This document shows positions 1-64,000 of a stretch of 64,000 nucleotides of DNA, one piece after another. This stretch comes from Xanthostigma xanthostigma. Taxonomy: Eukaryota > Arthropoda > Insecta > Raphidioptera > Raphidiidae. The position numbers were made by a program, and so were the translations under genes. Position 1 is the stretch's first letter. Each line of letters opens with the position of its first letter. The stretch is taken from NCBI GenBank assembly GCA_963575645.1, contig OY754464.1, positions 29,279,501 through 29,343,500 on the forward strand, in the 5' to 3' direction. The notes under the pieces are model-generated. The model made no database searches. It was given only the letters and a program-made list of their open reading frames with translations, and was not told where the DNA came from.

Positions 1-540
1 CTTCGATCGTTTTTTTCGATTCGCGACCTATGTCGCGGTAATCGCAAAAAACTTAAAAAAATCAATCCAATTTCGCAATAATGGATGACATTCCATTCAC
101 AATTTCGAAGTTTCCCCTCCCTCCACACACTGGGTGGGGGGTGGGGGGTCATGTGTGGTATCAAAAAAAGTTTTGCGAAAAATATTTGATACGTATTTTT
201 TTGTTTTTCGATTTTATGCGTAATATGCAAAATATCCTTTTCCGGAAATTATTGATTTTTTAAGTTTTTCGCGATTACCGCGACATCGGTCGCGAATCGA
301 AAAAAAGTAAAATTGATGTAATTTTTCCCGTAGAATCCGAATCTGCAATAAAAAATAGGGGTTCCTATTTAAAATTTTAAAGTTGCCCCTCCCCCCACCA
401 ACTGGGTGGGGGGTGGGGAGTCATGTGTGGTATCAAAAAATAGTTTTGCGAAAAATATTTGACACGTATTTTTTTTTTTTGATATGATGCGTAGTATGCG
501 AGATATTCAACCGTTCCGGGACTTTTAACTCACCCGGTAC
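1..540. repeat. Dispersed repeat with inverted arms and a repeated module
   Basis: The first 65 bases and bases 249-306 are near-perfect reverse complements around a CGCGACC..GTCGCG core. Inside and beyond them a module of about 130 bp occurs twice in the same direction (about 110-240 and 385-520): both copies have a CCCTCC run, CTGGGTGGGGGGTGGGG, then TCATGTGTGGTATC. The structure fits a foldback-like repeat cut by the window edge. No coding signal is convincing. Confidence 0.6.
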
Positions 541-720
541 CTATAATTTTTTACGGTTATTAGCCTACTATACCGTATTAGTAGTAGGTACATAATTGTG
601 TTCATATGACATTAAAAATTTTATTTTTTTTATTCAAATATTGTATCTAATTCGTTAATATTTAAGGAAATAGTAATTAAACATTGAACATAATTTGAAT
701 ATTGCAGCAGTATATTTCAC

Positions 721-1335
721 ATATTATCTAACTAGCGGTCCCGTCCGGTTTCACCCGGGTGTAAAAGAACGAATGGGGAAGGGAGGAACATTAGTTTACC
801 GATATGAATGTTGTGCCCAAATTTCATGATGATCGGAGTTACCGTTCAAAAGTTTTTGTCGATAAAAAGCAGTAATTATACTTTTTTTAACTAATAATTT
901 TTTTAATTAATTAAATAAATTTAAATGTGAGCCTTAGAAGAAAGCAATGTAGAAAATAAAAATAAAAAAAAAACAAAAATATTCTCGCCCAACGTGGGGC
1001 TCGAACCCACGACCCTGATATTGACAGTCGCATGCTCTACCGATTAAGCCAGCCGGGGTTGTTTACTCACAACGCTAATATGAGTATATCTAGTTAGTGC
1101 ATTTCACATGAATAGAAGCTTATTTTTGAGATACATTTAGCAACAATTTTCATTAGAGCTCCGCTCCTAATGGTCGTGGCTTAATATTATATAGCTTATA
1201 GCCTTCCTCGACAATTAATGGGCTATCCAACAAAACAATTTTTTTTCAATTTGAACCAGTAGTTCCTGAGATTAGCGCGTTCAAACAAACCAACAAACAA
1301 ACACACTCTTCAGCTTTATATATTAAGTATAGAAG
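721..1335. mobile_element. RTE-like non-LTR 3' tail or composite SINE
   Basis: The stretch opens with CTAGCGGTCCCGTCCGG and closes with AACAAACAAACACACTC, CTTCAGCTTTATA and an AT-rich tail, a pattern I associate with 3' ends of RTE-type non-LTR elements in insects (inference from memory). A related start, CTAGCGACCCGGTCCGG, occurs at 56519. A degenerate tRNA-like block sits in the middle (987-1058, opposite strand), so this may be a composite repeat or an insertion. No reverse transcriptase coding remains. Confidence 0.4.
987..1058 (-). pseudogene. tRNA-Lys-like pseudogene or SINE head
   Basis: Read on the minus strand, it has a D-arm A box (TGGCTTAATCGG), a T arm with GGTTCGAGCC, and an acceptor end GTTGGGCG, all very close to insect tRNA-Lys(CTT). 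The anticodon would read GTC, the anticodon stem has two mismatches, and the first acceptor pair is C-C. A T-run that could end Pol III transcription follows on the minus strand. The mismatches argue for a decayed tRNA or a tRNA-derived SINE head rather than a working tRNA-Asp or tRNA-Lys. Confidence 0.6.
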
Positions 1336-1340
1336 TATAG

Positions 1341-1822
1341 ATGTGTCTGACAGAGACAAATAGAGTTCAAACATAGCTGACAGCTAGTTTGACGATCCTT
1401 TAGACAAGCTTTAAGCAATTTTATAAACGTAAAAATTTATTTTTATTAATTTTTACGTTAAAGAACAAAAATGTTTGAACACTCTTTAGAGTCAATTTGA
1501 GTTAAAAATAATAATGTGCATTTCATTTAACACAATAAAAATCACATTTAGATATTAAAATATCGATTTTTTATCTGGACTTCATTCTAACGACCGAATA
1601 ACCTTAAGTTTGACTATTATTACGCGCGTCAAACGTGTCGTTATCTTACAAACAAACCAACGCCTGGATCGCATGTCGTTAATAGCCATGATGACAGATT
1701 TTAAAACCCAGTTCTTAATGTAGGTACACGTCTACAATTTCCAAAACAAAGCATTATTTCAGCAATAAATAAAATTGAACGCAAATTATTGCATTTTTAT
1801 TATCTTTCTATTTTGAAGTAAT
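1341..1822. other. Unassigned AT-rich sequence
   Basis: No open frame above background and no strong repeat structure was found here. Confidence 0.5.
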
Positions 1823-2215
1823 AGTGAAAACGCTAGTGACGTCACGCCTTAGTGACAGCTGACAATAGATGTTGTTGTATTAATGGGTGTAGAACTGTGG
1901 CTCAGAGGTATTTCTTAGAAAGGTATGTAAATTTAGTTACTGATATGATTTGTATTAATTATTTTCTTAAAAGTAGGTACTTAGTAGTAAAAATAGTACG
2001 GTTTTCTTTAGTTGCAAGTTAATTACCCTCAAAAATAACCTATGATATAAGTGTTATAAAATATCACAAAAAACGAGTAAACAACAAATCAACTTACTAA
2101 ATGATGCAGAATTGAATGATCGCAACAAGAATTTAATAGACACGGTGATTATTTACTTCAAGTGTTTATATTCTCTATGATTTAAGAAGGCGTGACGTCA
2201 TTCGGTGTTTCAGTC
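1823..2215. mobile_element. MITE with TGACGTCACGCCTT inverted ends
   Basis: The ends are imperfect inverted repeats of about 28 bp: AGTGACGTCACGCCTT on the left and AAGGCGTGACGTCATT on the right, each extended by a GTGAAAAC/GTTTCAG-type outer part. The interior of about 390 bp is AT-rich and non-coding. The superfamily is not clear and no target duplication was identified with confidence. Confidence 0.5.
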
Positions 2216-3097
2216 AACATGGCCGACTGCAATATTTAAAATTTTTATTTTATTAAAAAATCTTATTAATCTCAATGTTGGTATTAACACTGGGTCATTT
2301 TTTAGAATCCTTTTAACATATATTTTTCTCTAAAACCATTTATTCTTTGATTCTTTTATACTGTCATCATGCCTATTAGTTGTGATAACGTCATAATATT
2401 GCTATTGATTGACTGGCTCGAATCAGATTACGTCACAACAAATGTGTGTAAGGTAAAATAAAAAAATTTAATCTCAGAAAAAATTGTGATTTTATTCTGG
2501 CAAATGTTAATTAGTCAATTAAGAAATCCTGGGTTACATCTGAAACGTGAATTTTAATTTAATGGAACAGGTCCCATTTAAAAATAAACAAGAAGCAAAT
2601 TCATTGCGTCAATTCATTAATTCTCTTACTTCTTACGTAGTATATAAGTAGATGTTCATAAATACGGTTGATAGGGATAATATACATTTAATGCTATTTG
2701 ATATGTAAATACGTACTTAATATTTTATATTCACAAAGTAGACACATGCTATTACAGCGGAGTGACAGGTACCTGCTTACGGAGAAAGGAAGATAAGGTA
2801 TGCAGGTACTACGGTATATACAGGGGGTAAATGTACAGCACATTTGAAATCTTGTATACGATCACCTGTCAACGCCATGAAACCCCACAACCGCGCCTCA
2901 TACTTGTACACGACTTCCATCTACTGCCCGCCAAAGATATTAACATTTGCCCGACTTTCGTCTAATAGGTATATAATGTGTTATTTATCAATAGAAGAGA
3001 CTTGAGAATAGTCGGGCTTGTAGCGATGCCATTATCTGTATGGCGTTTCCAAGCTTCCTCTATTACACGTCCCCAGTCCAAGGTTCGGGTGTCGTTT
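2216..3097. other. Unassigned AT-rich sequence
   Basis: I see no gene, no long inverted repeat and no tandem repeat in this stretch. Confidence 0.45.
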
Positions 3098-3347
3098 CGA
3101 ATACCGGATATCTTCGATCGGGATGAAACTTTGAGCATTTGTTGACCATGGTGGGACATGAAAAAATCCCCAAGGAATTTTAGATGCAAGTGTCTCATAA
3201 CATTTTTATAGGAGTTTGAAGTTTTTACAGTTTTGTTATTTATTCATACGAATTTTGCTTTAACAGCGCGTGTGTGCGCGCATGAGAGGGCTTCAGGGGC
3301 AACAAATGCCCAAAATTTCAACCCGATCGAAGATGACCGGTATTCGG
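3098..3347. repeat. Inverted-repeat element, about 250 bp
   Basis: A left arm near 3098-3145 (AATACCGGATATCTTCGATC) is matched in reverse complement near 3300-3346 (GATCGAAGATGACCGGTATT), and the pairing continues through GCATTTGTTG/CAACAAATGC. The loop carries a GCGCGTGTGTGCGCGC run. It looks like a small non-autonomous element. Confidence 0.5.
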
Positions 3348-3833
3348 AGCTATACAAGGTTCTATTTCCGAGAACTAGTAAAAGTATCAGTTGTCTTTTC
3401 AATTTATTACTAGGCAAAGAATAATAAAATATTGGAATCAGGTCTAAACAACCCTGGAAGTTGGTGGTTTTTTTCTCAATTATTGTAACTACAACCCGAA
3501 GTACTTCCGTCCGTTATTTCGTTTTCTTTATGATTTTGCGGTTAATTTGTATGATTTAAATAATGGGAGAATGAGTTCCAGAAGTTTTTGTCTTTCTATA
3601 TCGACATCATGCGAAAACTACCGATTTTGATTTAAGAGTTCATTGCATAGTTGTCAACACGTTAGGTATAATAACTCAGTTTTACTTCCTACTCCAAGTT
3701 CAAGTCTTTATTGCAATCGCCATGAATACTCTGCTTACAATGGTTTTCCTGCAGATCTAAAGACTATTTATATTCAAAATTTAAACGAAGACCAAAGTCG
3801 TTTCGTTACTAATTTACACTCAATTAATGGATT

Positions 3834-4287
3834 TTTCTTCATACCTCTATCGAAAGTGCATACTTTCCGCATCAATTGACGGTAGAAAGTCTAACATTTA
3901 CTCATTGATGGGATTACACGCACCAATGCGAAAGTTCGTGCGTTCGGGCGGTAGTAAAGCAAAAACAACCAATCAACTGTTGTTTAAATGTTGTTTCCAT
4001 AGCAACCCCATTACATTTTAGCTAATACTCGCGAACAGCTCTCATTCGTGTTTCTACGTATAACCTCAAATCTTCTTGCTTGGAATGTATCTGTGTTTTT
4101 GTGTAATTAATAAGTAATTAATTAATTAATGTATTTAATAAGCGTGCTTAGGACCAAGGTATGAAGAAAAATAGTATAGGTACACCACACTCGCTGAATG
4201 TGTGATATCTTGCCGTGTACGCCATGATGCCTGAGGCGCCCGTGGCAAGGAATCACACTTTTGGCCCTTGTGGTATAATATACTATT
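3834..4287. repeat. Family C repeat, copy 1
   Basis: Outer inverted ends TTCTTCATACCT (3836) and AGGTATGAAGAA (4158) are followed by an inner inverted unit (4170-4287) with TAGTATAGGTACACCACAC against GTGGTATAATATACTA. The same arrangement, in reverse orientation and split by another element, is present at 56824-57905. No coding role is seen. Confidence 0.55.
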
Positions 4288-4384
4288 TTTTGAGTACCTA
4301 ATTAACTTAATGTATGACTTTTTAATGATAAATTTTGTTCACTGCTGTGCTAGACAATAATAAATCGAATCTAGTCGATTATTA

Positions 4385-6262
4385 TACATTTTACCATTCC
4401 AACCCACAAGTGGTACTAGTTTAGGTCAAAAATCACTTTTCAAAATTTTAGAATATCTTTTCATTTTGAAGTCCCCCGAATCCAAAAACATATATTTGGA
4501 AAAACTCTGTGCGTCTGTTTGTCTATTTGTTTGTTAGTCTGTGAGCACGATACAGGTCAAACGGATGAACGGATTAAAACCAAATTTTGGGAGGATGTTT
4601 GGTATGCAAGAACCCTATTGTTTTTGGGGGAAATCGGCGCATGCACAGAAGATATACATACTATAACGGTGTTTTTTATATAATAATGGTATACTTTTCA
4701 TAACGGCTTGTTATTCTATCAATTTTTTTCAAAAAAGTTTCGTTAAAATTTTTTTTTTATAAACTTTATAGTTAAGACCGCGGTGACAAAAGTGCCTTGC
4801 AACTCCCAAACGGATGAGAAGCACGTTTTTGTATAGTTCGAATGTCGTTCTCGAAATCCGTGTTGTCGAGTAGGGGTCTGGCGTTCGGCGTTGAGCGGCT
4901 ATAGTATTTTTTCCGAATTTTGCCCAGCGGTTCCAAAAATCATTTCCCAAACGGATGAAAATTACTGGAGGGCATCTACGCAAACCCCCAATTACCGGAA
5001 AAATATTTTCATCCGATTTGATATTTGCAAAGAGCTCTTCCAGAAGCTCTAAAAAAAATGGAAAAAAGGGGGGGAAAAAAATTTCCTCATTTGAACTTGA
5101 AATTTGGCAGGGAGATATAGTTCATGTCTGAGAATATGTAAAAAAATTTTTTTTGCTCTATGTATCGCGATCGCTTTGTAACAATTTTCCAAAATTTAAA
5201 TGGGCCAAATTTGATAAACTAATTCCAAAATGGATAAAAATTTGCCCACAGGTTCTTTAACATCTACAGAACATCGAAAAATTATTTTCATCCAAATTTG
5301 TTGCGGTCAAGTCCAGATCATCCATAATACTGCTCCGATATATTCATTATCACGGGAAACTGCAGGATCTGAATGTTCAATCTTTAATGTGGAAAGGCCG
5401 ATTACAATCAAATTGTGTATTATTGTCCTAAACATTGATGAGACTATTTTCCTCTGATTTGACGATTATGAAGGGAACACTCCGACTTTTGGACCGTGTG
5501 AACGCGCGCTGGCGGGGTTTTTTGTTATTTGACATAGTTTAGCCAGGCGCATTTTGGATGAAAACTTTTTTTTCTAATAATATAAATAATAACCATTCAT
5601 ATCAGTCCGGTTGCATGCATGCGGCTGATGATTTTTTTCATTTCGGAGTCTGGGTCCATTTAATTGTACTGCAGGCTACGGCAAGGATCAAATCGGATGA
5701 AAATATTTTTCCGGTAATTGGGGGTTTGCGTAAATGCCCTCCAGTAATTTTCATCCGTTTGGGAAATGATTTTTGGAACCGCTGGGCAAAATTCGGAAAA
5801 AATACTATAGCCGCTCAACGCCGAACGCCAGACCCCTACTCGACAACACGGATTTCGAGAACGACACTCGAACTATACAAAAACGTGCTTCTCATCCGTT
5901 TGGGAGTTGCAAGGCAGTTTTGTCACCGCGGTCCTAACTATTATAGTTTCATAAATATTTTGAAAATAAAAAAAATCAGCCGTTTCTTGTTTTGCGGATC
6001 TGTCAGAAATAAACTAGTTAAGCATGCTTTGATCTGGGGGAACGGCAGTGCACCCAGATCAAAAAATTTTTACATGACGTGGAACATAATATTATGTAGG
6101 TAACCATGGCAACGAATATTGAATACCAGTCATTACCCGCGTCACCTCACGCCAGATCAGAAATTTGATTTTCTTTATTATACTATATCAAATGTTAATA
6201 TTTTTGAAGTTGGAATTGTTCCGTCGCCTAATTGGCTGGATTTTTTTTATTCAGAATTACGA
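4385..6262 (+). repeat. Family A repeat, copy 1 (split)
   Basis: Family A starts with ACCATTCCA and an ACAAGTGG motif and ends near TTGAAGTTGGAAT. It contains AAACTCTGTG, CGATACAGGTCAAACGGAT, CAAATTTTGGGAGGATGTTTG, CGCATGCGCAGAAG and a late GGTAACCATGGCAACGAAT. This copy holds left part 4385-4770 and right part 5939-6262. The interior is occupied by an element with long inverted ends. A 36-bp hairpin (6028-6065, TTTGATCTGGG/CCCAGATCAAA) sits just after GCATGC. Other copies start near 11280, 14417, 26560, 29230, 32100 and 47663. Confidence 0.75.
4771..5938. mobile_element. 1.17-kb element with 250-bp terminal inverted repeats
   Basis: The left arm (4771-5023) and right arm (about 5690-5938) are near-perfect reverse complements, beginning GTTAAGACCGCGGTGAC and ending GTCACCGCGGTCCTAAC. 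It sits inside family A: the AAACTTTATAGTT sequence is broken here and resumes after 5938. TA dinucleotides flank both ends (4769-4770 and 5939-5940), but the flanking AT-rich sequence makes the exact duplication ambiguous. The core repeats CATCCGTTTGGGA-type motifs. Open frames in the arms are mirror images of each other and I do not treat them as genes. Confidence 0.75.
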
Positions 6263-6667
6263 TCGAGACAGTCTAAAATCATTGTTTAGTATCTTTCTTT
6301 TTTTTTTGTATTCTTTACAATAGTACAAATACAGAGTTCATGTTTGACGTTTCAAATGATTCGTATAAGGACCCCCTATCCCTTGTTCCCGCCGCCGCTC
6401 TCTTCTTTCATCCCTATAAGATATACTATCATAAACACGCACCAATCACGCGTGTCTCCCTTACGGCGCCTTACATTCATCCCTTAAACATGCACAGTAC
6501 TATTGCCGTGCCATATCATGCCCTGGATTCTATGTAATATGCCTACTTGAATACAGTGCACGTCAAAAGTCTGCCCTTCATTTCAAATTTTCGACCGAGT
6601 TTAACCGACCTAAAATATTTAAATGAATTGTTTCTTTAAGCGCGTTTGGCATTTTCGCGGTAGAGTA
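6263..6667. other. Unassigned sequence
   Basis: No supported feature. A short open frame near 6340-6537 has no recognisable domain. Confidence 0.4.
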
Positions 6668-7116
6668 AGAGCCGGTGCACACGAGGCTAGTTTTGCCGCT
6701 GGAATCGTTGGAACTTGCGATGCCTTGCGCGCTGGCTGCTAAGATGGAAATGACGTCATTGCGGGCTCGCGTGCGTGGTCATAAGATGGATTTCATAATT
6801 AGAACCAGGGCTATTATGGGTGCCTGTTTGTCTGCTTGTTTTGAGCAAGATTCAATCAGGAAACAGTATCTTGTCACGCGGGAAAACGCTCACAAATCAA
6901 CATGGCGTCATAGTGAGTGTTCTGTTCAGAGACAATAAACGTTCACTTTTGTTAACATTCAAACTGTCCCTGCGGCCGCACCAAACCCAGCTTTAAAAGA
7001 AGCATCGAGTGAAGCGAACACATAAAAGCTATTACGAACTCAGCGCCACAGCGCACGCTTGAAACCTAGCAGCCAAATCTAACAAGGAATCTAGCCTCTG
7101 GTGCAGCGACCGATGC
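6668..7116. mobile_element. MITE candidate with GTGCACACGAGGCTAG ends
   Basis: The left end GGTGCACACGAGGCTAG and right end CTAGCCTCTGGTGCAGCG form an imperfect inverted pair about 445 bp apart. The interior is GC-richer than its surroundings. The ends resemble what I remember of PIF/Harbinger-type insect MITEs, but I cannot confirm the superfamily. An 87-codon open frame inside has no recognisable domain. Confidence 0.4.
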
Positions 7117-7235
7117 GTCACATGTAACCGGGTTACACTGTCATTATAAGTTTCAATTTACATGTGTGTATTTTTGATCGATAAAATGTGGCATATCAAG
7201 GTACATGCATAATTTATATTCTTTTTCAAAACTAC

Positions 7236-7517
7236 GAAGTCTGTAACCAGGAGACCTAGCTTCCTATGCTTACTGCGTTTCGAGACGGACAGTTTTCTGG
7301 CGCACGCAAGATGGCGCTGTTATCACTTACCTGGGAAAACTTCGGTTTTTTCCACCTGTGTTCGCCATAGTTACCAAAGTTGTTTAACTCCACGGACACT
7401 ACACACATGTAAGGCATGAACGTGTGTGCGTTACCCAGTAGCCGACGCCATATTGGTTCATGCGACAGTAATCCGGCCACTGCTACGCTCGAGTTGGGTC
7501 TCCTGATTACAGACTTC
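7236..7517. mobile_element. MITE family F, copy 1
   Basis: The ends are near-perfect inverted repeats of 21 bp (GAAGTCTGTAAYCAGGAGACC). The 282-bp body includes GACGCCATATTGGTTCATGCG and AAGATGGCGCTGTTATCA. A diverged copy in the opposite orientation lies at 20462-20732, which supports a mobile family. Confidence 0.7.
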
Positions 7518-8486
7518 ATGATCAAAATGGCGGAGATCGAGTCACTTTTTCATAATATTAGTTTCTATGATAATATCAATAAAAGGGGAGAGGGGAAACT
7601 TGAAACGTACTGTACCAATATTGTTATTGTTTGCCCTTTAAAAAGTGGAGAATAGTTTGTTGCGTGATATGTTAACTCTATGTACACAGATCACCGATGA
7701 TCTCTAAAACGTATGGATAACCGAATTTTATTCTAAAACAACATGCGCCATGTTGATGGCGGACTGCACATCATAATCATGCTACACTTGCAACCGAATG
7801 GGCGTCGCTATTGGCTATTATAACTTATGTAGCGCCATGATGATGCAGCAGTTTAAACGCGGGATGTTGAAATTGGTTGCCATTTTTTAAACCACTACAA
7901 GTAAACGTTTTTTAACGAGGTAATTTTTATCCAAATTTCCAGCTCTTAAGTTGTCACTAAAAGCCCCTCTCTCCCTCGGTATGCTCTGTTCATGCTCCGC
8001 TAGCGTGGACTGTCCACGATCCACCTATTAGAGATCAGTGATCTACTACAGAGTAGTAACTCTCCCTTTCTCTAAGCCACAAGTTCTTCAGTCCTCGTCT
8101 TAACTACAATCTGTTTCGGCCGAATTTCATTTAGGTGCCTATGATCCCATAATCCTTGGCCTCTATGACGTACCACCACTGTATTGTGTGGTGGATTTTT
8201 TTATCCAGACATAATGAAAGCATGCGCAGTATGTGAAACCAGAAGATTGACTTTTTGTGACGCACATTCTCTACTAATTTTATAGGTTAATAGACAGATG
8301 CAAATAGCACTGAATTGCTAATCATAAAATTAAATTAAAAGTAAGATTTGCTGTGAAAAATAACAAAAAGTTTTTGTAAAAAAATAAAGCGCATTCAAAA
8401 ATCGAAAAACCATAAATTTTTTTGGATTGGTGACAATTGAATTTTTAAAGCTTTTATGAAATTAGCGCTGACCTCAACATTTAATT
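7518..8486. other. Unassigned sequence
   Basis: I found no gene. The stretch includes AT-rich DNA leading into the 3' tail of the non-LTR element on its right. Confidence 0.4.
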
Positions 8487-8490
8487 GTTT

Positions 8491-8538
<48 letters not shown>
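8491..8538 (-). repeat. (TAA)n microsatellite, non-LTR 3' tail
   Basis: A pure TAA/TTA run lies exactly where the 3' end of the minus-strand retroelement is expected, so it is the tail of the element rather than an independent microsatellite. Confidence 0.8.
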
Positions 8539-8590
8539 TATCTTTATTTTTTAGTACTTTGCAGTATAAATAGCGTCATAATAAAGTTAG

Positions 8591-10117
8591 CTACAAAGTG
8601 TAGTTTGCTTGTTGTATTAAGGTATTTTTTAGCTGTTTTTTAAATTTATTGCTATCTTGTTGTTTAATATTAGGTTCAATGTTGTTATATATTCGTATCA
8701 TAGCATTTCTAACTCCATTTTGCACGACAGACAGAGAGGACATGTCGGTTTTAAAATTTTCTTTTTTACGTGTGGGGTATTTATGACTAGATGTATTATT
8801 GTCAAATAAATGTTTATTTCTATGAACATAAGTAGCGCATTCTAATTTATAAAGGTCGTAAATCGTTAGTATGTTTAATTTCTTAAAATATTCATGGCAA
8901 CTCTCTCTAGGAGCTAGACCTGCTATGATACGTATACATCTCTTTTGTAAAATTAAAATTTTATTTGTATGGGCAGAGTTACCCCAAAAAATAATCCCAA
9001 AACCTATAATAGATTGGAAGTAGGCGTAATATACATACATCAACGATTTGGTCTCTAGGCATTTGGTATATTTAAGTGTTCTTAGAACATAAATGGCTTT
9101 TTGTAATTTTGGTATTAAGTAATCGATATGAAATTTCCAATTGATGTGCTTATCTATGTTGACGCCTAAAAATTTGACATGGTCTTTAAATTTTATGTCT
9201 GCGTTTAATATTTTAATGGATTGAGGGACCGAAAAATACTCTCCAAATTTAATTATTTCCGTTTTGGATTCATTGACTTTGATGCCGTTATCATTAAACC
9301 ATATATTTAATTTATTGATGCAACATTGGACTTTGGGGATAAGCAAGCCTTGATCTTCTGTCTCACATATAACAGAGGTGTCGTCGGCAAATAAGAAAAT
9401 ACTATCTTTGACCTCTTTAGGTAGGTCGTTTATAAACATTAAGAATAATATTGGAGATAGTACGCTACCTTGAGGAACACCACGTTTAATTGTGCTCCAG
9501 TTAGATAAAAATTCATTGTTAGATGTTTTAATTTTAACACATTGTTTCCTATCTGTAAGATATGAGGTCAGAAGATCAATAGTTTTCCCTCTTATTCCGT
9601 AGCGTTCCAGTTTATAGATCAATAGTGAAATATCGACACTGTCGAATGCCTTGGCAAGGTCAACTGTGACCATTGCTGTATATTTTTTATTGTTCCACGA
9701 TTTTAATATTGTATCTATGACTTTAAATATAGCTGTATTAATGGAACCGCCTCTGATAAACCCAAATTGGGCGGGCGAGATTAGGTTTAATTTGTTAATA
9801 TAATCTAGTAAACGTTTGTTAATAATTATTTCAAAGATTTTGCTAATATTTGATAAAAGCGAGATAGGCCGGTAGTTTGCTAAGTTATTTTTGTCCCCTT
9901 TTTTATAAATAGGTATAATTACCGCTTTTTTTAGTTTGTTTGGGTATATTCCCTTCTCTAGGCAGTTATTTATTATAATGCTAAGCGGATCACAAATTAG
10001 ATGCGCACATTTTTTCAGCACACCCACTGGAATTTCATCCCAGCCAGTAGAGTGTTTGTTTTTAAGCCCCATAGTAACGTTAAACACTTCTTGAGGGTCG
10101 GTTGGATTTAAAAACAT
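8591..10117 (-). CDS. Non-LTR retrotransposon reverse transcriptase fragment
   Basis: This 508-codon open frame is the RT and C-terminal region of a non-LTR retrotransposon polyprotein, which would copy element RNA at a nicked chromosomal target. Visible motifs in order: NYRPISLLS (81-89), DLAKAFDSVD with catalytic Asp 153, RGVPQGSVLSP (212-222), and the FADD box (243-246) with Asp 245 and 246. The C-terminal part carries GIIFWGNS and LQKRCIRIIAG, typical of Jockey/CR1/L2-like elements in insects. The catalytic triad is intact although the full element is not: the first Met is internal, and upstream sequence in the same frame (ending near 10160) continues the protein before a frameshift. Clade assignment beyond the Jockey/CR1/L2 group is uncertain. 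Confidence 0.88.
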   Translation of the reverse strand: MFLNPTDPQEVFNVTMGLKNKHSTGWDEIPVGVLKKCAHLICDPLSIIINNCLEKGIYPNKLKKAVIIPIYKKGDKNNLANYRPISLLSNISKIFEIIINKRLLDYINKLNLISPAQFGFIRGGSINTAIFKVIDTILKSWNNKKYTAMVTVDLAKAFDSVDISLLIYKLERYGIRGKTIDLLTSYLTDRKQCVKIKTSNNEFLSNWSTIKRGVPQGSVLSPILFLMFINDLPKEVKDSIFLFADDTSVICETEDQGLLIPKVQCCINKLNIWFNDNGIKVNESKTEIIKFGEYFSVPQSIKILNADIKFKDHVKFLGVNIDKHINWKFHIDYLIPKLQKAIYVLRTLKYTKCLETKSLMYVYYAYFQSIIGFGIIFWGNSAHTNKILILQKRCIRIIAGLAPRESCHEYFKKLNILTIYDLYKLECATYVHRNKHLFDNNTSSHKYPTRKKENFKTDMSSLSVVQNGVRNAMIRIYNNIEPNIKQQDSNKFKKQLKNTLIQQANYTL

Positions 10118-10340
10118 ATTTTGATTAATTGGGTCGATTCGTTCATTATTAAAGTTAGATTTAAGTTGCTAGTAGTATTTATAAAATAATTATTGAAATT
10201 GTTAGCGATATCAGGCGGGTTGATTACGGTTTCATTGTCCTGATTATTAATTTGCTCTATGCTATCCACATGCCGCGAATTTTTTGCAATATTATTAACG
10301 ATAGACCAATACGTTTTTACTTTATTATCTGATGTATTAA

Positions 10341-10604
10341 TTATTTCATTATAAAATTTATGTTTTTGTTGCCGTATTCCTTATTCAGGTTTTGACAGTA
10401 TTTTTTGTATTTATCTACCAGACATTGTACATTAACCGAACTGCGCAAGTTTTTAATTGTAGTATACATATTTCTTTTCTGTATTGCCATTTGTTTAATT
10501 AAAGGGGTTGTCCATTTTTTGCATTTATTTTTCTTATTTATGGAAGTTTTTTCAAAATTTAAATTAAAATAATACAACAAGGTTTCTAAGAATTTGTCGT
10601 ACAT
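10341..10604 (-). pseudogene. Endonuclease-RT linker fragment of the same element
   Basis: The 87-codon frame has the charged, helical KWTTPLIKQMAIQKRNMY pattern found between the endonuclease and RT domains of non-LTR elements. The coding sense continues in a different frame over 10340-10165 (NEIINTS..TYWSIVNNI..DIANNFNNYF), then shifts again into the RT frame near 10160. It therefore belongs to the same ancestral ORF as the RT to its left. Confidence 0.7.
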
Positions 10605-10660
10605 ATCGTTAGGATCATCGTTCTCATAGATATTATCTTTTTAGTTGTTTTTTTTAAGGC

Positions 10661-11279
10661 TGTTCAATTTTTATTATAAGAGTGGGCAATTAGACTGGTC
10701 GTTAAAAATTAAATTTTTTTCAACGCTTCTTAAAAAGCTTCCTTTTGATATAAAAATGCAAGGGCAAGCTTTAAAAAATAAATAATAATAACACGTGCCG
10801 CAAAACAAATATTATTTTTATGATTTGTACCATTCCCCACTTGTGGAAATGGTAATATGACAAACATACGCATCAAATTAAGAACCCCCTTTTAACAAGT
10901 TGGTTAAAATTGTATAAAATATCGTGTTACATTGTCCGTTATGTATTGATTTTTAAATTTACCTGAAAATAAAAACTTTTTAAATTGACTTGGCTATTCG
11001 CCGTGTTGACTTTCAGGATCGTTTAAGACGACATAAAACATATAGGTGAGCTTGTTTTTAGTGTATTTCTTTTGTTTTTAGCCTCTGAAGACGAAACACT
11101 GAGTTTTCTTACTTCATGTTCTGAGTAGATCCCTGGTGACTGAAACGTGAGCAGTGTGTCTGGTCTTATATCTATATAGAATAGAGATACAGTGTACGGA
11201 ATCTTATATCGTGATAGTTATGCCATAGTAATGCTATTATACCGCCCTGTGGGGCGATTAAAATACTTGAACTATTAAA
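10661..11279. other. Unassigned sequence with a family A fragment
   Basis: A short piece at about 10829-10860 (ACCATTCCCCACTTGTGG) matches the start of family A in reverse. Nothing else is recognised. Confidence 0.4.
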
Positions 11280-12480
11280 AAATGCCAACCAATTGGGCGA
11301 CAGGACCATTCCAATTTCAAAAATATTGACGTATTAAAATTTGTCATATTATAATAAATAAAATAAAATTTCTGCTAACGCGTGCGGTGACATGTAAGAA
11401 TTAACTAAAACATACTTGTCAGCTATCTAACTAATTTCTTTTTGACAGCTGATTGTTTTAATTTTTAAAATATCTCCAAAAGTTGAGAATAAAATTTCAT
11501 CTAGGAAACTTATTTTGAAAAATAAATGAAAAAATGAACCGTTTTGAAAAGTATACCGCTGTTATAGAAAAAAAAACTCGGGTCGCAGTGCGAAACCCTT
11601 CCGACAATATAGTGTATTTGCTTTTATAAGCAGTGTGGCTCTATTGTATGAACTTAAATTTGTTTTTGGACAAAATAAAGAAAATTACCCCTTAATACAC
11701 TCCTTAAAACAACATTTTTTACTTAATTTCAATACTACATACCAATTCAACATCTGTACCAAATTATATACACCTTGACTATGTAAATCCATATCAGTAA
11801 ACTTGCGTTTTCATAAAATTTGGAATTCCGGTCCTGTCAGGTCGATTTTATTAAAATTTTAGCAGCACATTTCAATGATTACTAAAGGTTTAAATTTTAA
11901 ACTTGAAACGATTCTGAGAATTTTTTCGGTATTTTTGGGCCCAAAAACATTTTTCAATCCCTAAATACCCCCCTTAAAACGACCTGATCAGGCCTATTTT
12001 AAATAGTCTTCTTGCGATGATGGATTCCAACATGTGGATCATATTTCGTTTAAATCGATTAAGATTGTCAAGAGTTATCGTGGTCACACACATATAAACA
12101 TTTCCAAAAATGGTGCCAAACTTCTTAGAAGGTTATGCAACGTCGAGAAATTTTGGTTCGGCCCCTTGGTCCCGCCATCCGATCGACGCCAATAGTGTAA
12201 GTGCCTTATGGCAAATACACTAAAAACAACGCTACAGCACATAATATATCTCTTCTATACATGCGAGAATTGTACTCAAAAACATTAGGGCTCTACATAA
12301 TATTTGCATGTCAAACATCCTCCCAAAATTTGGTTTTAATCTGCTCATCCGTTAGACCTGCATAGTGCTCACAAACAAACAAACGTTTTCCATAAATATG
12401 TGACGAAGAGATGTAAAATTTTGAAAAGTGCATTTTGACTTAAGTTCCATTCTTCACTAATAGGGAGTTGAAAAAGTAAA
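11280..12480 (-). repeat. Family A repeat, copy 2, split by family B
   Basis: The sequence begins with CCAATTGGGCGACAGGACCATTCC (family A 3' end, reversed), runs to GTATACCGCTGTTATAG at 11567, is interrupted, and resumes at 12222 with AACAACGCTACAGC through AACATCCTCCCAAAATTTGG. The matched sides on both flanks show that family B inserted into family A. Confidence 0.7.
11575..12222 (-). repeat. Family B repeat, copy 1
   Basis: About 650 bp with landmarks GACGCCAATAGTGTAAGTGCC, GTGGTCACACACATATAAAC and CTTGAAACGATTCTGAGAATT. It is the reverse-orientation partner of 46949-47597. Partial relatives occur near 26460-26540, 33400-33530 and 53210-53540. No coding potential and no clear terminal inverted repeats; both ends carry a similar ACACTAT..GTCGG motif in direct orientation. 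Confidence 0.65.
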
Positions 12481-13226
12481 ATATGTGTATGCTATAGTTA
12501 ATAATAATTGGTATACACAAAATCAACACTAATAATAAAACTGTAAAGGGAATTTTCGTCTCAGTCTGTCGGATCCGACATAACTCTAATTAGATTTCAA
12601 TAAAATTTGGTACACTTCTCAACTCAAAGGATAGACACAGCTTCGCTCGCATTAAGGTCATACTCCCATACAATTATAATCTAACACAATGTAGACATTG
12701 CCAGTGGATTTAAATGCAACGTCGCAAAATGAAAAAAAGTTGTTTAATTATTGTATTTGTTTAAGATACCGTTTCAGTTAACCTTCCCGTTGTTTGTCTC
12801 CTCTTTTTCACATTTTCTTTGATATTAGGGCCTTATTTCGCTCATTCAATACGACCTTGGCATTTGAGATGAACATGCGAAGAACGCTTTGCATTTGCGA
12901 GCAGTAAACATTACCAAGAAATACTAAAAATACCGAACATTAATTAATTACCTCTGTGATCTCATAATTTCAGTAATGTCACATCTTAAATGTGAAGGAG
13001 GATAAAGTTTCATTCGTCTCTGGTTCTTACAAATAACTGTACATCAAAGGAACGTTTCAATCCGATTACTTTTTTTTTGTTTCATTTTAATTACAATATA
13101 ATTTGTTCAGTGAAACTGGCGTAGGCGATATTTCAAACGTCTTGTGACTTATTGATTTTAAACATCAAGGACTCTTTTGCTCTATATCTTTCACCGCTTC
13201 CAAGCTTGATAAAAAGACTGTATAAA
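12481..13226. other. Unassigned sequence, some repeat-like text
   Basis: Bases around 12545-12680 read like a decayed element 3' end (TCTGTCGGATCCGAC, GCTTCGCTCGCATTAAGG), but I cannot place it in a family. Confidence 0.35.
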
Positions 13227-13375
13227 CATTTATGGCGTTTTTGACATCGAGAACTGCCCCGGGGCAGGGCAAACCGAATGGGTAACTATTGATTAAAGAA
13301 ATTTATTTATTGTTTATTTTACTAATAGTTACCCATTCGGCCTGCCCTATCCCGGAGTAGTTCTCGATGCCAAAA
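13227..13375. repeat. Inverted repeat with GC-rich arms
   Basis: Arms of about 50 bp (13227-13282 and 13320-13375) share CATCGAGAACT..CCGGGG..AGGGCA and GAATGGGTAACTATT in opposite orientation, separated by an AT-rich loop of about 37 bp. This is an imperfect hairpin, probably a small non-autonomous element. Confidence 0.6.
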
Positions 13376-14416
13376 ATACCATTAGATTCGAATCCAAGAA
13401 ATTGACACAAACATTTAGATTCGAATACGGCAGCTACACAAAAAAACTGACATCTGACCAAGAAGGGCAAAAGACAATCGAAAAATTCGAGACGCATAAT
13501 AATTATATTTCACCGGGTCACTCTCGAAAACATTTTGGGGAAGTACCGGTAAATTGTTAATACGTCAAAAACAATTGATGACACTATTTTGGTAAATTTG
13601 GTCATGAGTATTTTTCGATAATTTTGTGAAACATCAGGTTAACTCAAAGTTGCTAGTGTGATTTTATCCTGAAACATTAAGCGATGTAACAGACATTTGA
13701 TTTTTTTTTTTCGATCATAAAATATATGTAGGTGTTTTATAATAATGAATTCTGAGCAAAATTGCCATCGTTGCAAATCTGTATTATTCTCCAGTAAAAC
13801 ACGTATCTGATGGAAATTACAACCCTTTGCTTCTGTACGATTGTTAGCTTCATATTATTATATCACGTTTAAAAGTATTTCATTTTAATAATCAACGCAA
13901 CAGAGAGAACTTCACTCTGAATTTTGACAATTTATTTATTACCCGACTGCGAGGGTAATGTTTTTTGTATGAAACGTAACTTAAAAATATGAATTTGGTA
14001 TTAGGTAGAAGTAGCCGTAGCTGAGCAGCTAAAAATCAAACTATGTCATCGAAGTTATGATAGCATCAATGAATATGTCTTAAAAAATAGGAATTTATTT
14101 AGTTTTTCTTTGTCTGGTGTAGTTACCGACACACCCCACATAAAAACAAAAAGAATGAAACAGGCAGTTATAAATATAAAATTATTTGAGTTGAATCCAA
14201 TAAAAATAAAACCAGTGGGAGTATATGCCCAAGTAATTCGAGAATTACAAGGCGCGAAATTTTACGTCATATACCCCGGTGTTTTTTTTGAAAATCGGTG
14301 TATATATTTAACGACACTTGGAGAATAATATAGTATAACTTAATTTACTTATTCTAAGAAAAAAATAACAGTTGAAAATAATGAAACACAGAAAGGAAAA
14401 TATAATTTTAATAATT
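13376..14416. other. Unassigned AT-rich sequence
   Basis: A TTATTACCCGACTGCGAGGGTAATG stretch near 13936 resembles one near 19738 and may mark another dispersed repeat. No supported gene. Confidence 0.35.
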
Positions 14417-14970
14417 TCATGGTTCTCTATGTAATATGTTATTGTGTCATGCAAAAATTAAACCTAACTAACATCTTCAGAACAAAAGAACAACAGATTT
14501 TTTTTCAAAATATTTCTGAAATTTTGAGTCTAGAAAAAAAAATTCATAACTTTCTTGTAAAAACAGATAGAAAAATAAACCGTTATGAAAAGTACCCAAT
14601 TATTATATAAAAACAACTTTATAACATATATGTGCCGACTTTAGTTCAAAGAATTTTTTACAAAACTTTCTTTAAAATAAAATAATAAAACATTATAAAA
14701 AGTACACCATTATTATATAAAAAACAACGATGGCATGTATCTCTTTTGCGCATGCGCCGATTTTTCCCAAAAATTATACAAAACTCTTGTAAAAATAAAT
14801 CGAATAATAAACTGTTATGAAAAGTATACCATTGTTATATACAAACAACTTTATAACTTATACCTCTACTGCGCATGCGCCGACTTTCCCTCAAAAAACA
14901 TTTTACAAAACTTTCTTGTAAAGTAGAATAATAAAACATTATAAAAAGTACACCATTATTATATAAAAAA

Positions 14971-15156
14971 ATTGGTTGTCTGAAAAGTCGGTTTACGGAC
15001 GATAGTTTTACGTGATAACGTATTCCGCTCGAATATCATATTTAATAATACATTACTGCGCTCTCGCTTGCGCGTACAAGGTCAGGCGGAACGTTAAACT
15101 TTTTCGTGCGTGCAGCTAATGTTTCATCAATTTATAAGACGTTATCACGTCAAAAA
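14971..15156 (+). mobile_element. Short copy of the ACGTGATAACGT element
   Basis: It starts ATTGGTTGTCTG, carries GTTTTACGTGATAACGTATT near the left end and GACGTTATCACGTCAAAAA at the right end. The same ends bound a 0.6-kb copy at 36884-37498 in reverse orientation, so this 186-bp copy is an internally deleted member. The satellite array starts directly at its right end. Confidence 0.65.
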
Positions 15157-17244
15157 CTTAGTCTACCATCTTTAGAAGTCCGCCATATTGGATTTAGAGT
15201 GACGTCACTTTATTTTTCGAGTTATTCTCAGCAAGCCCTTTCATTTGATACCCATATTGTAGGAAAGCATAATAAAATTAGTCCGACGTCTTTAGAAGTC
15301 CGCCATATTGGATTTAGAGTGACGTGACTTTATTTTTCCAGTTATTCTCAGCAAGCCCTTTCATTTAATACCCATATTGTAAGTAAGCATAATAACATTA
15401 GTCCGCCATCTTTAGAAATCCGCCATATTGGATTTAGAGTGACGTCACTTTATTTTTCGAGTTATTCTCAGCAAGCCCTTTCATTTGATACCCATATTGT
15501 AGGAAAGCATAATAAAATTAGTCCGACGTCTTTAGAAGTCCGCCATATTGGATTTAGAGTGACGTGACTTTATTTTTCCAGTTATTCTCAGCAAGCCCTT
15601 TCATTTGATACCCATATTGTAGGAAAGCATAATAAAATTAGTCCGCCATCTTTAGAAGTCCGCCATATTGGATTTAGAGTGACGTAACTTTATGTTTCGA
15701 GTTATTCTCAGCAAGCCCTTTCATTTGATACCCATATTGTAGGTAAGCATAATAACATTAGTCCGCCATTTTTAGAAGTCCGCCATATTGGTTTTAGACT
15801 GACGTCACTTTATTTTTCGAGTTAATCTCAGCAAGCCCTTTCATTTAATACCCATATTGTAAGTAAGCATAATAACATTAGTCCGCCATCTTTAGAAATC
15901 CGCCATATTGGATTTAGAGTGACGTCACTTTATTTTTCGAGTTATTCTCAGCAAGCCCTTTCATTTGATACCCATATTGTAGGAAAGCATAAAAAACTTA
16001 GTCCGCCATCTTTAGAAGTCCGCCATATTGGATTTAGAGTGACGTAACTTTTTTTTCGTGTTATTCTCAGCAAGCCCTTTCATTTGATACCCATATTGTA
16101 GGTAAGCATAATAACATTAGTCCGCCATCTTTAGAAGTCCGCCATATTGGATTTAGAGTGACGTCACTTTATTTTTCGAGTTATTCTCAGCAAGCCCTTT
16201 CATTTGATACCCATATTGTAGGAAAGCATAATAAAATTAGTCCGCAATCTTTAGAAGTCCGCCATATTGGATTTAGAGTGACGTCACTTTATTTTTCGAG
16301 TTATTCTCAGCAAGCCCTTTCATTTGATACCCATATTGTTGGAAAGCATAATAAAATTAGTCCGCCATCTTTAGAAGTCCGCCATATTGGATTTAGAGTG
16401 ACGTCACTTTATTTTTCGAGTTATTCTCAGCAAGCCCTTTCATTTGATACCCATATTGTAGGAAAACATAATAAAATTAGTCAGCCATCTTTAGAAGTCC
16501 GCCATATTGGTTTTAGACTGACGTCACTTTATTTTTCGAGTTAATCTCAGCAAGCCCTTTCATTTGATACCCATATTGTAGGTAAGCATAATAACATTAG
16601 TCCGCCATCTTTAGAAGTCCGCCATATTGGATTTAGAGTGACGTAACTTTATGTTTCGAGTTATTCTCAGCAAGCCCTTTCATTTGATACCCATATTGTA
16701 GGTAAGCAAAATAACATTAGTCCGCCATCTTTAGAAGTCCGCCATATTGGTTTTAGACTGACGTCACTTTATTTTTCGAGTTAATCTCAGAAGCCCTTTC
16801 ATTTGATACCCATATTGTAGGTAAGCATAATAACATTAGTCCGCCATCTTTAGAAGTCCGCCATATTGGATTTAGAGTGACGTAACTTTATTTTTCGAGT
16901 TATTCTCAGCAAGCCCTTTCATTTGATACCCATATTGTAGGAAAGCATAAAAAACTTAGTCCGCCATCTTTAGAAGTCCGCCATATTGGATTTAGAGTGA
17001 CGTAACTTTTTTTTCGAGTTATTCTCAGCAAGCCCTTTCATTTGATACCCATATTGTAGGAAAACATAATAAAATTAGTCCGCCATCTTTAGAAGTCCGC
17101 CATATTGGATTTAGAGTGACGTCACTTTATTTTTCGAGTTATTCTTAGCAAGCCCTTTCATTTGATACCCATATTGTAGGAAAGCATAATAAAATTAGTC
17201 CGCCATCTTTAGAAGTCCGCCATATTGGATTTAGAGTGACGTCA
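15157..17244 (+). repeat. 120-bp satellite array, about 17.4 units
   Basis: Units start with TTTAGAAGTCCGCCATATTGG at 15171 and recur every 120 bp (119 bp in three places) through 17208, 18 starts in all with the last one truncated. Each unit contains a TGACGTNAC site, CAGCAAGCCCTTTCATT and a TACCCATATTGTAGG-like run. Eleven of 18 units have the exact palindrome TGACGTCA; the others have TGACGTAA or TGACGTGA. The unit length is 40 codons, so open frames run through it, but variants and 1-bp deletions show no coding constraint. Confidence 0.92.
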
Positions 17245-17470
17245 CCGATTTTCCCCAAAAAAATTACAAAAATTTCTAGTAAAAATAGATAAAGTAAAAA
17301 CCGTCTTAAAAACTATATTATTATTATATAAAACAACATTATAAGAGATATATTCTTTTACGCATGCGCCGATGTTCCCCAAAAACAATAGGCCACTTCA
17401 TTTTTGCATATCAAACATCTTCCCAAAATTTGGTTTCAATCCGCTCATCCTTGGTGTCGGAATGATAAGA

Positions 17471-18597
17471 AATGTCAAAAGTGACGTTTGCATATTCTGT
17501 CAAAGTATTAAGTTCTAATAATTAGTTATTCAAATTGTTAACTTAGAAGGCGTTGCATTTGACAAATATTCGAAACGGCATTCGTTTTTGAACAAATGCT
17601 ATCTTTTAATTTCATTATTGTCATAAATAAAATTATCGACCAATTTTATTTTAAGACTGAACATACGCAATAATTATATTACCATGTTATACCGTGCAAC
17701 AGAGAGAGATAACCGAAAGATGTTTGCTATCGGTTATATCAGATTGAATTTATTTCTATATAAATGTGTATAAAAAAACTGATTGAGCGAATTCTGTTGT
17801 ACGAAATTTATGTAAAATTTTCTCCTCTTTCGTTTAAGACAGGTTTCGAACCGATCTGATTTAAATTGAGCGAGTTATAAGCGAAAAACTTCGTTTTTTC
17901 TAAATTGCTCCCCTCTGGGACAAAAATTCAAAAATCGGGCGACGTTAGGATTTAAGTTACCCGGAGACGAATCGAACAAAAAAAAGTTTTTTAAAATCGG
18001 TTAAGGCGTTTGGGCTGTACGCTGGATACAAAAAGCGTGACTCACAGATTCACAGATTCACAGATTCACAGACAAAGCGAGTACATATAGGCGCTTTAGC
18101 TTACGCTATTCGCGCCTAAAAAACGCAGAGGGAACGGCAGCAACGAGTACTGTTTAATATCAAACATTCCGTTTATAAAATTACGACACGGTAATAGGCA
18201 CTCCTCCATTAACTAATGCATTTATGTTTTCCATTTATATTCATACTTATTGCCAATGGAGGTTATATAGACACAAATAATAAACATAGAAAATGAGAAA
18301 AATCTGCAGACACAAACGTTAATGACATGTTTCTGTGTTTGCACAAAAAAGAACATAACCTGCAAAGCACACACATATTGACTCGGAGCATTGCCTATCT
18401 TGTAGAAATATTTGCGTTTATTTCAGTTAAAAGCTGCGAGAAATGCTTTTCGAGCCGGCTTCAACCGGGTAGATTTTTAATTGGCAGTTACACGTTTAAA
18501 ATTCAAAATTATTACCAGTCGATAATGTTATTTATTTTTTTTTTTGTTTCCAAATTTCAGACTTCTAAATTTTCTATGTAGATGAATAATATCGATT
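17471..18597. other. Unassigned sequence with a minisatellite
   Basis: An 8-bp repeat (CAGATTCA, four units) lies at about 18045-18072. The piece around 17625-17650 (ATAAATAAAATTATCGACC) is shared with the palindrome at 24779. No supported gene. Confidence 0.4.
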
Positions 18598-18867
18598 AAA
18601 AAAAATAAGTTCAAAAAATAAAACCCGACTACTGAAAAGTATGAAACAAGAAAATATTCTCATCTGAGGATGCCATCTACCCTAACAAAACATTACATTT
18701 TAACTGTAGTAAGCAATCATAAGCTCTAGGGCAAAGTGCATCACGCTAGACATCTATAGGGGCCTCATATACGTGGCATACGACCACGGCCATCCTCAGA
18801 TGAGAATATTTTCTTGTTTCATACTTTTCAAGTAGTAGAGTTTTAGTTTTTGAACTTATTTTTTGCT
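18598..18867. mobile_element. MITE family G, copy 1
   Basis: Terminal inverted repeats of about 75 bp: the left has ATGAAACAAGAAAATATTC then TCATCTGAGGATG, and the right has CATCCTCAGATGA then GAATATTTTCTTGTTTCAT. The interior (CATCTACCCTAACAAAAC, TCACGCTAGACATCTATAGG) recurs reversed in the copy at 20095-20400. Confidence 0.75.
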
Positions 18868-20094
18868 TAAATTATTTTGTTTGGAATTATTTTTTTTATT
18901 TGTTTTCAATTTGATCAGCCCTGGGACCAAAATTCAAAAATAAATGTAGCCTATGTTACACGGGCCATAATAACGAATCGATTGACACCTTATTTACTAA
19001 AATCGGATGAATAGTTAAGGCTCTACAGTGGAACATCCGTAAATATAAACATACATAGATTGCTAAACTCATAACCTTCCTTTTGGCTTCACCGCAGTCG
19101 ATTAAAAAAGTCGCATTTCTTCTACTTGCAGTATTTTTGTAGACCCTTCTCGATGTCGGCGCTAATAATTTCCAAATCGAATATCGAAACAAGTTCCGGA
19201 ATTGGGGATGTTCCGATATTTAATGTCCCAGTCCCGCCCCGAAAACGACATATGACTAGGTTAGTCCCAATATCTTCACAAAGATACTAAATAATGTAAT
19301 ATATCACGTAACTACAGCAAGTTATATTATAATATATATTATACAACTTGCCGTACTTGATATGTGTATGTATATATTTCGCCCTGTTTCTATGTAGAAT
19401 CTATCACAAAATCATGGAGTATGGAAATAAGGAGAACCGTCTCAATGTTTGAAAAATATCCTTCGAATAGCAACCAAATTAAGATGGCACTGCTGTTCCA
19501 AAAAGAACTATTGTATGAAAAAAAACATCAGATTTGTTAGTGCAGGAAAATATTAAGCAAAGAAAAATATCAATAGATATAATATAATGACGAAAAATAA
19601 ACAATTTTAAAAATTATAAAAATGAAGAAATTAAATATCAAAGTTAAATATGTTTATGACTCACGTGGTCACACAATTAATTTGCAGATTATATTATTAA
19701 CTAAATTAATTTGTGCTACTTCCGAATACTGCACTTTATTACCCGACTAAGTACGGCAAAGCAAAAGGAGGGTTTGACTGGTATGTATGTTTGTATGTAT
19801 GTATGTTCATCTGTCCTCTCATAACTACTTATCATAAATTGACAAATGAGGGATAGTTGGAAGCGTTTTCATCGTCCGCTAATTATAGGCTATGTGACGT
19901 CACATCAAATTAAATATATAAAGTCGTGAACAAAAAAAAAAATATTTTTAATTATGCCGTGTTCGGTATAAAATAAAAGGACTTAATTAGCACATTTCCA
20001 AAAAAAATATATCGTTAGCTGTTGCTCGAGGCTTTGCTTACATGCACCTGGTAATTGGAAAAAATCACGAATTTGTAACCCAAAGATAATTTAA
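18868..20094. other. Unassigned sequence
   Basis: Contains a (TATG)-rich tract near 19782-19806 preceded by ATTACCCGACTAAGTACGG. No supported gene. Confidence 0.4.
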
Positions 20095-20400
20095 ATAAAA
20101 AGTAAATTCAAAAAGATGAACCCGACTACTGAAACATCACGCTCTTAAACTTATGAAACAAGAAGATATTCTCATCTCAGGATAGCCGTGGTCGTATGCC
20201 ACCTCATTTAAATATGGTCATATGACGCCCTCTAGATGTATAGCGTGATGCACTTTTCTCTAAAGCCTATGATCGCATACTAGTGTTAAAATATATTGTT
20301 TTGTTAGGGTAGTTGGTATACGACCACGGCTATTTCCTTGTTCCATGCTTTTTAGCGCGTGATTTTTAAGTAGTCGGATTTTAGTTTTCTAAGTTTATGA
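20095..20400. mobile_element. MITE family G, copy 2 (reversed)
   Basis: Shares the CCCGACTACTGAAA outer end, the ATGAAACAAGA.GATATTCTCATCT arm and the reversed CTAACAAAAC interior with the copy at 18598. The arms are more diverged here (CTTGTTCCATGC on the right). Confidence 0.65.
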
Positions 20401-20413
20401 CCCTTTGGCCAGT

Positions 20414-20768
20414 AGCATACTTCACTTTGTTTACAACGGCTTTGTCTTTGGCATTTGGCAAGAAGGCTTTTAATCAGGAGATCCAGCTCGAGTGTAGAGG
20501 TGTACCGATATCTGTCGTATGAACCAATATGGCGTCAGCTACTGGGTAACGCACATACGTTCATGGCTTACGTGTGTGTAGTGTATGTGAAGTTAAACAA
20601 CTTTGGTAACTATTATGGCGAAAACAGATGGAAAGAACCAGTTTTCCCAGGTAGTGATAACAGCGCTATCTCGCGTGCGCCATAAAACGGACCGTCTCGC
20701 ATAGGAAGCTAGGTCTCCTGGTACAGACTTCCTAGCATTTAGCATACTTTATTTTGTTTACAACGGCT
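20414..20768. mobile_element. MITE family F, copy 2, between direct repeats
   Basis: The family F body at 20462-20732 runs in the opposite direction to 7236-7517 (GAACCAATATGGCGTCAGC, GGTAGTGATAACAGCGC). It is bracketed by a 28-bp direct repeat, AGCATACTT.A.TTTGTTTAC at 20414 and 20741, longer than a normal target-site duplication. Confidence 0.6.
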
Positions 20769-20770
20769 AA

Positions 20771-22760
20771 GTTCATATTGAACCCCATTGGTTCACCAGC
20801 ACCATTCTGGCAAGTTATTAAACTATTTAATGCTTTTAGGTGACCATTTTTTCAGTGTGACACCCATAAAAGATTGTTCTCCTTTTCTCCACCCTTCATA
20901 TACGGAATACATACTGCATGCGTGTCTGTCTATGGCTGTGAATTAGATTACATTTAGTTTATTTAATGTGGAATGCCACCGTATCTAAAGTGTCTACTAT
21001 TCTTTTTTTTCTTAGCTGGGGGCAACTTCAAAGGCAGAGCCGGTTACCGGCAATGACTGAAAAATTTTCTACTGTGACGAGTGGTCTATCATGTCGCTCT
21101 ATCGTATCTAAAAATGTATATACCTATAATCTACAATAACCCCCCCCCCTCCTTCCTAGTCACTTATAACTGTACGTCCGACATCTTGTGAAGATCATTT
21201 CCCGGGCATGCGCCGTAGATGTGTTCTCGTAGTGACTCCAGAAAAGGTCTCTATACAAGATGTTCAGAGACACAGTTTACTTTGTGTAGCGTTTTTTCTG
21301 TTCCTCGGTTCATAGAGAAAACTCAGCAGCTACATCTACTAAATATTAATTATAATATATCCTGCTTATATAAAAAACAATATTTTCAATAAATTTAGTT
21401 AGCTTATAAGACTGCCTATAAAAGATGTACTTACTTAATACAAAAATTGCATTTCAAATCATTAGAGTAAAAAACGAAACCTTAATTATTTATTAGAAAA
21501 TACAAGATATTTTAAGTTAATACCTCATTTCGATTTAATGAGGAAACCATTGTGGACCTAAAAAAGAACAAACTTAAATTTTTCTAAAATCACAAGATCC
21601 ATATTCTTTTATAAGTATCTATAATTTCACCCCTGTCTTAAATATAAACCCCATTTCAATGTGTTTTGTTGCCGTTATCTCATGTGTATTTATATTCCCT
21701 TTTATAAAATGCGTTTTTATGACTTTAATGTTTTCCTTATTATCTTCCCAGATGTTATTTTTTTAAAGCCGTACTGTTGAACCAGTGCATTTTTAGTTCT
21801 ATACAATAAACATTGCAGAAAAATATTCCCATTTGATGAGGGAGTTCGCTATAACATGCTTCACTAAGTAATTCGGTTGTTGAGCTTGTATATCAATTCT
21901 ATCGAATTATTATTATTTTTAGTGTTTCGGGCTAAACGAAACATTTTTGGAATTACTTCGGTGTCCGTTCGTCTGTATGTCACAGGCGATTTTTCAGTCT
22001 CCAAGCATAAACACATATTATTCAGTTTATTATTTTTTTATAATGAATTGACAAAGTATTCAATTGATTAGAACCTGAAAACTGGGGGCTGTAACAGAGG
22101 AACCAAGGAAACGGCCTATAGGGCTATGTAGGCCTATGTGCAAGTATAGACGGGGCTACTCTGTTTCCGAAAACTTGTGCATAGCTCATTAAACAATTCT
22201 ATAATATTATAATTAAGTAAATTAGTTTATGATTATGTGGTTTCATTTTAATATAAATTAATTTTTATTGTTATCTATAAGGTAATCGATATTTGTTGAT
22301 CTTTCTTTAAAATATTCCATTAAAAAAACTTGACGTTTGACGAAATTGCGGGTTCTATTACATTGTATTAATTTAAATTTGCGAGAATGTAAAAAAGAGA
22401 CATATAAAATCACTTTTGATATAAAAATTAAGAAAACTTATCTTATTATTTTCGTCGTATTTGTATAAATGATATTGCGACTATTTTTGAATGGAACCGT
22501 CAGTTAGCTCCACATTTCGAATTGCACCTTACCCATAAAGAAAGACATCGCTAAACACTCGTGACTGAGCTATTTTCAAGCTCTATATCCTATAATCGAG
22601 TAACCGGAACATATACTTTATTTCTCACAGCTGTTGAGCTTTGGTGTCTGAAAATTCCTTGAATTACACTTAGAATGCTTGGATCATCGTTTATGAACTG
22701 ATTGCAGTTGCGATAACCGAATGTTCATTTTTAAACGCTTTATATTAGTTTGGGTTGTAA
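20771..22760. other. Unassigned AT-rich sequence
   Basis: About 2 kb with no supported gene. A C-run is present near 21140. The GAACCTGAAAACTGGGGGCT stretch near 22072 recurs in variant form near 26150, 37590 and 56335 and marks another dispersed repeat. Confidence 0.4.
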
Positions 22761-22765
22761 CTAAC

Positions 22766-22808
22766 TATGTATGTATGTATGTATGTATTATGTATGTATG
22801 TATGCATG
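22766..22808 (+). repeat. (TATG)n microsatellite
   Basis: About ten TATG units with one interruption. Confidence 0.85.
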
Positions 22809-22828
22809 TAACGGAATCTTTGAGCATA

Positions 22829-23128
22829 ATTTTCACCAATTTCCCGAAGTCTGATTAATTTGAAACTTTGCATACGTATCAAGGACCGATGACAATGCAA
22901 TAATTTGATAACAGTTTCCCATTATCCTTATTAGGACCCCCAGGATTAATAAATTCTTTTATAGATCCTCTGTAGTAAACGCTTTATTTTCACCAATTTC
23001 CCGAAGTCTGATTAATTTGAAACTTTGCATACGTATCAAGGACCGATGACAATGCAATAATTTGATAACAGTTTCCCATTATCCTTATTAGGACCCCCAG
23101 GATTAATAAATTCTTTTATAGATCCTCA
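22829..23128 (+). repeat. Near-exact tandem duplication, about 158-bp period
   Basis: The 140-bp text starting TTTTCACCAATTTCCCGAAG and ending TTTTATAGATCCTC appears at 22829-22969 and again at 22987-23128 with no difference I could find, separated by an 18-bp spacer. A recent duplication. Confidence 0.85.
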
Positions 23129-23368
23129 AACTAAAAAGTGAAAAATAAAATATAGTTTAAAAAAAACTAAAAAACACGCTTTATATCGAACTAAAAAGTA
23201 AAAAATAATTTTTTTAAAATAAGCTTAAAAAGCGTTGGGCGCTCGATGTACGAAAATGTGGAACAAAGCGCCCAACGCTTTTTAAGCTTATTTTAAAAAA
23301 ATTATTTTTTACTTTTTAGTTCGATATAAAGCGTGTTTTTTAGTTTTTTTTAAACTATATTTTTTACT
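23129..23368. repeat. Long near-perfect palindrome (foldback)
   Basis: Arms of about 105 bp (ending AAGCGTTGGGCGCT and beginning AGCGCCCAACGCTT) flank a loop of about 25 bases. The match between arms is almost perfect, so a transcript would fold into one long hairpin. Confidence 0.85.
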
Positions 23369-24778
23369 TTCAGAACTCTATCCCCCTTTGTACAAAATTA
23401 TGCGTACGTCCTTGTAAACGTTATAATTTATAAACCAAATAAGTATAAATTTTTGGTTATAATTAGGTGGTGGCCATGTTTTTATTTACGTATGAACTGT
23501 GCTATTAAAAGGCAGTAGAGTTTTACGTGTTTTTCTGGCATTATAGAATTTTCAAAGTGAGAAAAAAGGTAATGCATTATATGACTTTGTCTGTACTTTA
23601 ACAGTGAAACGATAAAGTTATTTGACAGGTAAGAAAATGAGCTTTTGAAGGTAAAATGATACGCTCTTCTGCACCCCCTTTAATATCACAACCATCTGTA
23701 AACATTTCTATAATGGTAAAACATTTTTTTAAAGTAAATTAACATTGAAGAAAACATTTTGTTTTCTTTTTTATTTTTTACACAGTATACGAACATTGCT
23801 TTTTTGTTTTTTCTTTTTTATTAAAAGAAAACTAAACGTAACTCTGCAATAGAATCGTTACATTAAAATAATTGGAATAATATGTCCTCTTCTTTGAGCT
23901 CCTTGGACATGAAATTCATAAGTATTATCATAGCTTAGATTAAAATAAAAAAAAAAAAAACGTTAACGACCTCAGCTGCCGATCATCTATCTACTAAGCA
24001 TACAAGTTCATCAATATTTTTGTTAGTTTTTTAAGGTTCTGAAAAAGTTACAATAGCTGTTGCCGCAATATTGATTCACAAAAAAAAACTGAACAAGTGA
24101 ATTTCTGTCAGTTTATTTTTTAAGCGTAAGGCGTAAGTCACAGAGTGGTACGCAAAGTCGTCATATTTTTTTATGTTTGCTCAGCCATAACTTTTTCAGG
24201 GGTTAACCGATTAAAAAAAAAAAAAACGACCGCATTTTGGTCAGAATAATAATAATTGGTCGAATATATTTTTTTTTTCATTTTCAACTGACTTTAAAAA
24301 GAAAGCTTTTAATATAATGTTACCTTATATCTCCAGCAATTGTAAACCGAATTTGATTATTATTTTTCAATTAATAGGGCATTCAGGGTGGTCTACAAAA
24401 ATTTTATATAAATTGGTTCAGCAGTTTTATTTTCTAATTAAAAAAAAACATTAATGACTCATTTTAATTCATTTGCTCGATGTTTTCACATTTATACTAT
24501 TTTGCAGAAAGAAATGTCAAAAAATTTGTTTTTATATTGTGATAATATAATTACGTTTTATATACATGCAGTCTAACATCATATTTAAGCTCCCGGTCAT
24601 GTAGAACATTAGATTGTAGTTATTCACACATAAACAAAACATTGATCTATATAGAAAAGGTCGATTTTTAAGCTAAGTTTTGAACAATATGCGTAGAAAA
24701 ATGTTGTTTCGAAGTGGAAATTACACAAAAAACTAAGCTAAATATACAAATCTTTGATTAACGTCTGATTAGAACTCT
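23369..24778. other. Unassigned AT-rich sequence
   Basis: No supported gene or ordered repeat. Confidence 0.4.
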
Positions 24779-24893
24779 TCAATAAATAAAATTATCGACC
24801 AATTTTTCAGACAATATATTAACAAAATATAATTATTAATTATATTTTGTTAATAAATTGTCTGAAAAATTGGTCGATAATTTTATTTATTGA
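24779..24893. repeat. Palindrome with 55-bp arms
   Basis: Both halves carry AATAAATAAAATTATCGACC and CAATTTTTCAGACAAT in opposite orientation with almost no loop. The same outer sequence occurs singly at 17625. Confidence 0.8.
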
Positions 24894-26559
24894 TAAGCTA
24901 AATATATTTTTAAAAAATGTCGTTTCAATCTATCAATTTTTTCTCGAGCAAAATCGTTTTAAAATTCTACAAATCTTATGGAGAAATATGTGTGATCACA
25001 ATCTAACGTCATTGTCAAATCAGATTTTCTGACAATCCTTTCTGCAACTCAGCATCAAAGTTGGTGGCACAGCCTGCCCTGCGCCTCTGACATTTTTTTT
25101 CTGGAAATTTTTAATCACAGACAATTATGAGTCCTGATTGCATATAAAAGCTTCATAATGTTTTAAAATATACATTTATAGTGTTGCAGCTATGCTAATA
25201 GCGTGTTATGGAAATTGATTAATTCCAGCGTATTGATCTAACGGAACGATAGCAGGACTGCAAATGAATCACTATCGTTAAAAATGTAACACTTTAGTAA
25301 TTGGAAAAATAACATACATACAAGCTTAATGCATATCATGAATATAAATGAAATTCTTTATGTGCAGCAATTATAACAATTTTACACTGGTGGAAAAAAA
25401 AACGATTACTTACTGTAGCAAGCAAATATTGAACTGCGGAATAGAATAATTAGTAAATTTAAGATAATTTACATATAACTTTTTTATTAAATTATTTGCA
25501 CGTTTCTTCTTACATATTAAACTAATTAATTCACAAAATACAAAGGGGACTACGCTAGAAACCCTAAACTAGTGATGACTCAACGTTATATCATATACAA
25601 CCATGCTTAATAATTTGAAATATTGCGTCATTAACAAAGCCATGTGTTTCGGTTAGAGGTAGGCATTATTTGATGATTAGAAGGGAAGAAGTTCACTGAC
25701 GTTTTTAATGATGATATAAACAGGAAATAATGATCATTTTAATTTGATTAAATTATAAACGTTAACACCTACTGAATATTAAAAATGGCCGGCGAATTAG
25801 TGTTTAGACTCCACTCGCGTAAAACGGAAGTACGGCCATGTTCTGAAAATTGTTTGTCTATTTTGATAATATCTACCGGTTTACCATAAACACTATTATT
25901 ATCATCTCTTTTTAAGGCCACCAACAGCTACAGTTCTGAAATAGTGGATAGTGACTCATTTTGAAGCGGCAAAGCAAGAATACTTAATGTAAAGCTCATA
26001 TCCGTCCTACGCATATAAACTGAGCCTCTTATATTATGAAGTGAGTGTATTAGTCACTAACTAGAATAAGTGAACCGTACCTACAATAGGTACAGACCAT
26101 ATTTACAATTTTTTTTAAATTCAATAACAATTTTACTAGTTGTCGAGTTAGAACCTGTAAACTGGGGGCTTGTATTATAGAAGCCATTGAAACGCCATAT
26201 AAACAACTCCATCGCTATACTCATGTACTACTATTTTTATCAATACCAAATTACAAATGTACGGTAGGTACTTGTATTTGGTATTGATAAATGCGCTTAG
26301 GTGTATAAAGGAAAATTTGTAGTTGATAATCTCAGGAAATATTGAACCGACATGGTACTATTACTCAGAACAGTGAACGAAAATATAAAACAAATCAATG
26401 ATGTCGCACAATATTTCTGAGATAAATTAGCTAAACTATAATAGGTATAGAGTAAAATGATATATTGTGATGGAGACCTAAGGGTCGGGCTAAAATTTCT
26501 GAACGTTTCGTAGCCTCCATTATTTTGCCACTACAAAGTTTAGACTAAAAAATTAACGT
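24894..26559. other. Unassigned AT-rich sequence
   Basis: No supported gene. A fragment of family B appears at about 26460-26540 (GACCTAAGGGTCGGGCTAAAA). Confidence 0.4.
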
Positions 26560-26925
26560 AACTTTCTTGAAAAAAAAAATAGAATAATAAACCGTTATGA
26601 AAGTATACCATTATTATATAAAAACAACGTTATAGCATATATCTCTTCTGCGCATACGCCGGTTTTCCACAAAATAATAGGGCTCTTTATATTTTTATAT
26701 ACCAAACAACCTCCCAAAATTTAGTTTCAATCCGCCCAGCCGTTTAACCTGTATCGTGCTCACAGATAAATAGACTCACAGACAAACAGATGCACAGAGT
26801 TTTTCCAAAAATATGTTTTTTGGATTTGTGGGACCTCAAAACGAAAAGATATTGTAAAATTTTGAATAGTGATTTTTGATCTAATCTAGTACCATTCTCA
26901 ACTTGTGGGTTGGAATGATAAAAAC
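26560..26925 (-). repeat. Family A repeat, copy 4 (partial)
   Basis: Reversed family A text from GTATACCATTATTATATAAA through AACCTCCCAAAATTTAG to the ACTTGTGGGTTGGAATG start. The 3' third is missing. Confidence 0.7.
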
Positions 26926-27540
26926 CCAAACGCCGATGAATCATGTGCAAGAGATAGAGGAAACAGTAATACTCGACGAACTGCACCTTTCATTTTTTTC
27001 AGTTTTGTTATACACAGATATAAACATTCGTTAATTTAACCTGGAAAATTATTTTCCCGCAAAATCTTTTCACATCGTACATTTTATCCGTTATTTACCG
27101 TTTCTTTACAAATATAATTCTATGATGAAATCATACAACAATGCATGAACGGTATAGAAACAAAGTGTTCAGTGTTATACAAAACCAGTAAAATGGACAA
27201 TTATTACAGTAAAATGAAATATAATCTACAATTTCTTGCACTTCCCAGTTTCTGCTAAAGAACACATTTGCACTGAAATAATAAATTGTTAAATTATTGT
27301 TAGAATATAACTTTGAACCGCAGCTATAACTCAATTTACAGAGTTCTGTTATTTTTAAATAGAGAAAATTATATAATATGCCTATCAAGGAATCATTTTT
27401 AGGACACCGCACAAACTGGTACACACTGGCCTAAATACTTTAAATTGGGAAATGGAAAAAAAATTCAAGGATATAGTGTACGGTGTCAATTGAAAACTTG
27501 TATTCAAGCACGAATTAAACAATATACGCAATGATTTTTA
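26926..27540. other. Unassigned sequence
   Basis: No supported gene; the open frame on the minus strand (27131-27424) has no recognisable domain. Confidence 0.35.
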
Positions 27541-27989
27541 AGTTGATTCTTTTTTTTAACAGCGTGTAGAAATCAAATAGAGAAATATTTCCTGTAACTT
27601 TATTATCAAAACTCAAAAATGAAAGAGGAACGGGCTTCCAAAGTTTTATTAAATTTTATCGAATGTTGCAAGGTCGGTTCTGGCGTTATATTATGTCACT
27701 ATGGAAATATGTTATGTCATTATCAAGTATTCACAGAAATTGTTCGAAGTTGTTCCCGTTTTGTTGGACACGCGCCGTAGCCATGCTTCTTTACATGCTG
27801 GTAGGAACGGTAAGGGCGTTCCGCGAATTAATTATTTGGGATGCATTTTCGATTCCTGAATTAATTAAACAAAGTTGATTAAACTTTGAAAGACTGTTCT
27901 CTCTTATTTTTGAGTTTTGATAAAAAAGTTACTGGAAATATTTGTCGGTCTATTTGATTTCTACACGCTGTTAAGAATAAAGAATCAAC
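27541..27989. mobile_element. Inverted-repeat element with TTAA near both ends
   Basis: Inverted repeats of about 95 bp begin CAGCGTGTAGAAATCAAATA at 27560 and end at 27970. TTAA lies immediately outside both (27556-27559 and 27971-27974), but the pairing continues past it (GTTGATTCTT/AAGAATCAAC), so TTAA may be part of the element rather than its target. The interior has no recognisable coding sequence. Confidence 0.65.
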
Positions 27990-28030
27990 ATAAAAATAAT
28001 TCTGTATAATATATTATTTTTTCATTTTTA

Positions 28031-28191
28031 ACTTCCCGCTTTAAAAAAAAAAAAAAATTTTTTTTTTCAAAAATCGGGAAGTTATTGGTTTCACCCCGAT
28101 TTTCGAAAATCGAGTTTTCGCCAGATCTCGACGTTTTGAGGTCCTAGGAAGCTATTAAAACTATTTTGGCGATGATGTCCGTAGGGCTGTA

Positions 28192-28247
<56 letters not shown>

Positions 28248-29120
28248 AACCTTTTATATCTTTTGAACGGAGTGTCCGACTGAAACGCGGTTTCCGGCAT
28301 CTGACGTGATCTTGGTGAACTTAGACTTCCTGAAAATTTGAAACGATTCGGCCCAAAAAATTTTGAGAAATCTTAAAAAAACAAGTTTCAAAAATTTTTT
28401 AAAATTTGTTTTTGTAAAATATTTTCTAAACTACTAAACCGAATAATTCCAAAATCTAATCAGCTCTTCTCCTTAACAAACTGCGTCGATTTCCGCAAAC
28501 CGCATCAAAATCGGTTCATTTGTTCACGAGATACCGTGAACGAAAAAATCGTAAAAAAGTGTTTTTTTAAAATGATTCTTAAAATTGTTATCAGATCGAT
28601 TTTTTTGTAATAAATTACTTTCTTAGGCTAAAAAAACTGCGTCGATCGCCGCAAACCAGATCAAAATTGGTTCATTTGTTCATGAGATAACGTGAACGAA
28701 AAATTAGGAGAAAAGTAATTTTTTATAATTACTCGTAAAATTCTTATCAAATCGATTTTTTTGTAATAATTTACTTTCTTAGGTTAAAATAACTGCGTCG
28801 ATCGCCGCAAACCAGATCAAAATTGGTTCATTTGTTCATGAGATAACGTGAACGAAAAATTAGGAAAAAAGTAATTTTTTATAATTACTCGTAAAATTCT
28901 TATCAAATCGATTTTTTTGTAATAATTTACTTTCTTAGGTTAAAAAAACGGCGTTGATCGACGCAAACCGCATCAAAATCGGCTCATTTGTTCATGAGAT
29001 ATAGTGAACGAAAATTTCGTAGCAAAGTGTTTTTTTTTTGAGCTCGAAGAGCTAAAAAATAAACTTCTTGCTATATTTTATATATTTTTGAGCGTTTTGA
29101 ACTCGAAAATAGCGGGAAGT
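28031..29120. mobile_element. 1.09-kb TA-flanked element with internal 160-bp repeats
   Basis: Perfect 10-bp ends ACTTCCCGCT and AGCGGGAAGT are each flanked outside by TA, as expected of TA-targeting DNA elements. Inside are a (TG)n tract (28189-28246) and a tandem repeat of 160 bp: CGATTTTTTTGTAATAA recurs at about 28591, 28751 and 28911, with a diverged earlier unit near 28440. No transposase frame is present. Confidence 0.7.
28189..28246 (+). repeat. (TG)n microsatellite
   Basis: A TG run of about 40 bases with TATG edges, inside the TA-flanked element. Confidence 0.9.
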
Positions 29121-29229
29121 TACAGGGATGGCCTGCAGGGTCAAACTTCTTTTCAAATTTTTTCTAATGTTTTTCGCGGAAAACGCATACAAATTGCTGT
29201 CCTCTACCGTTAACACCAAAAGGATCATT

Positions 29230-29740
29230 AAAAATTTGAGAATTAGGTGAAGGTTGAACGATTTTTTTTTTTTAAATGTGTAGTTTTGGAAATACTTTGA
29301 TAATGAAAAAAAGTCAACGATTCTTCTGTTCTGAATATCTGTCAAAAAAAAAATAAATAAATTATGTAGGTGACAAGAACGCTTTGGTTAATTTTTACAT
29401 ATGAAATATTAAAAATTTGAGAATTAGGTGAAGGTTGAACGATTTTTTTTTTCAAAATGTGTAGTTTCGGAAATACTTTGATAATGAAAAAAGTCAACAA
29501 TTCTTCTGTTCTGAATATCTGTCAAAAAAAAAAAATTATGTAGCTGACAAGAACGCTTTGGTTAATTTTTACATATGAAATGTAATCAAGTCAATGAATA
29601 GCAAATAGTACTGGCCATTACCCGCGTCATCGTACGCGTTAACAAAAATTCTATTTTATTTATTACGATTTATAATATGTCAAATGTCAATATTTTTGAA
29701 GTTGGAATGGTCCTGTTGCCCAATCGGCTGGATTTTTTTA
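29230..29740 (+). repeat. Family A repeat, copy 5, with a duplicated segment
   Basis: The segment starting AAAAATTTGAGAATTAGG and ending GTTAATTTTTACATATGAAAT occurs twice in tandem (about 29230-29409 and 29410-29583, period about 174-180 bp). It is followed by the usual family A end (TTACCCGCGTCAT, TTGAAGTTGGAATGG). Confidence 0.65.
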
Positions 29741-30347
29741 TAATTCCGGTAACAGATATTTTTGTCAGTTTGCCTGTTGTAAAATTTTCTGGTTTTAATA
29801 GAGCTCTTTAAGTACTGCCAACCTTCCCGGGATCTCAGTCCCCCACACCGCACGAAAAGCAGTGCTTGTACACGGAGTGGAGCGGCGGTATATATCGCGA
29901 GAGATTCCGGCGATTTAAACCAATAAATCACAATTATCAAGCGCCCCTGAAAGTGTGGCCGGCGGGTTTTAATGCAAACCAACCCCCTAATTTACGCCTA
30001 CACACAGAGAGACACACACACACACACACACAATAAATACGTCGGTACCTATATATGTGTAGCTAAGTACTACAGCTGATACGTTCCACGTTTAGATAAC
30101 AATAGATATGTATCGCCGGTAAATGATTCTCCGCGCACGCTAATACGGAAATCTTATTGTGATACCCGGGTACCTGCAGGGATTATACATTATGGGGTTA
30201 TACGTACATGCACTTTGTATTGAAAACTGGCCCATAACTAATGATTAACATGCGCAAGTGACGGTCCACATGTTGAGACAGACACATATATAAATCGTAA
30301 CTATTTTATCTGTCTGTCTCTGTCGATCGATTGTTATATGGGGTGCC
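29741..30347. other. Unassigned, partly GC-rich, with a (CA)n tract
   Basis: A GC-richer patch lies at about 29830-29970 and a CA run at 30012-30032. No supported gene. Confidence 0.4.
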
Positions 30348-30701
30348 GTGTGCAAAGCGAATATTACACATTATATTCACCCTTCGATTTTTAAACCCCG
30401 AGTGTGTGCATTTTGCATTAATATACTTTATTATGTCAAAAGTATGGAATTTCATAACTGTGGGAAAGCTCAAAACATTTTGAAATTAAGGACACCGCAG
30501 CAGGTGGCTACATGCGTAGCTGGTGACAATTTGTTATTCGGATGCGTTTTCAGAGACGAATCTAAATTGTTAGGGCCAGCAATTTTAAGGGACTTATTAT
30601 TTTACGTCTCTAAGAACAATAGCGTGCCGAAATGTGCTGATTTGGTATATTACAATAATTTAAAAAAAATGACCCTCGATCAAAAAATGCTACTAAAATA
30701 G
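30348..30701 (+). CDS. Unrecognised ORF, possible exon or domain remnant
   Basis: This 117-codon frame stands out from the surrounding noise because its second half reads like ordered protein: a CAFC pair, FHNCGKAQNILKLRTPQQVA, then LLFGCVFRDESKLLGPAILR and LLFYVSKNNSVPKCADLV. Several Cys and one His (C..C, H.C) could suggest a decayed zinc-binding finger. I do not recognise the family. The first Met is not supported by context, and true coding may begin near codon 22 or later. It could be an exon of an unseen gene or a piece of a transposon protein. Confidence 0.35.
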   Translation: MCKANITHYIHPSIFKPRVCAFCINILYYVKSMEFHNCGKAQNILKLRTPQQVATCVAGDNLLFGCVFRDESKLLGPAILRDLLFYVSKNNSVPKCADLVYYNNLKKMTLDQKMLLK

Positions 30702-31114
30702 GTAAAATAATAAAGTTTTGAGGTTGGGGTTAATTTAATAAAGTTTTTTGAAGGTAATATACTTCTAATTGGCGCGTCGGCCTCAACACAATCATTTTAC
30801 GTTTTCAGTGGCATTGTTTGAAGGCAACTCCATTTTTTTACTTTTCTGTGGCTATAGTTGCAATACGTAGTTTGCACGTTACTAACCATCTTCTTTAATA
30901 TTTTAATACTAAACTTAAAAAGATTATGCTGAGTCGATTGATGAAAAAATTATGTGAGACCATCCTGAAGGTATATATCCTATTAAACAGAAAGAGAATA
31001 ATCAAAATCGGTTCACAAACGCTGGTAATTTAAGGTAAGATATATAAAAACTTGTATTTTAAATTTGCTTGTCTCATATCCATGATGTTCATTAATACAA
31101 TTGTAAAACTCATA
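30702..31114. other. Unassigned sequence
   Basis: No supported feature. Confidence 0.35.
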
Positions 31115-31365
31115 GCGTTTTCAGATAATTACAGTGCTTCAATGTTAGATATTAATATTTGTACGACGTTACGTCGTTAACGGCTTTTTCCAGTACTAAA
31201 AAACAAGAAAATTATTTTTAACATTAACATAATTGTCATAATGTTAAAAATAATTCTCTTGTCTTTTAGTACTGTAAAAAGTCGTTAACACGACGAAACG
31301 TCGTACAAATATTAATATCCTACATTAAATCACTGTAATTGTTAAAAAAGCTATGAGTTTTTAAG
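31115..31365. repeat. Hairpin element with GTACGACGTT arms
   Basis: Arms of about 110 bp carry ATATTAATATTTGTACGACG and AACATTATGACAATTATGTT-like centre sequence in opposite orientation. A GTACGACGTTTCGTC motif is shared with the hairpin at 58148, which suggests a family. Confidence 0.65.
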
Positions 31366-32099
31366 TTAATTAAAAACGACTAGGCAGAAAAATAAATTAC
31401 ATTAAACAAAATGGTGCCTAATTTTTTTAAATCGATTAATTTCTCGAAAATTGCATGTTAGCGTAATAGTTCCTGAGAAAATCAATTGTGAAAGACAGCA
31501 AAGTTTTACTATGTTTGCAGTTTTAGTAAGGGACCACAAAACAATGTTTGTTACGCGCATTCATGTACGGGGTTCATTGTTAAGAAATAAATACTGCCAA
31601 ATGTTCATTTGACTTGACCGTCACTAGGATGATAGGATCTAATTCCACCTCTGTGCATTTTGTATTAGTTCATTGCGAATAACTAGAAAAGGGTATATTT
31701 TGTTTGTTTTGAACATGTTATGTAATTTATGGTACGATTAACACCCTCTTAAAACTTCCAACTGAAATATATTATTTATATCATGGTTTAACATAACATT
31801 ATACAGCACGATCAAGAATACCATAAATTGGGAAATTTTACATCTGAAATATCATACAAATGAAAAAATATTGTGTGATATTTATGTTTTATTCTTTTGA
31901 TTAAAACTGAAAGTTTATTGTCCAATTTTATTTAATGCGAAAAAGGTCCCGTAGTTTAAGCTAACCTGTAACAAACAAACAAATAAACAGACAAAAGTTC
32001 TTAAAATGTAGCTAAATCGAGTTAGGTATCGTCTAAACTCTAAACTACAACAAAGTCGCATCTAATTTTTGTGTTTAGTACGTACCTACGTTTTCAAAA
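31366..32099. other. Unassigned AT-rich sequence
   Basis: No supported feature. Confidence 0.35.
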
Positions 32100-32690
32100 A
32101 AATAGTCAATTGGGCGACAGAACCATTATAACTTAAAAAATATTGACATTTGATATATTACAATAAATAAAATAAAATTTCTTTTAACTCCTTCAGTGAC
32201 GCGGGTAACGGCTAGTAATAAATATTATGATGTTAGCTTTTCGTTTGCATGGTTACATAATATGATTTCAGATGTAAAAATTAACCAAAACATCTAATTC
32301 CTTTTTGACAAACCTTCAGAAAAGAAGAACAGGTGATTTTTTTATTTTTAAAAATATTTACTATGAAGTTCACAAAAACATTTTTTACAAAACTTTCTTT
32401 AAAAAAATAACAAGATAATAAACCGTCATTAAACACATATCTCTTCTGCACAAGTGCCGATTTTCCCGAAAAAAAAAACAGGGCTCTTCCTATTTACATG
32501 TTAAAGATCCTGTCAAAATTTGCTTTCGATTCACTTGGGCGTTTGACCTGTATCGTGTTCGCAGACGAACAGACAGACGAACAGACTTTTTTCAAAAATA
32601 TATTTTGTACACGAAAAATTATTGTTAAATATTGAAAAGCATATTTTGACTATTCTTTCACTTGTGGAGTTGCAATGATAAAATGATGTG
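32100..32690 (-). repeat. Family A repeat, copy 6
   Basis: Nearly full-length in reverse orientation: CAATTGGGCGACAGAACC at one end, GTGACGCGGGTAACGGC, GATTCACTTGGGCGTTTGAC, and a final CACTTGTGGAGTTGCAATG. It has no insertion, so it is useful as a reference for the interrupted copies. Confidence 0.7.
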
Positions 32691-34150
32691 TTTATTACAA
32701 ATGATTGATAATGCAATGATTAAAACGCAAGGCATATTTGTAACAGGCGATGACACATTATATCAAGTAGGCATACCTTGATGAGACATCTGACCTACTA
32801 TTTCGAAATAAAAATTCCACTCAATATTTCCATATTATGTTTGATAACATACTTGCAGCACAATAATCTTGTTAAGGTATGCATGAGCCCATTTAGCAGC
32901 CCTGTAAGCCCACACAAGCACATATTATGTAGCAGGCTGCTGACACCAATGGCCTGCCATGTTGGTCGTTCACATTTTGTTTTACTGTAATAAAATGTGA
33001 ATATTAGTTTAAAGCGTGTATAAAACGCATTTTATTAAACATTATTAGAGTCAACACAATGCATAATATTAAAACGTTTTGAAACTGCATAATTACATGA
33101 ACAGGGGTGAAGACTGGGTCAAAGACTTCAAGTAAAGTTCATAGGTTACATTTTTTAAATACAGTGTAACGTGCTAAGCCGGATACCTGCGTAAATTTGC
33201 AACTTTCAACTGTTATTAAGTGACACTGTGACGTCTTAAGCGATCTGAATTAGTTTTATCGTAGGTTATGTAAATGTCGTCAAACTGATTATTTCAACAA
33301 TATATAATTGCAATAACAATTGCAGAAGGATTTAAAATTACGTTTGTAATTACTATAAATAACAAAAATAATTTAATGTACATTTAGTCATAATAATGAA
33401 ATTCAAAAATGATGTCAAAATATTTAGGAGGCTTTGAAATATCAAAAACTCTTGGTCTGACCTCTAAGTCCCGTCATCCGACCGACAATAGTGTATGTGC
33501 CATATACCTATAACAAATACACAACTAAAATTGTAACTCTGTTTAGATGAAATTTTTAACGAAATTCTACTTAGATGTACAATTTATAGTCGGTAGGTAC
33601 CTATATCTGAACTGAATTAACCATTTTCAGAAATATGTTGTGCCTGCCTATTTTGTTTGTTCCATCAGATTAACTGAAAAACTATTATCAATTTTGACAA
33701 GAACGGTAGACACAAAATGATTACTTTTAAATTCTCAATATGTGAGGTCTTAATATTTTCTACAAGTTAGAAATCGAAATTCAAAAGTGGTCAAACTTAC
33801 AACCCGCTAAATAATAATTATAGTCATTTATTCGAGCGCCATTTAAGTGTAGAAAATATATTTTTTAAAATGAAAAATTCGAGCACCTTCACGTATCAAA
33901 AGTAATACCTGTTGACTGTGAAATGTAAAAGTAACAAATTATTTCTAGGAAAAAGAAAAAAACTAAATTTTAATAACTCTTTAATGAAATATGTAAATTG
34001 TTTTATCAGATATAAAATTTAATGACAAAAATACATAGACTTAGTACTAAAAGGGGATAATATATTGTATCAGTAATCTAGTATACAATAAATGAAATAC
34101 AAACCGTACCAAACTGTTGAATCAGATTACAGTATCAAATAATATGCAAT
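32691..34150. other. Unassigned sequence
   Basis: A decayed family B piece is visible at about 33400-33530 (CCCGTCATCCGACCGACAAT). No supported gene. Confidence 0.4.
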
Positions 34151-34154
34151 AGTT

Positions 34155-34690
34155 TGAAACGATTAACTTCGGACTTTTTCGGATAAGCTCACGTAATCGT
34201 CTCGTAATATAATTTAAAATAAATTTTAATAAAATTAATAAACAATTTAAAATATTTATTTTCAATGTTTTATTATAAAATTGTTGTTAACAAGATATCT
34301 TAGGATGTACACACAGACAATTTCTGATATGTTAATGTGATTGGAATTGACAAAGTGAAAAATAATCAATTAAACGACACATACAAAAAGAAATTTGGAT
34401 CGGTAGATCACCAAGTACTCCAGATTCTCCCTGATGTGATTCAAAAGAAATATTTCAGCACTTTTTCACAGCTTATTTTGAATACATACTATTTCAACCT
34501 TTTAAAACCTACTGCCTTTTTTCAGACAAAAAACATATTTTTTTCTTTATTTCACTGCGTCGTTCAACATGCCAAAACCAAAATTGACACGCGCCGTGAC
34601 AAAACAAATAGACAAGTACAGTAAATACCCAATTCTAATTATTACCTCTAAACTACGTACAATGTAATATAAAAGTTTTGAATCGTTACA
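34155..34690 (-). repeat. 3' LTR (minus-strand sense)
   Basis: 536 bp and identical to its partner. In element sense AATAAA signals fall at about 34274-34255 near its end, consistent with a polyadenylation site in the R region. Confidence 0.9.
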
Positions 34691-34703
34691 TAGCCCCCCC
34701 AGC
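34691..34703 (-). other. Polypurine tract candidate
   Basis: In element sense CTGGGGGGGCTA lies immediately before the 3' LTR, where plus-strand priming is expected. The tract is short and interrupted by CT. A 10-bp inverted pair (AGCGGTTCAT at 34701, ATGAACCGCT at 34746) lies next to it. Confidence 0.6.
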
Positions 34704-35177
34704 GGTTCATACGAACAATTTTAGAATAAAGAAATGCATGGAGGATGAACCGCTTAAATAAATGAGAATTATGTACTACCTGGAATTTTACGAAGATTTA
34801 CCACATTGAATAAAATACTAATCTTCGTTTACACGTACTATATAAAATATTAAAAAAAAACATAAAAATTTCAAAACAATTAAAAAAAAATTAGTTAATC
34901 AATCTTTTCAACTGAAAACAATATAAAATGTTCGAAGAATTTTCAACTATAAAAAAAAACAATTGTGTTTATATTTACTGCAAAGTATAAAATAAAGATC
35001 TGTGCATTTAGATGTTCAAAGACAAAATTTAACTAAATCATATCACAATTTATGCACAGCCATAGCGCGTCATAGTAAAATTTAATTATGAACTATGACT
35101 GTCCATAATTCCGCTTTAAATTCTTTATGCACCCGATAAGAATGCACATTTACACAAACAATTGACTATCTACTTAG
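34704..35177 (-). other. Probable captured 3' UTR and element 3' leader
   Basis: About 470 bp of AT-rich, non-coding sequence downstream of the SMAP stop codon in element sense. It lacks a clear poly(A) run, so where the cellular 3' UTR ends and element sequence resumes is unknown. Confidence 0.5.
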
Positions 35178-36020
35178 TTACTGTTGTTGCAGGGCTTGTT
35201 GATTAGCGTAAAAGGGATTAGGCACTGCTGCGCCCGTATTAGGAGCAAAGTTTTGAGTTTGCATCGTTTGTTGAGCCAACACAAATTGATTCTGAGGCGG
35301 CGAAACAAATGTCGATTGGTTTTGAAAAGCTTGCTGCGGTTGCGAGGAAGCTTGCAAGTTTGTCGGATAAATTGGAACTTGAAATGCTTGTTGCTGAACT
35401 TGAAAGCCAGGAATTGCCCCTGTCGGAGTGTAATTTGCTTGAAACGTAGTTTGTTGCATCGGAGCATTGCCGTATAATGCCAATATGCTATCTTCAGATA
35501 ATTTAGTCTCTTCTTTTTCGGTCGGAGTTGGTTGATTAAAGAAACTTTCTTCTTCGCTTTGAAATTTCGCGTTTTCGACACTGGATTTGTCGTCTTCTTT
35601 ATCCTAATTTACTTTTGGCAGTGCCGGAGGCACCCATTCTCTGGCGATATACTATTTATGTTCATATTTCGCGCGCACAAATGACTCTAAACTAGAATCG
35701 TTTGAGAACGCCGGAAATGGTCGGGCAAATTTGCTTCGCAAACAGCCCAAACACGACTGTTGCCCATCTGTTGAGAATCATGTCCATTTATCCAGATTCA
35801 CTGATTTTACTTTCAAAATATGAACGCCGAGATTTCTATGTATTCCTGCACATCTTATACATAAAAACACACCTATGTTCCACGATGCCCAACGAGGATC
35901 TTTTGTATCGCAATCGACACAATATTTATTATCCTCATCTCTTAACAAATCATTTAGTACTTGTTGCCATTTGTCCTGAATTTGTTTTGCACGATCTTTT
36001 TTTTCACTTTTTGCAGTAAT
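35178..36020 (-). pseudogene. SMAP-family ArfGAP retrocopy (broken)
   Basis: SMAP proteins are Arf GTPase-activating proteins that act in clathrin-linked membrane traffic. Read on the minus strand, 36020-35778 (81 codons) gives an ArfGAP domain: CVDC, exactly 16 residues, then CIRC (the CX2CX16CX2C zinc finger), followed by CAGIHRNLG with the catalytic arginine and VKSVNLD. After a TGA (35780-35778) the sense shifts frame (QQMGNSRVWAVCEANLPDHF), then shifts again near 35698 (SLESFVRAKYEHK) and runs through two TAG stops (35654-35652 and 35606-35604; the second lies where the family has Trp in PKVNW) into YIAREWVPPALPK, KLSEDSILALYGNAP and a Gln-rich tail ending at 35178. The ATG is replaced by ATT. 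No introns interrupt the domain, so it is a cDNA copy. It lies in the sense direction of the LTR element. Confidence 0.9.
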
Positions 36021-36160
36021 TTTAATAACTTAAATTTTATAATATATAAACAAATAATTTGATTTATAGTTAATTGATTGATATTGATTTAATAATAATT
36101 ATTATTGATATTATTATTAAAATGTCACTTGGTGTTAGTCTGGATAATTTCCAAGGTCCA
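36021..36160 (-). other. Leader between primer site and captured gene
   Basis: AT-rich leader of about 140 bp without any gag-like frame. The breakpoint between element leader and captured mRNA lies somewhere here or just inside the ArfGAP start, but I cannot place it from one copy. Confidence 0.5.
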
Positions 36161-36178
36161 GTCTTTTTTCGGGCGCCA
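36161..36178 (-). other. Primer-binding site, tRNA-Lys(TTT) type
   Basis: In element sense the 18 bases TGGCGCCCGAAAAAAGAC begin two bases after the LTR. They match the primer site complementary to the 3' end of tRNA-Lys(TTT) at 15 of 18 positions by my comparison, including all of the first eleven. This fixes the direction of the element. Confidence 0.8.
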
Positions 36179-36180
36179 AA

Positions 36181-36716
36181 TGAAACGATTAACTTCGGAC
36201 TTTTTCGGATAAGCTCACGTAATCGTCTCGTAATATAATTTAAAATAAATTTTAATAAAATTAATAAACAATTTAAAATATTTATTTTCAATGTTTTATT
36301 ATAAAATTGTTGTTAACAAGATATCTTAGGATGTACACACAGACAATTTCTGATATGTTAATGTGATTGGAATTGACAAAGTGAAAAATAATCAATTAAA
36401 CGACACATACAAAAAGAAATTTGGATCGGTAGATCACCAAGTACTCCAGATTCTCCCTGATGTGATTCAAAAGAAATATTTCAGCACTTTTTCACAGCTT
36501 ATTTTGAATACATACTATTTCAACCTTTTAAAACCTACTGCCTTTTTTCAGACAAAAAACATATTTTTTTCTTTATTTCACTGCGTCGTTCAACATGCCA
36601 AAACCAAAATTGACACGCGCCGTGACAAAACAAATAGACAAGTACAGTAAATACCCAATTCTAATTATTACCTCTAAACTACGTACAATGTAATATAAAA
36701 GTTTTGAATCGTTACA
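36181..36716 (-). repeat. 5' LTR (minus-strand sense)
   Basis: 536 bp, begins TGTAACGATTC and ends CGAAGTTAATCGTTTCA in element sense. A TATATTACATTG stretch close to its start could serve as a TATA region. It is identical to the other LTR. Confidence 0.9.
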
Positions 36717-36883
36717 AGTTTTAGTATAGGGGTTGCTTCTGTGTTCCTTTTAGTAATTTAATAGTAATTTACTATTTACTCGTTATTCACATCAAATCAA
36801 TCAAGGTTGTGGCTAAAATATTTTATTTTCAATACATCTGTATTTAATACAGACTGCAGTTTATTACTTTCCAGTTTTCTTGT

Positions 36884-37498
36884 TTTTTGACGTGATAACG
36901 TCTTATAAATTGATGAATCACCAATCTTATAAATTGATAAAACACCGGCTGCATGCACGAAAAAGTGTAACGTTCCTAACGTAACGTTCCTAACGTTCGT
37001 AACGCGTAACGTTCCGCCTGACCCTGTGCGTGCTTTTCTCGAAAACGGCCCTAACGATTTGGATGAAATTTACTGAAAAGGGATTTTGGGGGGCAAAAAA
37101 TCGTTTTAGCTAGGTCTCATCTCTCGAAAAAATCGTTTTCTTACAAATTTTATCATTATAAAAATCAATTTTTTGACGTATGAAAATACTTAAATATTGT
37201 AAGTAGGTTTTGGAATTTTATATACTTAAACAATAAAACAATTGTTTTCTAAATATTATGACAGTTAATCTTTGAGACTTAAATAAATACGGAAGAAAGA
37301 AAGTTAATAAAAAAAATTATTTTTATAGGTGGTGAGTAATTTAATAAATAAAATTAACCAAAATTTGAAGCGAAAGATGCAATATCATAGATTCGAATTA
37401 TTATAATTATTATATGTAGAATTTAGGTTATGTATTACGGAATACGTTATCACGTAAAACTATCGTCCGTAAACCGACTTTACAGACAACCAATTTTT
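36884..37498 (-). mobile_element. ACGTGATAACGT element, longer copy
   Basis: Ends are TTTTTTGACGTGATAACGTC and ACGTTATCACGTAAAACTATC followed by a GTCCGTAAACCGACTTTACAG end. This is the 0.6-kb relative, in reverse orientation, of the 186-bp copy beside the satellite. A CGTAACGTTC-rich patch lies at about 36968-37018. No transposase frame. Confidence 0.65.
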
Positions 37499-38530
37499 TT
37501 AAGGCAACCAACTGCCCGGGATATTTGGGCTTAGCACATGGTCATATTTTCAAATTACTATAATTTGATACTTTTACCAGCTCTCGGATCAGCACTTGGA
37601 AAATGGGGGTTTGCATTAATGAAAACGCCATGTAAAGAACATCGCTACACGCTTGACTATTCTCAAGCCCAGATATTACCTAGAAAAATATCAATGGTCT
37701 TGTAAGAGAAAAATTACACCGTTCGATCAGCGACGGCCGAACTGTATGAATGCCGACCGCCAAACGGAGAGATTTGCAAGGCCATTTTGTAAAGGCAAAG
37801 CTAAACAGTTCGGCCAGCTATGGCCGAACTGTATGACCGCCATCCGGTAAACAAAGTGACCTGAAACGCAATTTTGTAAGTAGCGACCGAACTGTAGCAA
37901 AACCGTTCGACAAACATAACTCGAATAAGATGTTGCATTTTAAAAATACTAAGAACAGCCTGTATGCAATGTACTGCGTGGAGATACCTGTGTATAATAT
38001 TATAATTGAACAAATAGAATCTTTCCGAATAAATATTATGTGTATTTCTTTGATCAGGGTGGAGCGCAGAGTCCGCGGTGGCGGCGCGCGCGGCGCACTC
38101 AGTGCAGTATTATTTACACAGAAATGATTGATATTCCCGCAATGTGTACACAACAGGTCGATTTGTGTGCTCAAGTGAATAAACGATCCGCGCAGCCATA
38201 ACGTACCTACGTTGTTATTCCATTGACAAAGAGAATTGACCGCGAAACGGAACCTGGAAAAATTCCATTTTACAGTTCGCTGCATTTCCAATGGAACATC
38301 GGAAATCTTGAAAATCGATGTTTTACTTTCGATTTCGATATTTTTTACAACCAATAGTGTTGTGATATTCATAAAATTATTTTTTTTTAGAAAAAAAATC
38401 TTACTCTACGCTTTTAAAGCAGTTTATAAAAATGTAAGATAGAATTTTGCAATTGGATTATAAAATTAAGTATTTTGTTGAAATACATCGATATTTCACA
38501 AACATTGATAATCGATGTTTTGCAAGCAAT
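37499..38530. other. Unassigned, with two imperfect tandem units and a GC-rich patch
   Basis: GGCCGAACTGTATGA followed by an ATTTTGTAA end occurs twice (about 37735-37795 and 37823-37880), an imperfect tandem repeat. A strongly GC- and CpG-rich patch at 38058-38100 is followed by a TCAGTG that resembles an arthropod initiator. No gene is supported. Confidence 0.4.
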
Positions 38531-38536
38531 CATCCG

Positions 38537-38581
38537 ATGTTTTTGACATCGATGATAACTAATCATCGATGTCAAAAACAT
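38537..38581. repeat. Perfect 20-bp hairpin with ATCGAT core
   Basis: The 20-bp arm beginning ATGTTTTTGACATCGATGAT is repeated exactly in reverse complement after a 5-base loop. Several more CATCGATG or ATCGATG units lie within 200 bp on either side. Confidence 0.85.
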
Positions 38582-39099
38582 ATATCATTCGATGTTAACA
38601 TCGATGTTTTGTTTTTCTTGCGATGCTCATCCTTAGTATCAATTAGAGTGTATATACCCTGTTATCATACGACGCGTTTCTCAAAGACACGTGTGGCCGG
38701 CGTACCGGCCGAGACACGTCCGACCGGTCGACGTCGACGTGCACCGATCTATGCACGGGTCTAATAAAACTAATCTAGTAAGCAGTCGGTAAAAGTTTCA
38801 ACTGACTGCTGAGTAGGTCGGTTTTATCAAAATGATTTTTTTTCATAAATATAATAATGAGAATAATAATAATGCGTTTAACGTCCGTTTCTCGACTTTA
38901 TGTCATAACAGACACCATTCGCACCATTACTATTTTTTTTCTACCACACTTCTCGTTATTTTCTACAGTTTTTTGAACTTCAGCTTAATTAATAGCAATG
39001 GGGGAATGAAAGAATTTTTAGGAAATTAGGATAAGGTAGGCAAATTTTGAGCATAGGAGTTTGACAAGTAATCGGTCATGGCCTTGAATAAGGAACCAT
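38582..39099. other. Unassigned, with a CpG-rich patch
   Basis: CpG-rich text (GGCCGGCGTACCGGCCGAG, GACCGGTCGACGTCGACGTG) lies at about 38693-38745. The rest is AT-rich. No gene is supported. Confidence 0.35.
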
Positions 39100-39295
39100 T
39101 TCGTTATTTATCTGGAATTGTTGAGGGAAACCATGGAAAACCTTAACAAGATGGCCGGTACAGGAGTTACCGTTTCTCGGCGTGAGGCAGTGGGATAAAC
39201 TCCCAGCCACATCTTCACCCGCCGGGTTTCGAACCTGGTACCTCCCGAATGCGAGTCTAGTGCTCTCACCGCTACGCCACCCCGCTCGATATTTT
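39100..39295 (-). mobile_element. tRNA-headed SINE
   Basis: On the minus strand the head (39295-39229) has a Pol III A box TGGCGTAGCGGTGAG and B box GGTTCGAAACC at tRNA spacing, followed by a non-tRNA body (GGCTGGGAGTTTATCCCAC, GAGAAACGGTAACTCC) of about 120 bp. The anticodon stem does not pair, so it is a SINE and not a tRNA gene. Confidence 0.75.
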
Positions 39296-39924
39296 TTTCA
39301 TAAATATTCAATCTTTGCATCTTTTAAATCACCCCGCCGCCATAGTTCTCCCGATCGCTGACTGTAGTTTGTTTATTTACACCTTAATAACTAGATAACC
39401 TTACAATCGGGGGGCACAGCAGTGCCTCCGTCAAGTCGAGCGCGAAGCAAACACTGCCGTACCATCCTTTACTGGAACCATTTCGCCGCATTTTCAGACC
39501 CCTATTTGAGAACCTCTGGATAAGACCAGAACGCAGAAATTTTCGTCATTCAGTAAGCTATAATCACATACTTAAAATCCAAAATTTCAAGTCTGTAGGT
39601 CATTTAGTTCCGAAGTTAAGCGAAAGCAAAGTTTCGCATTTATGACACTCACTCACTAACTCATGATCATCAGAATTGAACTAGTATTTCCCATAAACTC
39701 AGGGAGCTGAAATTTGGTACAGAGTTAGGGTTTAATGGCCACATAAAGGGAAAACTATAAAAACTAGAATACCTAATCGAAGATCTGGAGTACCTAGTGA
39801 CCCTGATTAGAAAACACAAGAGCCCAACCAAACTATTAGAGATCGACCTAAAAAGAAAAAAAACTGTGTTCAATAAGAAAATCTAATAAAATAAAATGCC
39901 CACGTTTCTACAAAAAGAAGTGAA
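39296..39924. other. Unassigned, probable dispersed-element 3' end
   Basis: Text such as AAATTTCAAGTCTGTAGGTC, CACTCACTCACTAACTCATGA and GGGAGCTGAAATTTGGTAC reads like a non-coding element end, but no second copy lies in this window to prove it. Confidence 0.4.
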
Positions 39925-40078
39925 ATCCCACCAAAAACATTCTGTAAAAAATTAGCCAAGTCTCGATGGAGCTGCTTGTTTATCTCTAAAAAGTAATGAA
40001 ATTTAGACAAAGTCGTGCCAAGTCTAAGGTTCCTTACTGCGATTTCTTTATTATTATAGTTAATGTTGTGTGACTTGG
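39925..40078 (-). repeat. Left arm of a 154-bp inverted duplication
   Basis: Reverse complement of 41127-41280 with four internal differences, all A/G transitions. Both copies keep one open frame (KSHNINYNNKEIAVRNLRLG...HRDL) that I do not recognise. The LanC-like fragment lies directly to the right of this arm only. Confidence 0.8.
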
Positions 40079-40102
40079 TGGTTGAAGGGTACACAAGGGT
40101 AC

Positions 40103-40252
40103 AAAACCAGGTGCTCCATGACACCATTGCACCAATCTGTCGCCAGAACCGCTACCCATTGACGATGGAAAATTGCCACTTGGAAAACGTTGAATCAATA
40201 ACCAGTCAATTGTAGGCTTGATAAAGCTGCGTATTTCAATATTACTTAACAT
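40103..40252 (-). pseudogene. LanC-like protein (LANCL) fragment
   Basis: Eukaryotic LanC-like proteins are zinc-containing glutathione-binding proteins. The minus-strand frame reads FIKPTIDWLLIQRFPSGNFP, then SSMGSG, then DRLVQWCHGAPGF: the WCHGAPG box carries the conserved zinc-binding Cys and catalytic-site His of the family, and FPSGN..S is also characteristic. Similarity stops just after GAPGF and begins near residue IKP, so this is a single exon-sized piece of about 130 bp. No other LANCL exon is visible nearby. A foldback element sits 17 bases upstream in its sense. It may be a lone surviving exon or a truncated gene copy. Confidence 0.72.
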
Positions 40253-40268
40253 AGGTAGTTACAACATA

Positions 40269-41066
40269 TACAGGATGAGTCAGACCACCCGTATCTGTAT
40301 TATAAAAGCCCTAATGAAGAATCGAATGGTGATATTTTTTCCCTGTTAGTTTGCTCCGGAATGTTCAGAACTCCGGAATGTTAAATGGCACGATAGGTCG
40401 AAAGTGGTATTGTTGAAAAGATCTTTAAAAAATAAACAAGTTTTGTAGGACATTTTTTTTTTTTACTGCCACCCCTGTTAAGTAATATTCGTTTGAAATT
40501 ATTAAATTAACATGTCAGAATAACAAACTTAATTTTAAAAGTGGGCATTTAAAATCTAGTTACCTAATTAAACTATATCCCAATAAGTTTTCAATAATTG
40601 CAATTGTTTTTTTTTTGTCGGAAAATACTTCCAGGTACTCATAACATAATATCTAGAAGAGCTCCGCAGTGTTTAGAAGTAAATTGAAGACAGTTTGAAC
40701 ATTTGTGACATTGTTTAATTAGGTAACTAGATTTTAAATGCCGACTTTTAAAATTAAGTTTGTTATTCTGACATGTTATTTCAATAATTTCAAACGAATA
40801 TTACTTAACAGGGGTGGCAGTAACAAAAAAAAATGTCCTACAAAACTTGCTTATTTTTTAAAGATCTTTTCAACAATACCACTTTCGACCTATCGTGCCA
40901 TTTAACATTCCGGAGTTCTGAACATTCCGGAGCAAACTAACAGGGAAAAAATATCACCATTCGATTCTTCATTAGGGCTTTTATAATACAGATTTTTGAC
41001 ACAACTCTCTACGACTAACCGTTTTCGAAAAAAACGACTGATACGGGTGGTCTAACTCACCCTGTA
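40269..41066. mobile_element. Foldback element with TACAGG ends, 0.8 kb
   Basis: Ends TACAGGATGAGTCAGACC and GGTCTAACTCACCCTGTA. The left arm (40269-40573) and right arm (40711-41066) are near-perfect reverse complements except that the left arm lacks about 45 bases present on the right (GTTTTCGAAAAAAACGACTG region). The loop is about 137 bp. TA flanks each end. No coding sequence. Confidence 0.85.
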
Positions 41067-41126
41067 TAACATTACGTGTAAACAAAATTGACTTGTACCC
41101 ACTAACGTATAAAGAATGTTCAAGGG

Positions 41127-41280
41127 CCAAGTCACACAACATTAACTATAATAATAAAGAAATCGCAGTAAGGAACCTTAGACTTGGCACGACTTTGTCT
41201 AGATTTCATTGCTTTTTAGAGATAAACAAGCAGCTCCATCGAGACTTGGCTAGTTTTTTACAAAATGTTTTTGGTGGGAT
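41127..41280 (+). repeat. Right arm of the 154-bp inverted duplication
   Basis: Mirror copy of 39925-40078. The two arms surround the LanC-like fragment and a large foldback element. Confidence 0.8.
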
Positions 41281-41760
41281 ATAGGTATGTGTTTACAAAA
41301 AATCTTGCCACGCGTTCTTGAACTATATCCCTCACAGAACATTGGACTTTTTCCGAATATAGGAAATACGCAGTCTATGCTCTAAGTCAATGGTTGCCTA
41401 CCTATCTACTGCATTACATACGAGATTAGCGTTTACATTAAAAAAAAAAAAAAAAAAACTACTGACTGTTTTATTCCATTGATTTTTATTTCATATCAAC
41501 AAAATAAAATAGTTGGCAAAACCAAAAGTGCACATCCCGCAAGTTTTCCACTGTATGATATAAAAATAACAATTAAAAAATATTTTTAATAAATTTAAAA
41601 AGATTTAAAAATTTAAAGAAATAAATAATTAAAAATTGAAAAAATATTTTTTTTAAGTTTGCAAAAATAAAAAAAATTAAGAATTATACATAATATAATA
41701 TATAATTAATATCAAGTGGAATAAAATAAAACAAAATAAAAAGAAAAAAAAAGAAAAAAA
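41281..41760. other. Unassigned AT-rich sequence with A-runs
   Basis: No supported feature. Confidence 0.35.
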
Positions 41761-41840
41761 TTAATGATCTCGTAAGGAATTGAACCCAGGACCTTGCCCT
41801 TGGGGATCCAACGGCATAACCATTACGCTACGGCGGCCTA
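41761..41840 (-). pseudogene. tRNA-like Pol III promoter pair, degenerate
   Basis: On the minus strand TAGCGTAATGGTTATG is an A box and GGGTTCAATTCC a B box at tRNA spacing, with a T-rich run after them. The acceptor ends (GGCCGCCG and CCTTACGAG) do not pair. It is a decayed tRNA or SINE head. Confidence 0.55.
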
Positions 41841-42592
41841 CTACGTGTAGTGGTGTTATCACGGTATAGAAGTGTAGCACTTGTTTTATGGATTACACTA
41901 TATTTACACAGCAATTATTATATTGTTTTTTTAAACTATTAGCTGTCAAAAATAATAAAATAAAACTGTTTATAAAAATTAAACTACTGAACACATTTTA
42001 GTGAATTTAAATAGGGTTCTGGTCTGATAGTAAACAAAGTGAATAAAATATAACCTAAGGCAATCCGACCAAAATTGCGATCTGTAGAGTCGTGACGTAC
42101 GTACATACGTACAGACCAACCGACAACTGCTGTTTGTAATTTTCAATTACAATTTTAATAGTATTTATGAACTCGAATTGATTTAAAAATGGTTCTGTTT
42201 TATAGATTAGAATCTCCTCTTTTCAAAAAACTTCAATTTGAATGGATTTCGTGTGAAATTAACTTAGATATAACTTCTTATATGAACGAAAGTCAGCTCT
42301 GACGCACAAAGCGATAATAAAGCACATACCGCTAGTTTAGCGGTATGTGCAATATTTAAACGAAAAGAAAGATAACCGTAAATAAAAGTAGTTAAAAAAG
42401 ACGTTTTAATAGTTAGCTGTTAACCACGTTAATTAGAGATTTTTGGAACAGAACTACTATACTAACAGCTAGCACAACCGCGTTAATATTGCTGAAAGAT
42501 TGATTTTCGACATAATCGTCATAAAAAATAGGAGTTGTCGGGGCCTTCATAAAGTGTATAAATATGCAGATTAATTAATATCTGATAAATAA
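41841..42592. other. Unassigned AT-rich sequence
   Basis: A short palindrome GCACATACCGCTAG/CTAGCGGTATGTGC lies near 42322-42350. No gene. Confidence 0.4.
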
Positions 42593-43434
42593 AGGACCCC
42601 GCACCAAATATATGGGAAAATGGATTTCGGTGAAATTATTTCTAAATGGAGGGAATGAATCAGTCTTGATGCTGAAAAATGTTTCCAATACAACTTTGGA
42701 CTGAAAATCCCATTATATATACAGAATGAATCATTTTAATAATCTTTGGATGAGATCTTTTCAGGGTAGGGTAAAATCGACAAATGGTTCAGGGCAATGT
42801 TGATTGGTTCGAAGGGCGACATCGGATGCCTTGGTCATTTTTGACCTTGGGTAGACGGTTCTAGGTCATTCAGGGTCAACTTTTTTTTTAAATGGGAAGT
42901 CTTATTTTTCACATCAGTATTCAATTGGCCGTGAAAAAACAAAACTTTTCTCCCAAACATTTTTCTCCAAACCCCGTATTTTCTCGGTTCAAAATTTGAA
43001 TTTCCAAATTTTTATGATTTTTTTACTGCCGAATCGTAGATTTCTTTGAAAAACTGCAAGAGATAAAAAGTTCTTGGAATTTTTCAATTAAAATTTCAAT
43101 GTTTTTGATTCGATATCTCAATCGTTAGAATAATTTTTTTTCGTGTGCTAACAAATTTTTAAATATTGAAATTGATTTCTTGAAAAATTGCAAACACTTT
43201 TTGTCTTTTGTGATTTTTCAAAAAAATCTACGGTTCGGCAGTAAAAAAATCATAAAAATTTGGAAATTGATCTCATCCGAAGATTAAAATGACACATCCT
43301 GTATATAATGGGCTTTTCAGACCCAAGTTGTATTGGAAACTTTTTTCAGCATCGAATGCCTGATTCATTCCCCCCAGTTGGAAAGAATTTCACCGAAAGC
43401 CATTTTTCCATGTATATGGTGCGGGGTTCTTTGA
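42593..43434. mobile_element. Foldback element with GACCCCGCACC ends, 0.84 kb
   Basis: The left arm (about 42593-42765) and right arm (about 43262-43434) are imperfect reverse complements with CCCCGCACCA at the outer ends. A second inverted pair (about 42990-43090 against 43190-43265, AATCTACGGTTCGGCAG) lies inside, so nearly the whole element folds on itself. No coding sequence. Confidence 0.8.
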
Positions 43435-43965
43435 CATTGTTAATTTTATTATAAAGAAACCATTCTGTTAGATTGCCCGACTTGGGATTATCAAAGCAGC
43501 TTTGAAGAAATCGTAATACGGAATTGTTTTTGTATAATAATAATATTTATTATTATTATTATAATCAACATTCAAAAGAAAGGAAAATAGTGAGCACAAT
43601 CGAAAGAAAATGAGTTGTATTTTAATTATGTGTACTTAAACTTCAAGCCATTTTCTTCCGATAAAATAAAAATAACATAAGTGAAGAAATGAAGAAATGC
43701 AATTCAACGAGCCCAAAAGTCACCGATATAGCCAGAGTGCCCGTCGGCAAAATTTTTATTGATACATACTTTCTCCAAACTTTGTATATGGCTTCATTAG
43801 GCCTGGTCTGACACCTATTTCCTCTATGACTTTTCTTGATTTTGGGGCGTTTTCCCTCTAAACTTTCCGAAAGATGTCGTTTTGACGACATGTAAAAATT
43901 TATAGATACTGTTTTTTTTTTTTAATTGAATAGCTTAAAAAGTTCAACCAAAGGGCTAAAATAAT
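43435..43965. other. Unassigned AT-rich sequence
   Basis: A short TAA run is present near 43544-43562. No supported gene. Confidence 0.35.
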
Positions 43966-44095
43966 GTTCTCTGACAAATAACATGAACCATTTAAAATGT
44001 CTGACACCTCGAATATGTCGATCATATTCGAGGTGTCAGACATTATAATGTGTAAAAAGGTTTGTTTCTGAAGCCAGGGGAACATTATTTTAATT
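43966..44095. repeat. Palindrome with a perfect 22-bp stem
   Basis: The stem AATGTCTGACACCTCGAATA+TG (43996-44017) is repeated exactly in reverse complement at 44023-44044 with a 5-base loop. Weaker pairing (AATAATGTTC/GAACATTATT) extends the structure to about 130 bp. Confidence 0.8.
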
Positions 44096-45183
44096 TACTA
44101 ATTCTAGAAAACTATGTAATCGGTATTATTATTACCAACATCGTTTTGATGAATGACAAACAAAAAAATTATAAACTAAATCCAGGCATTAAAAAAATTA
44201 TATACATATGTATGTATATTTTTAGTAGACTTGTGTAACAGTCTTCTTTTGATCTGCACTATCCCCATTAAATTTAAAATAAGTGGAGTCAAGATTGTTT
44301 TAACATTATATTCATCTTTTTATAAAGCAACAAGTATGAACATTGGTTGTCTAATAATTAAAATTATACGCAGTATATTTTGTGTACAATCAAAATATTG
44401 TTTTTATGCAAAATATTTACATCGTTCATCCCAGTGGCAATAAAATACGTAATATTGTGTAGTTTAAATACAACAGCTTTAAACGTATTTATGAGTTGAA
44501 TCAGCAGCCTGTTCGTCAAATGCAAATTTACTTTTCGTTCATGCAAAATATTGCAGGTATAGGGTAGTGAATAGATTGGACTGTGCAACAGGCTAGAAAA
44601 AGTGACGTTTAAACAGAGATAGCCCGTGATAACTGCACGATTCACTTCCGTTTCTGATAGCAGAATTGAATTTGGATTTATTCTGAAACTTTTCTCTGTA
44701 ACAGTCACAGTTCGTAGGGGTAAGTCCCCGAATGGCGTACACCTTGGTTTTCCTAAAAATAAATACAAACTACATCGAGAAATGTAACTTTATTTATGAA
44801 TTAAAATCAACCAACAAAGGTACGTCTTCTGCATAAACATATTTAGGAACTTTCATTAAGATTAGTAAGAAATTTTTGCCATTGGCACCTAGTACCAGTC
44901 GGACTTAACTCCGAACCTCAAGCGCCGGACATTTTTAAAGCATCGTGAATCGATCGGATATACATCTCTCATTTCAGGAATGTCTGCACATGACTTGTCG
45001 AGATTGTACGAGTGTCCGATGCTAGGTGCCGTTCGGCGCTACGGGGCTTTCCCCTATAGGAAATATTCACTTCAGTGAAAAAGAAAAACAGAAAATAAGA
45101 CGAGATCAATCACAGTCGATCAAAGTGCCCAATCTAAGTCAAAAACTGCTTCTACAGTTTCAAAAAAATGTATATTCGATATA
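44096..45183. other. Unassigned sequence
   Basis: A weak inverted pair (GGCACCTAGTACCAGTCGG near 44885, CCGATGCTAGGTGCC near 45015) is present. No supported gene. Confidence 0.35.
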
Positions 45184-45848
45184 CAGTACAACCTCGTTTA
45201 TACGGACTAACTGAGACTATAGGCAATCCGGACAATCCGAAATCCGGGTAATAAGCAAAACAAAATCCTCAACTAAGCACACTTAACGTTTTACGATAAT
45301 ATTGAAAATTGGAATTTGGCGTCCAGCTAGGTAATTGTATTTATATAAAGGAAAAAATCATAAAACAGTGAATTTTTAAGATTTGAAATATTTTACAAGC
45401 AATCGATTAATTAATTATTATTAACACCTAGCACCTTTCTAAAAAGAAAACTATAAGTATACAGGAAAAAAGATTAATTTTACAAATCACTATTGAATGA
45501 TAAATAATAATAATTTCTTTACAAAAAGTAATGATATCCCATAAAAAAAAACGGAGCCAAGTTCAATATTCAATACAAAAAGAATTGAGATCTAAAAAGG
45601 TGCCAAGTTTTCACGCATATAATAAACGAGATGTTTAGGTGTAAATCATAATATAAAACATGAAAACTTGCCAAGTGAAAACTTGGCATCTTTTTAGATC
45701 TCAATTCTTTTTGTATTGAATATTGAACTTGGCTTCTTTTTTCTTATTTATGTTTTTTATGGGATCTAATTTACAGTAATCATTCGTATAAATATATACA
45801 GATGCGAGAAAACGTTTTTCAATTGAGTGTGTCCGGATATGAAAGCTG
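45184..45848. mobile_element. Tigger/pogo-type MITE
   Basis: Left end CAGTACAACCTCGTTTATAC followed by GGAC and right end GTCCGGATATGAAAGCTG are imperfect inverted ends flanked by TA on both sides. CAGT.AACCTCG at a TA target is the hallmark I know for Tigger/pogo elements. The element is 665 bp, non-coding, and contains a foldback at 45533-45768. Confidence 0.6.
45533..45768. repeat. Foldback nested in the Tigger-type MITE
   Basis: Arms of about 75 bp share GCCAAGTTCAATATTCAATA and GAATTGAGATCTAAAAAG in opposite orientation and end in ATCCCATAAAAA/TTTTTATGGGAT. Loop of about 70 bases. Confidence 0.8.
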
Positions 45849-46271
45849 TACTATAGGTAGATAAAAAAAGTTTACCCGCTGATTTACTATGATAAAGAAC
45901 AATAAATGGTAAAAAATAAAGAAACAATACTACTCGGTGCAAAACTGTGACGACTGTAATTTCTACTTTATAATTTATACATAATAAACATTTTACACTG
46001 CGATATAATTATAAGGCTTTGTGTGCAAATGCAATGCAATTACAAGTCCAGCTTTGTTCTAATATTATGTTATGACGATTGTATATAACTGTTATGGTCA
46101 AAGCCCAAAGCTTGGGTGACTCCTAGGATTCACTGGTTAATGCGTGAAATAACTTCGCGTTTTGGCCAAGTGCTTCTGTGACTCAGTGGTAAATCATAAT
46201 ATACAAACTTAGCAAGTTCAGGCTACATACACCCACCATTGATAGTGATACAGCTGGAAATTGTGTAACAA
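45849..46271. other. Unassigned sequence
   Basis: No supported feature. Confidence 0.35.
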
Positions 46272-46643
46272 ATGCCCCAAGTTTACTGTGACAAGAGGGT
46301 TGGGAATAACTCAACTAACAAATCTTCGTGCCGCGCGCTGTCCCAAAATAAGAGTTCCTCTGGACATTCTTTTAGTAGATTTTCTATGGTTCGAAATTGT
46401 TTAAAGATACAAGAAGAAAATCTGATAACAGTTTGTAAACAGGCGTTTTCAGACAAATTGGACCTTGATAAAATCGAAATTCAACGTCATCAATTCGAAA
46501 TGTATGTCGATTACCTCCTCTTCCTGGAAAAACAAACTCAATTGCGAGATTATTTACTGATGTTTCACAGAATATGGACTGTCAAAATTGATTTTATTTT
46601 TTATTTAATTGCTTATATTATTAACAAGAAATATGACTATTAG
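46272..46643 (+). CDS. Unrecognised ORF of 123 codons
   Basis: The frame has a Ser-rich start (SSCRALSQNKSSSGHSFSR), then a stretch rich in charged and hydrophobic residues that looks helical (QEENLITVCKQAFSDKLDLD, FEMYVDYLLFLEKQTQLRD), and a hydrophobic end (DFIFYLIAYII). I recognise no domain. It could be an exon, a decayed transposon protein, or a chance frame; the helical middle is the only reason to list it. Confidence 0.25.
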   Translation: MPQVYCDKRVGNNSTNKSSCRALSQNKSSSGHSFSRFSMVRNCLKIQEENLITVCKQAFSDKLDLDKIEIQRHQFEMYVDYLLFLEKQTQLRDYLLMFHRIWTVKIDFIFYLIAYIINKKYDY

Positions 46644-46948
46644 AGTCGCCAACAGCTAGAGCTATTTAAGCCTAGTTTCAATTAATATTTATAAATTGTT
46701 ATTAAACAACGATCCTAAAGTTTAATGAGTAGGTATCGAATATTAGTATTAAAAAAAATAAATATTTGCTACCAGAACAAATTAGATCCAAAAAATCTTT
46801 TTCAAGAAATCCTAAAAATTACTTTTTTGCAGTCTTTTTGTTTAAACAAAATAAAACGACTACACCGACTTTGGTGAAATTTATTTCGAATCATAATTGC
46901 GTTAACAATCCTTTATTGAAACCCTACCAAAGTTGACACATTTTTAAT
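46644..46948. other. Unassigned sequence
   Basis: No supported feature. Confidence 0.35.
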
Positions 46949-47597
46949 GTATTTAGCATAAGGCACACTATTGGCGTCGGTCGGATGGCGGGACCTAGGG
47001 GTCGAACCAAAATTTCTCGACGTTTCATAGCCTCCTAAGAAGTTTGGCACCATTTTTGGAAATATGTGTATATATTATGTGACCACAATAACTCTCAACA
47101 GACTTAATCGATTTAAACTAAATTTGGTCCATATGTTGGAACCCATCACCGCACTAAGCCTACTTAAAATGGGCGCAATCGAACTATGTTAAGGGTGGTA
47201 TTTAGGGGTTGAAAAAAGTTTTCGTGCCCAAAAATACCAAAAAAATTCTCGGAATCGTTTCAAATTTGAAATTTAACCCTTTAGTAATTATTAAAATATG
47301 CTGCTAAAAATTTAATAAAATCAGCCCGACAAGACCGGACTTACAAATTTTTAGAAAACACTAGTTTACTGGTATGGATTTACATACTGAAGGGTGTATA
47401 TAAAGTTGGTACAGATGTTGAATTGATATTAATATTGAAATTAAGTAATGAAATGCTGTTTTTAGGGGTGTATTAAGAGGTAGTTTTTTTTATTTTGCCC
47501 AAAAACAAAGTTAAGTATATATAATAGAGCCACACTGCCTATAAAAGCAAATACACTATATTGTCGGCAGGGTTTGGCACTGCGACCTGAGTTTTTT
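46949..47597 (+). repeat. Family B repeat, copy 2
   Basis: Matches the copy at 11575-12222 in reverse orientation across its whole length (AAGGCACACTATTGGCGTCGG, GGGTTGAAAAAAGTTTTCG, TTGTCGGCAGGGTTTGGCAC). It stands next to family A here but is not inserted in it. Confidence 0.7.
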
Positions 47598-47662
47598 ATT
47601 ATTTCGTGTGTTATAATAATTATGCTATGAACTTACAGAATCATATTTGTCAATATGTTTTT

Positions 47663-48925
47663 TACCATTCCAGCACACAAGTGGGGAATGGTACTAGTTT
47701 AGGTCAAAAATCACTTTTCAAAATATCTTTCCGTTTTGAGGTCCCCCGAATCCAAAAAACATATTTTTGGAAAAACTCTGTGTGTCTGTTAGTCTGTTTG
47801 TCTGTGAACACGATACAGGTCAAACGGATAAGCGGATTGAAACCAAATTTTGGGAGGATGTTTGGTATGCAAATATGAAGAGCCCTATTGTTTTTGGGGA
47901 AAATCGGCGCATGCGCAGAAGAGATATATGCTAAAACGGTATTGTTTATATAATAATGGTATACTTTTCATAACGGCTTATTATTCTATTTATTTTTTCA
48001 AGAAAGTTTTGTAAAAAAATTTTTTTCTAAACTTTATAGTTTTCGAAATATTTTGAAAATAAAAAAAATCATCCGCTCTTTTGTTTTATGGATCTGTCAG
48101 AAATAAACTAGTTAGGCATGCTTAGATTAATTTGGCTATGTGAAGCTGGCAGCGCCAAATCCAAAAAGTAAAAATTAAATTATGTCTTTCGTTTGTTTAT
48201 CGTTTGTTTAGGTTTGTTTAGCTATTTTCATCGTTTGTTTAGACTTAGTTCAAAAGTTATTTAGAAATTTAAATGGGCGCTGCTGGTGTGAAGCTAGTAG
48301 CGCCTAGGACGTTTTTTTTCGATTTCTGGCTACACTAAGCCTAAACAAACGACGAAAATAGCTAAACAAACGTAAACAAACGATAAACAAACGATTCCAC
48401 CCATTGCTGGAGAAATTTGTTGAATGGGCGCTGCTGCTGTGAAGCTAGCAGCGCCCACTTTTTTTGGCTGTGTACGGATCACTAAGTCTAAACAAACGAC
48501 GAAAATAGCTAAACAAACGTAAACAAACGATAAACAAACGATTCAACCCATTTTTGGCGAAGTTTGTTGAATGGGCGCTGCTGGTGTGAAGCTAGCAGCG
48601 CCCATTTAAATTTCTAAATAACTTTTGAACTAAGTCTAAACAAACGATGAAAATAGCTAAACAAACCTAAACAAACGATAAACAAACGAAAGACATAAAT
48701 TTATTTTTACTTTTTGGATTGGGCGCTGCCAGCTTCACATAGCCGATTAATTTTTACATGACGTGGAACATATACTATGTAGGTAACCATGGCAACGAAT
48801 AGTTAATATCATATTGAATTACCCGCGTCACCTCACGCGATGTCAGAAATTTTATTTTCTTTATTATAATCAAATGTCAACATTTTTGAAGTTGGAATGG
48901 TCCCGTCCTCCAATTGGCTGGAATT
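47663..48925 (+). repeat. Family A repeat, copy 7 (split)
   Basis: Nearly full-length: starts ACCATTCCAGCACACAAGTG, ends TTGAAGTTGGAATGGTCCC. The outer ACCATTCCA/TGGAATGGT pair suggests short inverted ends. It is split at 48133 by a palindromic MITE with an 8-bp duplication. Without the insert it is about 650 bp. Confidence 0.75.
48133..48744. mobile_element. Palindromic MITE with repeated inner hairpins
   Basis: Inverted ends GGCTATGTGAAGCTGGCAGC and its complement are flanked by GATTAATT on both sides (48125-48132 and 48745-48752), an 8-bp duplication as in hAT elements. The outer arms (about 140 bp) mirror each other. Between them a unit with AAACAAACGATAAACAAACG and GGGCGCTGCTG..AGCTAGCAGCGCCC repeats, so each unit is itself a hairpin. 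The 612 bp contains no coding sequence. Confidence 0.8.
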
Positions 48926-49110
48926 TTTTATATAGCAAAACAAATGGAAAATGTATGTGGCGGGAATTGTAAGAATCTTGTTTTTTTAAAGGTATCTTTG
49001 CAGCTGTCACTTTGACCAAGATTGTAAATGATACGGATTGCCTTCTTTTGCAATAGAAGAGCCCTGTGTACTAGGAAGTTAATAAGTTTTAAATCCCGCA
49101 TTGGAACCAA
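48926..49110 (-). pseudogene. Non-LTR retrotransposon C-terminal fragment
   Basis: The minus-strand frame contains LLLQKKAIRIIYNLGQSDSC and KDTFKKTRFLQFPP, which match the LQKRAIRII..ESC..FK..IL pattern at the C-terminus of Jockey/CR1/L2-like reverse transcriptase proteins (compare LQKRCIRII in the element at 8.6-10.1 kb). It is a short orphan fragment ending where family A begins. Confidence 0.7.
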
Positions 49111-52100
49111 TTAAAACCTTGGGAGTCCAGCTTGTAATAGAAGAGTTATGGAAGCGTCCTGCTCGACAATATTGTCAAGCCCGAAAGTTTAATTAATTCA
49201 GTATTTTAAAATACCTACACAATTTAATGCATTGCTTTCATTTAGGTAACAATGATATTACAATGTGATAATATATGTTCAGTAATAAAATAAATTCACT
49301 GTATATGCACATGTTATACTGTAGTACGTGTATTATATTATATAATAATAATATAAAGTTGACTTTGGTCTGGCGAGTCCGCGCGTTGAACGTACAATAT
49401 TATGTCGAGAGATATAGAGTATAGAACAAACAGTGATAAAACAAGACTTATGCCTCAGGTCTCGTTTATAAATCACCCGGCCGATGGTAGCCGGGCGATG
49501 TAAGTGTTATTGCGGAAAGTCACGCGACGTCGAACCGAGCTATGATTGCACTGAACTGAACGAGCCACCACCGGCGCGGCGCCGCGCCACCAAAAACACG
49601 TAACACACATAACGTCGCATTCTTTGTGCTTGGTTACAGCTCCACACCGGTCATCACAAGGACAATATGAATAATTTATTTTTACAAAAATAAACATACA
49701 TAATGGGGTCGTCCTGCTAAATTAAAATTCAGGTTTCTAATATAACCTGTCATTCTTATGCCCGTATTCACCGAACATTATTCAAGATGGAAACTACTAA
49801 TTCTTCAGTAGATAGTAGTGTTGATCCAATAGAGTGTCACGATGAAGAAAGGTTTTGTTTTTCGAAACGTTGGTCACTAGCTTAGGTACATGATTGATAA
49901 AGCTTATTTCTGATCCTCAACCAAACTTTCCTTGATCGTGAAGCTACTAATCTTGGAACAAATTTATTCGTTGGAAAAAAAATTATTTTCAATTCACCAA
50001 GCAAAATATCAGGTAGAAAGTTAGTAAAAGAATAAATATGACTGCACTATACAACTTGCTCTTTTTGACGTTCATCCAAAAATTCGACCGATGTTGTTAG
50101 TATAAACGTCAAAAAAAGTTTCACAAAATAATAATGTTTTTATCCTAAACCAATAGCGCGAAAAACTTCCACTAACTTTAATGTTTTACAACTATACACT
50201 TCACAAAAGGTTAATAAACAACACAAAAATAAATTTACAGGAGCAAACTGTAGACATACTACTCCTAACTCCATGTTTATAGGTTAGATATTATGATCTA
50301 TGTGGTGGCCATTATTATTTTATCAGGCGAATAAATATTTATACCCTGGAAGTACGACAGAATAGATTTATACATGCAGTAAACTTAATTATATTTGGTG
50401 ACCTGAATTGTCGCTATTTATTCGGAGGATTAGCTGCCTGCAGAAAAAATGAACCGAATAAAGAACTACTTACGTTCGGTGAATATAGCCATTAGTTAAC
50501 TAAGTACAGTATGTAAACATAATAGGTGTAGACTGTAGAACATTTTAACATTGGGATAAAATGAACTAATTAAAATGCTTCATGACAAACATCTAATGTG
50601 TGAGAGAGAAATGAATAGCAAAACTTCAAGTTATTAAACACTAGCAGCCCGGTTTTTTTATGTTTAATCAATGACTGTTTTCAAATCAAACAACACTTCT
50701 CGTAATTTTCTGTGCAAGGTCGTCGTTTAGGCATAAAACTTTAATAATGTTTCGGGAATCCGATTTTTAACATGCATTTTAAGGGTTAAGGGAAGCATCA
50801 GGTAAAAAAATGTTCCAGAAAAATATTGTATATTTTTTCTCGAAAAATCATAATTTATGATATAAAATAGGTTTTCCCATTAAAAATGTCAGTCACCCTC
50901 ATCCCTGTGCAGAGGATGATGTGGTATTTGTCTCTAAACGATGTCCCGCTTCAAACTAAATAACTTTTGTCTGAAACTTTTTTCGAAATAATCGAGTCCA
51001 ACCGTCCCAAGATAAACGTCCCACCTGTATTGTTGAAATCGAGAGCACCAAATTTTGATGGGTAAACTTTTTTGTTTAAGCTTTTAACAATGCAATCGAA
51101 AAGGTTTTACGAAAATTCATTCAGTGGAACCGGGTTCCGAGGTTTTTAGATTTTTATGTCTTACGACACTCCACTAATAAACAAACAAGTAATATAATTT
51201 ATCAGGTAATTTAATTAGATTACTTAAATTATATTTTCATAGATTCAGAGTAAAGCATTGCGTGTATACTATTGTTTTTAAACGATTTAAAATTATAGTC
51301 AATGACATAAGATCTTAACTAACTAAGGTTATGTTTTTTGACGCGAATTTTCATTTTGTAGTTTGTACTTATTCTAATCGATTTGTAAAAATATAAAAAA
51401 TAATTATACTATAGTGAAAGGTAACGAATGAATAAAGATTTTAAAAAATCTGTAATCAAAAAATTGTTGATATCAGATGACATTGAATGGTCACTTGTAT
51501 AATTAGTGAATTTTTTTATATTCACTAATTCATATTGTGAGTATTCACTAACTCCGTACGATTCTAGCATTGACAAATAGTGAATATGCAGTTGTAATCA
51601 GTGAAAAATCACTCCGAATTGGAATCAACTCGATTTGCATTCGAGCAAAGCCGGGCTGGGCAGCTTGTATAGACATTACCCCTTCTCAAAAAATAAGCTA
51701 TCGAATGGTAAAAACTGCGTTCAAATCCGTTCAGTACTTCTCGAGATGAGCTGGTACAGACAGACAGACATACACTTCCCGAAACTTCCATTTATAATTT
51801 ATACTGCGTGTGACATTTGTTGTGACGAAATCGGATTCGAACAGTCCAGCCAAAAGCGATATTACGACGGTATTACATGAGCTAATAAATTAATATATAT
51901 ATAGTCAGAATATGTCGTGTTTAACAGTCGTTTTATTTTATTATCTACATTATAGACGCTTGAGATCTAAGTTAACGAATTATATCGAATTTAAAAAAAA
52001 ACACCACAAAACATCCCTGAGATTCGAAGTCACGACAATAGGGTTATTGACAAAATTTCAAAAAGTATTTAAAATTAAAGAATAAAGGTATATGTACCTA

Positions 52101-53209
52101 CCCGTAAAAAATATTTTTCCTCATAAATATAACAGATTTGACTCATTATTGGTTGTTTTTAATTTTGACTTTAAATTCTGCGCCAAAACGTCAATTGACC
52201 TTGACAGCCATGTTTACTGATTTTATACGTCACAGTAGGCAATCAGTAAACACTAAGCAAGCGGGTACAACGTGACATATAGCATTATAACCAACAAAGT
52301 GTTGCATTCAATATGATTGACAGAGTACAATGAATACACCAGAGAACATACACTGAACAAAGATAACGAATACACATGGCAGTCAGTGGCACACAGCTAC
52401 CGGCCATGTTGACTGATTAATGACGTCACGCGCTGTGATTGGTGTTTAAAATTACGTGACACATAGGTTAAAAATCGTGATTTTATTTATTTATTTTAAT
52501 ATATTTAACGCACTATAATTATTTAATAAAAATAATAATTCTAAACGATATTTTGGACCATAAACTTTCATTATAACACAGTTTTATATTTAATTTTAAT
52601 CACTGTCAAAAACCCTATTTTGTTCATTGACCAGCATATTACATCAGACTGTCCCCATGTGCATTTTAAGTGCGCATTATTACTGACGATTTCAAATTGT
52701 TTTCTCAGCAAATAAGAGTTCGACAAGCTCAATACTGTAGATTGTGACTTGTGAGTTTTCTGATGATGCTGTTAAAAATACGAAACATTGTATGATTTTC
52801 GAACTGTACAGTTGACCGTGTGGACACGTCAAAATCAGTTAGTGATCAAAAGGATCTGTGCTGCGAGACAGAGGTAAGTTACGGTCGCGTTGACGCGTGG
52901 ACTTTTGTTGACTTTTGTACGGCCAAACACGCAAGTAGATTACTGACAGATAGACTCACAGAAACATATAATGTAGACGTTACAAAACATTTACAATCGT
53001 CCATATTGTTTACTTGCAGTCATTAACACTGATCTTTAATAGAGATGGCTAGTCACTATCATGAAGCTTTTTATACATGGATACAGGCACTAATTATCTC
53101 AGTTGCCGAGCGTCTATAATCTAAAATTCTTTTTTTTTCTTGCTTAGAAGTCGCAGGAAGTATTGAGAAAGTGTGTAAATTTCAATTATCAGTACAGCTA
53201 CGCATATTC
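49111..53209. other. Unassigned 4-kb stretch with one GC-rich patch
   Basis: A CpG-rich patch lies at about 49495-49625 (CCGGCGCGGCGCCGCGCCACC). The area 51600-51830 reads like a decayed element end (AAGCCGGGCTGGGCAGCTTG, CGAGATGAGCTGGTACAGAC). No gene is supported; short frames here lack domains. Confidence 0.4.
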
Positions 53210-53540
53210 TATTATTGGTTTGTAGAAAACGCCAAAAAAAATCTTGGAATTGTTTCAAAACATAAATTTAACCATTTAACAATGCTTAAAATGTGTCCCA
53301 AAAATTTCAACAAAATCGGACAGACAAAGGAGGAATTCAAATTTATGGAACTACCTACTAGTTTTCCTGAAGAGCGTATTTTGGTGAAAATTGTAAAATG
53401 ACAAAATGCACCCCGAATATTGAAAGTAAGAAAAGCTTACTTAGTTACTTTTTATTTTGTTCAAAAACAAAATTCAATTCACACATTTAATTTAAATAAC
53501 ACAATGAACGTACCTATCAGCAAATACACTATTTTGTGAC
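53210..53540 (+). repeat. Diverged family B relative
   Basis: Shares AAAAAAAATCTTGGAATTGTT, TTTAACCATTTA and AGCAAATACACTATTTTGTG with family B, with many differences and a shorter body. Confidence 0.45.
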
Positions 53541-54557
53541 AGTTCTTTTGTTGGAGCACCATAAGCGTAAAAAAAGTGACGGACCACTGGTCCAAATATA
53601 GTAGCTTATATTTATTATTCAATGTCGACGAATTGCTTTTAAAAAACACTGTTTGTATGTTTGATTTGATTTTTTTTTCAAAGAATGATTTTGTTTTGAT
53701 TTTATAAGTTCATACATAAGATTTCGCAAAGGCTTCTTTATTGTTTGGGGCGCTGTCTTTGTATTATATATGGATAGAGTTGGTATGCAGTGCGGTGGGA
53801 TGGGTACAGACCGATTGTGAGTGGCTACAAAGTGTTCGATCGCTCGTATGGAGGGCAAGCGGAAACGGCGCAAAAAGCCGGGATATAAATTTTATCTTGT
53901 GCGACTTGCATTCGACATACGCCGGGACATATTTCAGAGACGTTTTCCGACCTTTGTGTTATAACTTTGTATGAAACTATACACACTCTATGTATAGAAG
54001 ACGGTTCGGGTTATACGGAACACATGTGCCTTAAACATATTCATTTGATATCGGCATCAATACAACGGCAAACAAAACTAAAGGTCCGTTGTCTCGACAA
54101 AAACGTCGCGCCGAAATATTGGAAATTTGTATCAATAAAGTCGTCGAACAAAAGAATTCTAACTTTATACATAAATCAATCTTTGGGCTATGAAAATATT
54201 GAAGCAGTTACGAGATAGGGTAAAGGCACTGCTTCCCGATCACTCACTTCTTTTATGTTTACGTAATCTACGGAATGCATTGTTGCAAAACATCCTAACC
54301 TACAATATTAATATTATAAATGTAGAAATATGCGCGTGTTTGTTTGTTAATCAATTAAGCCTCAATGGTGCAACAGATTTCAATAAAATTTCGCATGCAG
54401 GCAATTTATGATTCTAATTAACGCACAGAATACTTTTAATCCCGTTCGATTCAATTGTTACCAAGAAATAAAACGAAATTATTTTCGCTTTGTTATTTCA
54501 TCACGACTAGGAGACGACCGATAAAAATGAAATGTTACATGTAGAGAGCCTATGCCT
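53541..54557. other. Unassigned sequence
   Basis: Several overlapping short frames (53741-54411) have no recognisable domains; one reads MEGKRKRRKKPGYKFYLVRL, basic but unassigned. Confidence 0.35.
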
Positions 54558-54565
54558 ATAGGAAT

Positions 54566-54909
54566 TAGAGCTGTAACAAACCGTATGTATTCGTTACTGA
54601 GTAACGGGTACATCGTCTGACTCGAAGTACCGAATCGTTACTCGCATCTGTCGTATCGAACTGACATGGACTCGTTTGATGCGGTTATACGTTATACGAA
54701 CGAAGTCATACCGTATCACGATGCGACGCGCCTCGATGGGATGGTACATGCTTGATGCCAGAGAACATACACTTCTTGATGCTGTTATACACTATTGTAT
54801 GTCGTATGAAAAGTAACGAGTAAGGTAACGATACGGAAGTAACGGGTACTGGTTCTTTAAGTAACGAATACATACGGGTACACAATTTCTCGTTACTTTT
54901 ACAGCTCTA
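54566..54909. mobile_element. hAT-type MITE with perfect target duplication
   Basis: Inverted ends TAGAGCTGTAA and TTACAGCTCTA bound 344 bp and are flanked by ATAGGAAT on both sides (54558-54565 and 54910-54917). Eight-base duplication and TAGAG..TG ends are typical of hAT elements. The interior is rich in GTAACG motifs and has no coding sequence. Confidence 0.88.
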
Positions 54910-54954
54910 ATAGGAATAATAACCGAGCTCTATTTCCTTATAGGCTAATGCCTA

Positions 54955-55342
54955 TACTTTTTTGAAAAAAAAAATAGCAGGCAAGGATCAGGTGGAAAAT
55001 GTTGTTGAGGCTCCAACTTTAAGGGAAAAAAATATTTAAACACAAAAACATTCAAAATGGTGAAATGGGGATGCAATTTAGGGGTTGAAAACGGTTTTCT
55101 GCGATATACGACAAAACGTGACCTCTTAGCAGAAATTGTTCCACACAAAAGTTGTAGATGGTAAAAAAATCTAAAACTTTTGTACCAAACACTTTTCGAC
55201 ATAACCTCAAATGAACCGTCAAAATGGCATCCCCATTTCACCATTTTGAATGTTTTCGTGTTTAAATATTTTTTTCCCTTAAAGTTGGAGCCTCAACAAC
55301 ATTTTCCACCTGGTCCTTGCCTGCTATTTTTTTTTAGCGTTA
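54955..55342. repeat. Foldback with 115-bp arms
   Basis: Arms AATAGCAGGCAAGGA..CATTTTGAATG are near-perfect reverse complements (54958-55080 and 55215-55338). The centre (ACAAAAGTTGTAG region) is also partly self-paired. Non-coding. Confidence 0.8.
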
Positions 55343-56518
55343 AAAATTCGTTTTGGCACCAGCCTATTATCACTGCATATAAAATGGCTTTTTTAAGGTG
55401 CCGGTAAAATTATAACTATTAAAGTTGCCGTAAACCGGTGTCTTTACCCTATTATTTCCTTTCATTTCGTTTGAAATATTTATGAAAACGTTCTATAATT
55501 TGAAAGATCTATTTCTACAATGTTAATATATTGTAGGTAACAGGAATATTTTTTTTTAAGTTATAGGTATATTTAATGCTCCATAATGTCTTTGTGCAAC
55601 GTTACGTCCAACACTGCCGACTTTATCAAGTGCAAAAAACATAAGAAACAATTATTACAATATTTATACAAATAACAAACGAATCATTTCATAATTATTT
55701 TTGTAAATAATTAACCTGTGAACTAACCTCAACTTTTAGAACTTGTCAGAAATAATCAAAAGACATAACTCAATTTAATATCAAACAATAACGTCTATCA
55801 TAAATAACCACATGTTATGCATAATGTGCTATTATAAAATCAATTATGTACATCACATATTATGTTTTATCATTAAATCACCATTAAATCTTTAAAAAAT
55901 CATTTGACTGATAAACACAATTACTTTGCAACGGAATTGTTCACTTATTTTCTTATTCTCAATCTGGAAAACTTGTAAATAATAAATTTTTGTAACAGGA
56001 AGTGATTATGATCCAAATAAAATAAACATTGCATAATCAATCTTTCAAATACCATTTTAAATTTACTAAATAGGCAAAACAATGATGACCGCAGCTGCTG
56101 CGCGTCTATAATCTGTTATCTGTCTATTAATTAGGTAAAAAATCATTTGGTAAAAATTCCTCGAAAATTAATTTTGAAAGTAGGCAACTCTAATAAGATA
56201 TGTTAATAAAAAGTTTGCGCGCCATTGAACTAGAGAGGTATTAGGCAAACAAATAAAAATTATAGAAATATTTATTTATACTAGATTAGCTAAGGTTAAC
56301 TTTTCTAACGAGATCTTTAAACCAATAGCAACAAGAATATAAAACACAATTGTGATAGAGGAGTAATGGAAACACCACATAAACTTGCTATACACGTTCG
56401 ATTACTCTCGTTAACCTCCTCGGTCAGCTGCCTACTACTTGAGAACTTTCTGCCTATTCTTTAGAAAATCTCACTGAAATGTGAATTTGAACAAGTAGAC
56501 TTCAAAAATATATAATAC
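55343..56518. other. Unassigned AT-rich sequence
   Basis: No supported feature. Confidence 0.35.
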
Positions 56519-56746
56519 TAGCGACCCGGTCCGGCTTCGCCCGAAATTGTAGATTACCACCGTTTTTTCCTTGACTTACGTTGCAAAATTGGTCTCCACG
56601 ATAAGCGCTTCTATTTTAACGCGATAATATATAGCCTATGTCCATTTTGCAGCTCCATTCTTAATATTGGTGAAAACGTTTTTGAAATCGGATGAGTAGT
56701 TTCGGAGATTATCTCCTACATTCAAACTTACCAACTTCTCTATTAG
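56519..56746 (+). mobile_element. RTE-like non-LTR 3' fragment
   Basis: CTAGCGACCCGGTCCGGCTTC followed by a decayed CAAAATTGGTCTCCACG body and GATGAGTAGTTTCGGAGATTA. The opening matches that at 724. Short and non-coding. Confidence 0.45.
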
Positions 56747-56823
56747 GTAATATCGATGCATGTAAGGTATATGGTAATAGATGTTTCATTAAAAATTGTT
56801 TAAAAAGAGAATAAATAAATAGT

Positions 56824-57905
56824 AAGTATATTACACCACAAGTGCCGAAAGTGTGATAATTTTGCCCTGTGCGCCATGATGTCTGAGGCGAAGCCGATGG
56901 CTACATGGCGCGAAGAGCAACAATATCACTTTCGGCCAGTGTGGTGTATACTATTTTTCTTCATACCTCGGTCGTAAGCACGCTTATTAAATTAATTACA
57001 AAAAAACACAGATAAATTCCAAGCCAGAAGCTTTGGGGTTATACGTAAAAACAAGAATATTAGCTAAAATGTAACAGAGTTACTGTAGAAACGACATCTA
57101 AACAACAGTTGATTGGTTGTATTTGCTTAAGGAGGTTGATCCGTTACAGTCCCAATGAAAAGTAAGTCGAATTCTAAATGGGAACTTTTATAATTTATAA
57201 GTCGATGATACCAATAAATTATTGTCATAAAAGCATAAATAAATATTTTTTTTTAATATTTATTAATTATTTCAGTACTGTATACTTAATGGACTAACTT
57301 TTGAATTTTTTGTACAAAGTTAGGTTAAAAAAAATAAATTTATGTAAATATCTGTATTTTACATATTTTTTGCAGTACCTAAATAATTAAAAAAAGTTGA
57401 AAATTCAGTTAAAATTGTTAAATCTGTCAAGAATAAAAGCCCATAAGGGAAAAGTGCTAAGATTTAATAATTTTTTTTATTGATTAAAAGTCTCCTAATT
57501 AAATTGGAAAAAATATTAAAATATGCGTAAGACATCGATGCTTTCCATAGATAGTTTTCGGAACTGCTAACATTATTTGGTTATTTGCAAAAAATTAAAA
57601 TGTAGCGTTTGTATGCTAGGTTGACATATTTTCCATAAGACTACATGTAAAAGTTTTCTTCAATTTTTAACTTTATAAATCTCCTAATGGTTTTGAATTT
57701 TTTACAGAAAATTTTGTCATAAAAAAATCTATTAAAAAAACTTTATTTCAGATTTTTTTCATTATCTTCGTAAAACGGCTCAACCTCCTTAACTAGCGCA
57801 CGAACGTACGAATTTCCCGTATTGTAGCGTGTAATCTCACCAAGGAGTAAATGTTAGACTTTCTGCCTTACAATTGGTGCTGAAATTATGCACTTTCGAT
57901 CGAAG
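56824..57905. repeat. Family C repeat, copy 2 (reversed, split)
   Basis: Reverse-orientation match to 3834-4287, in two parts (56824-57130 and 57789-57905), interrupted by a TTAA-flanked element. Confidence 0.6.
57131..57788. mobile_element. TTAA-flanked element, 658 bp
   Basis: Ends GGAGGTTGATCCGTT and AACGGCTCAACCTCC (14 of 15 positions inverted-paired) are flanked by TTAA on both sides. TTAA is the piggyBac-type target, but the ends do not start with the usual CCC. Family C text resumes on both sides, which supports a clean insertion. Interior AT-rich and non-coding. Confidence 0.7.
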
Positions 57906-58147
57906 TATGAAGAAACAAAAAATTTAGAAGAACAGAAAATCCAACTGTATCTAACACATGAAATTACAAAACAAGCTTCCAATAATATCAGATGACAAAC
58001 TTAGTTGGATTAAAAGATATTACCTAATGTTTGAGTGCGCTGGTAGTTAGATATTTTTATCCGACTATGTATAACTGTTCATAATGGAAGCGTGTTTTGT
58101 ACATTTGTTCTTTTAATAATATATTAGATATCATGTCCATCGAGATA
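57906..58147. other. Unassigned sequence
   Basis: No supported feature. Confidence 0.35.
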
Positions 58148-58341
58148 ATTATAAATAACAAAATCGCAGGATTGTGGACAAATATTAGATTTATTAATTG
58201 TACGACGTTTCGTCTATAAAATTTAGACTTTTTCAAGTACAAGTTGAAAATTATTAAAACAATAATTATGAAAATAAACATTAATTACTAATTAATAAAT
58301 CTAATATTTGTCCACAATCCTGCGATTTTGTTATTTATAAT
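58148..58341. repeat. Hairpin with perfect 52-bp arms
   Basis: Arms at 58148-58199 and 58290-58341 are exact reverse complements as read (ATAAATAACAAAATCGCAGG). The loop carries GTACGACGTTTCGTC, shared with the hairpin at 31115. Confidence 0.85.
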
Positions 58342-59683
58342 CTTTTAATAATCTTTTTCTAAAAAAAATGACAGTTAAATCAATCAGTGTTTGTACCTAA
58401 TTCGAAACGGCAATGTTTTGATTTTTGCATAAAAGCAATTATTTGTACGTATATATAGGTATTACTAGTGCATAATGTAGTATAGGTACAGTCAGGTGCA
58501 CTTTCCGCAATGCAGTCACATAAAAGCTGTCGGGTGGCCCCAATCAACGTGTAAATTGAATCAAATGACCGCCATAAAACTGGCGAATAACTCTACCCCG
58601 TGTAACTGGCTTCCAGCTTGAAATGTCACGTTCTTTATCGATACTAAAAATAACACAGCCTTTATTCGATTATACAGTGTAAGTACCAGAGACATTTAAT
58701 ATAAGGAGACATAACATCCCATTCATAAAACACGATTTGTTTATAATCATACATAGTTTCACAGTTTTAAATAAGTTGGAAAGAGATGGCTTTAAAAAGG
58801 CAACGTTGTAACGGAAGCTTCTTCAGCATTATCTTAACCAGGGGCGTATGGTTTTTTCGGGATTATTAAAAACAAGAATTTTTAACGTAAATTAAAAATA
58901 TATTTTGTGTTAATGGAATATTCATATAACATTAGAACATACCTAACAATTGTAAAGCCAGGTTTTACAATATTTATTTAATAAAAGGAGCAAAATTTAC
59001 TTGAATATCAGTTAGAAGTAATTAATACTGGAGAGGTTCTAGACGCAATAGAAACTGATTTTACGTTTTATTAAAATAATTTACTCTAGAAGATAAAATT
59101 TGGTATGTAATTTGAATCATAAAGATTTTAACGTGATTTGTTTTATCGCATATAATCTGGTGGTCAAAGCATTTTAATTGCCAAACGTCACTGTGTAGTA
59201 AAGTGGCATTTTACTAAACGATTTTAAATGCAATACATAATGTGCCTTTACTAACAAATGAGAATAATAAACTGGCCACGTGCGAGTAGAACTTGCGAGG
59301 AGAGGGTATGTACCATTCCGTTTTTTGTGAAAACTTTAATACTTAAGATTTTCGTTTTAGTTTTCCTGTAAACTATAAGAGGGGGCCCTATATTCGCTAT
59401 TTTTTCCAAATTTTAGACTCAGTAGTTTTGGAGTGAAGGATTTCGGTACATATTAAATATTTATTCTTTCTTTTGTACCTGACCGCTAAGGTAGGGCAAT
59501 TTCCGTATCTATATATTTTTTAGTTATTTTGAGTAGGTAATAAAAGACAACATCGGATTTTTCTTATATTATTTATTACATATTATCACAAGAAATTTTT
59601 AGACAATAATCAGTCTTAAATATAATAATTATTAATGGCATAATTAAAGATTACTGCAAATAAGTTGAGTTTATTTGTTTTAC
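58342..59683. other. Unassigned sequence downstream of the THAP fragment
   Basis: If the THAP gene continued, its next exons would lie here on the minus strand, but I see no coding segment I can defend. Confidence 0.35.
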
Positions 59684-60243
59684 CTGTAAGATAAACGATC
59701 AGTAAAAACTGTGGTATTAAATTGGGGATCAGCATCTGGTCTTATTTGCCTTCGTCCAGTTAGTTGAGTAGTCATAATATCGCTCCGATCAAAATAATCT
59801 GAACAAATTTGAGCAAACTTTTTGACATGCTGGTTTCGTAAATCCAAAATATCATCCATCTTTGTCTGCGCTCATGATTTACTGGAAAGCTACAACAATA
59901 TAAATAAGCATTAAAGTATGCTAAAATGTGCTGTAAAAGGTAAACGAAATGTTTACCTTCGAAAAATCTAGGTTTAGTAAATAAGTCCAACAAAATTATC
60001 TATTCAGCTTAAAGATGGGAAATCTAGCTTAGAATTTAACAATCATTTTTTTAATCCTCCATCAAGATATTTTTTAAAGAAGTGCACATGTAAAATTGTT
60101 TTTGCAATAATTTAATAAAAATAATTTTTAACTACGTCTACACCACTGCTTAACTTAAAAAAACATAATCTTACTTACCGCCGAAATATCAATCCGGGAT
60201 TAGAATAATCCATTTTTTTGCAAACTACGCACTGCCGAACCAT
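59684..60243 (-). pseudogene. Two-exon THAP-domain gene fragment
   Basis: THAP domains are C2CH zinc-finger DNA-binding modules of transposases and host regulators. On the minus strand exon 1 (60243-60179) starts MVRQCVVCKKMDYSNPGLIF, then RR, ending in a GTAAGT donor at 60178. The intron ends TTGTAG at 59890. Exon 2 (59889-59684) gives FPVNHERRQRWM in frame, then needs a shift to read DDILDLRNQHVKKFAQICSD, then YFDRSDI and GRRQIRPDADPQFN. It ends at a CAG/GTAAAA donor. Visible THAP marks: MxxxC, CxxC, FP, W and GRRQxRPD. Two defects: a frameshift near codon 35 of the joined message, and CSDY where the family has Cys-x2-His. No further exon was found. It is probably a pseudogene, though the splice sites look intact. 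Confidence 0.75.
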
Positions 60244-62903
60244 TGTAAATTGTCAATACTAATAAAAAAAAATGAAAAATACTTGATTTTCGCAAAATGT
60301 CACACAAAGCACATAGCAACACTGCAACTTCCGTAATGACAATAAAAGGAATGCATTGAATGAAAAGTGAATCATGCGTTCATGCAGTGTTGTCACATGT
60401 ATTTTCCAACAGATGCATTTAATATAAGTTATATACCCTTCGTCTTCAGCTCGCCGAAGTTTGTCAACGTTGAATTCTGATAGAAACGGTGTATGATCAG
60501 GTTAAAATGTAAACAGTTGGATCTGCTTATATTAAATATCTCTGGTAAGTACTCCAATATCTCGAATCTCGATGTATATTTGGCTTTTGTTATTGATATA
60601 CAGTGAATTCCAATTAAGACATAACATACATAAGTTTTGTTGATATGGTAGCTATGTAAGTCATTAATGATTAATGCATTATAGAAAATCGTTCCACATA
60701 AAATGAAACGTACGTCGGGAATCCAAGAGAGGTTCATATTCAAACTATTAGAACCGCATTCTGGCCTCGATATAGATTCTAAAATTCACAAAGTTCGATA
60801 TTATTGATGATGATACGAAAAATTATGATCCAATTTTTTTTACACATCCGCACCTCAATTTTGAGAAAGTTGTTGTTGTAGAAACTTTGAAACATGAAAT
60901 ATGGAGGATATCTACAGTTCATCTATAGCGTACGCACCCACTAAGAACAGGTGTTTTTCCTTTCTGAGCAGATCAAAAGGGGAAAGTGAGTTTTTCACAG
61001 ATTTTATCATTCTATCTATACTATTTGTCTTTGAAACATAATATATGGAAGATACATTAGATTTATAACGTAGGTACCCACTAAGACAAGTTAGGAAGTT
61101 CTTAAATACTGCTTTTTCTCAACGTCGGATTGGTCCTGGAGGATACGATAGCTCTAGATTTGTCTCTCAATGAATTTTCTTATTGAAGTTTTATGAAAAC
61201 AATAGTATTAATGATGAATTGGAAAATATTGACCAACTTCAGAGGACAATAATGGAAGTTTCCAAATCATTTACTCAGCAAATGGGTAATTCTTTTTTAA
61301 ATAATTTTTATAACTGTTCAGGATACTGTTTATCCGTTAATAGTGATGTTTTTGAAAACAATGTTGCAATTTCCATTTCTTTAATTAAAATTTTATTTAT
61401 CAAGTATGTTCGTTTTCAATGTATATTGCATTTTAAGTGGAACGATTTTCTGTAATGCATTAAAGATTTCCACAGCAACCAAATAAATAAATCTAGTTTA
61501 CGTCTTAACTGAAATGCACTGTATGCATTTATGCCTGCACGTTCTACAATTACAAGCACTGCAATATGACGTTGCATATAGCCAGATTATATGAACATAA
61601 TATCTCAATATGACTGTAATTGTAGTCTCAACTTTAATCCCCGATTGGATATCTAACGTAAATTTTACCCGGAGATTCGCGCACATAAAGTATGTCGAGA
61701 AGCTTAAACAGTTCGCTAAACATCAAATTTAGGTATCATTAAGCACAATAATTTAGGCTACTTTTTATCACAATGTTCCGTCGAAATCCACTGGGAATGT
61801 TGATGGTTTAGATTTTAACCAAAGTATCCGCCAAATTATATCCTTTGAGTTTGGAAACCACATAAAGGCGGCTGCTCACTAAGTGATATTTTGCAAGTAA
61901 CTTGACTTGACTTGGCAAAGTAAACTGTACGCGCGTGTGGTCAATTATGTATGAATTCGGAAGTGCTAGTCATCGTGAACGCAAGCTTAATTCAATACCA
62001 TGTTGGATTAATAATCAAGAAGTCAGAAAGTGATGGTTCTGTTGAGGCTACTCCATTTGTAGTCATTTGTGGTCACATTTTATTAAATAAAAAAAGCCTT
62101 AAAAAGTAGGTGGTTGCACTTTCTTTAACTAAACTGTTTCTAAAGGTTGCTATTAACGACTGCTTTTTTTCTTTAAATCCGCAATAGGAATTTTTTCAGA
62201 AAACTCTGCTTGGATACGTTTCAGGCATCATGGAGCTCGGTTTTATTTTTATGCAAAACATAAGTAGGTTCCAGTCGTGAATCGGGGGGGAGGGGGCAAA
62301 TCATAATATAATATGTTTGAAAACCTGTCCTTTTTGCGATTTACTCAATCTGCTTGTTTTCTGACGGTTTTACGTTCCATGTGATGGCACCCTTACAAAT
62401 TTATGCCAATGTACGCCAACATTATAAATAAATTTTTTTTGGGTAAATATACGTTGCTATATTTATTAAAGGGTTCTTATTGTCCCGTTCATGAAAAATG
62501 ACAACCGTTATATAGTCGTGAGTTTTTTTAAAGTAATTTATCTCAAACTCTGGAGAGAGGGGGCGCCATTATCAAGTTTCTGCCCCGGTTCGAAAAAATC
62601 GTAGATCTAAAGCTGGTAGGTTCCCAAACAACGGACTCATTTTTATATATTTCCAAAAATCGCAAAGACCCTTTCACTACTTCACTCCATTATATTTTTT
62701 GGAAATAGTCTTTATTATGATGAAATAAAGGAACGTTAGCCAATTATTGCAATATTTTTGAGATAATAAAAATTACAAGTCAATAAAAACAAAAAGAGCC
62801 TCTAAAAACATAGTGATTGCCAAGGCGACACAGCTATTGCCATGCATTTTATGTAGTTATTACCCACTTTTAAATTCTCCTCTAATCAACCTAAAACTAA
62901 GCA
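60244..62903. other. Unassigned 2.6-kb stretch
   Basis: The segment includes an imperfect direct repeat (AAATATGGAGGATA..ACGCACCCACTAAGA near 60886 and ATATATGGAAGATA..GTACCCACTAAGA near 61027). A frame at 61183-61455 (ENIDQLQRTIMEVSKSFTQQ) is helical-looking but unrecognised. The region just right of 60243 should hold any promoter of the THAP gene; I see no clear element. Confidence 0.35.
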
Positions 62904-63629
62904 TCAAATTAAAAATAAAGATTTTTTAGGATTTTGTAGGTTAGCAAATAGTATTTCACTCTCGGAATTAATGTCATCATCAGCATTAGTGTCAGAGTCA
63001 TCTATTTTATAACAATAGTGACATAGGAACAACGCCTTATCATCTGGGATGTCGTTTAAATGTCTTTTTGGAATGCATAGTGAATTAAATGATTTTTGGC
63101 AGCTGCTGCAATAAATTCTGTTTATGATAATTATCTGTTTGTACATTGCACAAAGATCTTCAGACTGTAAAACTACCTGTTTCGAGATAGTGATTCTAAA
63201 GCTAAATATTCCCCAAAAGAATATTTTGCTTTCATTAATTTTTAGTGGGTTTTCAGCTGTCAACTAGCTGCTACAAGGAGATTCAGCATGTACAGTATAT
63301 TTGGCTAACCTTTGAAAGTTCCAGAGAGACTTATGTACGGGCTTGTGGATGTTCCAGGGAGATACTTCAGAGAGATTCATTACTTTTGGTTGGAAATTTT
63401 GGGGAGTTGTACGTGTTGCAAGGAGACTCAGAACTTCGGGTTTGACATTTGAGAGAATTTTAAATGGTCCTGCGGGAATCTGCAATTCTGGCAGGATATT
63501 TGGCTGACTGTGGGATGTTCCAGGGATAGGAAGTGGTTTGGATGTACCCATGGGGTCACTATCTATAAGAGCATTGAGAGAGTTCGGTAGGAATTCTTTC
63601 CAGATTTTGAAGATGACTCCAAGATGCAT
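62904..63629 (-). pseudogene. Tigger/pogo-like protein C-terminal remnant
   Basis: A single minus-strand frame runs from 63629 to 62904 with one in-frame stop (TAG at 63266-63264). It reads HLGVIFKIWKEFLPNSLNAL, a Pro/Ser-rich linker (KPLPIPGTSHSQPNILPELQ) and then a Cys-rich end: CSSCQKSFNSLCIPKRH..IPDDKALFLCHYC followed by an acidic tail. The Cys pattern is that of a partial PHD-like finger with Asn in place of the usual His. Such C-terminal ends are common on insect Tigger/pogo DDE proteins, in my recollection. The DDE core itself is not seen. Assignment is tentative. Confidence 0.4.
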
Positions 63630-64000
63630 ATTTGTGAGCTACTTGGCGATCTTACAAGCGCTGCTTATTGTTTTCGAAGTTTTCTTTGGCTAGTTTTAAT
63701 TTAGGGGCCCTTCGGCTTTCCCTAAGTAAAGTTTTTTGGTGATAAAAGCTTGTAAAAAGTAGGTACTCAGTAAAAACAAAAATTTATTACAAAATAACAC
63801 CGTTTGAAAATAGAGAATGCCCAGGCAATAGCTGTACCTATTGCCAGTACTACCTAGGAAATCACTAAAATTTCCAGAATTCTGCTTCAGTGCTTGCCCA
63901 CCTAATGTAAATCCTTAATGAGAAAAATTACCGGTAAACCAACTGCTTTAAAATTACCTTAGAAGACATCTTCTATCATATAAAGCAATAAACAAACAGT
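63630..64000. other. Unassigned sequence at the window edge
   Basis: A frame-disrupted continuation of the preceding protein may extend to about 63690 (LAKENFENNKQRL in another frame). Nothing further is supported. Confidence 0.3.

Follow-up and report, generated by a model that had tools for sequence, protein, structure and literature searches.

A non-autonomous LTR retrotransposon family with a SMAP cDNA as probable passenger in Xanthostigma xanthostigma

How does a small LTR element come to hold a host gene in place of gag-pol? The question is raised by an element of 2,562 bp without gag-pol at positions 34155–36716 of the window, the whole 64,000-nucleotide stretch of DNA analyzed here. 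The element is read on the minus strand because its primer binding site lies at the 36180 side and its G-run at the 34691 side, and all parts of it described below are given on that strand. Its 5′ LTR (36181–36716) and 3′ LTR (34155–34690) are direct repeats of 536 bp each with 100% identity and termini of the TG..CA type (TGTAAC..GTTTCA), and the 4-bp target site duplication AGTT flanks them at 34151–34154 and 36717–36720. The primer site (36161–36178) and a few leader bases behind the 5′ LTR together occupy 36156–36180, and a G-rich polypurine tract (34691–34702) stands next to the 3′ LTR. Identical repeats, AGTT duplication and correctly placed G-run had all been claimed in a preliminary description of this locus and are recovered as described there; the tRNA-Lys-type primer site is likewise present, but in the window copy it matches tRNA-Lys(TTT) at 15/18 bases only. 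With LTRs, target duplication, primer site and polypurine tract present and gag-pol absent, the element is a non-autonomous LTR retrotransposon. Its interior is explained by leader, SMAP sequence (34809–36155) and a 118-bp LTR-element tail (34691–34808), and its longest open stretch is 144 codons. No Rfam matches were found within 33500–37400 and no tRNA genes within the whole window. Elsewhere in the window, a 525-codon open stretch (8591–10168, minus strand) resembles a non-LTR reverse transcriptase by eye, and a 168-codon open stretch (16038–16544, plus strand) consists of near-identical tandem units.

The genome searched comprises 623 Mb in 28 contigs. The host SMAP gene lies on contig C10 (locus C10:36183001–36192000), has its coding intron and encodes a 486-residue protein that matches the ArfGap profile across positions 2–116 of 117. 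The best solved relatives of the zinc-finger piece in the window carry the name stromal membrane-associated proteins. Aligned to the C10 locus by BLASTN, the 1,490-base interior resolves into five colinear pieces that run from 5′ UTR to 3′ UTR with identities of 82% (5′ UTR and exon 1), 87% (exon 2), 96% and 96% (two further coding pieces) and 93% (3′ UTR). The host intron (GTGAGT..TTTTAAG) is missing at the exon 1/exon 2 joint (35899–35900) and the SMAP sequence runs in the sense of the element, which bears out the earlier claim of an intronless, sense-oriented copy. Three more stretches of the host transcript are absent from the interior, two of them coding and the third made up of the coding end and the 3′ UTR start. 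These were considered as introns and rejected: by eye, no GT..AG was seen at any of them, and two are bordered by direct repeats of 8 and 9 bases. No poly(A) and no target duplication were seen at the SMAP edges. A second candidate donor, C2:6231728, showed no DNA match to the interior, and its protein pieces led to C10; a supposed intron-bearing gene at C4:27515 proved to be a copy of the element that has been cut short and has taken up an insertion. The donor contig has two further SMAP-like stretches, at C10:788374–794915 and C10:11585628–11603791, with several stops C-terminally.

The preliminary description had also credited this copy with a complete ArfGAP zinc finger. The CVDC-x16-CIRC motif is indeed present (35850–35921), but the reading frame does not span the whole ArfGap domain. 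The open stretch at 35778–36029 covers profile positions 2–62 of 117 only; behind it come a TGA at a frameshifting deletion (35778–35780), a frameshifted stretch and a TAG where the host has a Lys codon (35652–35654). A stop-tolerant search of the window copy aligns profile positions 2–115 with one TGA and one TAG inside, and no whole ArfGap domain in one open frame is present. The former SMAP start codon (36018–36020) reads ATT.

What the SMAP sequence replaced can be read from a gag-pol-type relative. An exact search with the 15-base primer-site form of the window copy gave no tRNA gene: its 39 matches are 36 places beside SMAP copies and three elsewhere, and these three are copies of the relative. 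It is known from pieces, namely 270 bases of each of the three copies and 400, 900 and 600 bases of one. A distance of 6,107 bp separates the LTR ends in each of the three copies. Each begins its interior behind an LTR end that shares 92.5% identity with the window LTR over 67 bases; the same primer site and the same leader up to about base 24 follow, and then a putative gag start, judged only by the resemblance of its first residues to those of another element, L077. A middle piece encodes a reverse transcriptase (RVT_1, E 1.3e-16) whose nearest solved structures are Ty3 entries, and the 900-base piece, open over 299 codons, gave no Pfam match. At the 3′ end, read in one copy (L093), an integrase-type SH3 domain (SH3_Tf2-1, PF24626, E 6.7e-9) runs to a stop. 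Behind this stop stand the tail of the SMAP element (111/117 aligned columns identical, 95%), the polypurine tract and an LTR start with 91% identity over 77 bases; in the SMAP element, the tail takes in the last integrase codons, a non-coding stretch and the polypurine tract. By its reverse transcriptase and integrase type the relative would belong to the Ty3 lineage. The search for an autonomous parent that the preliminary description had proposed was thus answered in part: a gag-pol-type relative exists in three copies, but with 91–92.5% identity to the window LTR at the two LTR ends compared it is related to the source without being that source.

The number of such relatives is at least three, by exact primer-site search and LTR-end search among the matches listed; relatives with other primer sites or older LTRs may escape both, and of 394 candidates for the LTR family in a first look, 40 were scored. 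A looser search with the tRNA-Lys form, allowing up to 2 mismatches, returned 21 places, of which nine are SMAP copies, and no relative with such an LTR end. Two elements found through a full tRNA-Lys primer site, L075 (C2:26045501–26048300) and L077 (C4:4000501–4002800), were set aside as relatives: they are of another LTR family, have no match to the window LTR or interior at E 0.01, and share only short, chance-like DNA matches with the pieces of the relative. Their family has a gag-like frame of 378 residues that opens with residues similar to those in the relative; the frame in L077 has no Pfam match.

Alignment of the interior to host SMAP, another proposal of the preliminary description, located both junctions. 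The left joint falls about 24 bases after the LTR, at the end of the shared leader (TGGA; 36156–36160), where the relative reads TGGATCGTTGGG, the host GCCATCTTGGAA and the element TGGACCTTGGAA; ATC is common to the leader of the relative and the SMAP 5′ UTR, with one base changed in the element. The right joint falls in the last integrase codons, where host, relative and element read TTTTATTATAAAA, GTTCACAATGTTG and TTTTATTCAATGTGG, respectively, and two bases at most are shared. At both joints, spliced host cDNA is joined directly to LTR-element sequence. Among the loci that match fixed patterns, the only ones counted in this survey, the left joint varies by single bases and the right joint has two forms one base apart. 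The gag-pol of the relative is missing exactly between the two joints, and of its interior the SMAP element retains only the roughly 24 bases of leader and the 118 bases of tail. The donor gene, the near-invariant joints of the pattern-matching copies and a relative that agrees in primer site, tail, polypurine tract and LTR ends together uphold the claim that a SMAP cDNA stands in place of gag-pol.

The window element has many sisters, as the proposed genome-wide search revealed. SMAP-bearing copies number at least 47 at no fewer than 44 places, with three in a tandem on C6 and two in a tandem on C5; these counts are lower bounds from the scoring of 40 of 52 candidates, and they leave out the C10 matches, which are not part of elements. 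In those copies whose orientation was examined, SMAP and the LTRs point the same way. Both LTRs are present end to end in 29 of the 30 loci L009–L038, the 3′ LTR of L034 being interrupted. A perfect 4-bp target duplication was found in 28 of 30 loci assessed (L009–L038 without L034, plus L070); the exceptions, L024 and L025, are halves of one tandem array that have one LTR in common and GACA on both outer flanks. The LTR pairs of 13/29 loci have no substitutions and those of 21/29 at most one; the pair at L053 was dropped from these counts, as its LTRs face opposite ways and their pairing is an artefact. At L015, L019 and L023, the two LTRs of a copy show 11, 8 and 7 differences, respectively, and fall in different parts of the tree, variation that points to probable later conversion between copies. 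Fourteen LTRs without adjoining SMAP (L006, L008 and L078–L089) read as solo LTRs, since neither primer site nor polypurine tract borders any of them and 11 have a perfect target duplication. The tandem arrays of LTR and SMAP interior, L070 (C6:31541901–31549300; three interiors) and L024/L025 (C5:23661212–23667123; two), each have a single target duplication at their outer ends. L074 and L076, initially primer-site candidates, are old SMAP copies instead; at L074 (C5:42319801–42322800), as at L053 (C5:6245950–6249135), old SMAP copies lie beside oppositely oriented LTR sequence.

Thirty-one of the 47 copies, near-full-length among the loci used, were aligned (L009–L038 and L054). The splice, the three deletions and the TAG are identical in all 31, and the start codon is ATG in 25 and ATT in six, the window copy included. 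Because splice, deletions and stop are common to 31/31 aligned copies, the family goes back to one capture followed by amplification. The tree alone would be insufficient for a single origin, since the host is its sole outgroup; it is the shared joints and shared damage that prove one. By the same alignment, the ancestor of these copies already had a damaged SMAP frame before they spread. Both this early damage and the existence of a whole family go beyond the preliminary description. Across 36 loci, the longest open stretches range from 89 to 161 codons. For host coding sites that 20 or more of the copies retain, the changes that distinguish the copies comprise 82 amino-acid-changing, 35 silent and eight stop changes (66%, 28% and 6%), compared with 71%, 24% and 5% expected without selection; the splice site used for these counts lies three bases too early, which adds one extra codon and affects that codon alone. 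This variation looks neutral, with no sign of selection. Fixed differences between copies and host, which include changes on the host's own branch, number 18 (nine silent, eight changing and one stop). Taken as sequence, SMAP appears to be passenger cargo rather than a working ArfGAP. For annotators, a warning follows: most ArfGap matches in a profile search of this genome are element copies, not genes.

Copies of the family also bear probable traces of continued reverse transcription. Two tRNA-Lys(TTT) genes with a fitting 3′ end were found in the genome, and the primer site of some copies, for example L012, L014 and L070, matches this tRNA at 18/18 bases. In an alignment of about 1,480 columns, the only features that set L012 and L014 apart from the near-identical L013 are three primer-site bases and one and two single-base indels, respectively, and it is the three changed bases that give the 18/18 pairing. 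In the window form, only the first 11 bases run with tRNA-Lys(TTT); the form persists, though copying from the primer should overwrite it. The window copy itself is identical to L010 between interior bases 30 and 1050, behind which it is nearer to L034, L029 and L035 (2 differences versus 4), and its LTR is nearest those of L034 and L009 (2/536 differences each). It thus seems to combine the interior of one subfamily with the LTR of another; the breakpoint rests on two sites and the LTR, and for the 3′ part L029 and L035 are as good a fit as L034. Continued reverse transcription would account for the rewritten primer sites and for the swapped combinations of LTR and interior, and the swaps would fit co-packaged RNAs with strand switching; conversion between copies could have produced the swaps instead.

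Taken together, we assign a probability of about 0.93 to a family of non-autonomous LTR retrotransposons that arose in a single chimeric reverse transcription event, with SMAP as its passenger. Under this model, a Ty3-type element would have packaged spliced SMAP mRNA alongside its own RNA. Minus-strand synthesis would have proceeded from the primer site through R, U3 and the polypurine tract to the end of integrase, switched there to the SMAP 3′ UTR, copied SMAP as far as its 5′ UTR, and switched a second time to the element leader just behind the primer site; the order of the switches is the one we favor. A model with two template switches has been described, and copies made in this way gain LTRs and can move again (PMC5408686). 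Retaining LTRs, primer site and polypurine tract, the chimera could be transcribed and could move with proteins supplied in trans, presumably by the lineage of the relative, and would so have spread to at least 44 places. Two switches during minus-strand synthesis are the simplest account of the joints and the best we can offer.

The main competing origin is insertion of SMAP into an existing LTR element as a LINE-made processed pseudogene, with later spread of the composite. Processed pseudogenes are common, and a frame of non-LTR reverse transcriptase type, judged by eye, lies in the same window. Such a retrocopy, which the preliminary description had named as the finding that would overturn it, is nonetheless highly improbable here: neither poly(A) nor target duplication was seen at the SMAP edges, and these edges lie some 24 bases behind the LTR and in the last integrase codons with the gag-pol between them missing, so that insertion would have to be joined by a deletion that removed about 5 kb and ended at matching positions on both sides. 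Equally improbable is retention of SMAP for a useful ArfGAP or SMAP-tail protein, in the manner of a transduced gene. A point in its favor is that in 24 of the 36 loci no open stretch is longer than the one of 157 codons that follows the shared TAG, yet the in-frame ArfGap match in the window ends at profile position 62, the stop is common to every aligned copy and the changes among copies look neutral.

Effects at the RNA level deserve somewhat more weight, while still being unlikely. By analogy with the Masc cDNA copies of Plutella xylostella, a precedent described in PMC9674220, SMAP copies might give rise to small RNAs that modulate the host SMAP gene, and long stretches 93–96% identical to the host transcript do occur in at least 47 copies. 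SMAP nevertheless has the orientation of the LTR in the copies looked at, its variation fits plain cargo, and we regard this role as doubtful. Marginally less doubtful is a benefit of SMAP mRNA to the element itself, through packaging, export, stability or escape from silencing; if true, such a benefit would have SMAP chimeras (at least 47) outnumber gag-pol-type relatives (at least three found). One genome displays the stages of LTR-mediated gene capture together, from donor gene and gag-pol-type relative through both joints to the spread of the chimera. Provided that SMAP itself contributes nothing, the parental sequence sufficing in cis for mobilization is bounded by the LTRs, some 24 leader bases and a tail of 118 bases. 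The rewritten primer sites and swapped LTRs would in turn record the way in which elements of this type are copied.

Neither LTR-mediated retroposition nor the carriage of genes by LTR elements is new. The former was reportedly documented in animals by Tan et al. (2016, Genome Res. 26:1663). Animal cases have spliced host mRNA between the ends of an LTR element, as here, with short shared sequence at the switch points (PMC8232201, PMC5408686, PMC9674220); the SMAP chimera differs in being a family of at least 47 copies with subfamilies, a gag-pol-type relative and two readable joints. Bs1 of maize, too, is an LTR element that has taken up intron-free host exons (PMC4717578, PMC5408686), and it is linked to three cellular genes (PMC5408686). 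The SMAP element, in contrast, holds one mRNA from UTR to UTR, which replaces all of gag-pol.

TRIMs are marked by very short LTRs and a small total size, and by these limits the SMAP element, with 536-bp LTRs and 2,562 bp in total, is not one. Gene-carrying TRIMs of plants are similarly multi-copy and non-autonomous; they retain both LTRs, carry fragments of exons and show target duplications, but measure 1,172–1,449 bp as compared with 2,562 bp (PMC4717578). A larger related element is given there for only 11/289 TRIM subfamilies (PMC4717578), whereas one was found for the SMAP element. PbTRIM of the red harvester ant is also an insect non-autonomous element with 4-bp target duplications and solo LTRs, but its interior is non-coding and no autonomous partner was known to its authors (PMC3532108). 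Pxyfem of Plutella xylostella joins partial host cDNA to an LTR element at short shared sequence in several copies; unlike the SMAP family, with its whole elements dispersed over the genome, it lies on the W chromosome, is degraded, is without an LTR element on one side and is a source of silencing RNA (PMC9674220). No animal family of the present kind was found in the open-licence literature, covered mostly at abstract level. What the SMAP family adds to these systems is accordingly modest in scope: an amplified family of the animal type for which the donor, a relative and both joints are in hand.
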